NCBI RefSeq assembly: GCF_041261445.1
Contig: NZ_JBGCCU010000025.1
Location: 1 to 64,000, forward strand
DNA length: 64,000 bases
Reading direction: 5' to 3'
Source: Catenulispora sp. EB89
GTDB lineage: Bacteria > Actinomycetota > Actinomycetes > Streptomycetales > Catenulisporaceae
The translations under genes were made by a program, and so were the position numbers. Shown here in pieces: positions 1 to 64,000 of the stretch. Below the pieces are notes generated by a model. That model made no database searches, had not been told where the DNA came from, and saw nothing but the letters and a program-made list of their open reading frames with translations. Numbering within the stretch: the stretch's first letter is position 1; each line of letters starts with the position of its first letter.

Positions 1-91
1 AGAGACCTCACCTGCTTGTCAGCATCCTGCAACACCAGGGCGCCCGAGCCGTGACGGCTCAGGCGCTCACACCTCACTTTTCAGACACGGC

Positions 92-1030
92 CTAGTACCA
101 GCTGTGCGACTGCCAGAAGGACCACGCGCCGCACGGCGAGCCGTACCGCGAGTCCATGTACGACAGCACCCACTTGATCTGGGTGGTCGGGTTGTTCTCC
201 CAGTCCGAGCCGGCCGAGGCCATCTTGCTGCCCGGCAGTGCCTGGCCCAGTCCGTACGCGCCGGACGAGGGGTTGCTCGCGTGCACGTTCCAGCCGGACT
301 CGCGCTCGATGATGTTCGAGAAGCACGCGAACTGGCCGGAGGGCACCATCGACTGGGCGATGGCGTACGCGTCGCCGTACGAGCCGGTCGGCGCCGTCGG
401 TTTCGGGGTCGTCGGCGTCGGCTTGGGAGTCGGCGTCTGCGTCGGCGTGGTGGTCGGCGCGGACGGCGTGCTCGTCGTGCTCGTCGGCAGTTGCTGGCGC
501 TGTTCGTCGCGGTTCGCGGCGGCCGCTGCGGCCGCGCGTTGGTCGGCGGCCGCCTTGTCGGCGGCTGCCTTCTGGGCCGCGGCCTTCGCTGCGGCGTCGG
601 CCGCGGCCTTGTCGGCTGCCGCCTTCTGCGCCGCGGCTGCGGCGGCCTGGTCGGCAGCGGCCTTCTCAGCTGCCGCCTTGTCGGCGGCTGCCTTCGTGGC
701 GGCGTCGGCGGCGGCCTTGTCGGACGCGGCCTTCTGCTCCGCCGCGAACTGCGCTGCCGCGACCTGCCTGTTGTGGGTGGAGACGTCGTTCGAGTGCACC
801 GCGTACGCGGTTCCCGCGCCTGCCAGGACCATCGTGCCGGCGGCGGCTGCCGCGACTATTCGGGAGGTCTTGGTGGGGAGCTTGGCGGTCATGAACGAGA
901 CGGTCTTGCCCGCCGCTGTCGAAGCGGCGCCCGCGATCCCGGATTTCGGGTCCTGCAGGGTGTTCGGGTCCTGCGAGGTGGGGTTGTGCTCGGGGTTGTG
1001 CTCGTGCTCAGGGCCAGTATGGCTGGACAA
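92..1030 (-). CDS. secreted transglycosylase-like cell-wall hydrolase (Apf/lysozyme-like)
   Basis: Predicted 312-aa exported peptidoglycan-cleaving protein. I chose the TTG at 1030 because GGAAGG lies 6 nt upstream, and the neighbouring paralogue has the same arrangement; an in-frame ATG at 892 lacks a ribosome site. Order: charged His/Glu-rich N-terminus, hydrophobic export segment near residues 53-73 ending in AYA, Ala/Lys coiled-coil repeats to about 175, Thr/Pro linker, then a C-terminal lysozyme-fold domain from about 215. That domain has the motif IIERESGW, with Glu242 the likely acid, followed by AYGLGQALPGSKMA and a terminal Ser-His-Ser-Trp-Tyr. Such proteins remodel the wall during growth or resuscitation. 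The fold call is confident; enzyme activity is inferred. Confidence 0.82.
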   Translation of the reverse strand: MSSHTGPEHEHNPEHNPTSQDPNTLQDPKSGIAGAASTAAGKTVSFMTAKLPTKTSRIVAAAAAGTMVLAGAGTAYAVHSNDVSTHNRQVAAAQFAAEQKAASDKAAADAATKAAADKAAAEKAAADQAAAAAAQKAAADKAAADAAAKAAAQKAAADKAAADQRAAAAAAANRDEQRQQLPTSTTSTPSAPTTTPTQTPTPKPTPTTPKPTAPTGSYGDAYAIAQSMVPSGQFACFSNIIERESGWNVHASNPSSGAYGLGQALPGSKMASAGSDWENNPTTQIKWVLSYMDSRYGSPCGAWSFWQSHSWY

Positions 1031-1241
1031 GAGTTGCCTTCCGCAGTGCCTCACCCCTTTTCGACAGCCGTCTCCGCACAGCACGGATTCGTCCGTGGCG
1101 TGTGGGAAGAGACGACCGGCTCCCTCATGGAGCGGCGCATGGGCGAACGGATAGGCGGCATCATCGCCGCCACATCCACCCCCTGGTGGATCAAAGTCCG
1201 TGAAGGACTTTGGTCCCGCGAGCCCGAGCGCGGGGTCTTCC
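1031..1241 (-). other. long leader of the first transglycosylase gene
   Basis: Gene-free stretch between the terminator of the upstream paralogue and the TTG start. On the minus strand it holds several small hairpins (for example CAAAGTCC/GGACTTTG and CACGGA/TCCGTG). Its 3' end, GGGGTGA..CACT.CGGAAGGC just before the TTG, is also present in the leader of the second paralogue. Length and shared end suggest a regulated UTR. The conserved core of the c-di-AMP (ydaO) riboswitch, which often precedes such genes in actinobacteria, is not recognisable. Confidence 0.4.
1205..1216. promoter_or_regulatory. near-palindromic GGACTTTGGTCC box
   Basis: GGACTTTGGTCC lies about 180 nt upstream of the first transglycosylase start. 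A related box, GGGCCTTTGGTCCC, lies 217-230 nt upstream of the second. The shape resembles DevR/DosR/OsdR-type boxes of actinobacteria, but the resemblance is by eye only, and here the box also sits in a hairpin. Confidence 0.3.
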
Positions 1242-1294
1242 AAAAATCGACCCTCTCCCGGAACTGAGATCGAACTCAAGCCGGGAGAGGGTCG
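1242..1294 (-). terminator. intrinsic terminator after second transglycosylase gene
   Basis: Perfect 14-bp stem CGACCCTCTCCCGG / CCGGGAGAGGGTCG (1248-1261 and 1281-1294) with an AT-containing loop. On the minus strand it is followed by five T. It lies 87 nt past the stop at 1381 and separates the two paralogous units. Confidence 0.85.
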
Positions 1295-1380
1295 GAAAAA
1301 TCACAGTACATTGAGTTATGGTTCGGTCACTGCTGGGAACAGTGCCCGGTCAACGCCGGATTCTTGCTGGTTTGAGCGGC

Positions 1381-2265
1381 TTAGTAGCCGACCCAGCAGG
1401 AGCCGCCGCAACGCTGCGCGACGACGTTGTCCAGCGAACCGTAGGTCGCCGCGGCGTAGCGGGCGCCGGCGATGATGTTGTCCACCGGGTTGTAGATGTT
1501 GCCGTGGCCCGAAAGCATGTACGCGTTGAACGTCGGCTGGATCACCTGGAGCAGGCCGATCGACGGGGTGCCCTTGGCGGCGTTGGAGTCCCAGCCGTTG
1601 ACCGCGCTCGGGTTGCCCGCGGACTCGTGCATCGCGGCCTGGTAGACGGCGTTGTAGGAGGTCGGGGTGCCGGTCGAGTCCAGGATGGACACGGCCTGCT
1701 TGATCCAGCCGTCCAGGTTGTTGGCGTAGCTCGGGGTGGCGGCGGCAGCGGCGGCCTTGGCCTTCGCGGCGGCCGCGGCCTGCGCCTGGGCCTGCGCGGC
1801 CTGGGCGGCGGCGGCCTGAGCGGCGGCAGCCTTCTCAGCGGACGCCTTCTCGGCGGCGGCCTTGGCGGCGGCGTCCGCCGCGGCCTTGTCAGCGGCGGCC
1901 TTGGCCGCGGCAGCGGCGGCGGCCTTGTCGGTGGCCGCCTTCTGGGCGGCGGCCTGAGCGGCGGCGGCGGTGTCGGCGGCCGGGGCGGCGGCCGGCAGCG
2001 CGGCGCGCTGCTCGCTGCGGTTGGCGGCGTCGGCGGCGGCGGCCCGCTGCGCGACGATGTCAGCGGCGCTCTTGGCCTGGTCTGCCTTCATGGTGGAGAC
2101 GACAGCGGCGTCGGCCGTGGCGGCCTTGCCGTTGTTGACGGACGAAGCGTGGGCGGCGACGCCGGTCGCCACGAACGCGCCGGTCACGGCGAGAGCGCCG
2201 GTGATGGCGAGGGCCTTCGTCCGGGAAACACGCATACCGGACACAGAATTCCGCACGGAGAACAA
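1381..2265 (-). CDS. secreted SLT-domain transglycosylase
   Basis: 294-aa exported protein. TTG start at 2265 is preceded by GGAAGG at 6-nt spacing; the ATG at 2235 has no ribosome site. A signal peptide ends near residue 40 (AAHA). Ala-rich coiled coil with repeated AADKAAA units fills about 65-170. The C-terminal lytic-transglycosylase domain has AAMHESAGNP (catalytic Glu214), PSIGLLQVIQPTF and NIYNPVDNIIAGARY, the standard SLT signature. It cleaves the MurNAc-GlcNAc bond of peptidoglycan outside the membrane. It shares start architecture, leader 3' end and coiled coil with the adjacent paralogue, so the pair may come from an old duplication with domain exchange. Confidence 0.88.
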   Translation of the reverse strand: MFSVRNSVSGMRVSRTKALAITGALAVTGAFVATGVAAHASSVNNGKAATADAAVVSTMKADQAKSAADIVAQRAAAADAANRSEQRAALPAAAPAADTAAAAQAAAQKAATDKAAAAAAAKAAADKAAADAAAKAAAEKASAEKAAAAQAAAAQAAQAQAQAAAAAKAKAAAAAATPSYANNLDGWIKQAVSILDSTGTPTSYNAVYQAAMHESAGNPSAVNGWDSNAAKGTPSIGLLQVIQPTFNAYMLSGHGNIYNPVDNIIAGARYAAATYGSLDNVVAQRCGGSCWVGY

Positions 2266-2570
2266 AGGGAGCCTTCCGAAGTGGGTTCACCCCGCTGCGG
2301 CTCGACTCACCGTCTGTTCACAGACAGCGACAATGCAATGACTCATTGCGACTCATTGCGGTCGAGAGCGAAAGTCGAGCCGGGAAAACTCCCGGTTCTC
2401 GCTTCCGGCGCCGGCGGCCGTTCGGCCCTGGATCGTCGAATGCGATTGCCAGACGCGGGGTCTTACGCATTCGACGATGCAGGGCCTTTGGTCCCTTTTC
2501 AACTCAATCGGGCGTGTCCTGCGTCACGTTACACGCTCCGTGATATCCCCTGCACGAGGGGGGTACGCAC
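2266..2570 (-). other. long structured leader of second transglycosylase
   Basis: Gene-free 305 nt between phoH and the TTG at 2265. It contains a 21-bp inverted repeat with one mismatch (2424-2444 and 2466-2486, loop 21 nt), the box GGGCCTTTGGTCCC at 2482-2495, a CCGGGAG..CCCGG hairpin, two copies of GCAATGAGTC, and the 3' end GGGGTGA..CACT.CGGAAGGC shared with the paralogue's leader. The big hairpin has no T-run, so it is not a standard terminator. Confidence 0.45.
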
Positions 2571-3905
2571 TCAAACCGCCAGTTCCTCCAGCAACTCTGT
2601 CACCAGAGCGGCGATGGGGGACCTTTCGCTTCTGCTGAGAGTTACGTGAGCAAAGAGGGGGTGTCCCTTCAGCTTTTCCACCACGGAGACGATGCCGTCG
2701 TAACGCCCCACACGCAGATTGTCACGCTGCGCCACATCGTGGGTGAGAACGACACGGGAACCGGTGCCGATACGCGACAGAACGGTCAGTAGCACATTGC
2801 GTTCAAGCGATTGCGCCTCGTCCACGATCACAAAGGAATCGTGGAGTGACCGGCCGCGGATGTGGGTGAGCGGGAGCACTTCGAGCATTCCCCGGTCCAC
2901 CACCTCGTCGATGACGGCCTGCGAGGTCAGCGCGGACAGCGTGTCGAACACCGCCTGGCCCCACGGCGACATCTTCTCGTTCTCGGTGCCCGGCAGGTAT
3001 CCCAGCTCCTGGCCGCCCACGGCGTATAAGGGCCGGAACACCACGACCTTGCGATGCAGCCGCCGCTCCATCACCGACTCCAGGCCGGCGCACAGCGCCA
3101 GCGCGGACTTGCCGGTGCCGGCGCGGCCGCCGAGCGAGACGATGCCGATGTCCGGATCCAGCAGCAGATCCAGCGCCACGCGCTGTTCGGCCGAGCGGCC
3201 GTGCAGCCCGAAGACGTCGCGGTCGCCGCGCACCAGGCGCACCTTCTTGTCCTGCGTCACGCGTCCCAGGGCCTTGCCACGCTCGGAGAGCAACACCAGT
3301 CCGGTGTGGCAGGGCAGTCCCGCGGCCTCCGGGACGTCGACGAGCCCTGAGGAGAACAGCTCGTTCACGGACTCGGCGGCGACCTCGATCTCGGCCATGC
3401 CGGTCCAGCCGGACGCCGCCTCCAGGGCGATCTCCGCGCGGTACTCCTCCGCGGGCAGGCCCACGGCGCTGGCCTTGACCCGCATCGGCAGGTCCTTGCT
3501 GACCAGCGTGACGTCCAGGCCCTCGGCCGTGAGGTTGCAGGCCACCGCCAGGATGCGCGAGTCGTTGTCGCCGAGCCGGAAGCCCGGCGGCAGACCTTCG
3601 GGGTCGGTGTGGTTGAGCTCCACACGGAGGGTTCCGCCGGTCTCGCCGACGGGGATCGGGGCGTCGAGGCGCCCGTGGACGACCCGCATCTCGTCCAGGA
3701 TCCGCAACGCGTTGCGGGCGAAGTAGCCGAGCTCGGGGTGATGCCGTTTGGCCTCCAGCTCGGTCACGACCACGATCGGGACGACGACCTCGTGTTCGGC
3801 GAACCTGGTCAGCGCCGACGGGTCGGCGAGCAGGACGCTGGTGTCGAGGACGTAGGTGCGGCGCCGGGCCTTGCTGGAGGCGCGGCGGCGAGGGGTAGCT
3901 GCCAC
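2571..3905 (-). CDS. PhoH-family ATPase with N-terminal PIN domain (PhoH2 type)
   Basis: 444-aa cytoplasmic fusion of a PIN ribonuclease domain ([10 protein letters not shown], acidic Asp21, to about residue 150) to a PhoH/superfamily-1 helicase-like ATPase. The ATPase part has Walker [12 protein letters not shown] near 263 and Walker [10 protein letters not shown] near 360. Proteins of this layout act in RNA unwinding and cleavage. Start: GTG at 3905 with GGGGAG ten nt upstream; a TTG at 3932 lacks a ribosome site. It stands alone, followed by the structured leader of the cell-wall gene. Family and domain order are certain; the RNA target is unknown. Confidence 0.93.
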
Positions 3906-4149
3906 AGTTGTCTGTCTCCCCAGAAGCGACAAATGCCGGGGAGCAGACCCGTCACAGCCATCTGTGTGAGTCGACCTTGCTCCACCGGCACGTCTGGAAA
4001 GTTCCCGTCACCTGATGGGGCTAAACGCAGTCCTTCTTGTTGTCACGGTTCTGACCTGTAGTGATAACGCTACGTAACAGAATGCAAGCACGTGAATCCG
4101 CCATTCCCGCAGGCCGGGTGCGGGTGCGGGTGCATTCGTTCCGTGCGAT

Positions 4150-4929
4150 TCAGGAGCCGTAGCGCCGATGGCGGTTCGCGTAGTCGCGCAGAGCCCGCAG
4201 GAAGTCGACCTTCCGGAAGGCCGGCCAGTACGCCTCGCAGAAATAGAACTCGCTGTGCGCGCTCTGCCACAGCATGAAACCGCTCAGCCGCTGTTCCCCG
4301 GACGTCCTTATGATCAGGTCCGGATCCTGCTGGCCCTGCGTGTACAGGTGCTCCGTGATGTGCTCCACGTCGAGCATCTGCACCAGGTCCTCGATGGACG
4401 TCCCGCGCGCCGCGGCGTCGGCCAGCAGCGAGCGCACCGCGTCGGCGATCTCCTGGCGGCCGCCGTAGCCGATGGCGACGTTCACCTGGATCCCCGGGTT
4501 GTCCCGGGTCTGCTCCTCGATCTCCTTCAGGTGCCGGGCGAATTCGGCCGGCAGCAGGTCCAGCGCGCCCAGCGGGTGCACCCGCCAGCGGCCGGTGTCG
4601 GCCAGCGAGCGCACCGAACCCTCGATGATCCGCAGCAGGTCGGTGAGCTCCTCGGGGGGCCGGTTGAAGTTGTCGGTGGAGAACAGCCACAGCGTGACCG
4701 TCTCGACGCCGGCCTCCTCGGCCCAGTCCAGGACCTCGTGGATCTTGTCCGCCCCGCGCTGGTGGCCGGTGGCGATCTGCTCGCCCATCTGCTTGGCCCA
4801 GCGCCGGTTGCCGTCCATGATGACGCCGATGTGCCGCGGCACCTTCTTCTTGCCGCGCTGGACGTCCGAGTGCAGCCGGGCCGCCAGGCGCCGTTCGTAC
4901 ACGCTGTAGGCGACGTCACGCATGCTCAC
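4150..4929 (-). CDS. uppS: cis-prenyltransferase (isoprenyl transferase, UppS-like)
   Basis: 259-aa Z-prenyl diphosphate synthase that condenses isopentenyl diphosphate onto an allylic primer to make the polyprenyl phosphate carrier for wall and glycan synthesis. The signature HIGVIMDGNRRWA has catalytic Asp39. TLWLFSTDNFNRP and the C-terminal RTSGEQRLSGFMLWQ pyrophosphate-binding Arg motif are present. GTG at 4929 and ATG at 4923 are both possible; AAAGG lies 9 nt before the GTG. Actinomycetes usually carry two such enzymes (short Z-FPP and long-chain), and I cannot tell product length from the sequence. Confidence 0.93.
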   Translation of the reverse strand: MSMRDVAYSVYERRLAARLHSDVQRGKKKVPRHIGVIMDGNRRWAKQMGEQIATGHQRGADKIHEVLDWAEEAGVETVTLWLFSTDNFNRPPEELTDLLRIIEGSVRSLADTGRWRVHPLGALDLLPAEFARHLKEIEEQTRDNPGIQVNVAIGYGGRQEIADAVRSLLADAAARGTSIEDLVQMLDVEHITEHLYTQGQQDPDLIIRTSGEQRLSGFMLWQSAHSEFYFCEAYWPAFRKVDFLRALRDYANRHRRYGS

Positions 4930-5047
4930 AGCACGGCGCCTTTCTTAAGGGACAGGGGGCGTCAGAAGTGGACGCATCGAGGTTATCGGAGTCCCGGCGC
5001 GTCTCGTCACGGCCTTCAGCAAACCTTCGGGTGCGGGTTTCGTGAAG

Positions 5048-5089
5048 ACCGGCAGGCCCGTTCCCGCGAGCGGGAACGGGCCTGCCGGT
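5048..5089 (-). terminator. terminator of PEP carboxykinase gene
   Basis: Perfect 19-bp stem ACCGGCAGGCCCGTTCCCG with a 4-nt GAGC-type loop, 20 nt past the pckG stop on the minus strand. There is no T-run, as is common in high-GC actinobacteria. Confidence 0.75.
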
Positions 5090-5108
5090 ACAAGGTGTGA
5101 GCGGTGTC

Positions 5109-6971
<1,863 letters not shown>

Positions 6972-7221
6972 GGCGCGCTCCTAAGACACCGGGGTCGTTT
7001 CCCATCCGCACTGGTCGGCGGCCCCGGTCGATGTATGAGGGTATTTCGGAGTGTACCCAGAGCAGTCCACATGGTGGATAGTCGGCAATGGCTAGTTCGT
7101 CACACTCGGTTCGCCATCGTGTCCGGTTCCGGGCGGTTTGCGCGGTGTTCTCGCGGCGTACGGCCGGTGTACGGCGCCGGGGCCTATCGAAGTTACGGTC
7201 CCGTAGGTTACCGTCGGTGAC

Positions 7222-7890
7222 ATGACGCCGCCGCTTACGAACGCCGTATCGAACGCCGTCGCCCCGATGAAGCCGAAACTGCGCGGCTGGCTGCATCTGT
7301 GTGCGGCGCCGCTGGCGCTGGCCGCCGGGATCGTCCTGATCGCGCTGGCCGAGAACGGCCGGGCGCGGGCGGCTTCCGCGGTCTTCGCCTTCTCCGCCGT
7401 CATGCTCTTCGGCACCTCGGCGCTGTACCACCGCCGCAACTGGGGCCCGCGCGGCGAGGCGATCCTGCGCCGCCTGGACCACGCGAACATCTTCCTCATC
7501 ATCGCCGGGACCTACACGCCGTTCACTGTGCTGCTGCTGCACGGAAGCGCCGAGCGCGCACTGCTCTACACGGTCTGGGGCGGCGCGTTGGCCGGCATCG
7601 CCTTCCGGGTCTTCTGGCTCGGGGCGCCGCGCTGGATCTACACCCCGTGCTACGTGGCGCTGGGCTGGGCCGCGGTGTTCTTCATGCCGCAGTTCCTGCA
7701 CTCCGGGGGCGTGGCGATCGTGGTCATGATGGTCGTCGGCGGGCTGCTGTACTCGATCGGCGCACTGGTCTACGGGACGAAGCGGCCGGACTTCTCGCCG
7801 CGCTGGTTCGGCTTCCACGAGGTGTTCCACACGCTGACGATCGCGGCGTTCTCGCTGCATTTCATCGGGGTGTCGCTGGCGGCGATGTAG
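7222..7890 (+). CDS. PAQR / hemolysin III family membrane protein
   Basis: 222-aa seven-helix membrane protein. Conserved family motifs are present: SALYH near residue 72, DHANIFLIIAGTYTP near 92-106 and HEVFHTL near 200, whose His and Asp residues form the metal site in PAQR proteins. The family includes bacterial HlyIII/YqfA and eukaryotic adiponectin receptors. Bacterial roles centre on membrane-fluidity sensing; a hydrolase activity is suspected but unproven here. Monocistronic, divergent from pckG, with a strong terminator after it. Confidence 0.92.
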   Translation: MTPPLTNAVSNAVAPMKPKLRGWLHLCAAPLALAAGIVLIALAENGRARAASAVFAFSAVMLFGTSALYHRRNWGPRGEAILRRLDHANIFLIIAGTYTPFTVLLLHGSAERALLYTVWGGALAGIAFRVFWLGAPRWIYTPCYVALGWAAVFFMPQFLHSGGVAIVVMMVVGGLLYSIGALVYGTKRPDFSPRWFGFHEVFHTLTIAAFSLHFIGVSLAAM

Positions 7891-7901
7891 AGCGCCATCG
7901 T

Positions 7902-7917
7902 GTCCTTATATAAGGAC
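7902..7917. repeat. 16-bp perfect palindrome
   Basis: GTCCTTATATAAGGAC lies between the PAQR stop and the GC-rich terminator. Its AT-rich centre is conspicuous in this genome. It may act as a second transcript hairpin or as a protein site. Confidence 0.4.
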
Positions 7918-7926
7918 TCTCTTTCA

Positions 7927-7963
7927 GGCGGCGGCCGGGCTTCGGGCCCGGCCGCCGCCTTTT
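7927..7963 (+). terminator. intrinsic terminator after PAQR gene
   Basis: GC-rich stem GGCGGCGGCCGGGC / GCCCGGCCGCCGCC around a TTCG-type loop, followed by TTTT on the plus strand. Classical Rho-independent form. Confidence 0.88.
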
Positions 7964-7990
7964 CCGGTCGAACAGTCGCGCCGGGCTCCG

Positions 7991-7996
7991 TATCGT
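7991..7996 (+). promoter_or_regulatory. -10 box for leaderless XRE regulator gene
   Basis: TATCGT sits 6 nt before the ATG at 8003 and no ribosome site is present, so transcription would begin at or next to the start codon. Confidence 0.5.
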
Positions 7997-8002
7997 GAGG
8001 TC

Positions 8003-8869
8003 ATGAGCACCGCGACCATCGCCGCGCCCCGGACCACCGTCCCGACCGACCCGACCGCGACCCGGCTCAAGAAGCAGCCGCCGGCCGCCGACGCCGACTT
8101 CGGCGCGATGCTGCGGGCCTGGCGCCGGACCCGCAACGTCAGTCAGCTCGACCTGTCCTCGGCCAGCGGGGTCTCGACGCGGCATCTGAGCTTCATGGAG
8201 ACCGGTCGGGCCAAGCCCAGCCGGGACATGGTGCTGCGGCTGGCCGACGAGTTGGAAGTGCCGCTGCGCGAGCGGAACAAGCTGCTGGTCGCCGCCGGGT
8301 ACGCCCCGGAGTTCAAGGCCCGGCCGCTGGCCAGCCCGGAGATGACCGCGGTGCGGCGGGCGATCGACGTGGTCCTCACCGGGCATCTGCCGTATCCGGC
8401 GCTGATGCAGGACCAGCACTCCAACATCATCGAGGCGAACAAGACCATCGGGATCTTCACGGACCTGGTGGCTCCGCATCTGTTGGCGGACGGCGGCAAC
8501 ACGGTGCGGCTCACGTTGCACCCCGAGGGTCTGGCGCCGTACCTGGTCAACCACGGCGAGGCGCGGGACCGGTTGCTGCGTGCGCTGAGCCGGCGGGCGG
8601 CGGCGTCCGGGGATCCGGAGCTGACCGCGCTGTTGAAGGAGTGCGTGGCGTATCCGCATCCGGAACCCGAACCGGAGCCGGATCTGTACGCGGGCGTGGT
8701 GCTGCCGTTCCGCTTCCGTCGGGACGGACAGGTGCTGAGCTTCTTCAGCTGCACGGCGGTGTTCGGTGCGGCGGCCGACCTGACCCTCGCGGACATGCAG
8801 TTGGAGACGTTCTTCCCGGCCGACGAAGTGACCGGCGAGGCGCTGCGGGAGTACGCGGCCCGCGTTTAG
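8003..8869 (+). CDS. XRE-family regulator with MmyB-like ligand domain
   Basis: 288-aa DNA-binding protein. The N-terminal helix-turn-helix spans about 33-92 (MLRAWRRTRNVSQLDLS..GVSTRHLSFMETGRAKPS). It is followed by the MmyB-like ligand-binding domain typical of streptomycete regulators, with LMQDQHSNIIEAN and a C-terminal LTLADMQLETFFPAD stretch. Targets are unknown. Homologues often repress an adjacent reductase or dehydrogenase gene, but no such gene is next door here; the following gene encodes a secreted protein. Confidence 0.88.
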   Translation: MSTATIAAPRTTVPTDPTATRLKKQPPAADADFGAMLRAWRRTRNVSQLDLSSASGVSTRHLSFMETGRAKPSRDMVLRLADELEVPLRERNKLLVAAGYAPEFKARPLASPEMTAVRRAIDVVLTGHLPYPALMQDQHSNIIEANKTIGIFTDLVAPHLLADGGNTVRLTLHPEGLAPYLVNHGEARDRLLRALSRRAAASGDPELTALLKECVAYPHPEPEPEPDLYAGVVLPFRFRRDGQVLSFFSCTAVFGAAADLTLADMQLETFFPADEVTGEALREYAARV

Positions 8870-8980
8870 CACAGGATGGTCCGATCCGGTGGTATCGGCG
8901 CGTCATCACGTAACCACCTTCTGCGTGGCTCGTTGGGCAGCGGACAGACCCGCCGCCTTCCGAACCCACCAGGGGTAGCC

Positions 8981-9985
8981 GTGAACCGTCGCCGCATCGC
9001 CATCGGGGTCTCCTCGGTCAGCGGACTGGCCGTCGTCGCCGCCGGCGCGATGAGCATGTTCGGCTCCGGCGGCTCCGCCAACGCCGTCGATCTGCACGCG
9101 ACGCCGGTCGCGGCGGTCACCGGCGCCGCCGGCGTCACCGCGGGGGCCGGGACCGCGCAGACCGACACCGTCGTCACCGTCGCCAATCCGGCGGTCCCGG
9201 CGCAGGGCAAGACCCCGGCCGTCGCGCCGCAGACGCTGACCATGCACGGCGCGGGCCTGTTCGACTTCACCAAGCAGGTCGGCTCGGTCGGCCTCACCGT
9301 GCCGACCGGTGCCCTGGACGAGGTGCTGACGCCGGCCACGGTGTACGTCCGCCGCAGCGCCACCGCCGCGACCGCGACCGCCGCCGCGGTCCCCGCCTCG
9401 GCCTGGAGCCGGACCGCCACCGCCGAGGTCCCCGACGGCGACGTGATCTCCGGCGGCGTGACCGATCCCGCGCTGATCTTCGCGATGCTCGGCGGCGTGC
9501 AGCCCGGTGTGCGCGAGGTCGGCCAGGAAGTCGTCCGGGGCGTTCCGGTGGTGCACTACCAGGGCACGCTGGACCTGGCGCAGGCCGCGTCCGCGCTGAC
9601 CGGCCCGGCCTCCGCCAAGGGCGCGGCCGCCGAGGCCGCCGACGCCGTCGCCGACAAGCAGGCGCTGACCAACGCGGCGCACGCGTTCACGACCACCAAG
9701 GTGCCGTTCGACGCGTACCTGGACGCGCAGGGCCGCCTGCGCCGCTTCGTCGCCACGTTCTCGTTCCTGGAGGGCGGGCCGACCAAGCCGGTCGCGCAGG
9801 TGACCTCGGCCACGGAGCTGTACGGCTTCGGCACGCCGGTGACCGTCGCCGCGCCGAAGACCACGCCGGCCACCACGCCCGCGACCACGTCCCCGACTAC
9901 TCCGGCCCCGGCGGAGAGCACCCCCGGACACCGCGCCACCACCCCGTCGGCCCATCCGACTAGCCCCACTCGCTCACACAAATAG
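8981..9985 (+). CDS. secreted actinobacterial protein, LppX/LprG-like features
   Basis: 334-aa exported protein. GTG at 8981 is chosen because AGGGG lies 5 nt upstream and a signal peptide (NRRR then a hydrophobic stretch, cleavage near SANA) begins there. The middle contains VPVVHYQGTLDLAQAAS and FDAYLDAQGRLRRFVATFSF, the pattern seen in LppX/LprAFG-like lipid-binding lipoproteins, although no lipobox Cys is present. The C-terminus is a Thr/Pro/Ser-rich tail of about 50 residues, suggesting wall association. No neighbour shares an operon with it. Exact function unknown. Confidence 0.7.
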   Translation: MNRRRIAIGVSSVSGLAVVAAGAMSMFGSGGSANAVDLHATPVAAVTGAAGVTAGAGTAQTDTVVTVANPAVPAQGKTPAVAPQTLTMHGAGLFDFTKQVGSVGLTVPTGALDEVLTPATVYVRRSATAATATAAAVPASAWSRTATAEVPDGDVISGGVTDPALIFAMLGGVQPGVREVGQEVVRGVPVVHYQGTLDLAQAASALTGPASAKGAAAEAADAVADKQALTNAAHAFTTTKVPFDAYLDAQGRLRRFVATFSFLEGGPTKPVAQVTSATELYGFGTPVTVAAPKTTPATTPATTSPTTPAPAESTPGHRATTPSAHPTSPTRSHK

Positions 9986-10073
9986 TCCTGTTGGGCCATA
10001 TCCGCAGGCCTCGGCACCCAATAGGCTCGACCGTCGGGGACCAAGGGGTCGCGATGACGGGCGGTGATCAGCC

Positions 10074-10289
10074 ATGACGCTCTACCAGCAGGATTCTGGT
10101 TCGGCGTACGGCCGCTACGGCGCGCTGCCCTCGGTGTACGACGGCCCCGCGCTCGACGAGATCCGGCTGTACGGCGACCTGCTGCAGGTCGTCGCCGAGC
10201 ATCCGAGCAGCGACAAGCGGCTGGACTGGGCGGTCATCGACCGCGCGCTCGGGCTGATGCCGACGGATCAGAAGCGGGATCGGAACTAG
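10074..10289 (+). CDS. small conserved actinobacterial protein
   Basis: 71-aa soluble protein with LDEIRLYGDLLQVVAEHP and a C-terminal WAVIDRALGLMP. I recognise this layout as a short uncharacterised protein widespread in streptomycetes, where a RLYGDLL core is followed by a xIDxxLG end. ATG at 10074; a TAGGCT -10-like box lies about 45 nt upstream. No known function. Confidence 0.6.
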   Translation: MTLYQQDSGSAYGRYGALPSVYDGPALDEIRLYGDLLQVVAEHPSSDKRLDWAVIDRALGLMPTDQKRDRN

Positions 10290-10676
10290 CCCGACGCCGG
10301 CCCGGGGCCCCGTCGAGGGCCCGGACGTTCCGCCGTCGGAATCCCGCTGCAAGCCTGGGTAAACCTGGGCAACCCAGCGGATCTCGGCGGATCTCGGCGG
10401 ATCCCAGGGCAAACCACCGCACCTCAGCATCCTGAGCAGCCACCGGGCCGCGTCCCCATGGCGAACCCCGCTCGCGCCATCGGCGGAGATGGCGAAAATC
10501 ACATCTGCGGGCCCGGAGATCGCCCCGGCCCAGGGACACGGCCCCGCTCACGGCCGTGACAACAGAGGCTCGGTTGTGCGCTCGGTAGGTTGAGCACCTA
10601 GCATCCTTACGGCGAACAAGCCAGAACAATCAGCCCCTGCCCGGATTAACGGCAACCGAAAACCTGGAGACTTCCA
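10290..10676 (+). other. gene-free region before the phosphate-transport operon
   Basis: 387 nt with no supported gene. It contains the direct repeats CCTGGGTAAA and CCTGGGCAAC at 10354-10373 (11-nt-scale spacing, PHO-box-like when read on the minus strand) and a doubled CGGATCT motif. Overlapping -10-like hexamers TAGGTT and TAGCAT lie near 10585-10605, in front of the DUF47 gene. Confidence 0.4.
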
Positions 10677-11309
10677 GTGAAACTGCGTCTGACCCCCAGG
10701 GAGACCAGCTTCTACGACCTGTTCGCCGAGCAGGCTGACCACCTCGTCATCGGGGCCGGCATCCTCACCGAACTGCTCGGGGCGACCGGACCGGGGGCGG
10801 GTGCCGAGCGGAACAAGATCGCCGAGCGGATGCGGGCCGCCGAGCACGCCTGCGACGAGACCACGCACAAGATCTACAACACCCTGAACTCCTCGTTCAT
10901 CACCCCGTTCGACCGGGAGGACATCTACGCGCTGGCCTCCACCCTGGACGACGTCATGGACGAGATGGAAGAGGCCGTCGACCTGGTCAACCTCTACGGC
11001 ATCCAGACGCTGCCGTCCGGGGTGGCCGACCAGGTGGACACGCTGGTGCGGGCCGCGGAGCTGACCGCGGAGGCGATGCGCAAGCTGCGCGGGATGAAGG
11101 ACCTGTCCGAGTACTGGATCGAGGTCAACCGGTTGGAGAACGCCGGCGACCAGTCCTACCGCAAGCTGCTGGCCCACCTGTTCTCCGGGGAGTACGACGC
11201 GCTGACGGTGATGAAGCTCAAGGAGGTCGTCGACTCCTTAGAGGGGGCGGCGGACGCGTTCGAGCACGTCGCGAACACGGTCGAGTCCATCGTCGTCAAG
11301 GAGTCCTGA
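10677..11309 (+). CDS. DUF47 / PhoU-like regulator of Pit transporter
   Basis: 210-aa all-helical protein of the DUF47 (PhoU-related) family: MKLRLTPRETSFYDLFAEQA start, AEHACDETTHKIYNTLNSSFITPFDREDI (around residues 60-88, split by conserved acids that bind metal in PhoU folds) and DDVMDEMEEAVDLV. These proteins partner Pit transporters and probably tune phosphate uptake. The stop is 3 nt before the pit gene, so the two are one operon and likely translationally coupled. Confidence 0.93.
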   Translation: MKLRLTPRETSFYDLFAEQADHLVIGAGILTELLGATGPGAGAERNKIAERMRAAEHACDETTHKIYNTLNSSFITPFDREDIYALASTLDDVMDEMEEAVDLVNLYGIQTLPSGVADQVDTLVRAAELTAEAMRKLRGMKDLSEYWIEVNRLENAGDQSYRKLLAHLFSGEYDALTVMKLKEVVDSLEGAADAFEHVANTVESIVVKES

Positions 11310-11312
11310 CCG

Positions 11313-12323
11313 GTGCACTGGATCGGCCTGGTCACGGTGGTGGCCGTCGCCCTGGGGTTCAGTTACACCAACGGGTTCCACGACTCGGCCAACGCGATCG
11401 CCACCTCGGTGTCCACCCGGGCGCTGACCCCGCGGGCCGCGTTGCTGATGGCCGCGGTGATGAACCTGCTGGGCTCGTACATCGGGCTGCGGCTCGGCGG
11501 CGGTGTGGCCTCGACGATCACCAAGGGGATCATCAAGACCCCCGGCGGCGACGCCGGGCTGTGGATCGTGTTCTCGCTGCTCGTCGGGGCGATCGTGTGG
11601 AACGTGGCGACCTGGTACTTCGGGCTGCCCTCGTCGTCCTCGCACGCGCTGATCGGCGGGATGATCGGGGCCGGCCTGGCGGCCGGCATCACGGTCGAGT
11701 GGAAGGGCGTCTGGGAGAAGGTCATCCTGCCGATGGTGACGTCCCCGCTCGTGGGATTCGTCCTGGCGTTCTTCCTGATGGTGGGGATCCTGTGGGCGTT
11801 CCGGCGCGCGCACCCGGGGCGGGTGACGCGCGGCTTCCGGATCTCGCAGACCATCTCGGCCGCCGCGATGGCGCTGGGCCACGGCATCCAGGACGCGCAG
11901 AAGACCATCGGCGTGATCATGATGGCGCTGATCGCCGGCGGGCACGCGACCAGCAAGTCGGGCGTTCCGAACTGGGTGCTGCTGTCCAGCGCCTGCGCGA
12001 TCTCGCTGGGCACGTACGCCGGCGGCTGGCGCATCATGCGCACACTGGGCCGCAAGATCATCGAGCTGGACCCGCCGCGCGGCTTCGCCGCCGAGACGGT
12101 CGCCTCGGGGGTGCTGTATTTCACCGCGTTCGTGTGGAACGCGCCGGTGTCCACCACGCAGATCATCACCGGCTCGATCATGGGCGTCGGCGCGACGAAG
12201 CGGCGCAGCGCGGTCCGCTGGGGCGTGGCGCGGAACATCCTCGGCGCGTGGCTGTTCACGCTGCCGGCCGCCGGGCTGTGCGCGGCGCTGGTCTGGTGGG
12301 TCACGCACGCGATCTTCGGGTAG
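11313..12323 (+). CDS. pit: inorganic phosphate transporter, Pit family
   Basis: 336-aa multi-spanning permease with the two PiT signatures: SYTNGFHDSANAIATSVSTR near residues 11-30, and the inverted-topology repeat in the second half (ALGHGIQDAQKTIGVI near 190, FVWNAPVSTTQIITGSIMGVG near 272-292). It moves metal-phosphate with protons at low affinity. GTG start at 11313 with AAGGAG inside the end of the upstream DUF47 gene. Length matches the short actinobacterial Pit (PitA/PitH type). Confidence 0.95.
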   Translation: MHWIGLVTVVAVALGFSYTNGFHDSANAIATSVSTRALTPRAALLMAAVMNLLGSYIGLRLGGGVASTITKGIIKTPGGDAGLWIVFSLLVGAIVWNVATWYFGLPSSSSHALIGGMIGAGLAAGITVEWKGVWEKVILPMVTSPLVGFVLAFFLMVGILWAFRRAHPGRVTRGFRISQTISAAAMALGHGIQDAQKTIGVIMMALIAGGHATSKSGVPNWVLLSSACAISLGTYAGGWRIMRTLGRKIIELDPPRGFAAETVASGVLYFTAFVWNAPVSTTQIITGSIMGVGATKRRSAVRWGVARNILGAWLFTLPAAGLCAALVWWVTHAIFG

Positions 12324-12344
12324 TCCGGTCGGGCGGCCGGGCCG

Positions 12345-12421
12345 GCTGGACTTGCCGGACGGGCTGGACGGACCGGACGGGCCGGACGGACCGGACTCGC
12401 CGGACTCGCTGGGCGGGGCTC
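12345..12421. repeat. degenerate GGACGG/GGACTC tandem repeats
   Basis: Short, imperfect repetition of (C)CGGAC(G/T) units between the convergent pit and pterin dehydratase genes. No open frame or terminator with a T-run is visible. Confidence 0.4.
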
Positions 12422-12492
12422 GGGCGCCTCGTGCGGCTCGGGCGGCGTCGCTCAGCTCGCCAGACCAGGCCTTTCGGTTCGGTGGGCCGCTC

Positions 12493-12786
12493 TCAGGCGG
12501 TCTCCGCGGCCAGCACCGTCTCGATCCGCCGGGCCAACTCCAGGTCCAGGTGGGTGACCCCGCCGGCGGAGTGCGTCGAGACGCGGAACCGCAGCGTCGC
12601 CCACCGCAGGTCGATGTCCGGGTGGTGGTTCATGTCCTCGGCGATGGCCGCCACCTTGTTCACCACCGCGATGGCCGCGGCGAAGTCGGCGGCGGTGAAC
12701 ACGCGCGTGAGATGCTCCGCGCCGCCGGTCCACTCGGGGTGGTCCGCCAGCAGGGGTGAGATCTCCTCTTGCGAGAGAATACGCAT
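12493..12786 (-). CDS. 4a-hydroxytetrahydrobiopterin dehydratase (pterin-4a-carbinolamine dehydratase)
   Basis: 97-aa PCD/DCoH protein. The motif EDMNHHPDIDLRW near residues 50-62 carries the paired His of the active site, with the usual THSAGGVTHLDLELA end. It dehydrates 4a-carbinolamine pterin, recycling the cofactor of aromatic amino-acid hydroxylases; no hydroxylase is nearby. I chose ATG at 12786 because upstream in-frame sequence is not family-like. Closely divergent from the Nudix gene. Confidence 0.93.
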   Translation of the reverse strand: MRILSQEEISPLLADHPEWTGGAEHLTRVFTAADFAAAIAVVNKVAAIAEDMNHHPDIDLRWATLRFRVSTHSAGGVTHLDLELARRIETVLAAETA

Positions 12787-12864
12787 GTCCCCATTGTCGT
12801 CCCGTTGCCAAGAGGGCGTCGGCGGGCGGTGACGGAGTGTGATCATCGGGGCCCGCCGGTGTCC

Positions 12865-12870
12865 TAGACT
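12865..12870 (+). promoter_or_regulatory. -10 box for leaderless Nudix gene
   Basis: TAGACT ends 7 nt before the ATG at 12878, and no ribosome site is visible. Confidence 0.5.
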
Positions 12871-12877
12871 CGCTGGA

Positions 12878-13288
12878 ATGACCACTGGGACACCTGTCAT
12901 CGTCGTCGGCGCGGCCATCGTCCGGAGTGATGACGAAGCCGTGCTGTGCGCCCGCCGGTCGGCGCCGGCCCATCTGGCCGGGAAGTGGGAGTTCCCCGGC
13001 GGGAAGGTCGAGGCGGGGGAGCGCGACGTCGACGCGGTCGTGCGCGAGTGCCGCGAGGAGCTGGGGGTCGAGGTGACGGTCGGCGCGCGGGTCGGGGAGG
13101 ACGCGCGGATCGACGACCGGTTCACGCTGCGCGTGTTCCTGGCCCGCATGCGGCCCGGTCAGCCGGAGCCGTTGCCGCTGGAGGACCACGACCTTTTGGC
13201 GTGGGTTTCGCGCGGCGAGCTGCTGGACCTGGACTGGCTGGCTCCGGACGTGCCGATCGTTGCGCAATTGGGGTATATGGCCTGGTGA
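12878..13288 (+). CDS. Nudix hydrolase, MutT-like (8-oxo-dGTP or CTP pyrophosphohydrolase type)
   Basis: 136-aa Nudix protein. The complete Nudix box GGKVEAGE..AVVRECREELGV spans about residues 40-63, preceded by KWEFPG. The size and KWEFPGGKVE start match MutT/NudG enzymes that sanitise oxidised or modified nucleoside triphosphates. ATG at 12878 is preferred because a -10 hexamer lies just upstream (leaderless). Confidence 0.9.
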   Translation: MTTGTPVIVVGAAIVRSDDEAVLCARRSAPAHLAGKWEFPGGKVEAGERDVDAVVRECREELGVEVTVGARVGEDARIDDRFTLRVFLARMRPGQPEPLPLEDHDLLAWVSRGELLDLDWLAPDVPIVAQLGYMAW

Positions 13289-13444
13289 AACCTACTGGCC
13301 GTTGTGACTGCTCTCATAGTGTGAAAGTCAGATCAACTGCTTGAGAGTGCGGCATTCCGGGAAGGATCACGGAAGACCCGGATCCGCAACACGGGGTTCG
13401 GCGACCGCACTGATTCTCAGACACCACAGAATCGAAGCCGCCCG

Positions 13445-16000
13445 ATGCCCGACACGCCGCCAGAGCAGCAGCCCCACCGGGAGCGGCAGGACAATCCCGG
13501 GTGGCGCGGCCGGGGCTGGGCCATGACCACGTCCGTGTTCGGGCAGGGCTCCGAGGGCGACGCGCAGCGGCAGCTGGGGCGGATGGCCGGGGTGATCGAG
13601 CGGGTACGCTCGGCGACCTTCATGCTCGACGGCGAGGGGACCATCCGCGAGTTCCGGCTCAACGCCGAGGAACTGCTGGGATGGCAGCGTACGGAGATGA
13701 TCGGCAAGCCGTTCCACGCGATGTTCCGGCCCGCGGACCGGGCGGCGGCCGACCGGATGGTCGCGGCGGTGCGGTCCGGCGACGACGCGCGCGGGGCGCT
13801 GGACGCGGTCACGCCGAGCGGGGCGAGCGTGCCGGTCGACGCGCATCTCATGGGGCTGCGGGACGGCGACGGGCACGTGGTGGTGTTCGGGTACGCCAAC
13901 TCCGCCGAGGACCTGATCCGGTTCACGCGGGACCGGGCCGTGCTGGACTCGCTGTTCGAGCAGTTCCCGGTCGGGATCGTGGTCTACGACGAGCAGGGGC
14001 GGTACGTCCGGCTGAACCGGGCGCTGGAGGAGATCAACGGGCTGCCGGTCTCCGACCACATCGGCAAGCGGGTCCGCGAGGTGCTGCCCGGACTTGATCC
14101 GAGGCTGGAGGAGATCCCCGACGAGGTGCTGCGGACCGGGGTCCCGGTGGTGGACGAGCAGTACGGCGGGTTCACTCCGGCCTCCGACGAGGAGCGGGTC
14201 TGGTCGGTCAGCTACAACCGGCTGCACGGCCCGGACGGCGAGGTCATCGGGCTGTCCGGGCTGATCCTGGACGTCACCGACCGGCATCGGGCGGCGGCCG
14301 CGGCGGCCGGCGCGCGGCGGCGGCTGGCGCTGGTGAACAAGGCCGGGTCGCGGATGGGGACGGCGCTGGACGTCGAGCGGACGGCGCGGGAGCTGGCCGA
14401 CGTCGCGGTGCCGGACTTCGCGGACGCGATCGTGATCGAGATCAAGGAAGAGGTCTTCGACGAGCGGATCGGGCCGGTCGGGCCGGTGTGGCTGGCTCCG
14501 GTGCGGCGGCGCCGGGTGCTGGTGCACGAGGGGGGCGGGGCGGTGCCGGATCCGGTGCGGGCCGAGGGCTTCAGCGCGTGGTCGACCGATCCGGACATCA
14601 GCGACCGGATGCTCGGCGGCGCGGCGTGGCACTCGTCGGCGGGCATCAGCGCGGTCGCGAAGGAGCCGATCCGGGCGGTGGACGGGACGCTGCTGTGGCA
14701 GCCGACCGGCGGCGACTCGATCCTGGTGCCGCTGTGGGCGCGGGAGGCGCTGCTCGGGGTGGTGCACTTCCACCGGCACCCGGACAGCCCGCCGTTCGAG
14801 CCGGAGGACATCGAGGTCGCCGAGGAGATCACGACGCGGGCCGCGGTGTCGATCGACAACGGCCGGCTGTACTACCGGGAGCGGACCACGGCGCTGATGC
14901 TGCAGCGGGCGCTGCTTCCGCAGCGGATACCGAGCCTGCCGGGGGTACAGGTGGCGTACCGGTACCTGCCGGGGTCGGTGGGCGCGGAGGTCGGCGGGGA
15001 CTGGTTCGACGTGATCCAGCTGTCCGGGGCGCGGGTGGCGCTGGTGGTCGGGGACGTGATGGGGGTCGGGGTGCGGGCGGCCGGGATCATGGGCCAGTTC
15101 CGCACCGCGGCGCGGACGCTGGCCGGCCTGGACCTGTCCCCGGCGCAGGTGCTGCACCAGCTCGACGAGCTGGGGGCGTCGCTGTCGGAGAACCACCTGG
15201 CGACGTGCATCTACGCGGTCTACGACCCGGCGACCGGCAAGCTCGCGGTCTCGCGCGCCGGCCACCCGCCGCCCTTGCTGCTGGCACCGGACGGGACGGT
15301 CGGCGGACTGGACGTCCCGCCGTCGCCGCCGCTGGGCGTGGGCGGCGGCGCGTACCGGAGCTGGGTGTTCGAGACGAAGGAGTTCGACATCCCCGACCGC
15401 TCCCGCCTGGCGTTCTACACGGACGGGATGGTCGAGGACAAGGGACGCGACATCGACGAGGGGATCGGCGTGATGGCGGCACTGCTGGCGAACTGCCCCC
15501 CGGACTCATTGGAAGAATGCTGCGACGCGGTGACGGACGTCCTGGGCATCACGGGCGACACGTCCGACGACGCGACCCTGCTGCTGGCACAGGTCCAGTC
15601 GATCCCCCCGGAAAGCAAGGCGCACTGGCAGCTCGACGCTCACCCCTCGGCGGTCTCGGACGCGCGCCGCAAGGTCCGCGAGCGGCTGGCGGAGTGGGGC
15701 ATGAGCGGCCTGACGGACACGGCGGAGCTGCTGGTCAGCGAGCTGGTGACGAACGCCCAGCGGTACGGCCGGTCGCCGGTGTCGCTGGACATGCTGAAGA
15801 CGGACCGGCTGCTGGTGGAGGTCGGCGACGCGCTGGACGTGGTCCCGCAGGTGCGGCGCGCGCAGGAGACGGACGAGGGCGGGCGGGGGCTGCAGCTGGT
15901 GAACCAGCTGGCCACGCGCTGGGGGACGCGGACCACGGGGAACGGGAAGATCGTGTGGTTCGAGTTGGGGGCGGGGGACGGGGCTTTGGGGCGGGGGTAG
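13445..16000 (+). CDS. PAS-PAS-GAF-SpoIIE phosphatase with anti-sigma-type HATPase
   Basis: 851-aa cytoplasmic multi-domain signalling protein. In order: PAS about 35-155 (LDGEGTIREFRLNAEELLGW), PAS about 160-280, GAF about 290-475, PP2C/SpoIIE phosphatase about 480-705 (VGGDWFDVIQ, VVGDVMGVG and FYTDGMVEDKG metal Asp motifs) and a C-terminal GHKL ATPase about 725-847 (ELLVSELVTNAQRYG, DEGGRGLQLVNQLA). This is the streptomycete Rsb/OsaC-like layout in which one protein dephosphorylates an anti-anti-sigma factor and carries a serine-kinase anti-sigma module. ATG at 13523 is an alternative start. No sigma factor or antagonist is adjacent, so partners are encoded elsewhere. Confidence 0.92.
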   Translation: MPDTPPEQQPHRERQDNPGWRGRGWAMTTSVFGQGSEGDAQRQLGRMAGVIERVRSATFMLDGEGTIREFRLNAEELLGWQRTEMIGKPFHAMFRPADRAAADRMVAAVRSGDDARGALDAVTPSGASVPVDAHLMGLRDGDGHVVVFGYANSAEDLIRFTRDRAVLDSLFEQFPVGIVVYDEQGRYVRLNRALEEINGLPVSDHIGKRVREVLPGLDPRLEEIPDEVLRTGVPVVDEQYGGFTPASDEERVWSVSYNRLHGPDGEVIGLSGLILDVTDRHRAAAAAAGARRRLALVNKAGSRMGTALDVERTARELADVAVPDFADAIVIEIKEEVFDERIGPVGPVWLAPVRRRRVLVHEGGGAVPDPVRAEGFSAWSTDPDISDRMLGGAAWHSSAGISAVAKEPIRAVDGTLLWQPTGGDSILVPLWAREALLGVVHFHRHPDSPPFEPEDIEVAEEITTRAAVSIDNGRLYYRERTTALMLQRALLPQRIPSLPGVQVAYRYLPGSVGAEVGGDWFDVIQLSGARVALVVGDVMGVGVRAAGIMGQFRTAARTLAGLDLSPAQVLHQLDELGASLSENHLATCIYAVYDPATGKLAVSRAGHPPPLLLAPDGTVGGLDVPPSPPLGVGGGAYRSWVFETKEFDIPDRSRLAFYTDGMVEDKGRDIDEGIGVMAALLANCPPDSLEECCDAVTDVLGITGDTSDDATLLLAQVQSIPPESKAHWQLDAHPSAVSDARRKVRERLAEWGMSGLTDTAELLVSELVTNAQRYGRSPVSLDMLKTDRLLVEVGDALDVVPQVRRAQETDEGGRGLQLVNQLATRWGTRTTGNGKIVWFELGAGDGALGRG

Positions 16001-16041
16001 GTGCCGGGCGGCGGCTTGGCGAGGCCGATCAGCGCGCCGAC

Positions 16042-16842
16042 TCAGCCCTTCGCCCGCCGGGGCGCCCGCGCCAGCTCGATCCCGAACCGCTCCCGCAGCA
16101 GGGTCAGCAGGTGCTCGTCGGAGGTGACCTCCTCGACGTGCCGGCCGGTGCTGTCGGTGGTGATCAGTTCGTCGCCGGTCAGGGTCAGGCGGCCGGCGTC
16201 GGTCAGGCGGGAGCAGACCAGGTTCCGGGTGAAGTGCGAGTCCGGTGAGGTGCACTGCCACCAGCTCGCCTGCGTGAAGTCGGTCAGTGCCAGGGGCTTC
16301 GGGTCGATGCGGTACTGCGCTTCGCCGTCGCGGAGGATGGTGAACTCCGCGTCGTCGTTCTCCGCGATGCGGAACAGGCCGCCGGGGTCCTTCTGGTCCG
16401 TGTGGTCGGTGAAGTGGAGCGGGAACTCGGTGTGCCGGCCGAAGCCGACGTCGGCCAGCCAGGTGTCGCCGGCGGCGTCGGTGACGTGCAGGGCCAGGTG
16501 GTCCAGCGGCGGGCTGTAGCCGTGCGCTGTGCTGAAGGTGCGGGCTGACAGGCGGTGCACGCGGTAGCCGAAGGCCTCCAGGAGGAGGGCGAACAGGCCG
16601 TTGAGCTCGTAGCAGAAGCCGCCTCGGCGGTGTTCGACGATCTTCTCGAACAGGGCCGCGCCGTCCAGGGTCACCGGTTCGTCGAGGTGGATGCTCAGGT
16701 TCTCGAACGGGACGGTGTGCAGGTGCGCGCTGTGCAGGCGGCGGAGTGTCGCGGCGTCGGGGGTCAGGGCGCCCTCCGTGACGCCGATGCGGGCGCGGTA
16801 GGCGGCGACCTGTTCGTGGTTCAGAGCGTGCGTGGGTGCCAT
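16042..16842 (-). CDS. nat: arylamine N-acetyltransferase
   Basis: 266-aa NAT enzyme moving acetyl (or propionyl) from CoA to arylamines or hydrazines. The catalytic triad is visible: Cys77 in RRGGFCYELN, His115 in LDHLALHV, Asp131 in WLADVGFG. ENLSIHLDEPV near residue 47 is the usual N-terminal motif. Convergent with the SpoIIE gene and just downstream of the sdh1 terminator. In mycobacteria nat lies in the cholesterol cluster; here it is distant from CYP125, so no link is claimed. Confidence 0.95.
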   Translation of the reverse strand: MAPTHALNHEQVAAYRARIGVTEGALTPDAATLRRLHSAHLHTVPFENLSIHLDEPVTLDGAALFEKIVEHRRGGFCYELNGLFALLLEAFGYRVHRLSARTFSTAHGYSPPLDHLALHVTDAAGDTWLADVGFGRHTEFPLHFTDHTDQKDPGGLFRIAENDDAEFTILRDGEAQYRIDPKPLALTDFTQASWWQCTSPDSHFTRNLVCSRLTDAGRLTLTGDELITTDSTGRHVEEVTSDEHLLTLLRERFGIELARAPRRAKG

Positions 16843-16870
16843 GGGTCCTTTATCGCAGATCCGGCGCGGA

Positions 16871-16912
16871 AACGCCTGGGGCCGCAGTCCTACGACTGCG
16901 GCCCCAGGCGTT
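16871..16912 (-). terminator. terminator of sdh1 operon
   Basis: Perfect 19-bp stem AACGCCTGGGGCCGCAGTC with a CTAC loop, starting 25 nt past the sdhB1 stop on the minus strand. It also lies just upstream of the nat start. Confidence 0.85.
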
Positions 16913-16936
16913 GCTCAGACGTGCGTCAGACCTGCG

Positions 16937-17698
16937 TCAGGCGTCCGACGAGGTGCGGCGGCGGATCTTGTTGCCCAGCCAGACCAGCGGGTCGTACTTC
17001 TTGTCGACGACGCGCTCCTTCAGCGGGATCAGCGCGTTGTCGGTGATGTGGATGTGCTCGGGGCACACCTCGGTGCAGCACTTCGTGATGTTGCAGAACC
17101 CGAGGCCGTGCTCCTCCTGCGCCGCCTTCTTGCGGTCGGCGGTGTCCAAGGGGTGCATGTCGAGCTCCGCCACGCGCATCAGGTAGCGCGGGCCGGCGAA
17201 GCTCTCCTTGTTCTCCTCGTGGTCGCGGACCGCGTGGCAGGTGTTCTGGCACAGGTAGCACTCGATGCACTTGCGGAACTCCTGCGAGCGTTCCACGTCG
17301 ATCTGCTGCATGCGGTACTCGCCGGGCTTCAGGTCCTTCGGCGGGGTGAAGGACTTCACCTCGCGGGCCTTGGCGTAGTTGAAGCCGACGTCGGTCACCA
17401 GGTCCTTGATCACCGGGAAGGTGCGCAGCGGGGTGACGGTGACGGTCTCGTCCTGCTCGAAGGTCGACATGCGGGTCATGCACATCAGGCGGGGCTTGCC
17501 GTTGATCTCCGCCGAGCACGAGCCGCACTTGCCGGCCTTGCAGTTCCAGCGGCACGCCATGTCGGGGGCCTGCGTGGCCTGCAGCCGGTGGATGATGTCG
17601 AGGACGACCTCGCCCTCGTTGATCTCGACCTCGAAGTCCTTCAGGTCGCCGCCGGACGCGTCGCCGCGCCAGACCTTGAACTTGCCCTTGTAACCCAT
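16937..17698 (-). CDS. sdhB: succinate dehydrogenase iron-sulfur subunit (Sdh1 type)
   Basis: 253-aa electron-transfer subunit. [2Fe-2S] ligands sit in CRWNCKAGKCGSCS near residue 52 with a distal CMT. The [4Fe-4S] motif is CIECYLCQNTCH near 150, and the third cluster site is CNITKCCTEVCPE near 208. ATG at 17698 has GAGGAG 8 nt upstream inside the sdhA end; a GTG at 17704 overlaps the sdhA stop as GTGA. The MGYKGKFKVWRGD start matches the Rv0247c-type subunit. Membrane-peripheral, passing electrons from FAD to quinone through SdhC1. Confidence 0.96.
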   Translation of the reverse strand: MGYKGKFKVWRGDASGGDLKDFEVEINEGEVVLDIIHRLQATQAPDMACRWNCKAGKCGSCSAEINGKPRLMCMTRMSTFEQDETVTVTPLRTFPVIKDLVTDVGFNYAKAREVKSFTPPKDLKPGEYRMQQIDVERSQEFRKCIECYLCQNTCHAVRDHEENKESFAGPRYLMRVAELDMHPLDTADRKKAAQEEHGLGFCNITKCCTEVCPEHIHITDNALIPLKERVVDKKYDPLVWLGNKIRRRTSSDA

Positions 17699-17700
17699 CG

Positions 17701-19971
17701 TCACTTCTCCTCGGCGGCGGTGTCGGACGTGGCGTTCTCCGCCTGGGCGCCGGCCTGGGCCTCGGCGGTCTGCTCCTCGGCCTGGGCCTCGGCGGACTTC
17801 GCGGCGGACTTCTCAGCCGCCGACCCGCCGTTGTTCTGGCCGGGGATCGGGGCGGCTTCCGGCGCGGCGTCGGTCTTGGCCTCGGGGGCCGCGTCGGCCT
17901 CAGCCGCGGGCACGGCGTCGGGCTTCGCGTCGGGCTCGGCGTCGGGCTTGGCATCGGCCGTCGCCTCCGGCTCGGCGTCCGCGTCCGCGACCGCGTCGGG
18001 GACCGCGTCCGCGACGGCGTCCGTCGCGGCCTCGGGCTCCGCGTCCGCCTCGGCACCCTCGCCGAGCACCCCGAGCTCGTCGTCCGTGAAGTACTTCTTC
18101 AGCTCGGAGACCTCGAACAGCCCGAGCAGATCCGGCCGGATCGTCGGGATCGGCTGGTGCTTGAGGTCGATCCCGGTCCCGTCCGCGCTCAGCGTGCAGA
18201 TCAGGTTGACCTGCCGCCACTTCGAGGACATCGCCGGGAAGTCGTCGCGCGTGTGCCCGCCGCGGGACTCCTCGCGCTCCAGCGCCGCCTTGGCCACGCA
18301 CTCGCTGACGATCAGCATGTTGCGCAGGTCCAGCGCGACGTGCCAGCCGGGGTTGAAGCGGCGCCCGCCGACCGAGCCGACCTTCTTGTGTCGGGGCTTG
18401 AAGTCCTCCAGCTTGGTCAGCGCCTCGCTCACCTCTTCGGGCTTGCGGATGATGCCGACGAGCGTGTTCATCGACACCTGCAGGTCGTGGTGCAGGGTGT
18501 ACGGGTTCTCGCCCCCGGGGTTGGCCAGCGGGGCCAGCGCCTCCTCGACCGCGGCGTCGACGTCGGCCTCGGCCACCGCCGGCTTGCCGTCCGCGCCGAG
18601 CCCGTCCACGTACTCCGCGGCGTGCAGGCCCGCGCGGCGGCCGAAGACCAGCAGGTCGGACAGCGAGTTGCCGCCGAGCCGGTTGGAGCCGTGCATGCCG
18701 CCGGAGCACTCGCCGGCCGCGTACAGGCCCGGGACGGCCGTGCCCTGGGTGTCCGGGTCGACCTCGATGCCGCCCATGACGTAGTGGCACGTCGGGCCGA
18801 CCTCCATCGGCTGCGCCGTGATGTCGACGTCGGCCAGCTCCTTGAACTGGTGGTACATCGACGGCAGCCGGCGCCGGATCTCCTCGGCCGGCAGGCGCGT
18901 GGAGACGTCCAGGTACACGCCGCCGTTCGGGGTGCCGCGGCCGGCCTTCACCTCGGAGTTGATCGAGCGCGCCACCTCGTCGCGGGGCAGCAGCTCGGGG
19001 GGACGCCGGTTGTTCTCCTGGTCGTCGTACCAGCGGTCGGCTTCCTCCTCGGTCTCCGCGTACTGCTTGCGGAAGACGTCCGGCACGTAGTCGAACATGA
19101 ACCGCTTGCCCTCGCTGTTGCGGAGCACGCCGCCGTCGCCGCGGACCGACTCGGTGACCAGGATGCCCTTCACCGAGGGCGGCCAGACCATGCCCGTCGG
19201 GTGGAACTGGATGAACTCCATGTTCACCAGCGCGGCGCCGGCCAGCAGGGCCAGCGCGTGGCCGTCGCCGGTGTACTCCCAGCTGTTGCTGGTGACGGTG
19301 TAGCTGCGGCCGATGCCGCCGGTGGCCATGATCACCGCCGGGGCCTCGAAGACCACGAACTGCCCGGTCTCGCGGTAGTAGCCGATGGCGCCGGCGATGC
19401 GTCCCTGCTCGTCCTTGAGCAGCCGGACGATCGTGGTCTCGGCGAAGACGCGCAGGCTGCCCTCGTACTCGCCGGTCTCCGCCTTGTCCTCCTGCTGCAG
19501 CGCGACCACGCGCTGCTGCAGCGTGCGGATCAGCTCCAGGCCGGTCCGGTCGCCGACGTGCGCCAGCCGCGGGTACTCGTGCCCGCCGAAGTTGCGCTGG
19601 CTGATCTTGCCGTCCTTGGTGCGGTCGAACAGCGCGCCCCAGGCCTCCAGCTCCCAGATGCGGTCCGGGGCCTCCTTGGCGTGCAGCTCGGCCATCCGGA
19701 AGTGGTTCAGGAACTTGCCGCCGCGCATGGTGTCGCGGAAGTGGACCTGCCAGCTGTCCTTCGGGTTCACGTTGCCCATGGCGGCGGCCGCGCCGCCCTC
19801 GGCCATCACGGTGTGCGCCTTGCCGAACAGCGACTTGCTGATGACGGCGACGCGCTTGCCGGAGTGCCGGGCCTCGATCGCGGCGCGCAGTCCCGCACCG
19901 CCGGCCCCGATCACCACCACGTCGTAGGAGTGGCGCTCGATGCTCTCAGCGTTCTCAGTCTTCCCAGTCAT
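17701..19971 (-). CDS. sdhA: succinate dehydrogenase flavoprotein (Sdh1 type) with long acidic/Ala-rich tail
   Basis: 756-aa catalytic subunit oxidising succinate to fumarate. The FAD-binding VVIGAGGAGLRAA near residue 20, KAHTVMAEGGAAAAMG (FAD-linking His) and the C-terminal capping region are intact through KKYFTDDELGVL near 625-637. Beyond this the family normally ends (about 640-650 aa). Here roughly 115 extra residues follow, almost entirely Ala, Glu, Asp, Pro and Lys, including repeated PDAxxD(A/P) units and an Ala/Glu helix-forming end. The tail keeps frame and G/C third positions. ATG at 19971, 17 nt after sdhC1. Same operon as sdhB1. Confidence 0.95.
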   Translation of the reverse strand: MTGKTENAESIERHSYDVVVIGAGGAGLRAAIEARHSGKRVAVISKSLFGKAHTVMAEGGAAAAMGNVNPKDSWQVHFRDTMRGGKFLNHFRMAELHAKEAPDRIWELEAWGALFDRTKDGKISQRNFGGHEYPRLAHVGDRTGLELIRTLQQRVVALQQEDKAETGEYEGSLRVFAETTIVRLLKDEQGRIAGAIGYYRETGQFVVFEAPAVIMATGGIGRSYTVTSNSWEYTGDGHALALLAGAALVNMEFIQFHPTGMVWPPSVKGILVTESVRGDGGVLRNSEGKRFMFDYVPDVFRKQYAETEEEADRWYDDQENNRRPPELLPRDEVARSINSEVKAGRGTPNGGVYLDVSTRLPAEEIRRRLPSMYHQFKELADVDITAQPMEVGPTCHYVMGGIEVDPDTQGTAVPGLYAAGECSGGMHGSNRLGGNSLSDLLVFGRRAGLHAAEYVDGLGADGKPAVAEADVDAAVEEALAPLANPGGENPYTLHHDLQVSMNTLVGIIRKPEEVSEALTKLEDFKPRHKKVGSVGGRRFNPGWHVALDLRNMLIVSECVAKAALEREESRGGHTRDDFPAMSSKWRQVNLICTLSADGTGIDLKHQPIPTIRPDLLGLFEVSELKKYFTDDELGVLGEGAEADAEPEAATDAVADAVPDAVADADAEPEATADAKPDAEPDAKPDAVPAAEADAAPEAKTDAAPEAAPIPGQNNGGSAAEKSAAKSAEAQAEEQTAEAQAGAQAENATSDTAAEEK

Positions 19972-19988
19972 GATTGCGCACTGATCCT

Positions 19989-20813
19989 TTAGAAGAACGT
20001 CGGGTTGCTGAAGGTGCCGTTGGCCACCAGGGCGACATACGCGTCCGTCAGCGCCACGCCGAACAGCGAGATCCACGCGAAGAGCATGTGCTTGTGGTTC
20101 AGCTTCGACACCAGCGTCCAGCCCTTGTAACGCAGCGGGTGCTTGGAGAAGTGCTTGAGCTTGCCGCCCATGATGTGCCGGCAGGAGTGGCACGACGCCG
20201 AGTACAGCCACAGCAGTGTGGCGTTGGCCAGCAGCACCAGCGTGCCCAGGCTCATGTGGCCCCACGCGCCGTCGACGTTGCGGAAGGCCAGGATCGCGTC
20301 CCAGGTCAGGATGACGTTGAAGACCAAGCCCGCGTAGAAGAAGTAGCGGTGCGAGTTGTTCAGGATCAGCGGGAAGCGGCGCTCGCCGGTGTACTTCTCG
20401 TGCGGCTCGGCGACGGCGCAGGCCTGCGGCGACAGCCAGAAGGCGCGGTAGTAGGCCTTCCGGTAGTAGTAGCAGGTCATCCGGAATCCCAGCGGGAAGA
20501 TCAGGATGAGCAGCGCCGGCGAGATCGACCACCAGTCGCCGAACGGCTTGAAGCCGCCCAGGGACGAGCCCGGCACACACTTCGTGGCGATGCACGGGCT
20601 GTAGAACGGTGAGATCAGGTTGCCGGTGTAGTAGTCGGCGTTCTGGAACGCGCGGAACGTCGCGTAGAAGATGAAGGCGATCAGCACAATCATCGTCAGG
20701 AGCGGACTGAGCCACCACCTGTCTGTGCGCAGCGTCTTCTGTTCGATCTGTGCGCGCGCCGGGCTCAGCGGGGCGGGTGCCTCGGGGCCGGGCGCGATGG
20801 TGTCAGTCGCCAT
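19989..20813 (-). CDS. sdhC: succinate dehydrogenase membrane subunit (Sdh1 cytochrome b type)
   Basis: 274-aa integral membrane anchor with about five hydrophobic spans (TMIVLIAFIFYATF near 40, LLILIFPLGFRMTCYYY near 103, a span near 165, LVLLANATLLWLYSASCHSCRH near 195-215 and one near 245). Several His residues could bind haem. Length and sequence match the single large anchor of mycobacterial Sdh1 (Rv0249c type), unlike the small paired SdhC/SdhD of sdh2. First gene of the operon C-A-B. Confidence 0.93.
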   Translation of the reverse strand: MATDTIAPGPEAPAPLSPARAQIEQKTLRTDRWWLSPLLTMIVLIAFIFYATFRAFQNADYYTGNLISPFYSPCIATKCVPGSSLGGFKPFGDWWSISPALLILIFPLGFRMTCYYYRKAYYRAFWLSPQACAVAEPHEKYTGERRFPLILNNSHRYFFYAGLVFNVILTWDAILAFRNVDGAWGHMSLGTLVLLANATLLWLYSASCHSCRHIMGGKLKHFSKHPLRYKGWTLVSKLNHKHMLFAWISLFGVALTDAYVALVANGTFSNPTFF

Positions 20814-20975
20814 CGACTTGTGTCTCCCAGACGGGCAATGTTCTTACACTGATGTCTTACACGTAGGCGTCTTGCGTGCGCGGGCTTTCACTTGGCAGGG
20901 CTCTACAAAGCTGCGCGAACTCTAATGGACATCGCGTCAGATTCCATAGAACGCGTCACCCGGAGTAGTGGAAAC

Positions 20976-20989
20976 GTGATCTACGTCAC
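20976..20989. promoter_or_regulatory. Crp-type palindrome upstream of sdh1
   Basis: GTGATCTACGTCAC matches the actinobacterial Crp/Fnr-type form GTGA-N6-TCAC, with C before and A after. It lies about 163 nt upstream of sdhC1, in the gap shared with the divergent kinase-like gene. Binding is inferred from the motif alone. Confidence 0.5.
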
Positions 20990-21097
20990 ATCCTACCGGC
21001 GGCTGATCAGGGCCCGGACGGCGGGGGGACCGACAAGGGTTTGGCATCATGCTCCTCGAAGCCGCCACCGACGCGACGCTCGACGCGCCGAGGGGCG

Positions 21098-21160
21098 CGC
21101 GGGGACACGGGCGCACGGGCGCGGGGACACGGGGACGGGGACACGGGGTAACGGGAACGG
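21098..21160. repeat. GGGGACACGGG-type tandem repeats
   Basis: About 60 nt of imperfect repeats of GGGGACACGGG and ACGGGCGC between sdh1 and the kinase-like gene. The surrounding 383-nt gap (20814-21196) otherwise shows only the Crp-like palindrome. No convincing open frame. Confidence 0.5.
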
Positions 21161-21196
21161 CACGCGCGAGGCGGCCGTGATCAAGGGGTGGTCGCG

Positions 21197-23920
21197 ATGG
21201 TGGGAGCGGTCGGGGCGGTCGGGGCGGCGATGGGTCCGCTGACCGACGGGGACCCGCGGCGGGTCGGTCCGCATTCGACGGTCGGCCGGCTCGGCGTCGG
21301 CGCGCTGGGTCCGCTGTACGGGGGGTACTCCGACGACGGCCGCGCGGTCGCGGTCCGGGCGCTGCGCCCGGAAGTGCTGGCCGACGAGGCGGTCCGGGCC
21401 CGCCTCGCGGCGGACGTCGCGGCGGCGCGCACGGTGGCGGTGCCCTCCGCGGCGCCGGTGCTCGGAGCCGAGCTGGCGGGCGAGGCGCCGTGGCTGGCGT
21501 CGGCGTTCGTCGCGGGCGTGCCGCTGGCGAAGGCGGTGGCCGACCACGGGCCGCTGCCCGAGCCCGCGCTACTAAGCCTCGCAGCCGGGCTCGCCGAGGC
21601 GCTGGCGGCCCTGCACGCCGCCGGCGTGATGCACGGCGACCTGCGGCCGGGGACGGTGCTGCTGACGCCCGAGGGGCCGTGCGTTGTCGACTACGCGCTG
21701 GTGCGCGCCTTCGACGGCGTGGCAGGGCTCGGGGTGGCCGGGTTCCTGGCGCCGGAGCAGGCGCTGGGCCGGACGGTCACGCCGGCGGCGGACATGTTCG
21801 CACTGGGCTCGACGCTGTTCTTCGCCGCGACCGGCCGCCCGCCATTCGGCGAGGGCACGCCCGACGAGGTGAAGAAGCGGGTCGCGAAGTCCTCGCCGGT
21901 GCTGGGAAAGCTGCCGACGGCGCTGGGGGAGCTGATCCGCGGGTGTCTCCAGAAGGACCCGAACGGGCGCGCGCAGCCACAGCAGGTGGTGGAGTACGTG
22001 CGGCGGCGGGCGCCGATCCCGTTGGGCGGCGGGTGGTTGCCGCCGGCGCTGGCCGAGGATGCGCGGGCGGCTGCGGCGGCGGGGTTGGGGTCGGCCGCGG
22101 GGCCGGATCCGGATGCGAACGCGACGATTGTTGTTGCGCCGCGGGTGGCTCAGGGGGCGGCGGGGCACGCGGGCGATGCCGGTTCCGGCTCGCCAGGGTC
22201 GGTGGCGGCGGGCGCCGGACAGCAGGCGGTGGGGCACGCGGGCGACGGCGGCTCGGGTACGCCAGGGTTGGTGCCGGCGAGTGCCGGGCAGCAGGCGGTG
22301 GGTCGCGTCGGCGATGCCGGCTCCGGCGCGCCAGGGTTTGTGGCGGCGGATGCCGGACAGCGGGCGGCGGGGCGCGCGGGCGACCGCGGTTCGGGTGTTC
22401 CGGGGCTGGTGCCGGCGGCTGTTGCTGGGCAGCAGGCTGATGCGGGAGCGGCATTTGCGGGTGCTGCACCTTTGCCTGGCGGGCAGATACCTGGGTTTGT
22501 GCAGCAGGCTGATGGCTCTGCGTTCTACCAGCAGTCCGGCGTTCCCGGCGTGCCTGGCGACCAGCCGGCCCCGAGCCGTCGCAACCTCCTCCTCGCGCTG
22601 ACCGGCGGCGCGGTCGTCGTCGTGGGCGGTACGGCCGCGGCACTCGGACTCGGCGGCAGCTCCGGTACCACGACCACCGCCGATGCTCAGCCTTCTGCCG
22701 GCGCGGTCGGTGCCGTGCCGTCCGCGGCGAAGCCCTCAGCCTCTGCTTCCGGCCGGCTCCCGCTCCCGAAGAGCGGCCCGCTCTCGCCGCCGGTCGGCGC
22801 GGCCGGCACTCTGCAGGGCCCTGACGCCACCCCCTTCTGGTCGCTGCCCGGCGGCGGGATCTCCTCGCTCGCGGCCGGCGATGGAGTGCTCGTCGTGGGT
22901 GGCGAGTCCGGGGTCTCCGGCTACGACTTCGGGGCCAATCTGAAGTGGGGTCCTGTGCGGGCCTCCGGCGTTCGTGGCTCCGGCAACGGTGTCGTGGACT
23001 CCGGTGTCGTCTATCTGATCGTCGCGGCGGAGCGGGGCGGTGCCGGCGGCGATCTGCTCGCGCTGGACGTCGAGACCGGCGTGCAGAAGTGGCGCGCGGT
23101 CACGCCGCAGGGCCCCTGGCTCGACCTCCGCGTCGGCGGGGCGTTGGGCGGCATGGTGTTCGTTGTCGGGACGTCCGGGGGCGTGCCGGTCCTGTGGGCC
23201 GTCGATGTCGTCAGCGGCCGGAGCCTGTGGCAGAAGAGTGGTGTGGACTTCGCCACGTTGGCGGTGCCGTCGAGCGGCGCGCAGATCCTCACCGCCGGCG
23301 CCGGGGACCCGAACACCGGGGGAGCCGTCGCCGCCCTGGATATCCGCAGCGGTGACCAGGTGTGGAGCCGTCCGTGGAAGACCGCGGTGGACTACGGCCA
23401 CGTCTCGCTCAACAAGGTCGCGTGCGCCGACGACTACTACGTCCTGCTGCTCTCCGACCAGCCGGAGGCCGACACCCTGACCGGCGGCAGCGCCAACGGC
23501 GGCCCGAACGCGTGGAGCGTCCCGTTGCCGGTGCCGCCCGGGGATGCCGGCACCATCGCGCTCATCACTCTCCTGCCCGAGGCCAACGCCGACGCCAACC
23601 CCAACGCCGTCGCCGTCCTCTCCCGCCACGGCCTCTACGCCGCCGATGCGCAGACCGGCGCGGTCCGCTGGCAGTCGCAGGGCACGCAGTTGTTCGCGAC
23701 CGCCTCCGACGCCGGGGCTCCGCAGTCCGCGGACGGCAACGTCTACGTCCCCGACCAGCAGGGCACCTGGTGGGCCGTGGACCTCGCGACCGGCCGGACG
23801 CGCTGGAAGTACACCGTCGCCGGCTTCGACCGGAGTGCCGATCCGGTGTGGATCGCGGTGCCCGGCGGCGTGGTCGTCTCGGCCGGCGGGACGCTGGTGC
23901 TGATCGCGGCGGACGGATAA
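21197..23920 (+). CDS. degenerate Ser/Thr kinase (pseudokinase-like) fused to extracellular PQQ-type beta-propeller
   Basis: 907-aa membrane protein. Residues about 25-275 have a Hanks-kinase fold: Gly loop LGVGALGPLYGG, APEQ motif and the GxLFFAATGRPPFGEGT stretch. The catalytic positions are altered: the ATP-anchoring Lys is Arg54 (AVAVRALRP), HRDLKPxN reads HGDLRPGT (Arg lost, Asn replaced by Thr153) and DFG reads DYA (165-167). A repetitive linker (318-412) and a single TM near 460-485 preceded by SRR lead to a C-terminal PQQ/WD-like propeller (about 550-907, repeated WxVDxxTGRxxW units). ATG at 21197 has AAGGGG 8 nt upstream; 21230 is an alternative. Likely a sensor-scaffold rather than an efficient kinase. 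Confidence 0.88.
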   Translation: MVGAVGAVGAAMGPLTDGDPRRVGPHSTVGRLGVGALGPLYGGYSDDGRAVAVRALRPEVLADEAVRARLAADVAAARTVAVPSAAPVLGAELAGEAPWLASAFVAGVPLAKAVADHGPLPEPALLSLAAGLAEALAALHAAGVMHGDLRPGTVLLTPEGPCVVDYALVRAFDGVAGLGVAGFLAPEQALGRTVTPAADMFALGSTLFFAATGRPPFGEGTPDEVKKRVAKSSPVLGKLPTALGELIRGCLQKDPNGRAQPQQVVEYVRRRAPIPLGGGWLPPALAEDARAAAAAGLGSAAGPDPDANATIVVAPRVAQGAAGHAGDAGSGSPGSVAAGAGQQAVGHAGDGGSGTPGLVPASAGQQAVGRVGDAGSGAPGFVAADAGQRAAGRAGDRGSGVPGLVPAAVAGQQADAGAAFAGAAPLPGGQIPGFVQQADGSAFYQQSGVPGVPGDQPAPSRRNLLLALTGGAVVVVGGTAAALGLGGSSGTTTTADAQPSAGAVGAVPSAAKPSASASGRLPLPKSGPLSPPVGAAGTLQGPDATPFWSLPGGGISSLAAGDGVLVVGGESGVSGYDFGANLKWGPVRASGVRGSGNGVVDSGVVYLIVAAERGGAGGDLLALDVETGVQKWRAVTPQGPWLDLRVGGALGGMVFVVGTSGGVPVLWAVDVVSGRSLWQKSGVDFATLAVPSSGAQILTAGAGDPNTGGAVAALDIRSGDQVWSRPWKTAVDYGHVSLNKVACADDYYVLLLSDQPEADTLTGGSANGGPNAWSVPLPVPPGDAGTIALITLLPEANADANPNAVAVLSRHGLYAADAQTGAVRWQSQGTQLFATASDAGAPQSADGNVYVPDQQGTWWAVDLATGRTRWKYTVAGFDRSADPVWIAVPGGVVVSAGGTLVLIAADG
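22148..22429 (+). repeat. four tandem 23-24-codon repeats in kinase linker
   Basis: Units start at 22148, 22220, 22289 and 22358 and encode variants of QQAVGHAGDGGSGTPGLVP plus about four residues. Lengths are 24, 23, 23 and 24 codons. The units are Gly/Ala-rich and follow the kinase-like domain directly. Confidence 0.85.
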
Positions 23921-24087
23921 AAACTGCTGGTGACCGCCGCTGAGAGGTGACGCTCGCCACCTCACGGCGGGTGTCCGACGCTCCGAGTTAACCCTGACGC
24001 CGGGTGCGCGGGCACTGACGGTAAGCAGGAGGATTCCCGACCCCGTACGATGGGTAGGTATCCCCTTCTGCCAAGGAGCGCTCAGGC

Positions 24088-25983
24088 ATGCCCACACGCG
24101 ACAACATCAGGAACGTGGCGATCGTCGCGCACGTCGACCACGGCAAGACGACGCTGGTCGACGCGATGCTGTGGCAGTCCGGCGCGTTCGGCGAACACCA
24201 GCACGTCGACGAGCGCGCCATGGACTCCAACGACCTGGAGCGCGAGAAGGGCATCACCATCCTCGCCAAGAACACCGCGGTGCACTACCGCGGTCCCGAC
24301 GGGGAGGACGTGGTGATCAACATCATCGACACCCCCGGGCACGCCGACTTCGGCGGCGAGGTGGAGCGCGGCCTGTCCATGGTGGACGGCGTGGTGCTGC
24401 TGGTGGACGCCTCGGAGGGTCCGCTGCCGCAGACCCGCTTCGTGCTGCGCAAGGCGCTGGCCGCGAAGATGCCGGTGATCCTGCTGATCAACAAGGTGGA
24501 CCGGCCGGACTCGCGGGTCGACGAGGTCATCGACGAGACCTACGAGCTGTTCATGGACCTGGACGCCACCGAGGAGCAGATCGAGTTCCCGATCGTCTAC
24601 GCCATCGCCCGCGACGGCAAGGCCACGCTGACCAAGCCGGTGCCCGGCTCCTCGGGCAACGGCCAGGGCGGCGACCTGGACTCGGACAACCTGCTGCCGC
24701 TGTTCAAGACCATCCTGGAGACCATCCCGGCCCCCTCCTACACCGAGGGCGCGCCGCTGCAGGCGCACGTCACCAACCTGGACGCGTCCAACTTCCTGGG
24801 CCGCATCGCGCTGTGCCGGGTGCACCAGGGCGAGATCCGCAAGGGCCAGCAGGTGGCCTGGTGCCGGCACGACGGCACCATCGAGCGGGTGAAGATCACC
24901 GAGCTGCTGATGACCGAGGCGCTGGAGCGCAAGCCGGCCGAGTCCGCCGGCCCCGGCGACATCATCGCCATCGCCGGCATCCCGGAGATCATGATCGGCG
25001 ACACCCTGGCCGACCCGGAGGACCCGCGGCCGCTGCCGCTGATCACCGTCGACGAGCCGGCGATCTCGATGACCATCGGCACCAACACCGGCCCGCTGGT
25101 GGGCCGCGGTCCGACCAAGGGCACCAAGGTCACCGCGCGCCTGGTGAAGGACCGCCTGGACCGCGAGCTGGTCGGCAACGTCTCGCTGCGGGTGCTGCCC
25201 ACCGAGCGCCCCGACGCCTGGGAGGTGCAGGGCCGCGGCGAGCTGGCGCTGGCCATCCTGGTGGAGACCATGCGCCGGGAGGGCTTCGAGCTCACCGTCG
25301 GCAAGCCGCAGGTGGTCACCAAGACCATCGACGGCAAGCTGCACGAGCCGGTCGAGCGCCTCACCATCGACTGCCCCGAGGAGTTCCTGGGCGCCGTCAC
25401 CCAGCTGATCCAAGGCAACCGCAAGGGCCGCATGGAGACCATGACGAACCACGGCACCGGCTGGGTCCGCATGGAGTTCGTGGTCCCCTCCCGGGGCCTG
25501 ATCGGCTTCCGCACCGAGTTCCTGACCATGACCCGCGGCACCGGCATCGCGCACGCGGTGTTCGAGGGCTACGAGCCCTGGTACGGCGAGCTGCGCACCC
25601 GCACCTCCGGCTCGCTGGTGGCCGACCGCCCGGGCGCGGCGACGCCGTTCGCGATGATGAACCTCCAGGAGCGCGGCACGATGTTCGTGCAGCCCACCAC
25701 CGAGGTCTACGAGGGCATGATCGTCGGTGAGAACTCGCGCTCGGACGACATGGACGTGAACATCACCAAGGAGAAGAAGCTCACCAACATGCGGTCGTCC
25801 ACCTCGGACGTCACCGAGACGCTGATCCCGCCGCGCCAGCTGTCGCTGGAGCAGGCGCTGGAGTTCATCCGCGAGGACGAGTGCGTCGAGGTCACGCCGG
25901 ACACCGTCCGGATCCGCAAGGTGGAGCTGAACCAGCAGGTGCGCGGGCGCTCGCGCGGGAACGCGGCCAAGGCCAAGGGCTGA
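24088..25983 (+). CDS. typA: ribosome-associated GTPase TypA/BipA
   Basis: 631-aa translational GTPase. G1 AHVDHGKTT near residues 14-22, the G2 region with EREKGITI, G3 DTPGHADF and G4 NKVDRPD are all intact. EF-G-like domains II, III and V and the BipA-specific C-terminal domain ([20 protein letters not shown]) follow. It acts in 50S maturation and translation under cold or stress. ATG at 24088 has AAGGAG 9 nt upstream. Monocistronic with its own terminator. Confidence 0.98.
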
Positions 25984-26028
25984 GCTACGGCTTGCTGATC
26001 TGACGGGTTCCGACGAACCTCCAGAGCG

Positions 26029-26073
26029 ACGGAGCGGCCGCTGCGGGATCTCCCGCAGCGGCCGCTCCGTTTT
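26029..26073 (+). terminator. intrinsic terminator of typA
   Basis: Perfect 20-bp stem ACGGAGCGGCCGCTGCGGGA with a 2-nt apparent loop, then TTT on the plus strand, 45 nt after the stop. Confidence 0.88.
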
Positions 26074-26187
26074 CATGACAGCGCCTGCTTCGCTCATGTC
26101 CTCCAGTTACAGCAGTTACTTCCGGCAGTTACAGCAGTTACTTCCTGGTCGCGGCGGCTACTTCGCCGATTCGCCTACTCGCCTACT

Positions 26188-26534
26188 TCATGTCGAAGTT
26201 CCCGGCGCCCCAAGCCTGGCCGCCGGATCGAGCTTCGCCCCGCCGGTCAGCAGCAGCGGGCCGCCCTTCTGCGCGGCCAGCGCGTTGCCGGCGAGGGCCC
26301 GTCGGCCGCGGTGAAGCCGCCGCCGGTCGGGACGACCGTGTGCGAGCCGGTCCCGTCAGCGTTGACTTCGGACCAGTCGACGCCGTCGTTGTAGGCGATC
26401 GGCCCGTTGGCGGTGGTGCCGGAACCACTGGCTGTGGCCGCATGCGCTGCTGTCGTCAGCGCACTGACCCCACCACCGGTCACCGCCAACACCGCCAGGC
26501 TCGCGGCGGCGCGTGCTCGGACTCGCTGCGACAC
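26188..26534 (-). pseudogene. broken secreted protein with a cell-wall-binding-repeat (CWB2) fragment
   Basis: From GTG 26534 (GGGGG five nt upstream) a signal peptide ending AHA is followed by NGPIAYNDGVDWSEVNADGTG, which looks like the first strand of a TolB/WD-type propeller, and then the frame ends after about 95 codons. In the adjacent frame the sequence ALAGNALAAQKGGPLLLT appears, the classic core of cell-wall-binding repeat 2, ending at TGA 26188-26190. The intact family usually reads DALAGNALA; here GAC is separated from GCC CTC by two extra bases. I read this as a decayed gene with an internal deletion plus a frameshift. Confidence 0.6.
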
Positions 26535-26545
26535 GGTGTCCCCCC

Positions 26546-26577
26546 AGCATGATCGGTGATCGAACGCCGATCATGCT
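26546..26577. promoter_or_regulatory. 11-bp perfect inverted repeat upstream of pseudogene
   Basis: AGCATGATCGG and CCGATCATGCT are separated by 10 nt and lie 12 nt upstream of the pseudogene start. This could be an operator or a transcript hairpin covering the 5' end. Confidence 0.5.
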
Positions 26578-26657
26578 AGGGACGTTCCCACCTGCGCCGG
26601 ATCCCGTGAAGTTCGTAGAACGCCATCCCCCTTATGTGGTCTACGCCCCTTGATGGA

Positions 26658-27404
26658 TCAGCCCCCGGCCGGACTCGACTGCCCGCTCACGAAAGGCTTC
26701 ACCTCAAGCTCGCCCTTCTCGCACACCGGCGTCGGGTTGTCGAGCGTGATGTGCGCCCACGCGCTGTCGCCCGGCAGCTGTGCCTGCGCGTGCACCGTCG
26801 TCGGCTCGCACTGCCCGTTGTCGGGTTCGCCCGGGCCGGGGACGTTCGCCGAGTAGCGCATCTCGGCGTGGACGGAGGCGCCCGGGACGACGGTGATGGT
26901 GGTGGCCGGGACGGAGGTGTCCTTCACGATGTACGACGGCAGTGTGCGGTCGTTCGAGGCGAGCAGTGCGATGGCGGGGAAGCCGGAAACGGTGCAGCTG
27001 CGGGCCGAGGTGTTCTGCAGCGTGAGGTCGGCGGCGACGTGGCCGGCGCCCTGGCTGTCCGGGACCACGCGCCAGGTGCCCGACGGCATCTCGGCCGTGG
27101 TGCAGGCCGAGCTGGCGGCGTGGGTGGCCGGGGAGCTCGAAGCCGCCGTCGAGGTCGACGGTGCCGAGGCGGCCGAGCTCGACGCCGTGGAGCTGCCGCC
27201 GGCGGTGGTGGACGCGGAGGCCGGGCCGGAACCCCCTGCCGGGTTGGAGCCCGATCCCGTCGAGGACGTGGTCCCCGCCGAGTTCGTGGTCCCCACCGTG
27301 GGGCCGCCGCTGACGGCGCTCTTGGCGGAGGTGCTGGTGCATCCGGCCGTCAGGGCGACGGCTCCGAGCGCCCCCGCTGCGACCAGAACGGAAATACGGT
27401 TCAT
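26658..27404 (-). CDS. lipoprotein with DUF4232 domain
   Basis: 248-aa lipoprotein. The signal peptide ends in the lipobox LTAGC (Cys22). A Ser/Thr/Gly linker of about 80 residues is followed by a DUF4232 domain (about 103-245) with CTTAEM, LQNTSARSCTVSGFPAIAL and a C-terminal CEKGELEVKPFV. Three or four Cys in the domain probably form disulfides. The family is common on streptomycete surfaces and uncharacterised. ATG at 27404 with AAAGG 9 nt upstream. Confidence 0.88.
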   Translation of the reverse strand: MNRISVLVAAGALGAVALTAGCTSTSAKSAVSGGPTVGTTNSAGTTSSTGSGSNPAGGSGPASASTTAGGSSTASSSAASAPSTSTAASSSPATHAASSACTTAEMPSGTWRVVPDSQGAGHVAADLTLQNTSARSCTVSGFPAIALLASNDRTLPSYIVKDTSVPATTITVVPGASVHAEMRYSANVPGPGEPDNGQCEPTTVHAQAQLPGDSAWAHITLDNPTPVCEKGELEVKPFVSGQSSPAGG

Positions 27405-27549
27405 GGAACCCAACCTTTCCGGGTGACTACGGCAAGTAGACGCCGAGTAACCCGGCCAGGTTGCTACTAACCCGCGTCAACGGCTGGTCACCTCAACGGG
27501 ACGCCAGGGTTCTGCGAGGCATTGCCCCAGCGTCGCGTCGAGGCGGCGG

Positions 27550-29706
27550 CTAGTTCTTGGCGAGCGCGCGCTTGAGGAAGTCGACCTGCAGCAGCATCAG
27601 GTTCTCCGCGACGACTTCCTGCGGCGTCATGTGCGTCACCCCCGACAGCAGCAGCGTCTCGTGCGGACGCCCCGCGGCCAGCAGCGCCGAGGACAGCCGC
27701 AGCGTGTGCGCGACCACCACGTTGTCGTCGGCCAGGCCGTGGATCAGCATCAGCGGCCGGTGCTGCTCGGCCCAGCCGCTGGGCTCGGTGCCCACGACGA
27801 CCGAGTTGCGGCGGTAGACCTCCGGCTCGGCGTCCGGGTGGCCCAGGTAGCGCTCGGTGTAGCAGGTGTCGTACAGGTGCTGGTCGGTGACCGGGGCGCC
27901 GACCACGGCGGCGTGGAACACGTCGGGGCGGCGCAGGGCCGCCAGCGCCGACAGGTAGCCGCCGAAGGACCAGCCGCGGATCGCGACCCGGGTCAGGTCC
28001 AGGTCGGGGTTCTGCGCGGCCGCCGCCTGCACGGCGTCCACCTGGTCCTGCACCACCGGGCCCGCGAAGTCGCGGTAGACGGCGCGGTCCCACTCCGGCC
28101 CGCGGCCCGGCGTGCCGCGGCCGTCCACGACCAGCACCGCGAAGCCCTGGTCGGCCAGCCACTGCGAGGCCAGGTGCATGTTGTGCGAGGCCAGCGCGCG
28201 CTGCGCGTGCGGGCCGCCGTAGGGGTCCAGCAGGATCGGCAGCTTGGTACCAGGTACGTGGCCGGTCGGCAGGACCAGCACGCCGCGCAGCGATCGCTCG
28301 CCGAGCCGGACCATCGTCGCGTTCAGCTTCAGAGCGGGGGTCTCGGCGACGTTGCGGACCGTGCACAGGTCCTTCGCGTCGCCGTCCTCGTCCAGCCGCA
28401 CCACGCGGGCGGTGGAGCCGGGCTCGGAGAACGACACCGAGCTGATGACGGCCAGGTCCGCGCCGAACACCGCGGAGTGCACGCCGAACGACTCAGTGAG
28501 CTGACGCACCACGCCGTCCCGCGAGACCAGGAACACGTGCACCTCGGCCGGGTCCTCGGCGCTGGCGGTGAACTGCACGCCGTGCTCGCCGACCGCCAGC
28601 ACCGCGCGCACCTGGAGCTCCGGCGGGGTCAGCGGCTCGCCGTCGAGCAGGACGCGGTTCGCGCCCTCCCGGGCCGCGACGGTGACCAGCGCCGCCGTCG
28701 GCTCCTCGTCGCCGTCGTCGGCGCCGCTGATCCAGGACGGGACGCCGGAGACGATGTCCACCCAGCGCGGGTCCGACTCCTCGCCGTGCAGCGTCACCAT
28801 GCCGGTGTCCGGGTCGAGCAGCGCGTAGGTGATGCGCGTCTGCTCGCGGTTCATCAGGCCCAGCACCGGGTCGCCGCCTGCAGACCAGTGGACCGTGGTC
28901 AGGTACGGCGAGGAGTCCTCCCACGCCACGTCCACCCGCGAGCCGTCCAGGCCGAGCACCACGCCGGAGACCGTCGCGTTGTTCGTCCCGGCCGCCGGGT
29001 AGCGCACCGCCGCCGGCTCCTTGCCGGGGTTCGCGGGGTCGGAGATGAACCAGGTCTGGATCGGCGCCTCGTCGGCGCGCTCGGCGAACAGCCGGTCGCC
29101 CTCCGGGGCCCACCAGTAGCCGCGGAAGCGGTCCATCTCCTCGGCGGCGATGAACTCGGCCAGGCCGTAGGTGACGGTGTCCGTCTCCGGCTCGGCCAGC
29201 GCGCGGTCGCCGGCGCCGTCCAGGCCGATCACCCGCATCGCACCGCCGGCCACGTAGGCCACGTGCGTGCCGGCCGGGTTCGGCCGCGGGTCGGCCACGC
29301 CGGCCGGGGTCGGGAGTTCGCGCACGGCCCGCGCCGCGTCGGTCTCTGTGAGGTCGGCCACGAACAGCCGGCCGGACAGCGCGAACGCCGCGTGCGACAG
29401 ATCGGCGTCGACCGCGAAGCCGACGATGCCGGCCGCGCCCTGCCGCGAGCGCTCGCGGCGTGCCTTCTCCTCGTCGGTCAGCTCCTCGCCCGCGCCGCCG
29501 AGCAGCGCGACCGGATCGGCCACGAGCCGTTCCTCGCCGCTGGTCGGGTCCAGCACCCACAGGCAGGTCGCGGTGTCCGTGCCGTGCTTGCCGCGCAGGA
29601 ACGCGATCCGCGTGCCGTCCGGGGAGATGCTGAAGGCGCGCGGCACGCCGAGGGTGAAGCGCTGGGTCCGGGCCGAATGCCGGGGGAACGAGGGGGTGTC
29701 AGCCAT
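27550..29706 (-). CDS. S9 family prolyl oligopeptidase / dipeptidyl-peptidase IV-like
   Basis: 718-aa two-domain serine peptidase: an N-terminal beta-propeller (about 20-440, containing [16 protein letters not shown] with the paired Glu that binds the substrate N-terminus in DPP-IV enzymes) and a C-terminal alpha/beta hydrolase. Catalytic triad: Ser in [12 protein letters not shown] near 577, Asp in HGLADDNV near 656, His in SGVTHMTP near 689. No signal peptide, so cytoplasmic. The Glu pair suggests release of X-Pro dipeptides. Divergent from mshB with a 74-nt gap. Confidence 0.95.
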
Positions 29707-29768
29707 GCCGTCATGCTATTCGCCCCGGCGCCGCCGGGCTGTTCCCCGAGCGGCGGGGAAGGTATGCG

Positions 29769-29774
29769 TACCCT
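29769..29774 (+). promoter_or_regulatory. -10 box for leaderless mshB
   Basis: TACCCT ends 6 nt before the ATG at 29781. The same TACCCTTG arrangement precedes the M20 hydrolase at 59239. Confidence 0.5.
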
Positions 29775-29780
29775 TGCCCT

Positions 29781-30752
29781 ATGACCGCGAACACGACCGC
29801 GCAGCCGGCGGGCGCCACGCCCTCCCCGAGCCCCACGGCCGCCCGGCGTCTGCTGCTCGTCCACGCCCATCCGGACGACGAGGTGATCGGCACCGGCGCC
29901 ACCATGGCCGGCTACGCCGCCGAGGGCGTGCACGTCACGCTGGTCACCTGCACCGCCGGCGAGGAGGGCGAGATCCTGGTGCCGGAGCTGGAGCACCTGG
30001 CCGCCGACCGCGAGGACCGGCTGGCCGACGTGCGGGTGGTGGAGCTGGCGAACGCGATGACCGCGCTCGGCGTGGCCGACCACCGGTTCCTCGGCGGCGT
30101 GGGCCGCTACCGGGACTCCGGGATGATGGGGACGCCGGCCAACGACAAGCCGTACACGTTCTGGCACGCCGACCTCGACGAGGCCGCCGGACACCTGGTG
30201 AAGGTGGTCCGCGAGATCCGGCCGCAGGTCCTGGTCACCTACGACGAGAACGGCGGCTACGGCCACCCGGACCACATCCAGGCCCACCGCGTCGCGATGC
30301 GCGCCGCCGAGCTGGCCGCTGACCCGGACTTCGCCCCCGAGCTCGGCGCGGCCTGGGAGATCACGAAGATTTACTGGACCGCGCTGCCGAAGTCGTCCCT
30401 GGCCGAGGGGATCCGCCTGCTGAAGGAAGCCGGGGACACCAGCGGTTTCCTGGCCGTGGACTCGGTGGACGATCTGCCCTTCGGCACCGACGACGCGTTG
30501 GTGACCACCGGCATCGACGGCAGCGCCTACATGGAGAACAAGCGCGAGGGCATGCGCGCCTACCCCACGCAGATCTCGATGAAGGAGGGCTTCTTCGCGC
30601 TCTCCAACGCGATCGGCATGAACTTCATGGCCCACGAGTTCTACCAGCTGGTGAAGGGCGTCGCCGAGCGCTCCGACAGCGAGTTGGAGAAGGACCTGTT
30701 CGCCGGCCTCGGGATCGCGGACGGGGCCGCTGCCGGGGCCTCCCAGGACTGA
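29781..30752 (+). CDS. mshB: mycothiol biosynthesis GlcNAc-inositol deacetylase
   Basis: 323-aa zinc-dependent PIG-L deacetylase. It removes acetate from GlcNAc-Ins to give the GlcN-Ins that MshC loads with cysteine. Zinc ligands sit in [13 protein letters not shown] near residues 29-41 (His, Asp) and in [14 protein letters not shown] near 160 (His). The [17 protein letters not shown] substrate loop is typical of MshB rather than Mca. It is followed by the same membrane-protein gene seen after mshB in streptomycetes, which strengthens the assignment. Apparently leaderless. Confidence 0.93.
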
Positions 30753-31324
30753 TGGACGTTTCGGGCGCAGCGGAGGTCGGCGTGTCGGTGGTCGTGGTGC
30801 TGGCCGGTCTGGTCGGCCTGATCGGGTTGGTCGGGGCCGCGTGGCTGGGCACGGAGTCCCCGCGCGGGCGCGCGCTGGTGCTCTCCGGGCTCGGCGGGGC
30901 CGGGGCCGTGGTCGGGCTGATCGGCGCGATGATCCAGGGCTACACGGTGCGCGTCGGTGGTTCCGGCCCGCGCCTGCTGGACGCCGGGGACCCGACCTCC
31001 GCGTCCCAGGGCGGCTCCGGCGGCTTCGCCTTCCCGCTCGGCTCGCTCATCGGCCTGGTGCTGCTCACCGCGCTGCTGGTGGTCGGCGGGGCGCTGCTGC
31101 GCGCCCCGCGCGCCGTCGGGATCCCGGTCGCCGGCTGGCTGCTGGTCGTCGCGGTGCTCATGTTCGGGGTCGGCAACAGCGGCACCGTGATCCTGGCGAA
31201 CACCTCCTCGGCGCAGATCTTCGTGTACGGCGGCCTTGTCATCGCCTTCGGCATCGCGGTGCTGGTGTACCAGTGGCAGCTGACCGACCGGCTCGCCGCG
31301 AAGGCCGCGGGTCGCTCGCGCTGA
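30752..31324 (+). CDS. membrane protein of the mshB operon (DUF6113-like)
   Basis: 190-aa integral membrane protein with about five hydrophobic spans (near 8-30, 42-64, 92-112, 122-140 and 150-172). Its ATG shares one base with the mshB TGA (TGATG), so translation is coupled. A membrane protein in this position is conserved in streptomycetes and unassigned. Nothing in the sequence indicates an enzymatic role. Confidence 0.8.
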   Translation: MDVSGAAEVGVSVVVVLAGLVGLIGLVGAAWLGTESPRGRALVLSGLGGAGAVVGLIGAMIQGYTVRVGGSGPRLLDAGDPTSASQGGSGGFAFPLGSLIGLVLLTALLVVGGALLRAPRAVGIPVAGWLLVVAVLMFGVGNSGTVILANTSSAQIFVYGGLVIAFGIAVLVYQWQLTDRLAAKAAGRSR

Positions 31325-31490
31325 GCCGCTGAGCGCGCTTCTTGTCGCAAAACCGTCAGATCCGGCTTTTCCGGGACCGGACTCGAGGCGGAATCCTCCT
31401 CGCTCGATCGAGTGAAGCCTCGCCGGATTCCGGCGGGTCAGCGCCGCACGGCCGTGGCAATGTCACCCGTACGCCCCTGTGACCACCGCT

Positions 31491-31508
31491 GATCACAGTA
31501 CTGTGATC
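31491..31508. promoter_or_regulatory. 18-bp perfect palindrome GATCACAGTACTGTGATC
   Basis: Exact dyad about 100 nt upstream of the VanW-family gene in a 286-nt gap (31325-31610). The two half sites contain TGTGATC / GATCACA. Likely a regulator's operator; the regulator is unknown. Confidence 0.55.
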
Positions 31509-31610
31509 GGAGCAACACTCTCGGTGGCCGGTGGCGCGCTGCTAGATGGCACAGCTAGTAGGCCCTGCCCGATGGCCCTGCGCGACCGACCTTGACAGAG
31601 GCGACCGATT

Positions 31611-34600
31611 TTGAACGACGAGTTTCCCCGACGCCAGGCAGACGACGTTGATCCGGACCGGCAGCCCGACTTCGGGTTCGGCGGCGCGCCGCTGTTCCGC
31701 GACGAGGTCCCGCCGCCGCCGGCCGAGCCCGCGTTCGGGACCGAGCCCGCGTTCCGGCCCGAGCCCGCGTTCGGGGCCGGCCCGGCCTCGGTCCCCGGTC
31801 CCGGTGCGACCGGGTTCCACGACGCCTCGCTGTTCCGCGACGGCGCCGAGCCGGCCGCCGAGCAGGCGCGCGGTCTCGACTACGGCGGCGGTGGCGACTA
31901 CGGCACCGGGATCATGGCCGGTTTCGGCGGCGGTGCCGACACGCTGAGCAGTTCCGGCGGTTTCCCGGCGCAGCGCTTCGCGGGCCCCGGCGACGCGGCC
32001 GACACGGCCGGCCCGGGGGCGTTCTCGCACGCCGGCCCGAACGCCTTCAGCGGCGGTGCGGCGGCGAGCGGTGGCGCGGCTCCCGGCGGCGCCGGCGGCG
32101 GGGAACCGGAGTGGGGCCCGAGCGAGGGCCCGCTGCGCGTGGTGCCCGCCGACCAGGCCAGCGCGCTGCTGCGCATCAAGCTGCCGGACGCCCCGCCGGT
32201 CCCGTCGACCACGCTGCGCGGCGACGCCGCGATCGAGGAGGTCGTCGAGGCCTCGCAGATGCTGCACCGGGTGAGCCCGGCCAAGGCGACCGCGCTGCCC
32301 GGCGACGTGCTGGCGCTCACCACCGCGACGATGGTGGTGCCGATGCCGGGTGCCGCGTTCGGCGGGGTGCGGGCCGTGCCGCGCTCGGCGCGGCTCACCG
32401 CGTCGGTGCCGCCGGACCTGGCCAGCCGGGCCGAGGCGGACCTGCTGTCGGACACCGTCGAGCAGTTCTTCGGGGACTTCGACGCCATCGGGCGCGAGTT
32501 GGAAGCGCAGCGTGCGAGCGGCGCTCAGGCGGCTGCGGCCGCGGCGGCGGCGGCCGTACAGCCTCCGGCCTCGATCGTGCCCGCGCAGGGCGGGGGAGCG
32601 GCCGGAGCCGCGGCGTCGCAGTCCGCGCCGCTGCCGGGCCAGTACGCCCCCAGCGGGCCGCCCGCGGGCCGCTACGGCGTGCCGACGCAGTTCCCCGGCT
32701 ACGACGCGGCGCGCCGCAGCCCGGTCGGTATGCGCTATCTCGGCGGCATCTTCCACGACTCGTCCGGCGAGTCCTCGTTCTACGACCCGTCGACCGAGTC
32801 GCTGGTCCCGATGGGCGCCGCGGCCATCTCGGCGTCGGACTTCCGGCGGACCGCGCCGGCGGTCACCCGGCCGGTCCCGCCGCCGCGCACCGGCCCGCAG
32901 CCGCCCCGGCCGCCCGCGCCGGTGTCCGCGCCGCGTGCGGCCGGGGCGGCTGCGGCTGCCTCGGCGCCTGCGGCGCAGGCCGCGTCGACAGCACCCGCGC
33001 CGCGAAGCGCTTCCGCGCCGCCGCGCACCGGCACCGTGCCCGGTCCGACGCGCGGCGGCCACACCGGCTACACCCAGTACGCCGACGGCGCCGACGACAC
33101 CAAGGTGCTGTCGAAGGAGCACTGGTCCGACCACCACCCGGACCACCACCGCTCCCGGCGTGCCCGGCGCCGTGGCCGGGTGGCGCTGGTGTCCGCGCTG
33201 TCCGTGACCCTCGCGTGCGGCGTGCTGTACGGCGCTGCGCTCGCCTTCGAGGGCCAGGTGCCCAAGGGCACGGTCGTGGACGGCGTCGCCATCGGCGGCA
33301 TGACCCGCACCGCCGCTGAGGCCAAGCTCTCCGCGGCTCTCGGCCCGACGCTGAACGCACCGCTGCGCCTGACCGCCGACGGCACCACGTTCCAGCTCGC
33401 GCCGGACCAGTCCGGGCTGCACATCGACTACGCCGGCACGGTCGCCGCCGCCGCCTCGGGCCGCACCGACCCGACGGTCGCCATCCCGGCGCTCGCCGGC
33501 AGCGGCCGCGAGGTCCCCTTACAGGTGAGCGTCGACCGCAGCGCGCTGAAGACCGCGCTGACCAATCTCACGGCCGGCTTCGACAAGCCGATGGTGGACG
33601 GCAGCGTGGTCTTCCCCGGCGGCGTCCCGACGCCGATCGCCCCGCGTCCGGGCCGGCAGATCGACGTCGACGCGGCGGTCGACGCGGTGGTCTCAGCCTT
33701 CGACAACGGTGTGTCCTCGGTGCACCTGGCAGCCCTGGCGCGTGAGCGGTCCGGAGGCGGGACGCCCGCGGTTCCGCTGCCGACTGCTCCGGCGGCATAT
33801 GCGATGGTGCCTGCGAAGACTGCGTTTTCGCCGACGCACCACACCGCCACGTCGCGGGTGAAGCAGTCCCCTGCTACTCCTTCCTCGCCCTCGTCCACGC
33901 CCTCCGCGCCGGTTTCCCCGAGTGCGACCGACGGAACGCCGACAGGTACGGCGCCGGTCGTCCCGATCCCCACGGCACCGATCCCCGCGGCACCGGCCCC
34001 GGCGACCCCGGCCCCGGCCACCGCCCCGGACGCGGCGCCCTTCACCGGCTTCCCCGCCCCGCCGGTCGCCCTGGCCGTCCACGACGTCCAGCCGACCGTC
34101 ACCCCGGCCGCCGTCGCGCAGGCCATGCAGGACTTCGCGCGCCCCGCGATGTCCGGCTCGGTGGTGCTGGTCACCGGCAGCGTCCACACCGTCCTGAAGC
34201 CCGCGATCCTGGGCCGCCACCTGGCGATCGAGCCGGACGGCCACGGCGGCCTGACCCCGAAGCTCGACGGCGCCGGCATCCGGGCCGAGCTCGACCACGA
34301 CGCGCTGGCCAAGCTGGAGCAGGCGCCGACCGACGCCTCGTTCACCGTCTCCGGCGGGCAGCCGGTCCTGGTCCCGGGCAAGAACGGCGTCGGCTACGCC
34401 CCCGAGGCGATCCAGAACGCGATCCTGCCGGTGCTGACGAAGGCCTCGTCGTCGCAGCGTATTGCGACCGTGCCGATCGGCCCGCTGCCGCCGGCCCTGA
34501 CCACCGAGGCCGCGCAGGCGCTCGGCGTGCGCGACGTGATGGGCCTGTACACCGCGCCGTTCAGCGCCACCACGCAGCGCACGGCGAACGTCAAGCGCGC

Positions 34601-35444
34601 CGCCGACCTGGTGCGCGGCCAGATTCTGCAGCCGGGCCAGGTGTTCAGCCTGAACCAGATCCTCGGCGCGCGCACGGCGACGAACGGCTTCCTCCCCGCC
34701 GCCCAGTCCGGAACCTCCGCCTCCTCCGCCTCGGCGCAGGATGCCGGCGCGGGCTCCTCGCTGGTCGCCACTGCGCTGTACAACGCCGAATATCTGGCCG
34801 GGCTCAAGGATGTGGAGCACCACCCGCACGCGACCGTGACCGACCACTTCCCGCCCGGGATGGAGGCCGCGGTGGTGTACCCGGACGTGGATCTGAAGTT
34901 CCAGAACGATTCCAGCGCTCCTGTCTACCTCTGGACGAGCTCCACGGAGAACGCGGTGACCGTCGCAGTACTCGGACAGAAGGCGTACGACTCGGTCCAG
35001 ACCGAGACCTCGCCGCACTACGCGCTGGTGCAGCCGAAGACCACGTACTCCTTGGCAGAGTCCTGCGTCGCCAGTGACGGCGTCCCGGGGTTCCAGGTCG
35101 ACGTCACCCGCACCCTCACCAAGAACGGCCAGGACCCGATCCGCCAGGTGTTCCACAGCTCCTACGCCGCGCAGGACAAGGTGATCTGCGGCGCGCCCGG
35201 CAGCAGCGGCTCCTCGACGACGAACGGCGCCACGGTCGGCACCCCCACCGGAACGCCGACCGGCGGCGCCGCGTCCCCGCAGTCCTCCGCCCCCGCGACG
35301 CAGGGCGCCACCTCCAGCAGCCCGAACGCCCCCAGCCCGACCGGCGGCGCGGCGTCCGGGACGCCGACCGAAACCCCACCTTCGAGCGGTTCGGACGGCT
35401 CGCTCCTGGGCGGCCTGCTGGGGGCGCCGTCGTCGCGGCACTGA
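31611..35444 (+). CDS. very large VanW-family wall-associated membrane protein
   Basis: 1277-aa protein from a TTG (GAGG nine nt upstream). The N-terminal 500 residues are cytoplasmic, Pro/Ala/Gly-rich and low complexity with PAFGxE(P) repeats. A single TM spans about 521-545. Two putative peptidoglycan-binding-4-like modules follow (GTVVDGVAIGGMTRTAAEAKL near 552 and a second near 820-950), separated by a Pro/Thr linker. The VanW domain is near 965-1110 (YTAPFSATTQRTANVKRAADLVRG, QPGQVFSLN, NAEYLAGLK). The C-terminus is Thr/Ser/Gly-rich. VanW proteins accompany glycopeptide-resistance and wall genes; activity is unknown. Confidence 0.88.
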   Translation: MNDEFPRRQADDVDPDRQPDFGFGGAPLFRDEVPPPPAEPAFGTEPAFRPEPAFGAGPASVPGPGATGFHDASLFRDGAEPAAEQARGLDYGGGGDYGTGIMAGFGGGADTLSSSGGFPAQRFAGPGDAADTAGPGAFSHAGPNAFSGGAAASGGAAPGGAGGGEPEWGPSEGPLRVVPADQASALLRIKLPDAPPVPSTTLRGDAAIEEVVEASQMLHRVSPAKATALPGDVLALTTATMVVPMPGAAFGGVRAVPRSARLTASVPPDLASRAEADLLSDTVEQFFGDFDAIGRELEAQRASGAQAAAAAAAAAVQPPASIVPAQGGGAAGAAASQSAPLPGQYAPSGPPAGRYGVPTQFPGYDAARRSPVGMRYLGGIFHDSSGESSFYDPSTESLVPMGAAAISASDFRRTAPAVTRPVPPPRTGPQPPRPPAPVSAPRAAGAAAAASAPAAQAASTAPAPRSASAPPRTGTVPGPTRGGHTGYTQYADGADDTKVLSKEHWSDHHPDHHRSRRARRRGRVALVSALSVTLACGVLYGAALAFEGQVPKGTVVDGVAIGGMTRTAAEAKLSAALGPTLNAPLRLTADGTTFQLAPDQSGLHIDYAGTVAAAASGRTDPTVAIPALAGSGREVPLQVSVDRSALKTALTNLTAGFDKPMVDGSVVFPGGVPTPIAPRPGRQIDVDAAVDAVVSAFDNGVSSVHLAALARERSGGGTPAVPLPTAPAAYAMVPAKTAFSPTHHTATSRVKQSPATPSSPSSTPSAPVSPSATDGTPTGTAPVVPIPTAPIPAAPAPATPAPATAPDAAPFTGFPAPPVALAVHDVQPTVTPAAVAQAMQDFARPAMSGSVVLVTGSVHTVLKPAILGRHLAIEPDGHGGLTPKLDGAGIRAELDHDALAKLEQAPTDASFTVSGGQPVLVPGKNGVGYAPEAIQNAILPVLTKASSSQRIATVPIGPLPPALTTEAAQALGVRDVMGLYTAPFSATTQRTANVKRAADLVRGQILQPGQVFSLNQILGARTATNGFLPAAQSGTSASSASAQDAGAGSSLVATALYNAEYLAGLKDVEHHPHATVTDHFPPGMEAAVVYPDVDLKFQNDSSAPVYLWTSSTENAVTVAVLGQKAYDSVQTETSPHYALVQPKTTYSLAESCVASDGVPGFQVDVTRTLTKNGQDPIRQVFHSSYAAQDKVICGAPGSSGSSTTNGATVGTPTGTPTGGAASPQSSAPATQGATSSSPNAPSPTGGAASGTPTETPPSSGSDGSLLGGLLGAPSSRH

Positions 35445-35484
35445 CGGTATGTGGCGATGTGGCGCGCAGTTCTACTGAGGTTTC

Positions 35485-36390
35485 TCAATTCTTTGCGATC
35501 ACATCGACGCAGCAGGCGACGAAGTCCTGGACCGCCGGATCGGCGTCCTCGCCGACCCGCCACGCGACCGCGACCGTGCTCGCGCTGATCCCGTCGACGG
35601 GCCGGAACACCAGGCCCGGCCGCTGGTAGAAGCGCGACACCGACTCCGGGGCGAGGGCCACGCCGTCGCCGTTGCCGATCGCGGCGAGCCATTCGTCGGG
35701 CTGGGTCACGACCGCGCCGATCCGGACCGGCGTGCCTCCGGGGCCCGTGACGTCGTCGCCGCCGAGCCAGTACTCGCGCCAGGCGCCAGTGCGTGCCGGC
35801 GCCGCGACGAACGCCTCGTCGCGCAGGTCGGCCGCGGCGATCCGGTCGCGTCCGGCCAGCCGGTGGCCGGCGGACAGGACCACGCAGCGCGGTTCGCTGA
35901 ACAGCTCCCTGATACGCAGACCCGCGGTGTCCGGCACCGGAAGCCGCAGGATCGCGGCCTGCACCAGACCCTCGGCCAGTGCCGCGCTCGGATCGCCCCA
36001 GTCCGCCTGCCGCATGCGGATCTTCCATCCGGGACGCCGGCGGGCGAACTCGGCGACGATCTCCGGGGTGGCCTCGTTCGCCGCCGCTGCGAGGAAACCT
36101 ATATGCAGTGTTTTCTCTGACATGCGAGCGGCTGCTTGGGTCTTGCGCATTGCAATATCCCACTCACTCAGCAGAGTTGGGACACGGGCCGCGAGCGCGC
36201 GCCCCGCCGCCGTGAGGGTCATTCCGGTGCGGGAGCGGACGAACAGTTTCACGTCCAGCTGCGCCTCCAGCTGCCGGATCTGCTTCGTCAGCGCAGGTTG
36301 GGACACGTACAGCCGCTGCGCGGCACGGGTCAGCGTGCCCTCCTCGGCGACGGCCGCGAAATAGCGCAGCAGCCGGGTGTCCACATCCAT
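35485..36390 (-). CDS. LysR-family transcriptional regulator
   Basis: 301-aa regulator with an N-terminal winged helix (LLRYFAAVAEEGTLTRAAQRLYVSQPALTKQIRQLEAQL, residues about 7-45) and a periplasmic-binding-like effector domain from about 95. Divergently placed with a 61-nt gap from a DoxX-like membrane gene, the usual geometry for a LysR protein and its target. Confidence 0.95.
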   Translation of the reverse strand: MDVDTRLLRYFAAVAEEGTLTRAAQRLYVSQPALTKQIRQLEAQLDVKLFVRSRTGMTLTAAGRALAARVPTLLSEWDIAMRKTQAAARMSEKTLHIGFLAAAANEATPEIVAEFARRRPGWKIRMRQADWGDPSAALAEGLVQAAILRLPVPDTAGLRIRELFSEPRCVVLSAGHRLAGRDRIAAADLRDEAFVAAPARTGAWREYWLGGDDVTGPGGTPVRIGAVVTQPDEWLAAIGNGDGVALAPESVSRFYQRPGLVFRPVDGISASTVAVAWRVGEDADPAVQDFVACCVDVIAKN

Positions 36391-36451
36391 GCCACCAGGT
36401 TATAGAAGCAGGTATTGGCGCCGCATCCGGTGTCCTGTCGAGGCTGGAGGC

Positions 36452-36802
36452 ATGACCATCGTGTATGTCCTCGTCCTCGCCCTGACCATCTTCGCCAACG
36501 CCTTCGAGGGGGTCGCGGGCCTGGTCGGGGCCGCTTTCATGAAGCAGAACGCCGAGCAGGTCGGCGTGCCGTTCTCCTGGCTCCCGATCCTCGGCCTGCT
36601 CAAGGGGGCCGGCGCCGTCGGCCTGCTGTTCGGCCTGGTCGGAGTGCGTGCGCTCGGGATCGCCGCGGCGATCGGGCTGGTGCTGTTCTTCGTCGGGGCG
36701 CTCATCGCGCACGTCCGTGCCCGGGTCTTCCACAACATCGCCTTCCCCGCCGCGTTCGAGGCGTTCGCGATTGCGTCGCTGGTGCTGCTGATCACCCACT
36801 GA
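36452..36802 (+). CDS. DoxX-like small membrane protein
   Basis: 116-aa protein with four hydrophobic spans and the DoxX-like core GVPFSWLPILGLLKGAGAVGLL. ATG at 36452 is chosen because the membrane protein begins there; a GAGG lies 8 nt upstream. Presumed target of the divergent LysR regulator. Function unassigned (DoxX-like proteins may act in redox or quinone reactions). Confidence 0.8.
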   Translation: MTIVYVLVLALTIFANAFEGVAGLVGAAFMKQNAEQVGVPFSWLPILGLLKGAGAVGLLFGLVGVRALGIAAAIGLVLFFVGALIAHVRARVFHNIAFPAAFEAFAIASLVLLITH

Positions 36803-36872
36803 AACGACCGGACTGTAACGGTTGACATGGGCCGAACATCGGACGGAGGTGACCAGTCGCCCGACGGTGCCG

Positions 36873-36901
36873 TTGTCAACATAAATGAGGGCTCTTAGGA
36901 T
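36873..36901 (+). promoter_or_regulatory. sigma-70-type promoter, consensus spacing
   Basis: TTGTCA (36873-36878) and TAGGAT (36896-36901) with a 17-nt spacer. Start of transcription would fall at the ATG at 36908, giving a leaderless message. A second TTGACA at 36822 has no matching -10. Confidence 0.65.
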
Positions 36902-36907
36902 CCGGCT

Positions 36908-37216
36908 ATGGGGACGGCCGGCGGTGGATTCACAGCGGATTCCGGGGGGAACCGATGGCAGGGCGCGTTTCGCCGTGCGCACGCACGGCTCGGTGGGGGT
37001 CTTATCCGATATCGCCGCCCATCCTCGGATCAAACCTCTGATCTCGCCGCCGCCGCTGTGGCCGCCGCCGCCGTCCCCGTTCCCGGTTCGGGTGCCCGCC
37101 CCGGACCTCACCCCACGGCCCGTCCCCGCGCCGGCGCCCGCGACGGCGCAGGCCCGTCGGCGGCCGCCGCCTGCCCGCGTCCCGGCGCGCGGGGCAAGGA
37201 AGGCGGCCCCGTATGA
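36908..37216 (+). CDS. possible leaderless ORF overlapping the glycosyltransferase start
   Basis: 102-codon frame whose ATG lies 6 nt after the TAGGAT -10 box. Its TGA overlaps the ATG of the glycosyltransferase as ATGA. Composition is Ala/Pro/Gly/Arg-rich with no recognised domain. Promoter fit and stop/start overlap argue that it is translated and couples the next gene. Against this, composition is what a random frame in such DNA would give. Uncertain. Confidence 0.4.
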   Translation: MGTAGGGFTADSGGNRWQGAFRRAHARLGGGLIRYRRPSSDQTSDLAAAAVAAAAVPVPGSGARPGPHPTARPRAGARDGAGPSAAAACPRPGARGKEGGPV

Positions 37217-38307
37217 CCAAAATCCTGCACGTCATCACCGGCCTGGCCTCCGGCGGCGCCGAGCGCCAGCTGGCCACGCTGTTACAGCACCTGCCCGAGG
37301 AGTGCGAGGTGGCGTGCCTGACCGAGGGCGGCCGCGTCGGGGAGCGGATCCGGGCCGACGGGTTCCGGGTCCACGACCTGCGCATGCCGTCCAACCGCGA
37401 CATGGCGTCGCTGATGCACCTGGTGAAGCTGGTCCGCGACGGCGGCTTCGACATCGTGCACACCCACCTGTACCGGGCCCACCTGTACGGCCGGCTGGCC
37501 GCGCGGATGGCCGGGGTGCGCGCCATCGTCGCCACCGAGCACTCGTTGGGCAGGGAGCTCATCGAGGGGAAACCGAAGGACCGGCTCGGCGTCCGGGCCA
37601 TGTACCGGGCCTCCGAGCGCATGGGCCGGGTGACGATAGCGGTCTCGCAGGCCGTCGCGGACTACCTGCGGGCCTGGCGGATCGAGCGGGTCGAGGTGAT
37701 AGAGAACGGTATCGACATCCGCGAGTTCCGCTTCGATCCGAACGCGCGCACCCTGGTGCGCAAGATCCTGGGCATCGACGCCGGCGCCTTCGTGATCGGC
37801 GGTGTCGGCCGACTCGACCCGGACAAGCACTTCGAGGTGCTGATCGAGGCGGCCGGCCGGATCGACGGCGCGATCGCGCTGATCGTCGGGGCCGGCCCGG
37901 ACCGCGCGCGGCTGCAACGGCTGGCGCACGAGATGATGCCCGGCCGCGTGCACTTCACCGGGGACGTCGGCGGCGGGATGCTGGAGATCAAGGACCTGCT
38001 GTCGGCGATGGACGTGTTCGCCTCGCCCTCGCCGTCGGAGACCTTCGGGCTGGCCCCGCTGGAGGCCGTGGCGTGCGGGCTGCCCGCGGTCTACTCCGAC
38101 TCCCCGGCCCTGGACGGGCTGTCGGGTCTGGGAGACCGCGCCGCCCGGGTGCCGTCCCGGCCCGACGCGTTCGTCGCCGCGCTGCGGGAGGCGGCGGACC
38201 TGACGCCCGTGGACCGCTCGGCGCCGCCCGGCGCGCTGGAACGGTACGCGGTCGCCGAGCAGGCCGCGCATGTCAGTGAGTTGTACCGATCGGTGCTGGC
38301 CGGATAG
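37213..38307 (+). CDS. glycosyltransferase, GT4 family (GT-B fold)
   Basis: 364-aa nucleotide-sugar transferase. The N-terminal ILHVITGLASGGAERQLATLL is the GT4 acceptor-side loop, with IVHTHLYRAHLYGRLAAR near residue 77. The donor domain has GGVGRLDPDKHFEVLIEAA near 197 and the EX7E motif PSETFGLAPLEAVACGLP near 276-293. A single glycosyltransferase without neighbouring polysaccharide genes; donor and acceptor cannot be read from the sequence. No signal or TM segment. Confidence 0.92.
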   Translation: MTKILHVITGLASGGAERQLATLLQHLPEECEVACLTEGGRVGERIRADGFRVHDLRMPSNRDMASLMHLVKLVRDGGFDIVHTHLYRAHLYGRLAARMAGVRAIVATEHSLGRELIEGKPKDRLGVRAMYRASERMGRVTIAVSQAVADYLRAWRIERVEVIENGIDIREFRFDPNARTLVRKILGIDAGAFVIGGVGRLDPDKHFEVLIEAAGRIDGAIALIVGAGPDRARLQRLAHEMMPGRVHFTGDVGGGMLEIKDLLSAMDVFASPSPSETFGLAPLEAVACGLPAVYSDSPALDGLSGLGDRAARVPSRPDAFVAALREAADLTPVDRSAPPGALERYAVAEQAAHVSELYRSVLAG

Positions 38308-38358
38308 CCCTGCCCGGCGCCCGGTGCCGGTCTCGGTGCCGATCGTCCCGGGCGCCCG

Positions 38359-38371
38359 GTGCGGTTCTCAG
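38359..38371 (+). repeat. left target-site duplication
   Basis: GTGCGGTTCTCAG, identical to 39086-39098 and flush with the left terminal inverted repeat. Confidence 0.85.
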
Positions 38372-38402
38372 TGAGGTGATCTCAGCAGGCGATTCGGCCG
38401 TG

Positions 38403-38789
38403 TCAACGGATGATGCAAACCTCCGGCATGGGCAGTCCCCAATCACCCAGTTCAGTAGTGAGGACTCGGCGGGCCAGGTGACGGACTCGACTCCAGCCTG
38501 CATCGGTGGACAGCGCTTCCAGCGTCCACCGATCAGCGTTGTCCGGGCCACTCATCTCCTCGAAGACCGCGTCGATTTCCTGCAGGTCAGACATGGCGCT
38601 AGGACTGAACTGTCCTGCCGCGACCAGATACTCGGCCATGCCGAACGCGTGATCGAAGTCCAAGGCGATTTCGTCCGCCCCGACGCCGTACTTCTCCAGC
38701 CAGGCTACTTGGCTCGAAGCGTCAGCCGCTGTCACGATCAGCGCCTCGATCAGTAGGCGCCGGCCGTACGAAGGACCGGGAGTCTCCAC
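38403..38789 (-). CDS. cargo gene: conserved uncharacterised actinobacterial protein
   Basis: 128-aa soluble, acidic-helical protein from a GTG. Notable segments: GRRLLIEALI, VAWLEKYGVGADEIALDFDHAF near residues 28-49, DLQEIDAVFEEMSG near 67-80, and ADRWTLEAL..AGWSRVRHLARRVL near 85-110. I recognise the pattern as a streptomycete hypothetical family without assigned function; size and composition would suit an immunity or antitoxin-like protein, but nothing proves this. The stop lies 16 nt inside the left inverted repeat, so the gene is wholly inside the mobile element. Confidence 0.7.
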   Translation of the reverse strand: METPGPSYGRRLLIEALIVTAADASSQVAWLEKYGVGADEIALDFDHAFGMAEYLVAAGQFSPSAMSDLQEIDAVFEEMSGPDNADRWTLEALSTDAGWSRVRHLARRVLTTELGDWGLPMPEVCIIR

Positions 38790-38899
38790 GCCACGATCGT
38801 CTCACGTGCCCATCTCCGCCAACCACGCCCAGCATCCATCGGAGCAGGTTGTGCGACTGCCTGAACGCCGTGGGGACCTCAGAGATCCGCGACCCGACC

Positions 38900-39068
38900 G
38901 GGATCTTCTTTTCTGCCAGGCTCGCTGTGCCCCGCGCCATGATCTGGTTCGTCGCCGGACTGCTACGAGAGAACCGGCACACGCTCGGGACCCGGCGGAA
39001 CACCCGCATCCTCACCTGTTTCCGCCCTCGTCCTCACGCAGTTCGAGCACAAGATGATCTGGCGATAG
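38900..39068 (+). pseudogene. putative transposase end fragments inside the element
   Basis: One frame reads ARLAVPRAMIWFVAGLLREN followed by RHTLGTR, which resembles the N-terminal helix-rich region of IS5-type actinobacterial transposases. Another frame reads VSALVLTQFEHKMIWR and stops at 39068, two nt before the right inverted repeat, as expected for a transposase C-terminus. Together they suggest an internal deletion derivative. Similarity is by eye and short. Confidence 0.35.
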
Positions 39069-39085
39069 TCGCTGAGATCACCTCA

Positions 39086-39098
39086 GTGCGGTTCTCAG
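39086..39098 (+). repeat. right target-site duplication
   Basis: GTGCGGTTCTCAG, flush with the right terminal inverted repeat and identical to 38359-38371. Confidence 0.85.
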
Positions 39099-39119
39099 CG
39101 CGTTTCTCACCCCTGGGGC

Positions 39120-39135
39120 CATGACAGCTGTCATG
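39120..39135. promoter_or_regulatory. 16-bp perfect palindrome CATGACAGCTGTCATG
   Basis: Exact dyad 115 nt upstream of the ABC exporter ATPase. Plausible operator for that operon; the likely regulator is the response regulator at 42703 or an unseen repressor. Confidence 0.5.
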
Positions 39136-39249
39136 CCGTTTTCACGAGCTTCCGCAATGGTTGCGGCCCTGGTCACGGTGGTGTCATGGATGTCGAACGG
39201 GGAGACGTGAGACCCGCACACACCACTGAGGACACTGGGGACGACTGAC

Positions 39250-40215
39250 ATGCCACGAGACGCTCGAAGCCCGGACGGGGCGGTAGTCGAGTTCGAGAAC
39301 GTGAGCAAGACCTTCCACTCGCCCAAGGGGCCGGTGCACGCCGTCAACCACCTGACGATGGCGTTGCGGCCCGGCCAGACCATCGCCTTCCTCGGCCCGA
39401 ACGGCGCCGGGAAGTCCACCTCGCTGAACATGCTGCTCGGGCTGAGCCGGCCCGACTCCGGCCGGGTGGCGCTGTTCGGCGGCACCGCCGCCGACGCCAT
39501 CAAGCACGGCATGGTCGGGGCGATGCTGCAGTCCGGCGGGCTGATGAGCGACGTGACGGTGCGCGAGCAGGTCGGGTTGTGGGCGAAGCTGCACCCGCGG
39601 CCGATCCCGGTCGCCGAGGCGCTGAAGCGGGCGAACATCGCCGACCTGGCCGACCGCCGGGTGGACAAGCTGTCCGGCGGGCAGCAGCAGCGCGTGCAGT
39701 TCGCGATGGCGATCATCGGCGACAGCCCGCTGATCGTCCTGGACGAGCCCACGACCGGGATGGACGTGGAGAACCGCCAGGCGTTCTGGGCGACCATGCG
39801 GGAGCGCGCCTACGAGGGCAAGACGGTGCTGTTCGCCACGCACTACCTGGAAGAGGCGGACCAGTTCGCCGAGCGCGTCATCGTCATCAACAAGGGCCGG
39901 CTGCTCGCCGACGGCTCGGCGGCCGAGATCAAGGCCAGCGCGGGCGCCAAGCGGCTGTCGTTCCGGCTGCCCGGCGTGCCGGACGCGGTGCTGCACCGGC
40001 TGCCGAACCTGGTGCACGTGGAGCGGCAGTCGGACATCGTGCGGCTGCAGTCCTCCGACTCCGACGCGACGCTGTACGCGCTGCTGGACGCCGGATACCG
40101 GCCGGCCGAGATCGAGATCCAGGCGCTGGGCCTGGAGCAGGCATTCCTGGCGATCACCGCCGAGGACAACTCCGTCGGGGACACCGACACCGCGACTCTG
40201 GAGGCGGCGCGATGA
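39250..40215 (+). CDS. ABC-2 type exporter, ATP-binding subunit
   Basis: 321-aa ABC ATPase: Walker A GPNGAGKST near residue 50, Q-loop MLQSGGLMS, signature LSGGQQQRVQFAMAI near 142, Walker B LIVLDEPTTGMD near 163, and switch His in FATHYLEEADQ. A C-terminal extension of about 80 residues is typical of drug/antibiotic exporter ATPases. The stop overlaps the permease start (ATGA). A two-component system follows, as in antibiotic- or envelope-stress-sensing BceAB/LiaRS-like modules. Confidence 0.95.
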   Translation: MPRDARSPDGAVVEFENVSKTFHSPKGPVHAVNHLTMALRPGQTIAFLGPNGAGKSTSLNMLLGLSRPDSGRVALFGGTAADAIKHGMVGAMLQSGGLMSDVTVREQVGLWAKLHPRPIPVAEALKRANIADLADRRVDKLSGGQQQRVQFAMAIIGDSPLIVLDEPTTGMDVENRQAFWATMRERAYEGKTVLFATHYLEEADQFAERVIVINKGRLLADGSAAEIKASAGAKRLSFRLPGVPDAVLHRLPNLVHVERQSDIVRLQSSDSDATLYALLDAGYRPAEIEIQALGLEQAFLAITAEDNSVGDTDTATLEAAR

Positions 40216-40934
40216 GTGCCACGCTGACGCTCACCAAGCTGGACGTGATGCGGGTGATCCGCAACGGCCGCTACCTGATCTTCGCGATCGCGATGCCGGC
40301 GGCGCTGTACCTGATCGTCGGCAAGCAGAGCACGCAGGCCGACGGGGTCGACTTCAAGGCCTACTACATGCTGGCGATGGCCACGTACGGCGCGTTCGCC
40401 GGGGCCCTGATGAACAACTCCATCCGGATCGCCACCGAGCGCAAGTCCGGCTGGACCCGGCAGCTGCGGCTGACGCCGCTGCCGGGCTGGGGGTACGTCT
40501 TCGCCAAGGTGGTCACCTCGCTGGCCACGACCATCCCGTCGGTGCTGGTGGTGTTCGGGATCGGCGCGTTCCTGAACCATGTGGAGATGCCGGCCTGGAA
40601 GTGGGTCGTGAACGCCCTGGTGCTGTGGATCGCCTCGATGACCTTCGTCTCGCTGGCGGTGGCGATCGGCTACCGGTTCGACCCGGAGACCGCGCAGCCG
40701 GCCGTGATGCTGGTGTTCTTCCCGATGGCGATCCTGGGCGGCCTGTGGTTCCCGCTCGGCGGCACGCTTGAGAAGATCGGCAAGTGGTTCCCGACGTACC
40801 AGGCGCACAAACTGGGCACGGACATCATCAGCAGCGGGAAGGTCTCGGCGACCTCGGTCGCGGTGGTGCTCGGGTGGGGCGTGCTCTTCGCCCTGCTGGC
40901 CGTGGTCTCGTACCGGTCGGCGAAGGAGCAGTGA
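40212..40934 (+). CDS. ABC-2 type exporter, permease subunit
   Basis: 240-aa integral membrane protein with six spans. It starts at ATG 40212, overlapping the ATPase stop by 4 nt. TERKSGWTRQLRLTPLP near residues 76-92 is the ABC-2 coupling region, and GGLWFPLGGTLEKIGKWFPTYQAH is the conserved C-terminal ABC-2 stretch. Forms an exporter with the preceding ATPase. Confidence 0.93.
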   Translation: MSATLTLTKLDVMRVIRNGRYLIFAIAMPAALYLIVGKQSTQADGVDFKAYYMLAMATYGAFAGALMNNSIRIATERKSGWTRQLRLTPLPGWGYVFAKVVTSLATTIPSVLVVFGIGAFLNHVEMPAWKWVVNALVLWIASMTFVSLAVAIGYRFDPETAQPAVMLVFFPMAILGGLWFPLGGTLEKIGKWFPTYQAHKLGTDIISSGKVSATSVAVVLGWGVLFALLAVVSYRSAKEQ

Positions 40935-41045
40935 TGTGACCGGCGGGGTCCCCGGTGCCGGTCGGCTGGTTCCGTCCGCCGACACCGGGGCCCGCCGGGT
41001 TGCGGAGGGAACCCGTGGGCGAGGCACGATACGGAGGTGATGGAC

Positions 41046-42362
41046 GTGGGGAACGAGCGGTCGGCCGAGGGGCCGTCGGCGACGGCCGAGGAGGGGATGG
41101 CCGGCGCCGCGGAAAGGGCCGGCCGTTCGGCCTACGCGGACCCGCCTCTGATGCTGAAGGCGCCGCGGGTCGGACAGCCGGGCCGGTTCAAGTGGCTGTT
41201 CGCCGCGGTCTGGCTGTTCTACCTGGTCGACCCGGTGGCGAAGGTGAGCCGGTCGGACCACTCGCCGGGCTTCAAGTGGCTGATCTACGGCCTGGTCACG
41301 GTCTTCGTGCTGGTCTACGCCTGGCTGGCGTACTCGGTGTACCCGAAGTCGGGCCCGATCGGGGTGGTCAACGAGGCCCCGAGAGCGGTGGTCCCGACAT
41401 TGGCGATCATGGCGGCGCTGGCCTTCGTGACCAGCGTCTGGGTCGACTCGGACCTGGCCGGCATGTGGGTGTACGTCGGAGCCGGCGCGGGCCTGGGCCT
41501 GACGATGCGCGACGGCACCGCGGCCCGCGGCGTGTTCGCGGCGCTGGGACTGATGACCGTCTGCGTCCTGCTCAGCGCCGACCTCCGCTCGGTCTCCACC
41601 TGGCTGACCCTGGCGTTCCCGATCTTCTTCGCCGGCATGTCCACCCTGGGCATCCGCCAGATGGCCGCCCTGATCGGCGAACTCCGCGAGGCCCGCAACC
41701 AGGTCGCGCACCTGGCGGCGAACGAGGAACGACTCCGCCTCGCGCGCGACCTGCACGACCTGACCGGCCACTCGCTGGCGACCATCACCCTGAAGGCGGA
41801 ACTGGCCCAGCGCATGCTGGCCAAAGCCCGCGACGCGGCACCGGAGGGCCCGACCCCGCGCCTCGACGCGGCGCTGACCGAGGTCGGCGAGATCGAGCAG
41901 GTCTCCCGCCAGACCCTGACCGACATCCGCCAGGCGGTGAGCGGCTACCGCCGCGCGACACTGGCAGTGGAGGTGGCCTCGGCACACCTGGCCCTCGACG
42001 CGGCCGGAATCAAGCTCGACGCCTCCCCCGACGTCGCCGCCGCAACGGAAGAATTCGACGCGCGGAGCGAATCCGCGCTGGCCTGGTGCCTCCGCGAGGC
42101 GGTGACGAACGCCATCCGCCACAGCGCCGCGGAGCACGTGCACATCACGCTGGTACGCAGCGGCGACGAGATGGTGCTCACGGTGCGCAACGACGGCCGC
42201 GGCCTGGCAGCGACGGTCGGCGACACCGACAGCTGCGGCGGCCACGGGCTGACCGGCCTGCGCGAGCGGCTGGACGAGGTCGGGGGACGGCTGTCGGTGG
42301 GCGGGAACGACGGGGACTTTCGGTTGGTGGCGGCGGCTCCGGTGAAGGGGGTTGCGGGGTAG
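41046..42362 (+). CDS. sensor histidine kinase (NarL/LiaS/DesK type)
   Basis: 438-aa membrane kinase. GTG at 41046 is preferred because GGAGG lies exactly 8 nt upstream; ATG 41040 would leave only 2 nt. Six hydrophobic spans occupy about 50-205. The HisKA_3 dimerisation region has RLRLARDLHDLTGHSLATITLK with the phospho-accepting His near 238. The HATPase part has REAVTNAIRHSAA and GGHGLTGLRERLDEVGG. Follows the ABC exporter; the cognate response regulator is at 42703. Confidence 0.93.
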   Translation: MGNERSAEGPSATAEEGMAGAAERAGRSAYADPPLMLKAPRVGQPGRFKWLFAAVWLFYLVDPVAKVSRSDHSPGFKWLIYGLVTVFVLVYAWLAYSVYPKSGPIGVVNEAPRAVVPTLAIMAALAFVTSVWVDSDLAGMWVYVGAGAGLGLTMRDGTAARGVFAALGLMTVCVLLSADLRSVSTWLTLAFPIFFAGMSTLGIRQMAALIGELREARNQVAHLAANEERLRLARDLHDLTGHSLATITLKAELAQRMLAKARDAAPEGPTPRLDAALTEVGEIEQVSRQTLTDIRQAVSGYRRATLAVEVASAHLALDAAGIKLDASPDVAAATEEFDARSESALAWCLREAVTNAIRHSAAEHVHITLVRSGDEMVLTVRNDGRGLAATVGDTDSCGGHGLTGLRERLDEVGGRLSVGGNDGDFRLVAAAPVKGVAG

Positions 42363-42393
42363 GGCGGGGTGTGGGGCTTGGTGCCGGCGGTGC

Positions 42394-42537
42394 GGCTGGA
42401 TGGTGGCTGGCGCGGCCGGGCATGTGCGGATAGGGCTGCGCGGCGGCTGAGTGATTGCCGGGCGAACCTGGCGCGGCGGCCCGATGCTGGTCGGACAAGG
42501 GTGGCGGTCGGGCTGGATGGTGGCTGGCGCGGCCGGG
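42394..42537 (+). repeat. 117-bp-spaced duplication between kinase and regulator genes
   Basis: A 27-bp perfect direct repeat beginning GGCTGGATGGTGGCTGGCGC occurs at 42394-42420 and 42511-42537. Parts of the following sequence (ATGTGCGGAT, and GCAGCTG-like followed by GTGATGGCGGGC-like) recur too. This lies in the 340-nt gap (42363-42702), which otherwise holds no gene. Confidence 0.8.
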
Positions 42538-42690
42538 TGCGGTTTTGGGCAGGGGCAGGAATGTGCGGATGAACTACACAGCAGCTGGGTGATGGCGGGC
42601 ATGGCTGTTCGCGGCGGGATGCGGTTGTGTGCGGCGCGCGAGCCTGCGCTGCGGCCGACTTCCCCACCGCCCCGCCCGAATCGTTCCCGG

Positions 42691-42696
42691 TAGGTT
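42691..42696 (+). promoter_or_regulatory. -10 box for leaderless response regulator
   Basis: TAGGTT ends 6 nt before the ATG at 42703, so the regulator may be transcribed separately from its kinase. Confidence 0.5.
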
Positions 42697-42702
42697 GGCC
42701 CC

Positions 42703-43329
42703 ATGACCACCGCGCCCGCCGACGTCGTCCGCCTCCTGCTCGCTGAGGACCAGGCCATGGTGCGCGGCGCCCTGGCGACGCTGCTCAATCTCGAGGACGA
42801 TCTGGAGGTCGTCGCGGAGGTGGGGCGCGGCGATGAGGTGCTGGCGGCGGCGAAGGCCGCGGATGTGCGGGTCGCGCTGTTGGACATCGAGATGCCGGGG
42901 ATGTCCGGGCTTGATGCCGCCGACGCGTTGCACCGGGCGCTGCCGGATGTGCGCATCATCATCCTGACCACGTTCGGGCGGCCGGGGTTCCTGCGGCGCG
43001 CGATGGAGTCCGGGGCTTCGGCGTTCCTGGTGAAGGACGCGCCGGTGGCCGAGTTGGTCGCGGCGATCCGGAAGGTGCTGCGCGGGGAGCGGGTCATCGA
43101 CCCGGATCTGGCCGCCGCCGCGCTCGCCGCCGGGGAGAATCCGCTGACGCCGCGTGAGCGCGACGTGCTCGCGGCCTCCGCCGACGGCTCGACCATCGCC
43201 GACATCGCGCGGCGGCTGCACCTGTCGGAGGGCACGGTGCGCAACTACCTGTCGGCCTGCATCCAGAAGACCGCCGCCCGGAACCGCACCGAGGCGGTCC
43301 AGGCGGCGCAGCAGCGCGGCTGGTTGTGA
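42703..43329 (+). CDS. NarL/LuxR-family response regulator
   Basis: 208-aa regulator: receiver domain with phospho-acceptor Asp in VALLDIEMPGMSG near residue 60 and Lys in FLVKDAPV near 108, then a LuxR-type helix-turn-helix (LTPRERDVLAASADG..IADIARRLHLSEGTVRNYLSACIQK). Partner of the kinase ending at 42362. Likely controls the ABC exporter upstream. Confidence 0.95.
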   Translation: MTTAPADVVRLLLAEDQAMVRGALATLLNLEDDLEVVAEVGRGDEVLAAAKAADVRVALLDIEMPGMSGLDAADALHRALPDVRIIILTTFGRPGFLRRAMESGASAFLVKDAPVAELVAAIRKVLRGERVIDPDLAAAALAAGENPLTPRERDVLAASADGSTIADIARRLHLSEGTVRNYLSACIQKTAARNRTEAVQAAQQRGWL

Positions 43330-43374
43330 GCGGCCGGCGGTGATTCGGGTTTTTCGGGCCCGGGGTTCTGGGGT

Positions 43375-44220
43375 TTACGGGACCTGTTTGAACGCGGCCA
43401 CCAAGGCCGCGCCGAGCTTCTCGTTCAGGCCGATCGTCCGGAGTTCCTGGGGATCAGGGAGTTTCGAGAGGTCCTTGTTGTCGGCCCGGAACCCGAAGTT
43501 GTAGTGGGTGCTGGTGAGGTCGCGGATGGTGAAGACCGTGTCGAACTCTCCGTCCCAGGTGGGCGCGCTTGCCCGGGAGGACTGCCACTGGGCGGCGAGT
43601 CCGAGGAACCGGGCGTCGCCGCACTGGATCGGCTTGTCGCAGTCCCAGTCTGCCTTGAAAGGGTTCTGGCCGACGTCGACCTGCAGGTTGTAGGCCCGGC
43701 CCGACGGCTCGACGACATCGAGCATGATGCCGAACACGCTCTCGGGCACCGGCCCGACCGCCGGGTTGCCGACGTAGGCCTTGGCGTACTTCAGTGTGCT
43801 GCCGGCGGGCAGTGCCGCCTCGAAGGCCTTCACAGCGGCCTGCGCCGCCGGCCGGTCGTCCTCGAGCGGCGAACCCATGATTTCGGGCAGCGGCTTGGAC
43901 GGCATCAGGTTCGTGGGCGCCGTCGAGGTCTGCGTCGTGGTCGCCGGGCCCGGGGCGGTGGCGGGACCCGCGTGCCCCACCACGAGTACCGCCGTGACCA
44001 CCGCGGCCGTGGTCACGCCGACCCCGCCGGCCGCCAGCGCCCGGCGATGCGTCCGCCTGCGCCGTCCCAGGGCCCGGGCGCGATGGTGGAGGTCGACCAG
44101 GACCGGCACCTCCTCCGGCGCCGCCGCCGCGAGCCAGTGCTCGATGTCCTCCGCTCCGTAGTGCTCCTGCTCGTGTTCCTGCTCTCGTTCCCGTTGGTGT
44201 TCCTGTCCGTGGTCGTGCAT
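43375..44220 (-). CDS. membrane protein encoded with ECF sigma factor (putative sigma regulator)
   Basis: 281-aa single-pass protein. ATG at 44220 is preceded by GAGGAGG at 6-nt spacing. The N-terminus is His/Glu/Gln-rich (about 35 residues), with a short stretch, a TM near 70-92 and an extracellular C-terminal domain containing KAFEAALPAGSTLKYAKAYVGN and CDKPIQCGDARFLGL. It lies 11 nt after the sigma gene, the position of an anti-sigma factor, but no ZAS zinc motif (HxxxCxxC) is present. Paralogous in layout to 55394-56317. Confidence 0.75.
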   Translation of the reverse strand: MHDHGQEHQREREQEHEQEHYGAEDIEHWLAAAAPEEVPVLVDLHHRARALGRRRRTHRRALAAGGVGVTTAAVVTAVLVVGHAGPATAPGPATTTQTSTAPTNLMPSKPLPEIMGSPLEDDRPAAQAAVKAFEAALPAGSTLKYAKAYVGNPAVGPVPESVFGIMLDVVEPSGRAYNLQVDVGQNPFKADWDCDKPIQCGDARFLGLAAQWQSSRASAPTWDGEFDTVFTIRDLTSTHYNFGFRADNKDLSKLPDPQELRTIGLNEKLGAALVAAFKQVP

Positions 44221-44231
44221 GCCCGGCCTCC

Positions 44232-44732
44232 TCACGAGGTGAGATCCAGCGCCTGGTCCCCGAGGACCGAGCGCAATTGCTGGAGACCACGGTTGGCGTG
44301 CGACTTCACCGAACCGTCGGAGATGCCGAGGGCCGCGGCCGTCTCGGCGATGCTGCGGTCCTCCCAGTACCGCAGCACCAGAACGGCGCGATAGCGCGGG
44401 GAGACTTCGGCGAGCGCGGCCAACAGAGTCAGGCGGACGTCGCTGGTGGTGCCGACGCCGGCGATGTCCGGAACGGCCGCGCTCAGGATCTCCCGCTTCC
44501 GGCGCCGCCGGTAGGTGTCGACGAAGGTCCGGAACAGCATCCGGTGCACATAGGCGTCGATCTGCTCCACGCGCTGAATCCGGCTCCAGCCCACATACAC
44601 CTTCGCCAGCGCGTTCTGCGTCAGGTCCTCGGCCAGATGCCAGTCCCCGCACAACAGATACGCGGTGCGCAGCAGCCGTTGCTGCCGTGCGAGGACGAAC
44701 TCGTCAAACTCCCGCTCGCGCTCTTCCCGCAT
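44232..44732 (-). CDS. ECF sigma factor, SigE family
   Basis: 166-aa sigma-70-family protein: region 2 (LLRTAYLLCGDWHLAEDLTQNALAKVYVGW, about 20-49) and region 4 (LAEVSPRYRAVLVLRYWEDRSIAETAAALGISDGSVKSHANRGLQQLR, about 108-156, read in pieces). This is the SigE-type subfamily common in streptomycetes, usually co-encoded with a transmembrane partner as here. Targets unknown. Confidence 0.92.
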   Translation of the reverse strand: MREEREREFDEFVLARQQRLLRTAYLLCGDWHLAEDLTQNALAKVYVGWSRIQRVEQIDAYVHRMLFRTFVDTYRRRRKREILSAAVPDIAGVGTTSDVRLTLLAALAEVSPRYRAVLVLRYWEDRSIAETAAALGISDGSVKSHANRGLQQLRSVLGDQALDLTS

Positions 44733-44817
44733 CCGCCGCTCCCTCCGTGGTCACCCCACTGACGAAGCGGCGGATGCAGGGGGTTGCGTCACGCGCCGAG
44801 CGGCTTGGGCGCGCACC

Positions 44818-46317
44818 CTACATGTGGACGGCCTTCGGCGCGTCGGCCGCGAGCGCCGCCGGATCCGGCTTGCCGGTGTTCATCAGCAGCGCCACGACCA
44901 CCGCCCCGCCCAGCACGATCGCCGCCGCCACCCCCGAGGCGGTTGTGAAGCCGTGCACCACGGCGTCGTTCACCAGCGTCGGCGAGGGCTTGTGCGACTT
45001 CAGGTACGAGCTGGTGGCGCTGGCCGCGACCGTGTTGGACAGCGCGATCCCGACCGAGGCCAGCACCTGCTGCGAGGTGTTGACGGTCGCCGAGGCGACG
45101 CCGGCGTCCTCGGGGCGCACGTTGTGCGTCGCGTAGTTCATCGCCGGCGCCATCACCAGGCCGAGGCCCAGGCCCACCAGCACCTCCACCGGCAGCACGC
45201 CGGCCGCGTAGCCGGTGTCCGGCTTGACCGCGGTCATCAGCGCCAGGCCGCCGGCCGCGATCAGCATGCCGGGGACCATCAGCAGCCGCGGCGCGACCTT
45301 CGGCACCAGCCGGCTGCCGAGCAGTACCGCCGAGACCATGATGGCCGCGGTCATCGGCAGGAACGCGACGCCGGTCATGACCGCCGAGTACTTCTTCACG
45401 TCCTGCATGTAGTACGTCAGGAAGAGGAAGAGCGCGAACATGCCCACGGCCGCCGTGCCGACCGCGAGGTAGGCGCCGCCGCGGGTGCGGGACAGCAGCA
45501 CGCGCAGCGGGAGCAGCGGCGCGGCCACCCGCGACTCCACCACCAGGAAGCCGACCAGCAGCACGGCGCCGCCGATCAGGCAGCCCAGGACCGTGCCGGA
45601 GCCCCAGCCGTCGGTCGAGGCCTGGCCGAGCCCGTAGACCACCGCGACCAGCCCGCCGACCACGAGCACGACGCCGGGCAGGTCGAGCTTCATGCGGCCC
45701 TCGGCGCGCGACTCCCGGATCTCCCGCAGGCCGCCGAACAGGGCGATCGCGGCGATCGGGATGTTGACGTAGAGGCAGTAGCGCCAGTTCAGGTACTCGG
45801 TCAGCAGGCCGCCGAGCAGCAGCCCGATCGCGTTGCCGCCGACCGCGACCGCGCCGAACAGGCCGAACGCCTTCGCGCGCTCCAGCGGCTCGGTGAACGT
45901 CGTGGCCAGCAGCGACAGCGCGGCCGGGGCGAGCAGCGCGCCGAACGCGCCTTGCAGGCAGCGCGCGATGAGCAGCACGGCGAAGTCCGGCGCCACGCCG
46001 CCGAGCGCGGAGGCCAGCGCGAAGCCGGTCAGGCCGATCAGCAGCGCGCGCTTGCGGCCGGTGTAGTCGGCGACGCGGCCGCCGAGCAGCAGCAGGCTGC
46101 CGAAGGCGAGGGTGTAGCCGGTGATCAGCCACTGCCGGCTGCCGTCGGAGAAACCGAGGGAGCGCTGGGCCGAGGGGAGCGCGATGTTCATGATGGTGCC
46201 GTCCAGGACGACCATCAGCTGGGCCACGGCTATGAAGATCAGGGCTTTCCATCGCCGGGGGTCCTTCTCGGGCACGGCGGCCCGCGCCCCGGACGCGGTC
46301 TGGATGGTGTCGGTCAT
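44818..46317 (-). CDS. MFS drug exporter, DHA2 (14-TM, EmrB/QacA) family
   Basis: 499-aa transporter with 14 hydrophobic spans. Motif A LLLLGGRVADYTGRKRAL near residues 78-95 and LMVVLDGTIMNIALP near 32-46 are typical of DHA2 proton-coupled drug efflux. ATG at 46317 has GGGGGG 5 nt upstream. Divergent from a TetR gene across a gap with two similar operator-like sites, so it is probably derepressed by its substrates. Confidence 0.94.
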   Translation of the reverse strand: MTDTIQTASGARAAVPEKDPRRWKALIFIAVAQLMVVLDGTIMNIALPSAQRSLGFSDGSRQWLITGYTLAFGSLLLLGGRVADYTGRKRALLIGLTGFALASALGGVAPDFAVLLIARCLQGAFGALLAPAALSLLATTFTEPLERAKAFGLFGAVAVGGNAIGLLLGGLLTEYLNWRYCLYVNIPIAAIALFGGLREIRESRAEGRMKLDLPGVVLVVGGLVAVVYGLGQASTDGWGSGTVLGCLIGGAVLLVGFLVVESRVAAPLLPLRVLLSRTRGGAYLAVGTAAVGMFALFLFLTYYMQDVKKYSAVMTGVAFLPMTAAIMVSAVLLGSRLVPKVAPRLLMVPGMLIAAGGLALMTAVKPDTGYAAGVLPVEVLVGLGLGLVMAPAMNYATHNVRPEDAGVASATVNTSQQVLASVGIALSNTVAASATSSYLKSHKPSPTLVNDAVVHGFTTASGVAAAIVLGGAVVVALLMNTGKPDPAALAADAPKAVHM

Positions 46318-46333
46318 CGGGAACCCCCCACTA

Positions 46334-46395
46334 AACGGAGCATTTTCATCCACTATCGCGTCGAGGATAGCAGAAGTGGAGGATTTTCATCCGTT
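46334..46395. promoter_or_regulatory. paired TetR operator-like sites
   Basis: Two 21-bp sites, 46334-46354 and 46375-46395, share the core ATTTTCATCC. The first runs AACGGA to TCCACT and the second AGTGGA to TCCGTT, so their outer parts are mutually inverted. The second contains the dyad GGATTTTCATCC. They lie between the divergent MFS and TetR genes and overlap the -35/-10 region of tetR. Confidence 0.65.
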
Positions 46396-46408
46396 CCGCT
46401 CGGGACGC

Positions 46409-46414
46409 TACAGT
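46409..46414 (+). promoter_or_regulatory. -10 box for leaderless tetR
   Basis: TACAGT ends 7 nt before the ATG at 46422; no ribosome site is present. It lies 14 nt from the second operator-like site, consistent with autoregulation. Confidence 0.45.
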
Positions 46415-46421
46415 GCGCGCC

Positions 46422-47108
46422 ATGCGAGCCGATGCCGAGGACAACCGCCGCGCCCTGCTGGACGCGGCGCGCGAGATCTACGTCGAGGAGGGCACGTCGG
46501 TCGCGCTCGACAAGATCGCCAAGCGCGCCGGCGTCGGCATCGGGACTCTGTACCGGCGCTTCTCGGACCGGGACGCGCTGCTGCGCGGCGTGCTCGTCGA
46601 CCTCTTCGAAGGCATGTCGGCGGCGGCCCGCCGGGCGCAGGCCGAGGCCCAGGCCGCCCCCGCCGGCCCGCCGGCCTGGGAGGCGCTGGTCCGCGCGGTG
46701 GCGGGTCTGGGCCTGGGGCCGACGCTGCCGGTGATCTTCCGCGAACGCTTCGACCTGATCGACGACCCGGCGGTCTCCGCCGCGATGCGCGAGGCGATCG
46801 ACGCCGTCGAGGGCGTGTACCTGCGGGCCCAGGAGGCCGGGCAGCTGCGCGCGGACATCAGCTTCCTGGAGGTCCAGATGCTGGCCGGGATGCTGTCGCA
46901 GAGCGGTCCCAGCCGGCCGCCGATGACCGATCCGGAGACGCTGACCGACCGGCTCGTGGGCATCCTGCTCGACGGTCTGCGCGCCGGGGCGGGCAACCAC
47001 GCGTTGCCGGGCGAGCCGACGGTTTTCAGCCCTCTGAACCCCGACGACCGCGCCGCCGTGGAGCGGGCGATCGCCGAGGAGAAGCAGCGGCGGGAGCTGG
47101 GGAGTTAG
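46422..47108 (+). CDS. TetR-family repressor of the MFS exporter
   Basis: 228-aa regulator. The N-terminal helix-turn-helix reads NRRALLDAAREIYVEEGTS then VALDKIAKRAGVGIGTLYRRF (about 8-48), followed by an all-helical ligand domain. ATG at 46422 is preferred over the GTG at 46413 because of the leaderless -10 spacing. Divergent from the exporter, hence presumed local repressor. Confidence 0.92.
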   Translation: MRADAEDNRRALLDAAREIYVEEGTSVALDKIAKRAGVGIGTLYRRFSDRDALLRGVLVDLFEGMSAAARRAQAEAQAAPAGPPAWEALVRAVAGLGLGPTLPVIFRERFDLIDDPAVSAAMREAIDAVEGVYLRAQEAGQLRADISFLEVQMLAGMLSQSGPSRPPMTDPETLTDRLVGILLDGLRAGAGNHALPGEPTVFSPLNPDDRAAVERAIAEEKQRRELGS

Positions 47109-47191
47109 CCGCTGCTCGCCGGCGAGAACTACCGGCGAGAACTACTAGGCACTCCTCTCAGCCCTGCCTGCCTCAGCCTGCCTGTGTCAGC

Positions 47192-47632
47192 TCAGAACGC
47201 GAACACATCCCCGGTCGCCCTGGCCAGCCATCCGCCATTCGTGTACTTGTGCCCCCAAGCCACCCGCGCGCCCTCCCACGTCCCGGCCGCCCTGACCTCC
47301 ACCGGCGCCACGACCGCCGGCGCCAGCCACGTCGGATGCACCGACAGCGCGTCGAGGTTCCCGTGCACCGCCGCCAGCTCCTCGCACGCCGAGGTCGCGT
47401 CCTTCAGCCCGCCGAGGCCGTGGACCACCGGCGCCGCGCCGTCGCTCGCCGTGGACGTACACAGCAAGTACGTGACCTGCGTCTGCCCGCTCGTGGCGTC
47501 CACGCGCTTGAGGTGCAGACCGCCGAGCACGTGGACTCGGAAGCCGTCAGACGCCTGGGCGGCCCCGGCCCCGGTGGTGAGCGCCGCCGCGGAGAGCAGC
47601 GCGGTGACGGTGACGGCTGCGAAGCGGCGCAT
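47192..47632 (-). CDS. subtilisin-inhibitor-like (SSI) secreted protein lacking the reactive-loop disulfide
   Basis: 146-aa exported protein; signal peptide ends near residue 27 (AQA). The SSI fold is indicated by TYLLCTSTASDG..ACEEL (Cys58 and Cys83, the first disulfide), APVEVRAAGTWEGARV and the family-terminal GDVFAF. In classical SSI the reactive loop CPMVYDPV is pinned by a second disulfide to NEC. Here the aligned residues are Ala104-Pro-Ala-Val-Val-Ala-Pro-Val and Asn-Gly-Gly134, so both cysteines are missing together and the P1 residue would be Ala106. It may be a non-inhibitory or differently tuned homologue. Confidence 0.8.
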   Translation of the reverse strand: MRRFAAVTVTALLSAAALTTGAGAAQASDGFRVHVLGGLHLKRVDATSGQTQVTYLLCTSTASDGAAPVVHGLGGLKDATSACEELAAVHGNLDALSVHPTWLAPAVVAPVEVRAAGTWEGARVAWGHKYTNGGWLARATGDVFAF

Positions 47633-47722
47633 CGTCGATCCCTTCGTCAGAGGTGCCGCCGGCCCCGGATCGGCCGGCGGACAGCACCTCCCAGCGTCCC
47701 GCGAACCGCCCTCGCAAAAGCG

Positions 47723-47756
47723 GAAGACCCGCCGAATTCACTCTCGGCGGGTCTTC
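47723..47756 (-). terminator. terminator of sdh2 operon
   Basis: Perfect 13-bp stem GAAGACCCGCCGA / TCGGCGGGTCTTC with an 8-nt loop, 22 nt past the sdhB2 stop. Confidence 0.8.
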
Positions 47757-47778
47757 GTGGCGCAATGGACCAAACGGA

Positions 47779-48551
47779 TCAAATAACCCTGCGGGTGATC
47801 AGCGCCCGCTTCACCTCGGCGATGGCCTGCGTGATCTGGATCCCGCGCGGGCACGCCTCGGTGCAGTTGAACGTGGTCCGGCAGCGCCACACGCCCTCGC
47901 GGTCGTTCAGGATCTCCAGGCGCTCGTTCGCCCCGTCGTCGCGGGAGTCGAAGATGAACCGGTGCGCGTTGACGATCGCCGCCGGGCCGAAGTACTGCCC
48001 GTCGGCCCAGAACACCGGGCACGACGTGGTGCACGCCGCGCACAGGATGCACTTGGTGGTGTCGTCGAAGCGGTCGCGGTCCTTCTGCGACTGGATCCGC
48101 TCGCGGGTGGGCTCGTTGCCGTGCGCGATCAGGAACGGCTTGACGTCGCGGTAGGCCTGGAAGAACGGCTCCATGTCGACCACGAGGTCCTTCAGCACCG
48201 GCAGGCCCTGGATCGGCTCGACGGTGATCGGCTTGCTCGGGTTCAGGTCCTTCACCAGGGCCTTGCACGCCAGCCGGTTCTTGCCGTTGATCCGCATCGC
48301 GTCCGAGCCGCAGACGCCGTGCGCGCAGGAGCGCCGGAACGTCAGTGAGCCGTCCTGCTCCCACTTGATCTTGTGCAGCGAGTCCAGGATGCGTGCCGTC
48401 GGGTCCGCCGTGACCTGGTAGTCGACCCAGTGCGGGGCGGCGTCGACTTCGGGGTTGTAGCGCCGGATGCGGACCGTGATGGTCATCATCGCGATGCCGG
48501 CCTTGCCGGAGGCCGACGTCTCGACGTGCTCTTGCACAGTAGCGGTGCTCA

Positions 48552-48552
<1 letters not shown>
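47779..48552 (-). CDS. sdhB: succinate dehydrogenase iron-sulfur subunit (Sdh2 type)
   Basis: 257-aa subunit with [2Fe-2S] ligands in CAHGVCGSDAMRINGKNRLAC (positions near 75-95), [4Fe-4S] CILCAACTTSCP near 168 and [3Fe-4S] CRTTFNCTEACPRGI near 225. Classical SdhB, clearly distinct from the Sdh1 copy at 16937. ATG shares one base with the sdhA2 stop (TGATG). Last gene of the sdhCDAB operon. Confidence 0.97.
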
Positions 48553-50315
<1,763 letters not shown>

Positions 50316-50323
50316 GCGCGCGC

Positions 50324-50776
50324 CTAGCCCTTGATGCTCGGGTCGAACGTGAAGATGACCAGGGTGCCGAGGAAGATCGTCAGCACGGAGGCCGTGTACA
50401 GCAGGCCCTTGAGGATCGCGCGGGTGCGGTCCTTGTCGGCGTAGTCGTTGATGACCGTGCGCATGCCGTTGGTGCCGTGGATCATCGCCAGCCACAGCTG
50501 GAGCAGGTCCCAGAACTGCCACCACGGCGAGGCCCAGCGGCCGGCGACGAAGGCGAAGCCGATCTTCTCCACGCCGCCGTCGGTGACCATCATGATGAAC
50601 AGGTGGCCCAGGACCAGGAAGACCAGCAGGACCCCGGAGGCCCGCATGAACAGCCAGGAGTAGAGCTCGAAGTTGCCCCGGGTGACCTTGCCCGGGCCCT
50701 TGCGGCTGCGGAAGCGCTGGGAGCGGCCGGGGTTGCCGGTGCGCGGCGGCTCGAGAGCGACGTGAGAGGAGGACAT
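50324..50776 (-). CDS. sdhD: succinate dehydrogenase membrane anchor SdhD
   Basis: 150-aa anchor with three spans (near 45-66, 82-104 and 120-142). [23 protein letters not shown] contains the haem/quinone-region Ser and Arg, with [13 protein letters not shown] near residue 105. ATG at 50776; a GTG at 50788 overlapping the sdhC2 stop as GTGA is an alternative start. Partner of the SdhC2 encoded next to it. Confidence 0.93.
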
Positions 50777-50784
50777 GAGACCGG

Positions 50785-51183
50785 TCACCACCCGAACCAC
50801 TCGTGGAAGGTGTGCTGCATCATCGGCTCCAGGAAGCCGAGCATCAGCACCGCCCACAGACCGACGACGACCCAGAGCAGCTGGCGCTGGTACTTCGGCC
50901 CCTTGCTCCAGAAGTCGATGGCGATGATCCGCAGGCCGTTGAAGGCGTGGAACATGACGGCGCCGACCAGGCCGACCTCGAGGATGTTCACCACGGGGTT
51001 CTTGTACGTGCCGATGACCTGGTTGTACGTGTGCGGACTGACGCGGACCAGCGCCGTGTCGAGCACGTGTGCGAACAGGAAGAAGAACAGGAGGACGCCG
51101 GTGACGCGTTGCGCGACCCAGCTCCACATGCCTTCCCGGCCGCGGTAGAGGGTGCCCTTGGCGCCCTGAGCTCCGCTTGCCAT
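50785..51183 (-). CDS. sdhC: succinate dehydrogenase cytochrome b556 subunit SdhC
   Basis: 132-aa anchor with three spans: [31 protein letters not shown] (read as two parts, residues about 11-41, quinone-site Ser/Arg and haem His), [20 protein letters not shown] near 72-92, and a last span near 105-125. First gene of sdhCDAB; GAGAGG 6 nt before the ATG. Confidence 0.94.
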
Positions 51184-51384
51184 GCCCAGCCTCTCAGGTG
51201 GTGAAGTAGCTGACGAGACGGCTACCGATACCGTGCGCAGCAGTCATGACGTGCGGACAGGCTTCGATGCCAGCGGTCATGCTAACGATCATCAAGTGGA
51301 CAAAACGGACTCGCAAGCCGAGTGTGACCAACTCCTCAGGGCTCGGACGCCGAATGGGTTGTGTTAGCCCTTGTGAGGGATTTG

Positions 51385-51402
51385 CCAACGTTTTCGTTGG
51401 CT
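51385..51402. promoter_or_regulatory. dyad GCCAACG-TTTT-CGTTGGC
   Basis: Perfect 7-bp inverted repeat with a TTTT centre in AT-rich sequence of the sdh2/CYP125 gap. It could be an operator for either gene. Confidence 0.45.
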
Positions 51403-51481
51403 TAAATACGTCGCGGATCCGCCGCGAGTGCGCAGGTTGCGGGCCGGTAACGAGCGCGGGCGCGATGGGTATTGCGGAAAC

Positions 51482-51495
51482 TAGAACACGTTATT
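51482..51495. promoter_or_regulatory. KstR-like operator upstream of CYP125
   Basis: TAGAACACGTTATT fits the steroid-repressor consensus T-NN-AAC-NN-GTT-NN-A at all but the last base. It lies 60 nt upstream of the CYP125 start. In mycobacteria and rhodococci CYP125 genes are controlled by KstR, so site and gene support each other. No kstR gene is in the window. Confidence 0.6.
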
Positions 51496-51555
51496 ACGGT
51501 GCCCCTACACCGGAAGCTGACAACCCGTCAGACGACTCGGCCGGGAGGCGCTCGC

Positions 51556-52806
51556 ATGTCCGTCACGACCAAGCCCGCGATCCCGGTGAACCGGGACTTC
51601 ACCGATCCGGACCTGTACGAGGAGCGGATGCCGTTCGAGGAGTTCGCCGAGCTGCGGCGGACCGCGCGGCTGTGGTGGTGCGCCACCCCGGACTCCCAGC
51701 AGCCGTTCGGCGACGACGGGTACTGGGTGGCCTCGCGCCACGCCGACGTCAAGTACGTCTCCACCCACCCGGAGCTGTTCGCCTCCTCGCCGAACACCGC
51801 CCTGGTGCGCTTCGGACCCCGCGTGACGCGCGAAGACCTGGACATGCAGAAGGTCATCATGCTGAACGCCGACGCGCCGGACCACACCAAGATGCGCAAC
51901 ATCGTCCAGCGCGGGTTCACCCCGCGCTCGATCAACGCGCTGGAGTCGGTGCTGAAGGAGCGCACACGCCGGATCGTCGCCGAGGCGGCGGAGCGGGGGA
52001 GCGGGAACTTCGTCACGGACCTGGCCAGTGAGCTGCCGCTGCAGGCGATCGCCGACCTGATCGGGGTGCCGCAGGAGGACCGCTGGAAGCTGTTCGAGTG
52101 GTCGAACACGATGACCGGCTACGACGACCCGGATCTGAACGTCAGCGAGGAGGACGGCAAGAACGCCTCCATCGAGCTGCTGGTGTACGCGATGGAGCTG
52201 GCGGCGAAGCGGCGGGAGCACCCCGAGGACGACATCGTCACCAAGCTCATCCAGGCCGACCGCGGCGACGGGTTCGGGAAGCTGAACGACGACGAGTTCG
52301 GCTTCTTCGTGATGATGCTGGTGGTGGCCGGCAACGAGACCACGCGGAACGCGATCACGCACGGGATGCAGGCGTTCTTCGACAACCCCGCGCAGTGGGA
52401 GCTCTATAAGAAGGAGCGGCCCAAGACCGCCGCGGACGAGATCGTCCGGTGGGCGACGCCGATCATCTCCTTCCAGCGCACCGCCGTGGCTGACACCCTG
52501 GTCGGGGACGTCGAGGTCAAGGCCGGGCAGCGGGTGGTGATGCTGTACTCCTCGGCGAACTACGACGAGAGCGTGATCTCCGCGCCGCACACGTTCGACA
52601 TCTCCCGCGACCCCAACCCGCACCTCGGGTTCGGGGGCGGCGGGCCGCACTACTGCCTGGGCGCGAACCTGGCGAAGATGGAGATCAACCTGATGTTCGA
52701 GGCGCTGGCCGAGCTGGCGCCGGGGCTGGCTTCGGACGGCGATGTGCGACGGCTGCGGTCGGCGTGGATCAACGGGATCAAGGCGCTGCCGGTGCGGTAC
52801 GTCTGA
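51556..52806 (+). CDS. cytochrome P450, CYP125 family (steroid C26/27 monooxygenase)
   Basis: 416-aa soluble P450. The I-helix is VVAGNETTRNAITHGM near residues 256-271, ExxR is in DEIVRWATP, and the haem loop is HLGFGGGGPHYCLGANLA with the Cys near 370. Strong resemblance to CYP125A1: FTDPDLYEERMP near 15, MLNADAPDHTKMR, GFTPRSI, SELPLQAIADLIGVPQEDR, WSNTMTG and DEFGFFVMMLVVAGNE. CYP125 oxidises the terminal side-chain carbon of cholesterol or cholestenone. ATG at 51556 has GGGAGG 7 nt upstream. Needs ferredoxin and reductase from elsewhere. Confidence 0.93.
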   Translation: MSVTTKPAIPVNRDFTDPDLYEERMPFEEFAELRRTARLWWCATPDSQQPFGDDGYWVASRHADVKYVSTHPELFASSPNTALVRFGPRVTREDLDMQKVIMLNADAPDHTKMRNIVQRGFTPRSINALESVLKERTRRIVAEAAERGSGNFVTDLASELPLQAIADLIGVPQEDRWKLFEWSNTMTGYDDPDLNVSEEDGKNASIELLVYAMELAAKRREHPEDDIVTKLIQADRGDGFGKLNDDEFGFFVMMLVVAGNETTRNAITHGMQAFFDNPAQWELYKKERPKTAADEIVRWATPIISFQRTAVADTLVGDVEVKAGQRVVMLYSSANYDESVISAPHTFDISRDPNPHLGFGGGGPHYCLGANLAKMEINLMFEALAELAPGLASDGDVRRLRSAWINGIKALPVRYV

Positions 52807-53011
52807 CGCGGTGGTTCTGAAGGCGGTACGTCTGAAGGCTGGGGTCGGTAGGGGTACCGCCGGCGGCGCGGGGCTGGTGGCATTGGGGTGCAATCGGCGG
52901 GTGACGTGTGCTTCAGGCCTCCGTTGGTGCGCTGTAGGTGTACCGAATAACCTGCGGTCAGGAGGCCGCGTTCCCTCGCCGCGAGCCCCGTAGCCGTTAG
53001 GAGCGCCGAAG

Positions 53012-54595
53012 GTGTCATCGCTGAGCGAGTCCGGCCTGCCGATCGAGCCCGTGTACGGCCCGTCCGCGCTGAGCGGCTGGGACCCGGCCGCCAAGCTGGG
53101 GGAGCCGGGCGCCTTCCCGTTCACCCGCGGGGTGTACCCGACGATGTACACCGGCAAGCCGTGGACGATGCGCCAGTACGCCGGCTTCGGCACCGCGGCG
53201 GAGTCCAACCGGCGCTACCACCAGCTGATCGACGCCGGGACCATGGGCCTGTCGGTGGCCTTCGACCTGCCGACCCAGATGGGCTACGACTCCGACGAGG
53301 CGATCGCGGCCGGCGAGGTGGGCAAGGTCGGCGTGGCGATCGACTCGGTCGAGGACATGCGGGTGCTGTTCGACGACATCCCCCTCGGCGAGGTCTCCAC
53401 GTCGATGACGATCAACGCCCCGGGCGCGGTCCTGCTGCTGATGTACCAGCTGGTCGGCGAGGAGCAGGGGGTGCCGTCGGCCCGGCTGACCGGCACCATC
53501 CAGAACGACATCCTGAAGGAGTACATCGCCCGCGGGACGTACATCTTCCCGCCGAAGCCGTCCCTGCGCCTGGTGTCGAACGTCTTCCAGTACTGCCACC
53601 GCGAAGTCCCGAAGTGGAACACCATCTCCATCAGCGGCTACCACATGGCCGAGGCGGGGGCGACGCCCGCGCAGGAGATCGCCTTCACCCTCGCGAACGG
53701 CATCGAGTACGTCCGCGCGGCGGTGGCGTCGGGCCTGGACGTCGACGACTTCGCGCCCCGCCTGTCGTTCTTCTTCGTGGCCCGCACAACGCTGCTGGAG
53801 GAGATCGCCAAGTTCCGCGCGGCCCGCCGCATCTGGTCCCGCGTGATGCGCGACGAGTTCGGCGCCAAGAACCCGAAGTCGCAGATGCTGCGCTTCCACA
53901 CACAGACGGCCGGCGTGCAGCTCATGGCGCAGCAGCCGGAGGTCAACCTGGTGCGCGTGGCGCTCCAGGGCCTCGGCGCCGTGCTCGGCGGCACGCAGTC
54001 ACTGCACACGAACTCGTTCGACGAGGCCATCGCCCTGCCGACGGAGAAGGCGGCCCGGCTGGCGCTGCGGACGCAGCAGGTGATCGCGTACGAGTCGGAC
54101 GTCACGAAGACGGTGGACCCCTTCGCGGGCTCGTACGCCATCGAGGCCATGACCGACGAAGTCGAGACCGCGGCGCTGGAACTGATGGCACGCGTCGAGG
54201 ACTACGGCGGCGCGGTCGCGGGCATCGAGGCCGGCTTCCAGAAGCAGGAGATCGAGCGCTCGGCGTACCAGATCACGCAGGAGATCGACAGCGGGAAGCG
54301 CACGGTCGTCGGCGTGAACAAGTACACGATCGACGTCGAGGAACCCTACGAACCACTCCGTGTGAACCCCGCGATCGAGGCCCAGCAGGCGGAGCGCCTC
54401 GCGAAGCTGCGCGCCGAGCGCGACAACGCGGCGGTGTCGAAGGCGCTGGATGCGATGAAGCGCGCTGCGGGGACGGATGCGGAGAACGTGCTGTACCCGA
54501 TGCGGGAGGCTCTGGCCGCTCGGGCTACCGGCGGCGAGGTGAGCCACGCGCTGCGGGAGGTTTGGGGGACTTTTGTGCCGGCGGATGCTTTCTAG
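53012..54595 (+). CDS. methylmalonyl-CoA mutase family catalytic chain without B12 domain
   Basis: 527-aa TIM-barrel subunit of a coenzyme-B12 acyl-CoA mutase. Aligning by offset 33 with the Propionibacterium enzyme places Tyr56 (WTMRQYAG), Gln164 ([11 protein letters not shown]), Arg174 and His211 ([12 protein letters not shown]) at Tyr89, Gln197, Arg207 and His244. Tyr plus Arg is the methylmalonyl-CoA pattern; isobutyryl-CoA mutases have Phe and Gln there. No C-terminal cobalamin-binding domain (DxHxxG), so a separate small subunit must exist elsewhere. GTG at 53012 has AGGAG 8 nt upstream. Confidence 0.93.
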
Positions 54596-54776
54596 GGCTT
54601 TCGCTTGAGCTCGGACCGGACGGGACCTTCAACGGGGAGAACGGTCCCGCGACCGGCTGTCGCTCGCTGAGATCGAGGCCCTTGCGGTCTCCAAGATCAC
54701 CCTGCCCGCCCTTCCGCTACCCTCGGGCAACCCCGCCACGCGCTTCGTGCTCTAGGTAGGGCGGAAGGGGGTCGCG

Positions 54777-55397
54777 ATGCGACGAAGTGCGATCGCGGGG
54801 GCCGGGGCCGATGGCGGCGCCGGGGATGCGGGGGTGGGCGCCGTGGCCGAGGCTGAGGCCGACCTCGATGCCGAGTTCCAGGCGTACATGGCGGCGCGGT
54901 GGCCGGTGTTGGTGCGGACCGCTTTTCTCCTGACCGGGGATCGGTTTCTGGCGGAGGACCTGGCGCAGACGGCCTTGACCCGCGTCTACGCGTCGTGGCG
55001 GCGGGTGCGGCGGGCTGATGACGTCGACGCGTACGTGCGGCGGGTGCTGGTCAACGCGAATACGGGGCGCTTCCGGAAGCGGCGGGTCGCCGAGCACCTG
55101 GTGGCCGTGCCGCTCGACGGGCGCTCGCATACCCCGCACGAGCCGATCGCGCAGCGGTCCGCGCTGATGGCGGCGCTGGCCGAGCTGCCCGCGCGGCAGC
55201 GGGCGGTCGTGGTGCTGCGGTACTGGGAGGACCTCTCGGAACGCGACGTCGCCTCGGTGATGGGGTGCTCGGTCGGGACCGTCAAGAGTCAGGCCTCGAA
55301 GGCGCTCGCCCGGCTGCGGGCCAGTGCGGTGCTGGTCGATCGCGACTTCCATCGCGACTCCACCGTGGAGGAATCCGGAAGGAAGGAACCGGAATGA
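54777..55397 (+). CDS. ECF sigma factor, SigE family (second copy)
   Basis: 206-aa sigma factor: a variable 30-residue N-terminus, region 2 (VLVRTAFLLTGDRFLAEDLAQTALTRVYASW near 43-73) and region 4 (LAELPARQRAVVVLRYWEDLSERDVA near 141-166, GTVKSQASKALARL near 175). GGAAGGGGG precedes the ATG. The stop overlaps the next gene as ATGA. Same family and gene order as the pair at 43375-44732. Confidence 0.93.
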   Translation: MRRSAIAGAGADGGAGDAGVGAVAEAEADLDAEFQAYMAARWPVLVRTAFLLTGDRFLAEDLAQTALTRVYASWRRVRRADDVDAYVRRVLVNANTGRFRKRRVAEHLVAVPLDGRSHTPHEPIAQRSALMAALAELPARQRAVVVLRYWEDLSERDVASVMGCSVGTVKSQASKALARLRASAVLVDRDFHRDSTVEESGRKEPE

Positions 55398-56317
55398 GTG
55401 ACCAGTCAGAGTACGAACACAGGCACGACCACCCGTACGCCGACCTGCACGACGCCTTCGGCGCCGAGGTCGCCGGCCTCGACATCGGCGCCACCCCGGT
55501 CGGCGCGGTGATGAGGGGCGGCGCGGCGTTGCGCGCGCGGCGGCGCCTTACCGCGGTCTCGGGAGTGGCGGCGCTCGCCGTGCTGCCGGTCGCCGCGGTG
55601 ACGATCTTCGCCGGCGGCAGCGGGGCGGGAGCCGGGCCTGGGACGTTGAAGCCGGCGGCCACCACCAACAGCACCGGCCCTGATCAGGCCGAATCCTCGG
55701 CCCCGGCCGTCACCAAGACCCCGACCCGGAGCCCCAGCGCGTCGATCACCCTCCCCCAACTGACCCGGAGCATCGGCGCCCCGAACCCCGACGACCTCTT
55801 CACCGTCGTCGCCAGCGGCACCATCGACGGCAAGCAGTGGCGCCTGGTGCGCGACCTGTTCGTGGTCTCCAAGAGCCAGTCGTTGATGTTGGGCCTCGGC
55901 AGCCACCTGCCGATCTCCGAGCAGGGCAAGGCCGGCACCACCACCTGCGACTACACCGGCTTGCAGTGGGGCGGCAACCCGCCTGGATCGCAGCCCGACT
56001 TCGACGCCGGCGGTCAGTGCGGCGGCGACGTCGAGTCCCAGCGCGGGCCGCTGTCGTCCGGCATGGTCTCGCATTCCAGCGGTCTCGCGCTGTGGTCGTT
56101 CATCGGCCGCGTCGACTCCACGAAGGTGGCCTCGATGGCCGTCACCATCGGCGGCCACACCACCGCCCGGCAGTCGATCGTCCCGGTCCCGGGCGAGAAC
56201 GACGGCTACTACGTCGTCCTGTTGCCGGCGCTCAGTGACCAGGACCAGCAGGCCATGAAGTACTACACGACGTACGACGCCGGCGGTCACGTCGTGGACC
56301 ACATCCAGTTCGGCTGA
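55394..56317 (+). CDS. membrane protein co-encoded with second ECF sigma (putative sigma regulator)
   Basis: 307-aa single-pass protein. The N-terminal cytoplasmic part is His/Asp-rich (EHRHDHPYADLHDAFG), with a TM near 52-74, a Ser/Thr/Pro linker and an extracytoplasmic domain containing GTTTCDYTGLQWGG and a later Cys (AGGQCGGD) that may pair. ATG overlaps the sigma stop and GGAAGGAA precedes it, so the two are coupled. No ZAS motif; the anti-sigma role is inferred from position. Confidence 0.8.
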   Translation: MSDQSEYEHRHDHPYADLHDAFGAEVAGLDIGATPVGAVMRGGAALRARRRLTAVSGVAALAVLPVAAVTIFAGGSGAGAGPGTLKPAATTNSTGPDQAESSAPAVTKTPTRSPSASITLPQLTRSIGAPNPDDLFTVVASGTIDGKQWRLVRDLFVVSKSQSLMLGLGSHLPISEQGKAGTTTCDYTGLQWGGNPPGSQPDFDAGGQCGGDVESQRGPLSSGMVSHSSGLALWSFIGRVDSTKVASMAVTIGGHTTARQSIVPVPGENDGYYVVLLPALSDQDQQAMKYYTTYDAGGHVVDHIQFG

Positions 56318-56370
56318 CCGACGTCCGGCGGAAGCGCCGTCGCGCCGGACACCCCGACCGACATGCAAGG

Positions 56371-56407
56371 CGCGGTCTCAGGCCAACTCGACTGACCTGA
56401 GACCGCG
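56371..56407 (+). terminator. hairpin after second sigma operon
   Basis: 12-bp perfect stem CGCGGTCTCAGG / CCTGAGACCGCG with a 13-nt loop, 53 nt after the stop. No T-run follows. Confidence 0.6.
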
Positions 56408-56498
56408 ACTACCATGGTCGCAGATCTGCGCACACAGATCCGGTATAGCCACAGATAAGCGCGTTCCGCGCCAGCTCCACCATCGATCGGCGGCGTCA

Positions 56499-57965
56499 AT
56501 GGGTGTCAACATGGGGATCGGCAAGTACGGCCGACGTGTCGCGGCGAAAGCCAAGCGCGAGGTCACCGGCATGTTCCGGGCCAAGCCGTACGATCCCCGG
56601 CACCCGCTCCCGCCGACCCGCGACATCGCTCCCGCCGAGCACGTCGGCGCCGCCGGGGAGCCCGTCTGGTCGCCGAAGTCCGGCGGCACCTGCGCCAGCA
56701 GCGACGTCGAGGGCCGCATCCGCGTCTACGCCTCGGCCAACAGTGTGAACCGCGGCACCGGCATCGACTTCATGGTGTCGGTGAACCCCCCGCAGCGCTT
56801 CACCGTCGAGGTGTTCCGGGTCGGCGCCGAGGATGTCAGCGTCCTGAAGACCGAGGCGCTCGACGGCGCGCCCCAGCCGTGGTCCTCGCTCGACCTCACC
56901 ACCCGCACCATCACCTGCGACTGGACCCCGACCTGGCACCTCGACGTGCCGGCCGGCTGGCGCAGCGGGATCCACGTCGCGAAGCTCCGCACCGACGACG
57001 GCCTGCAGACGTGCGTCCCGTTCGTGGTGCGCGACGACGCGGGGAGCCACGACATCCTCGTGGGGCTGCCCTTCCCGACGTACCAGGCGTACAACGAGTA
57101 CCCCAAGGACAAGAAGACCGGCGCGAGCCTGTACTACGCCTGGGAAGACGGCAAGATCTACACCGAGGGCAAGGCCGCGACGAAGGTCAGCTTCGAGCGG
57201 CCGTACCACGTCACCGGGCTGCCGGCGAACTTCGACCTGGACACGTCGTTCGCCAAGTGGGTCGAAACGTGGGCCGACGCGCACGGCAAGACCGTCGGGT
57301 ACGCCGACAGCGCCGACCTGCACGACGGCACCGTGGACCCGACGCGTTACCAGGCCCTGATCTTCCCCGGGCACGACGAGTACTGGTCGGCGCCGATGCG
57401 CGACGCGCTCGACAAGGCGCTCGCGAACGGGGCGAACGTCGCGTTCCTCGCCGCGAACAACGTGTACTGGCGGATCCGGCTGGAGGACGGCGGCCGGACC
57501 GTCGTCTGCTACAAGAACCGGCCCGACCCCGGCGCCGCCTCGGCGAACGAGCGGACCGCGCAGTGGCGGCAGACCGGGCGTCCGGAGCAGGCGGTGCTCG
57601 GCTCGCAGTACGTGTCGACGCTGAAGGGCACGGCGCCGCTGGTCGTGGACAACGCCGGGCACTGGTTCTGGGCCGGGACGGGGGTTCGGAACGGCGAGCA
57701 GATCCCCGAGCTGCTGTGGGGGGAGTGCGACCAGGTGCAGCCGTGGGTGCAGAGCCCTGATGGCGTCGAGATCCTGGCCGCCTCGCCGTACACCGGGCAG
57801 GGGCAGCCGCGGGTGCAGCACACCGTGCTGCACCGGACGCCGGCCGGGGGACTGGTCTTCGACGGCGGCACGTTCCATTGGGCGAAAGGCTTGTCAGCGC
57901 ACGGGATCGCGGACTCGCGGATCCAGCGTGCGACGGCGAACCTGCTGGAGCGCATGCTGGGCTGA
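56499..57965 (+). CDS. N,N-dimethylformamidase large-subunit-like protein
   Basis: 488-aa protein of the dimethylformamidase beta-subunit-like family: an N-terminal beta-sandwich part (RIRVYASANSV, FMVSVNPPQRFTVEVFRVG near 70-112) and a GATase-like alpha/beta part (FPTYQAYNEYP near 190, FPGHDEYWSAPMRDALDKAL near 290, NNVYWRIRLE near 322, HWFWAGTG near 390). The HDEYW region is the conserved core. ATG 56499 or 56511. The first 45 residues are basic without a clear signal peptide. Substrate unknown; actinobacteria carry many such genes without a DMFase small subunit, and none is visible here. Confidence 0.82.
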   Translation: MGVNMGIGKYGRRVAAKAKREVTGMFRAKPYDPRHPLPPTRDIAPAEHVGAAGEPVWSPKSGGTCASSDVEGRIRVYASANSVNRGTGIDFMVSVNPPQRFTVEVFRVGAEDVSVLKTEALDGAPQPWSSLDLTTRTITCDWTPTWHLDVPAGWRSGIHVAKLRTDDGLQTCVPFVVRDDAGSHDILVGLPFPTYQAYNEYPKDKKTGASLYYAWEDGKIYTEGKAATKVSFERPYHVTGLPANFDLDTSFAKWVETWADAHGKTVGYADSADLHDGTVDPTRYQALIFPGHDEYWSAPMRDALDKALANGANVAFLAANNVYWRIRLEDGGRTVVCYKNRPDPGAASANERTAQWRQTGRPEQAVLGSQYVSTLKGTAPLVVDNAGHWFWAGTGVRNGEQIPELLWGECDQVQPWVQSPDGVEILAASPYTGQGQPRVQHTVLHRTPAGGLVFDGGTFHWAKGLSAHGIADSRIQRATANLLERMLG

Positions 57966-57986
57966 CGGCCCGAGCACGGCCGCTGT

Positions 57987-59072
57987 TCAGTAATGAACCA
58001 GGATTCTGTTGTCGCGGCCGTCGGGCCCGGGCGCGAAGTCGATGGAAGGCGGCGGAACGCCTTCGAGGCCGCCGACATCCGTGCCGGACAGCGCTGCCCT
58101 GGCGATGGCGGCGCGCATCCGGAGCGACCACAGATCGGCGCGCAGCAGGACCTTGCGATAGGCGCCCGGATCGACGAGGCCGGCGTGCAGATCCAGGCTG
58201 GTCGCGAAGTCGGTGCCGGTCAGCGGCTCGACGAACGCGGCGTCGGCGGCGAACCCGCCGGGCAGGCCGTTGCCCGCGAAGGGACGGTCGAACGACAGCG
58301 CCCGCGCGCGGCGCACATCCGCGACCGGCCACGGGTTCGCGGCGGTGTACGCGGCGAACGGGAGCACCACGAGCGTCGGGAAGCCGGCGGCCAGCGGCCC
58401 GCGCACGACGAAGGGCACATAGGCGCTGCGGCCGCGCATCGCGACGACGGACAGGAGCGGCGCGTCGACGGTGAAGCGCGCGACGTAGAGGCCCGGCGGC
58501 CAGGACTCGGGGATGTCGAGGAGGAGCGAGGGTTCCCAGTCGCACCAGGTGAGGGGGATGCCTACGTCGCCGGGCACGCCTGCGGCGGCTTGTGGGGCGC
58601 CAGGAGAATGAGGGGCGCCGCCGAATCCGCCGCCTGCTGCTTCGGCCGCGGCTGCGTCCCGCGCCGAACCGCGCTCGCCGCCGAACTCATCGCCGGCCGG
58701 CCAGGCACCGCCGCCCTCCGAACCACGCTCGCGATCGAATCCGCCGCCTGCTGCTTCGGCCGCAGCCGCGTCCCGCGCCGAACCCTGCCCACCGCCGAAT
58801 CCGCCGCCAGCCCCCACTCCCGCGACTCGCACCCACGCCACCGCCGCCCCGTCCTGGTCCTCCCCGACGAACCGCACCGCCGGCGTCGGCACCGCCGTCC
58901 CGATCCGGCGCACGGCGACCGAGCACGCGGCGGCGCTGGGGACCGAGACGCGGAACTCCATCGTGCCGCCGGCGGGGGCGCTGGGGGCCGAGGCGTAGGC
59001 CTGGATCGCGCGGCGGGTTCCGGGCAGGGGGTGCCTGGGGTGCGGGAGTCGGGCGGGCCTGCGGGTCTTCAC
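57987..59072 (-). CDS. shortened, repeat-interrupted paralogue of the dimethylformamidase-like protein
   Basis: 361-aa protein from GTG 59072, convergent with its paralogue (21 nt between stops). Matching segments: IQAYAS (residue 23), GGTMEFRVSVP, WPPGLYVARFTVD, SAYVPFVVRGPL, LVVLPFAAYTAANPWP and LSFDRPFAGNGLPGGF. It ends just after YRKVLLRADLWSLRMRAAI, before the HDEYW-equivalent core, so about 150 C-terminal residues are missing. A Gly/Ala/Glu insertion of about 75 residues (about 82-156) made of a duplicated block interrupts the beta-sandwich. Probably non-catalytic or decaying. Confidence 0.7.
   Translation of the reverse strand: MKTRRPARLPHPRHPLPGTRRAIQAYASAPSAPAGGTMEFRVSVPSAAACSVAVRRIGTAVPTPAVRFVGEDQDGAAVAWVRVAGVGAGGGFGGGQGSARDAAAAEAAGGGFDRERGSEGGGAWPAGDEFGGERGSARDAAAAEAAGGGFGGAPHSPGAPQAAAGVPGDVGIPLTWCDWEPSLLLDIPESWPPGLYVARFTVDAPLLSVVAMRGRSAYVPFVVRGPLAAGFPTLVVLPFAAYTAANPWPVADVRRARALSFDRPFAGNGLPGGFAADAAFVEPLTGTDFATSLDLHAGLVDPGAYRKVLLRADLWSLRMRAAIARAALSGTDVGGLEGVPPPSIDFAPGPDGRDNRILVHY
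58623..58784. repeat. 48-bp direct repeat, 114-bp period, inside the paralogue
   Basis: Copies at 58623-58670 and 58737-58784 differ at two bases; a shorter third start lies near 58796. Period 114 bp equals 38 codons, so the duplication keeps frame and encodes GSARDAAAAEAAGGGF twice. Confidence 0.85.
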
Positions 59073-59226
59073 AATCCGTCACCCTGACATGACCAGGTCG
59101 GAGAAATGCTGTCCTACCCATGTGGGCCATGAGTCAATCCTCCTATCGGGTCAGAAAGTCGCGATCTTCTTCACCCGATCAGCGCATCATTTGACCGACT
59201 GGCCCCACAGTCCGGTGCCCGGGGCC

Positions 59227-59232
59227 TACCCT
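59227..59232 (+). promoter_or_regulatory. -10 box for leaderless M20 hydrolase
   Basis: TACCCT ends 6 nt before the ATG at 59239, the same arrangement as at mshB. Confidence 0.5.
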
Positions 59233-59238
59233 TGGGCA

Positions 59239-60480
59239 ATGGACCAGGCTCACGAAGTGCCGGTCGCCAGCGACTCGGCTCCGGTTTCGGATCAGTACAC
59301 GCACGTCCTCGACGTCGCCGGGCACCTCGTGCCCGAGCTGGTCCTCTTCCGCCGGGATCTGCACGCCAACCCCGAGCTGAGCCGTGCCGAGTTCCGTACC
59401 ACCGCCGCCATCGCCGCGCGGCTGGAGCGGGCCGGGCTCGCCCCGCGGGTGCGCGGGGTGGGGACCGGGCTGGTCTGCGACATCGTGCCCGCCGGCGCCG
59501 AGAAGCTGCCGTTCCTGGCGTTCCGGGCCGACATCGACGCGCTGCCGATCGAGGAGAGCAACGAGCTCGACTTCCGCTCGCGGGTGCCCGGGGTGATGCA
59601 CGCCTGCGGCCACGACGTGCACACCGCCGTGGTGCTCGGCGCCGGGCTGACGCTGGCCGAGCTGGCCCGCGAGGGCCGGCTGGCGCGGCCGGTGCGGCTG
59701 ATCTTCCAGCCCGCCGAGGAGGTCATGCCCGGCGGCGCGCTGGACATGGTGGCCGACGGCGCGCTCTACGGGGTCAGCAAGATCCTGTCCGTGCACTGCG
59801 ATCCGAAGCTGGACGCCGGCCAGGTCGGCCTGCGCACCGGCGCGCTGACCGCGGCCTGCGACCTGGTCTCGCTGACCCTGGACGGCCCCGGCGGCCACAC
59901 CTCCCGGCCGCACCTGACCGCCGACCTGGTCTACGCGCTGGCCTCGATCGTGGCCGAGGTGCCGGCGGCGCTGTCCCGGCGCATCGACCCGCGGGCCGGC
60001 CTGTCGCTGGTCTGGGGCCAGATCGCGGCCGGCAGCGCGCCGAACGCGATCCCCGGCCACGGCTCGGCCCGGGGCACCATCCGCACCCTGGACCAGGACG
60101 CCTGGAACCAGGCCCCGGACGTGGTGCACGAGCTCATCGACGCGATCGCCGCGAAGTTCGGCGTCAAGCACACCCTGGACTACGTGCAGGGCGTGCCGCC
60201 GGTGGTGAACGAGGCCGAGTCGGTCGCGCTGCTGCGCACGGCCGCCGCCCGGGCCCTCGGCGGCGAGGCGGTCCGCACCACCCCGCAGTCGCTCGGCGGC
60301 GAGGACTTCGCCTGGTACCTGCAGCGGGTGCCCGGCGCGATGGCCCGGCTCGGCGTGCGCACCCCCGGCGACAAGGCCGTGCGCGATCTGCATCAGGGGA
60401 CGTTCCTGGCCGACGAGGGTGCGATCGCGGCCGGCGTCCGGATGCTCGCCACCGCCGCGCTGTGCGACTGGATCAGCTGA
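59239..60480 (+). CDS. M20 family amidohydrolase (aminoacylase/carboxypeptidase type)
   Basis: 413-aa zinc-dependent amidohydrolase. Metal-binding and catalytic motifs: RRDLHANPELS near residue 39, FRADIDALPIEE near 95, GVMHACGHDVHTAVVLGAG near 117-135 and FQPAEEVMPGGA near 155. The dimerisation lid has GGHTSRPHLTADLV, and SLGGEDFAWYL near 353 supplies the last ligand. It hydrolyses N-acyl amino acids or related amides in the cytoplasm. ATG at 59239 fits the family start and a leaderless promoter. Confidence 0.94.
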   Translation: MDQAHEVPVASDSAPVSDQYTHVLDVAGHLVPELVLFRRDLHANPELSRAEFRTTAAIAARLERAGLAPRVRGVGTGLVCDIVPAGAEKLPFLAFRADIDALPIEESNELDFRSRVPGVMHACGHDVHTAVVLGAGLTLAELAREGRLARPVRLIFQPAEEVMPGGALDMVADGALYGVSKILSVHCDPKLDAGQVGLRTGALTAACDLVSLTLDGPGGHTSRPHLTADLVYALASIVAEVPAALSRRIDPRAGLSLVWGQIAAGSAPNAIPGHGSARGTIRTLDQDAWNQAPDVVHELIDAIAAKFGVKHTLDYVQGVPPVVNEAESVALLRTAAARALGGEAVRTTPQSLGGEDFAWYLQRVPGAMARLGVRTPGDKAVRDLHQGTFLADEGAIAAGVRMLATAALCDWIS

Positions 60481-60905
60481 CCGCCGAACGTCGATCTAGG
60501 CGCTGACTTCTGACCGCCGACCGCCGACCGCCGACCGCCCACCGCGGTCAGTCGCCGATCGCGCAGACCGTCAGGCGAACACAGAACAACGCGGGCCTGA
60601 CGGAAGCTCAACGCCCACGTGGCCCGAAAACACCCCGCTGACACCACGATGACCGGATAGCGACCACGCCTTTGCGCTGAATGCGCATTTCGCGGCGCTT
60701 CGCCGGTCCTTGGTGCGTGCGCCCCGTAATCCCCCGGCGGCGTCGTGCGATCATGCCAAAAAGTTCGCACGTTCCGGGATCACAGGTGTATTGCGATGTG
60801 GCCCCGCAAGCGCTGAACTGACTGACCAATAGGTACGCCCTGCTTAGTCTGTCTACCGTCGTCCACATCGTGGCTGTGTTTTCGAAAACTTCTGGAGGGG
60901 GAGCC
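60481..60905 (+). other. gene-free region before nucleoside importer operon
   Basis: 425 nt. At 60512-60539 there are four tandem GACCGCC heptamers inside a CTGACCGC / GCGGTCAG inverted repeat (60510-60551), which may serve as the M20 gene's terminator. The rest should contain the importer promoter; no convincing gene is present. Confidence 0.5.
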
Positions 60906-62057
60906 GTGCGCACCACCAACATGACCAGGATCGCCGCCACCGCCGCCGTGGTGGCCCTGGCCGCCGCGGGCTGCGGCTCGAAGTCGACCGCCTCGTCGGG
61001 CTCGTCGAGCTCGTCCGGGTCCTCGACCTCGGCGTCGTCCTCGTCCACGTCGTCGTCCGGCGGCTCCGCCTCGAACGCCAACTTCCAGGCGTGCATGGTG
61101 ACCGACACCGGCGGCATCGACGACCGCTCGTTCAACGCCTCGGCCTGGAAGGGCATGCAGGACGCGCAGTCCGACGGCAAGGCCAAGGTCAAGTACGTGC
61201 AGTCGGCCACCGAGAACGACTACGTCACGAACATCACCAGCCTCGAGGCGCAGAACTGCAACCTGATCGTCACCGTCGGCGGCCTGATGGCCGACGCGAC
61301 CGACAGCCAGGCCGCGGCCAAGCCCAGCCAGAACTTCGCGATCGTCGACAACAGCTCGGCGGACACCAAGACCAACAAGCCGGTGCCGAACGTGCACGGC
61401 ATGGAGTTCAACACCGCGCAGGGCGGCTTCCTGGCCGGCTACCTGGCGGCCGCGTCCTCCAAGTCCGGTGTGGTGGCCACCTGGGGCGGCCTGAACATCC
61501 CGCCGGTGACCATCTACATGGACGGCTTCTGGGAAGGCGTCCAGTACTACAACACCGCGAAGAGCAAGAGCGTCAAGGTCCTGGGCTGGGACGAGACCAA
61601 CCCCAGCAGCGGCACCTTCTCGAACTCCTTCACGGACACCAACAAGGGCAAGTCCATCACCGACGGCTTCATCAACCAGGGCGCCGACATCATCTTCCCG
61701 GTCGCCGGCGGCGCCGGGCGCGGCGCGACCGCCTCGGCCAAGGGCGGCAAGGCGAAGGTCATCTGGGTCGACACCGACGGCTGCGTCTCGGACAGCGAGG
61801 ACTGCTCGGTGTTCCTGGCCTCGGTGACCAAGGGCATCGAGAACGCGGTGAAGAAGACCGTCGAGGACGCCGCGGCCGGCAACTTCAAGGGCGGCACCCA
61901 GGACGTCCTGGACCTGTCCGACGGCGGCACCGACCTGGTCTACGGCCAGCAGCTGGGCTCCTCGATCCCGTCCGACCTGCAGACCGAGATCACGAACCTG
62001 AAGGCGCAGATCACCAGCGGCGCGATCAAGATCAAGTCGCCGTCCCAGCCGAAGTAA
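60906..62057 (+). CDS. BMP-family substrate-binding lipoprotein (nucleoside/purine ABC importer)
   Basis: 383-aa lipoprotein. GTG at 60906 (GGAGGGG 5 nt upstream) starts a signal peptide ending in the lipobox AAAGC (Cys23). A Ser-rich linker of about 35 residues is followed by the BMP domain: MVTDTGGIDDRSFNASAWKGM, IVTVGGLMADAT, HGMEFNTAQGGFLAGYLAA, FPVAGGAGRGA and VIWVDTDGC. Family members bind purine or pyrimidine nucleosides. First gene of the importer operon, with ATPase and permease following. Confidence 0.95.
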   Translation: MRTTNMTRIAATAAVVALAAAGCGSKSTASSGSSSSSGSSTSASSSSTSSSGGSASNANFQACMVTDTGGIDDRSFNASAWKGMQDAQSDGKAKVKYVQSATENDYVTNITSLEAQNCNLIVTVGGLMADATDSQAAAKPSQNFAIVDNSSADTKTNKPVPNVHGMEFNTAQGGFLAGYLAAASSKSGVVATWGGLNIPPVTIYMDGFWEGVQYYNTAKSKSVKVLGWDETNPSSGTFSNSFTDTNKGKSITDGFINQGADIIFPVAGGAGRGATASAKGGKAKVIWVDTDGCVSDSEDCSVFLASVTKGIENAVKKTVEDAAAGNFKGGTQDVLDLSDGGTDLVYGQQLGSSIPSDLQTEITNLKAQITSGAIKIKSPSQPK

Positions 62058-62088
62058 GCAAAACCCTTTCGAGAAGCGATCAACATCG

Positions 62089-63895
<1,807 letters not shown>

Positions 63896-63903
<8 letters not shown>

Positions 63904-64000
63904 CCGGCTGAAGCGAACACTCGCCGCCATCGGCTCGGCGAACAGCGTCACCGTGACCGCGCTGGCCTTCGTGCTGTCGGTGGTGATCGGCGGGATCCTG
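63896..64000 (+). CDS. nucleoside ABC importer permease, partial (runs off window)
   Basis: First 35 codons of the permease (MSDRLKRTLAAIGSANSV then the start of a first hydrophobic span ALAFVLSVVIGGIL). The ATG overlaps the ATPase end by 8 nt, so translation is coupled. Expected family: branched-chain-type inner-membrane permease of BMP importers. Confidence 0.85.

What the first reader, a model, noticed from the sequence alone, without database searches (positions are those of the whole stretch)
38359..39098. Compact transposed element with perfect ends and a non-transposase cargo gene
Sequence shows 15-bp perfect terminal inverted repeats (38372-38386 / 39071-39085) flush with a perfect 13-bp direct repeat on both sides, enclosing only 714 bp. 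An exact fit of TIR and target duplication is strong evidence of transposition and of fairly recent insertion. It holds one intact gene and no intact transposase, i.e. a cargo-bearing MITE or transporter-IS-like element, mobilised in trans. I do not recognise the TIR family.
Basis: partly seen in the sequence, partly recalled or inferred. Interest (0 to 1): 0.85.

Follow-up and report, generated by a model that had tools for sequence, protein, structure and literature searches.

The report
Crippled transposon carrying a wandering gene
A 710-bp jumping-gene remnant that can no longer move by itself carries one small, apparently working gene, and relatives of that gene ride inside two unrelated families of jumping genes in other soil bacteria, so the gene appears to travel from one mobile element to another.

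Summary
The repeats are real and exact. One key detail is wrong. The 13-bp direct repeat is not the target duplication. The closest relative (98% identical DNA) has the empty site, and it is a 12-bp tandem array of three units. The element inserted into such an array and duplicated only 5 bp, CAGTG (38369-38373 and 39084-39088).

Intact parents exist in related genomes: 973-bp IS5-family (DDE_Tnp_4) insertion sequences with the same ends and 5-bp CANTG duplications. The window copy keeps about 44 N-terminal and 14 C-terminal transposase codons around a ~659-bp deletion. A 128-aa gene sits between the left end and the transposase remnant.

The unexpected part is the cargo. Its homologues in Streptomyces lie inside complete IS21-family elements (ends and 5-bp duplications verified), between istB and the element end, and beside IS110 transposases. 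The window copy still carries about 60 bp of IS21-type upstream sequence. Sibling IS21 elements carry Imm51 or other genes, or nothing, in that slot. A distant homologue follows a polymorphic-toxin-like gene. My best guess for the cargo is an orphan immunity protein (about 45%).

The parts
38359..38373 (+). Unit 1 of the pre-existing 12-bp tandem array (GTGCGGTTCTCA) and the left CAGTG target duplication at 38369-38373
   Evidence: orthologous empty site in G001 (L068) has three 12-bp units
38374..38397 (+). Left end of the IS5-family element: 13-bp TIR AGGTGATCTCAGC plus 11 bp homologous to the intact IS
   Evidence: first 17 bases identical, then TCGG shared with the IS in L002; TIR perfect against the right end
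38403..38789 (-). Cargo gene, 128 aa, GTG start; family of small helical proteins; keeps the family's invariant residues Q27, W30, W88, W99, R103
   Evidence: model mean pLDDT 91.6; dN/dS about 0.3 against the nearest homologues
38790..38850 (-). Upstream leader of the cargo, homologous to the IS21-borne version (GACGATCGTGG before the start codon)
   Evidence: (DNA homology reaches about -61), alignment
38908..39024 (+). Transposase remnant, N-terminal part (about 44 codons; DDE_Tnp_4 family)
   Evidence: 79% DNA identity to the IS in L002; 65% aa identity over query residues 5-44
39022..39083 (+). Transposase remnant, C-terminal part (about 14 codons, out of frame after a ~659-bp internal deletion with 3-bp microhomology) and right TIR 39071-39083
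   Evidence: 93% DNA identity to the IS in L002
39084..39109 (+). Right CAGTG target duplication (39084-39088), continuing into units 2 and 3 of the 12-bp tandem array (39086-39097, 39098-39109)

Best explanation
The feature is a non-autonomous, cargo-bearing derivative of an IS5-family insertion sequence: a mobile insertion cassette, or a degenerate transporter IS. Shown: an intact 973-bp relative exists, with a single DDE_Tnp_4 transposase, AGGTGATCTC.. ends and 5-bp CANTG duplications. The window copy lost about 659 bp of the transposase and holds a 128-aa gene between its left end and the transposase remnant. It inserted at CAGTG in a 12-bp tandem array upstream of an ABC-transporter operon, after the split from the nearest sequenced relative. 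Also shown: homologues of the gene sit inside IS21-family elements and beside IS110 transposases in Streptomyces, so this gene family is carried by several unrelated IS families. Inferred: the window copy came from an IS21-borne version by illegitimate recombination; it moved using a transposase supplied in trans that is no longer in this genome; and it probably encodes an orphan immunity-type protein.
For: TIR and duplication. Empty site in the 98% relative G001. Intact 973-bp relatives L002, L004 and L063 with CAATG, CACTG and CAATG duplications, whose transposases match Pfam DDE_Tnp_4 (L002 and L004). Transposase remnants colinear with L002. The cargo family lies inside IS21 elements with both ends and TSDs: L165 2.80 kb CGTGC, L106 1.14 kb CCCAG, L111 2.06 kb CCCCC. 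It is convergent with and within 46 bp of IstB or IS110 genes or their relics at 11 loci. IS110-linked members share a block from about -91 into the transposase 3' end. The window cargo is nearest to IS21-borne members in the tree and shares their upstream leader. Passenger-slot variation, with Imm51, other genes or none. Distant homologue L164 lies 19 bp after a ricin-B-lectin-domain protein with a toxin-like C-terminus.
Against: No other copy of this exact cargo-bearing element was found in 294 genomes of the order, so its mobility as a unit rests on one insertion. No cognate transposase was found in the assembly; the two DDE_Tnp_4-type genes there are 33-41% identical and lack these ends. 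The direction of cargo transfer and the immunity role are not proven: the cargo matches no Pfam, NCBIfam or PADLOC family and no solved fold clearly.
Confidence: 0.85

Rival explanations
1. A cargo MITE with a 13-bp target duplication from an unknown transposase family.
For: The 13-bp repeat abuts the 15-bp TIR exactly.
Against: The empty site in G001 already has three 12-bp units. Removing the element with a 5-bp duplication gives the same three-unit length; a 13-bp duplication would leave two. Intact family copies show 5-bp CANTG duplications.
Confidence: 0.05
2. The cargo is not a gene on the move between elements but a chromosomal Streptomyces gene beside which insertion sequences happen to land, and which the window element picked up once.
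For: Many homologues, mostly the more distant ones, have no insertion sequence nearby.
Against: In L165, L106 and L111 the IS21 terminal repeats lie on both sides of the cargo plus istB and are flanked by 5-bp duplications. Sibling elements L171 and L172 lack any passenger and have their right end about 54 bp after istB. All 11 close adjacencies are on the same side of the cargo and convergent.
Confidence: 0.07
3. The cargo family is an accessory transposition or regulatory protein that helps insertion sequences of several families, rather than an immunity protein for the host.
For: It recurs in IS21, IS110 and IS5-type elements at the element edge, under purifying selection.
Against: Close IS21 siblings lack it or carry other genes, including an Imm51 immunity protein. 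Distant homologues occur without any insertion sequence, one right behind a toxin-like gene.
Confidence: 0.15
4. The 12-bp array and the inverted repeats are host regulatory DNA, not a transposon.
For: The site lies about 150 bp upstream of an ABC-transporter operon.
Against: The 98%-identical relative and all other genus members examined lack the 710 bp, and the ends match intact insertion sequences.
Confidence: 0.01

Closest known systems
IS5-family insertion sequences (DDE_Tnp_4 / NCBIfam transpos_IS5_4-like)
   Same: Intact relatives are 973 bp with one ~275-aa DDE_Tnp_4 transposase and short TIRs; the window copy keeps both ends and two transposase pieces
   Different: Duplication is 5-bp CANTG; an IS5-family actinobacterial element in PMC2516522 recognises 3 nt. 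NCBIfam scores (68-87 bits) are under the 140-bit cut-off, so the subgroup is unassigned
Mobile insertion cassettes (MICs, e.g. MIC231 and the qnrD MICs, PMC3913671) and transporter ISs (PMC3129680)
   Same: Insertion-sequence ends enclosing a passenger gene, no working transposase, mobilisable only in trans
   Different: Keeps a visible transposase remnant, and the passenger is one found in unrelated IS families
Passenger-bearing IS21-family elements of Streptomyces (found here)
   Same: Carry homologues of the same cargo with the same leader sequence
   Different: Different transposition machinery (istA/istB), different ends (TGTCGGCGTAC), and the cargo is convergent with istB rather than divergent from the transposase

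Membership tests
IS5 family | DDE_Tnp_4 / IS5-type transposase in the parent element | tested here: met
   PF13359 E 4e-17 and 2e-20 in L002 and L004, above the Pfam cut-off; best NCBIfam model is IS5_4 but below its cut-off
IS5 family | Single ORF, about 0.8-1.3 kb, short TIRs | tested here: met
   973 bp, 273-276 aa
IS5 family | Assignment to an ISfinder subgroup and its usual target duplication | not testable with these tools
   ISfinder not held; the 5-bp CANTG duplication is recorded here
Mobile insertion cassette (MIC) | Ends of an insertion sequence, target duplication, passenger gene, no functional transposase | tested here: met
Mobile insertion cassette (MIC) | Transposition in trans demonstrated | not testable with these tools
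   experiment needed; no cognate transposase in the assembly
Transporter IS (tIS) | Functional transposase together with the passenger | tested here: not met
   transposase has a ~659-bp deletion and a frame change
MITE | Short, non-coding, internally deleted | tested here: not met
   intact, conserved 128-aa ORF inside; a cargo-free 273-bp derivative of this family occurs in G012
Immunity proteins of polymorphic toxin systems | Match to a known immunity family | tested here: not met
   no Pfam, NCBIfam or PADLOC match for the window protein
Immunity proteins of polymorphic toxin systems | Gene directly downstream of a toxin gene | tested here: inconclusive
   seen only for a distant homologue (L164), not for the window gene

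The most novel reading that the evidence does not exclude
A small gene family, probably encoding orphan immunity proteins, is specialised to ride in insertion sequences and has moved between at least three unrelated families (IS21, IS110, IS5-type). The slot next to the IS21 helper gene would then act as a general carrier for immunity genes in Streptomyces and relatives.
Probability: 0.35. Interest if true: 0.72.

Novelty: new variant of a known kind. Interest (0 to 1): 0.5.

Why it matters
Insertion sequences are usually treated as carrying only their own transposase. Here one uncharacterised gene family recurs as a passenger at the edge of elements from unrelated IS families, and sibling IS21 elements hold other passengers, including an annotated immunity protein. 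If confirmed, simple insertion sequences would be vehicles for accessory genes such as competition immunity in actinobacteria. The empty-site comparison also shows how a pre-existing tandem repeat can pass for a long target duplication.

Tried and rejected
Exact TIR search over 294 genomes of the order found only the window and G007, so no second cargo-bearing copy. The related-loci scan of genome contigs gave only four Streptomyces homologues. Structure searches with the cargo model (helical, pLDDT 91.6) gave no Foldseek hit under E 0.4 and only generic four-helix bundles at Z up to 7.3, so no function was read from the fold. A designed-protein hit in the sequence search was taken as chance helix similarity. 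No cargo homologue in phages. No sigma-70-like promoter or terminator in the element. A CAGTG-type end in L055 and L062 was set aside as a chance match. The L121 left IS21 end was too weak to count. Literature searches found definitions of MIC and tIS but no listed paper evidently about this gene family or an IS21 passenger slot in Streptomyces; the library is partial and only a few papers were opened.

Full report
Observation. The 13-bp direct repeat, the perfect 15-bp inverted repeats and the single intact 128-aa ORF are at the stated positions. The two TIR copies are the only exact matches in the window. The element occurs once in the 11.9-Mb assembly.

Empty site and true duplication. The orthologous intergenic region was compared in nine other genomes of the genus. 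The nearest, G001, is 98% identical across the ABC-transporter gene and lacks the element. At the site it reads GCGCGGTTCTCA GTGTGGTTCTCT GTGCGGTTCTCA CCCC, which is three 12-bp units. Removing the window element while keeping one CAGTG gives GTGCGGTTCTCA GTGCGGTTCTCA GCGCGTTTCTCA CCCC, with the same number of units. A 13-bp duplication would leave only two. The target duplication is CAGTG at 38369-38373 and 39084-39088, and the element proper is 38374-39083 (710 bp). Because CA and TG flank every complete copy, a shorter duplication with TG..CA counted as element ends cannot be excluded from sequence alone.

Parent insertion sequence. DNA search of relatives hit two separate pieces of the right half of the element in G007, about 660 bp apart. 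They belong to an intact 973-bp insertion sequence (L002) encoding a 276-aa transposase with Pfam DDE_Tnp_4. Further intact copies in G013 (L004, L063) have the same ends. Their duplications, in the order L002, L004, L063, are CAATG, CACTG and CAATG; the window has CAGTG. L065 reads as another copy with CAGTG flanks. A 273-bp internally deleted, cargo-free derivative with CAGTG flanks occurs in G012. The window copy retains 24 bp of the left end, a piece of the transposase 5' end (38908-39024) and the 3' end to the right TIR (39022-39088). The deletion junction has a 3-bp overlap. In the assembly no cognate transposase remains: the other two DDE_Tnp_4-type genes are 33-41% identical and lack these ends. 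The element needs a transposase in trans that this strain no longer appears to have; the assembly is a 70-contig draft, so absence is not certain.

Cargo. The 128-aa protein has no match in Pfam, NCBIfam or PADLOC. Homologues at up to 61% identity occur in 45 of 294 genomes of the order, few genomes outside it, and ten plasmid records. The window copy keeps all invariant family residues. Pairwise dN/dS to its nearest relatives is about 0.3, consistent with selection for function along those branches. The predicted structure is a confident helical bundle without an informative relative. Coding-like base composition by codon position is retained.

Where the cargo lives elsewhere. At 11 loci the homologue's 3' end lies within 46 bp of a convergent IstB or IS110 transposase gene or its relic; at none does such a gene lie within 50 bp of the 5' side. 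In the IS21 cases the terminal repeat TGTCGGCGTAC.. lies 66-104 bp upstream of the cargo start, and the other end ..GTACGCCGACA lies beyond istA or istB. Three elements are flanked by 5-bp duplications: L165 (about 2.80 kb, CGTGC), L106 (1.14 kb, CCCAG) and L111 (about 2.06 kb, CCCCC). The cargo is therefore inside IS21-family elements. Sibling elements with 87-93% identical IstB have the slot empty (L171, L172, with TSDs GTGCC and TCCGT), or filled by an Imm51 immunity gene (L168, TSD GCCGG), or by other genes (L169, TSD AGAAG; L170). In IS110-linked loci a homologous block begins about 91 bp upstream of the cargo and runs into the transposase 3' end. IS110 elements lack TIRs (established knowledge), so those outer boundaries are inferred. 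On the tree the IS110-linked members fall in one clade (99/98) and the window copy is closest to IS21-borne members, though its exact branch is not resolved. The window cargo also shares about 60 bp of leader with the IS21-borne version, ending before the IS21 terminal repeat. I infer transfer of the cargo from an IS21-type element into the IS5-type element by illegitimate recombination.

Function. The best-supported guess is an orphan immunity-type protein. Two facts point there. A sibling IS21 element carries Imm51 in the same slot. A significant distant homologue (L164) starts 19 bp after the stop of a 792-aa ricin-B-lectin-domain protein with a toxin-like C-terminus on the same strand. The alternative, an accessory transposition factor, is less likely because close siblings lack the gene. 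Neither is shown.

Known or new. Non-autonomous cassettes with passenger genes are known as mobile insertion cassettes, and insertion sequences with passengers as transporter ISs (PMC3129680; PMC3913671). The window element is a new IS5-type example of the former. What I did not find described in the limited searches made is a passenger family shared by IS21, IS110 and IS5-type elements.

Noticed in passing
window 39120-39135: Perfect palindrome CATGACAGCTGTCATG upstream of the ABC-transporter / histidine-kinase operon, largely conserved across the genus; a likely operator, possibly for the operon's own response regulator.
   Followed up: partly
window 38359-38370, 39086-39109; L068: 12-bp tandem array (GTGCGGTTCTCA-like, three units) present only in this species and its nearest relative among the genus members compared, between a glycosyltransferase and the ABC operon; origin and role unknown.
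   Followed up: partly
L168-L172 (Streptomyces plasmids): IS21-family elements of one clade have a variable passenger slot between istB and the right end: Imm51 immunity gene, other hypothetical genes, or nothing; four of the five have both ends and a 5-bp duplication.
   Followed up: partly
L054 1241-1513 (G012): 273-bp cargo-free internally deleted derivative (MITE) of the same IS5-type element with CAGTG duplication.
   Followed up: partly
L164 3343-5721: 792-aa protein with a ricin-B lectin domain and toxin-like C-terminus directly upstream of a distant cargo homologue; possible toxin-immunity pair.
   Followed up: partly
L106 (IS21 element of 1.14 kb): Internally deleted IS21 element retaining cargo and istB sequence with CCCAG duplication: an IS21-type mobile cassette with the same cargo family.
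   Followed up: partly

Follow-up and report, generated by a model that had tools for sequence, protein, structure and literature searches.

SSI is a textbook canonical protease inhibitor, and the disulfide bond at its reactive-site loop is held to be necessary against cleavage of this loop. The window (the entire stretch of 64,000 nucleotides analyzed here, from Catenulispora sp. EB89) encodes an SSI-like protein which, according to an initial annotation, has lost both cysteines of this bond. Is this loss real, and if so, could the protein still act as a protease inhibitor? The gene and its surroundings comprise the following parts.

47192..47632, minus strand: coding sequence of the SSI-family protein, 146 amino acids plus stop, ATG start
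47552..47632, minus strand: predicted signal peptide, residues 1–27, from sequence inspection; Ala-Gln-Ala precedes the mature start
47195..47551, minus strand: mature protein, residues 28–146, with an SSI fold in the AlphaFold2 model
47459..47461, minus strand: codon of Cys58, equivalent to SSI Cys35, retained (110-row alignment)
47384..47386, minus strand: codon of Cys83, equivalent to SSI Cys50, retained (110-row alignment)
47387..47458, minus strand: 24-residue stretch separating the retained cysteines, modeled as an extended beta-hairpin (AlphaFold2 and tally)
47327..47338, minus strand: H99-P100-x-W102, directly N-terminal of the loop (110-row alignment)
47300..47326, minus strand: reactive-site loop P4–P5', residues 103–111, LAPAVVAPV (phmmer and alignment)
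47321..47323, minus strand: codon GCG of Ala104, which replaces SSI Cys71 at P3 (alignment)
47315..47317, minus strand: codon GCG of Ala106, the inferred P1 residue (alignment)
47231..47233, minus strand: codon GGA of Gly134, which replaces SSI Cys101 (alignment)
47640..47646, minus strand: ribosome-binding-site-like AAGGG 5' of the ATG, from sequence inspection; mostly conserved in aligned leaders
47723..47756, minus strand: terminator-like hairpin in the gap from sdhB to the SSI gene (−28.9 kcal/mol, z −4.54)

The window protein matches the SSI profile PF00720 with 47.9 bits (E 1.4e-12; Pfam cut-off 23.9), and a profile search identified its gene as the sole SSI match above this cut-off in the 11.9 Mb genome. 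The closest named record, from Catenulispora rubra DSM 44948, shares 95% identity. The signal-like N-terminus, with Ala-Gln-Ala ahead of the mature part, suggests that the protein is secreted.

The residues that the annotation had assigned to the loop and to the partner site proved to be correct throughout. A phmmer search against the PDB aligned residues 74–146 with SSI chains, with no ambiguity at either site: the loop pairs lapavvapv with mcpmvydpv of SSI, and the partner site pairs ytnggwl with fsnecem. Ala104 therefore corresponds to SSI Cys71, Ala106 to the P1 residue Met73, and Gly134 to Cys101, and the 110-row alignment gives the same assignments. The precursor contains two cysteines, Cys58 and Cys83, both aligned to the Cys35–Cys50 pair that is present in all 110 rows. 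Hence, one disulfide is gone while the other is intact. Since both remaining cysteines belong to this other disulfide, it is practically inconceivable that an alignment error hides a different cysteine pair around the loop. We can also exclude a hidden alternative disulfide, since each of the eight Catenulispora precursors has two cysteines.

AlphaFold2, provided with the mature window protein and 110 aligned SSI proteins, returned a confident SSI fold (pLDDT 94.7, pTM 0.86) that superimposes on 3ssi with Z 15.3 and 2.4 Å over 104 residues. The best matches among solved structures are SSI or its close kin, and the first unrelated chain follows at Z 3.5. A relative with all four cysteines (L014), folded as a control with the same sequence set, reached a pLDDT of 95.4. 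In the block around the loop cysteine (71–80), the mean pLDDT is 88 for the window protein versus 91 for the matching block of this control. The window model also contains a longer strand pair between the retained cysteines (mature residues 24–35 and 42–47), whereas the corresponding connection in L014 is shorter.

Comparison with SSI (3ssi, 2sic; PF00720) shows what has been preserved and what has changed. Both proteins have a signal-like precursor, the same fold, the Cys35–Cys50 pair, a loop in the same position with Pro at P2, and a C-terminal VFAF. In contrast, SSI contains Cys71–Cys101 and the window protein does not; the retained cysteines are separated by 14 residues in SSI and by 24 in the window protein; HPxW precedes the loop only in the latter; and P1 is Met in SSI but Ala or Ser in most Catenulispora proteins.

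The annotation had proposed to look in other genomes for a subclass that shares this double loss, and such a subclass does exist. SSI genes are present in seven of ten Catenulispora genomes including that of the window, and all eight of these genes (one genome, G005, has two) lack both cysteines of the loop disulfide. At the Cys71/Cys101 sites, five genes have Ala-Gly, and the combinations Ala-Ala, Pro-Gly and Thr-Ser occur once each. All eight genes also space the retained cysteines by 24 residues, about 10 more than the 12–17 found in intact relatives from elsewhere. The Cys71–Cys101 clamp occurs in none of the eight Catenulispora rows of the 110-row alignment as opposed to 102 of 102 rows from elsewhere. 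In a tally of 198 distinct SSI domain pieces, the loop cysteine is retained in 190 of 190 non-Catenulispora pieces, and the partner cysteine in 186 of 186 such pieces long enough to include that site. Thus, a nonexhaustive search through these 190 pieces revealed no loss of the loop pair outside Catenulispora. A search at the level of the order had matched 379 of 391 genomes, and 30 of those loci were examined along with loci from further searches. The 190 pieces include a few irregular ones: L052 and L069 are two pieces of one frameshift-split gene, L156 and L224 have a broken C-terminus or are fragments, and L143 and L152 are incomplete pieces from neighboring genes of a single genome. The 110-row alignment omits near copies as well as L052, L069, L070 and L156. 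Judged from these alignments, the double cysteine loss is neither chance nor misalignment.

The remaining three Catenulispora genomes gave no SSI match, in different circumstances. In G006, the contig stops within the repeat-rich start of what is apparently the same gene behind sdhB, and the break (L190:1-414) falls within a tandem repeat at the gene start. A repeat-expanded start with Ala-rich and Pro-rich stretches also occurs in another Catenulispora precursor (L007), which is 211 amino acids long. In G009, neither an SSI nor an sdhB match was found, and in G010 sdhB is present but not followed by an SSI gene. Four sister-genus genomes returned no SSI match, and a tblastn search for plasmid carriage of the gene gave no match.

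Two SSI-like proteins from another genus (L226 and L227; family f5, genus g12), which belong to the 190 pieces tallied above, have likewise lost both members of one pair. Their loss is the mirror image of that in Catenulispora: Cys35 and Cys50 are gone, replaced by Ser and Ile/Leu, and the loop clamp is kept. Both are encoded by second SSI-like reading frames beside a four-cysteine copy (L226:1294-1648, plus strand; L227:54-585, minus strand). By eye, no obvious signal peptide was found in L227.

Our searches of an open-licence library found no published description of the Catenulispora cysteine loss. The available text of a fungal genome paper (PMC5238444) reports four conserved cysteines in 19 of 19 aligned SSI-like sequences and is silent on the Catenulispora loss. 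A table in a review (PMC4255298) lists a Catenulispora homologue as Sti-like, with 37% identity over 47% overlap and no synteny, and the accessible portion of that paper makes no mention of the cysteines of this homologue. Sti (SCO0762) is a developmental protease brake of Streptomyces coelicolor, whereas the Catenulispora gene adjoins sdhB.

To reconstruct the history of the loss, we calculated a maximum-likelihood tree from the 110 rows after removing both columns of the loop-disulfide cysteines. The eight Catenulispora rows form a single clade (support 100/94) whose stem measures 0.50 changes per column, so that one loss on this stem suffices. The deeper branches are unsure because of the small number of columns. 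The nearest row from outside the genus in this tree, L141, has both cysteines. The SSI gene adjoins sdhB in seven Catenulispora genomes. The Catenulispora SSI genes are under purifying selection: by a simple Nei–Gojobori count, dN is smaller than dS in 28 of 28 pairs, with ratios of 0.17–0.72 that are rough because of base composition.

The leader that follows the sdhB terminator and precedes the SSI start codon contains a conserved GC hairpin of 8 pairs (47657-47679, minus strand), with 98% of cells paired over seven sequences and one compensatory pair. The same leader also carries a conserved GGGACGCTGG-like stretch. Since the covariation of the hairpin does not exceed that of shuffled alignments (51 of 500 were as high), we regard it only as a pointer to a possible leader element or binding site.

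The annotation had taken the joint loss of both cysteines as a sign of selected remodeling rather than random decay. The second half of this statement agrees with the single clade, the conserved sdhB locus and the excess of dS over dN. The first half does not follow from joint loss by itself, because a cysteine whose partner has disappeared can be lost freely or may be selected against. Better evidence comes from fixation across the genus, which shows that the variant has been retained, combined with novelties shared by the clade, namely HPxW, A-P-V after the loop and a 10-residue hairpin insert. Since the loss occurs in every Catenulispora copy examined and in none of the examined relatives from outside, we conclude that it represents a stable natural redesign, not a broken gene.

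What might this redesigned protein do? Around the inferred reactive site, the Catenulispora rows share a recognizable frame: P4 is Leu or Met in seven of eight, P2 is Pro in seven of eight, and Ala, Pro and Val occupy P3', P4' and P5' in all eight. H99, P100 and W102 ahead of the loop are also invariant, and Trp135, beside the lost partner, occurs in six of eight rows. P1' is always hydrophobic, and P2' is variable. Conservation of the frame combined with variation at the contact positions P1, P1' and P2' is what one would expect if the protein were a canonical inhibitor. We rejected loop conservation as such as proof of function, since the identity within the loop (0.66, compared to 0.59 for the domain) is equaled by 24 of 107 ten-residue windows.

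The annotation had also identified P1 as Ala and considered a change in specificity. Ala106 stands as the inferred P1 residue, and P1 is Ala or Ser in seven of the eight genes. This is not decisive for a shift in specificity, because some relatives with four cysteines also carry Ala (5 of 182) or Ser (2 of 182) at this position, where Met, Lys, Arg or Gln predominate. The eighth gene, the second copy in G005 (L012/L200), is diverged, also clamp-free and located away from sdhB elsewhere in the genome. Its loop reads TTSDLVAPV, and the Asp at P1 possibly points to a different target.

Because the loop frame is conserved and the genes are under purifying selection, continued binding of a protease is the best explanation for these observations. 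We consider it somewhat probable that the window protein is a secreted, functional descendant of SSI with a canonical loop that is braced by other means. In this mechanism, a substrate-like loop with Leu/Met-Ala-Pro-Ala/Ser-hydrophobic at P4–P1' would be presented to one of the organism's own extracellular serine proteases, probably an enzyme with a pocket that accepts small P1 residues or a broad subtilisin. The loop-bracing disulfide would have been lost before the Catenulispora genes diverged, and the loop may instead be held by the prolines at P2 and P4', the invariant HPxW, in most cases Trp135, and the longer hairpin between the retained cysteines. The genome of the window contains 25 matches to the subtilase family (PF00082) and 8 to the trypsin family; therefore, targets exist in the same organism. 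Fifteen of the 25 PF00082 matches start only at profile positions 61–74, in long frames, and possibly represent acid proteases of the sedolisin type (S53). The alpha-lytic-type prodomain PF02983, which might have pointed to a target with a preference for small P1 residues, found no match in this genome, but the control likewise matched nowhere, and this negative therefore carries no weight.

Against a loop braced in this way, an SSI mutant without this disulfide reportedly became a substrate and was cut at the reactive site. According to the available text of PMC9623506, the reduced form of a designed subtilisin-inhibiting peptide, in which the loop disulfide is absent, is cleaved and does not inhibit. 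This latter observation would fit a temporary inhibitor that binds through its unclamped, substrate-like loop, is slowly cut at Ala106–Val107 and then lost, and in this way times an extracellular protease cascade. A precedent for such a cascade is described in the accessible part of PMC4255298, where a Sti-type inhibitor keeps the Streptomyces developmental protease cascade inactive. However, the loop is modeled with a confidence near that of the four-cysteine control (88 versus 91), and the clade has acquired conserved residues around the loop that suggest a replacement bracing, so that we consider a temporary inhibitor rather unlikely. It is equally doubtful that a clamp-free SSI serves as a used-up timer or that packing alone has replaced the covalent clamp.

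The hairpin insert could also be read as a new surface, through which a protein with a no longer inhibitory loop binds something else or inhibits another class of protease. Sermetstatin (4hwx, 4hx2, 4hx3) shares the SSI fold with the window protein (Z 12.0, 28% identity in the structural match) and has been solved in complex with a subtilisin and, in 4hx3, with the metalloprotease snapalysin. However, a dead loop would not need the frame that remains conserved here, and we judge this reading to be quite improbable. The genome with sdhB and no SSI gene behind it (G010, one in ten) implies that the gene may be dispensable, and the dN/dS ratios are moderately high, as might be expected of a decaying gene. 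Against decay stand the open reading frame, the conserved locus and the conserved loop frame across seven genomes, together with dN below dS in every pair, which make it very unlikely. We rejected a pseudogene or a sequencing error because of the agreement of eight genes from seven genomes.

A functional inhibitor with a loop braced by other means therefore remains our preferred reading. By keeping SSI without the loop bond, the genus provides a natural experiment on the escape of a substrate-like loop from cleavage, and the same experiment bears on whether inhibitors of this kind could act as timers in mycelial development. If the clamp were indeed replaced by packing only, these proteins would provide a natural answer to the question as to what the loop disulfide is for. 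Finally, the Catenulispora genes illustrate that "SSI homologue present" in a survey can mask an altered inhibitory site.
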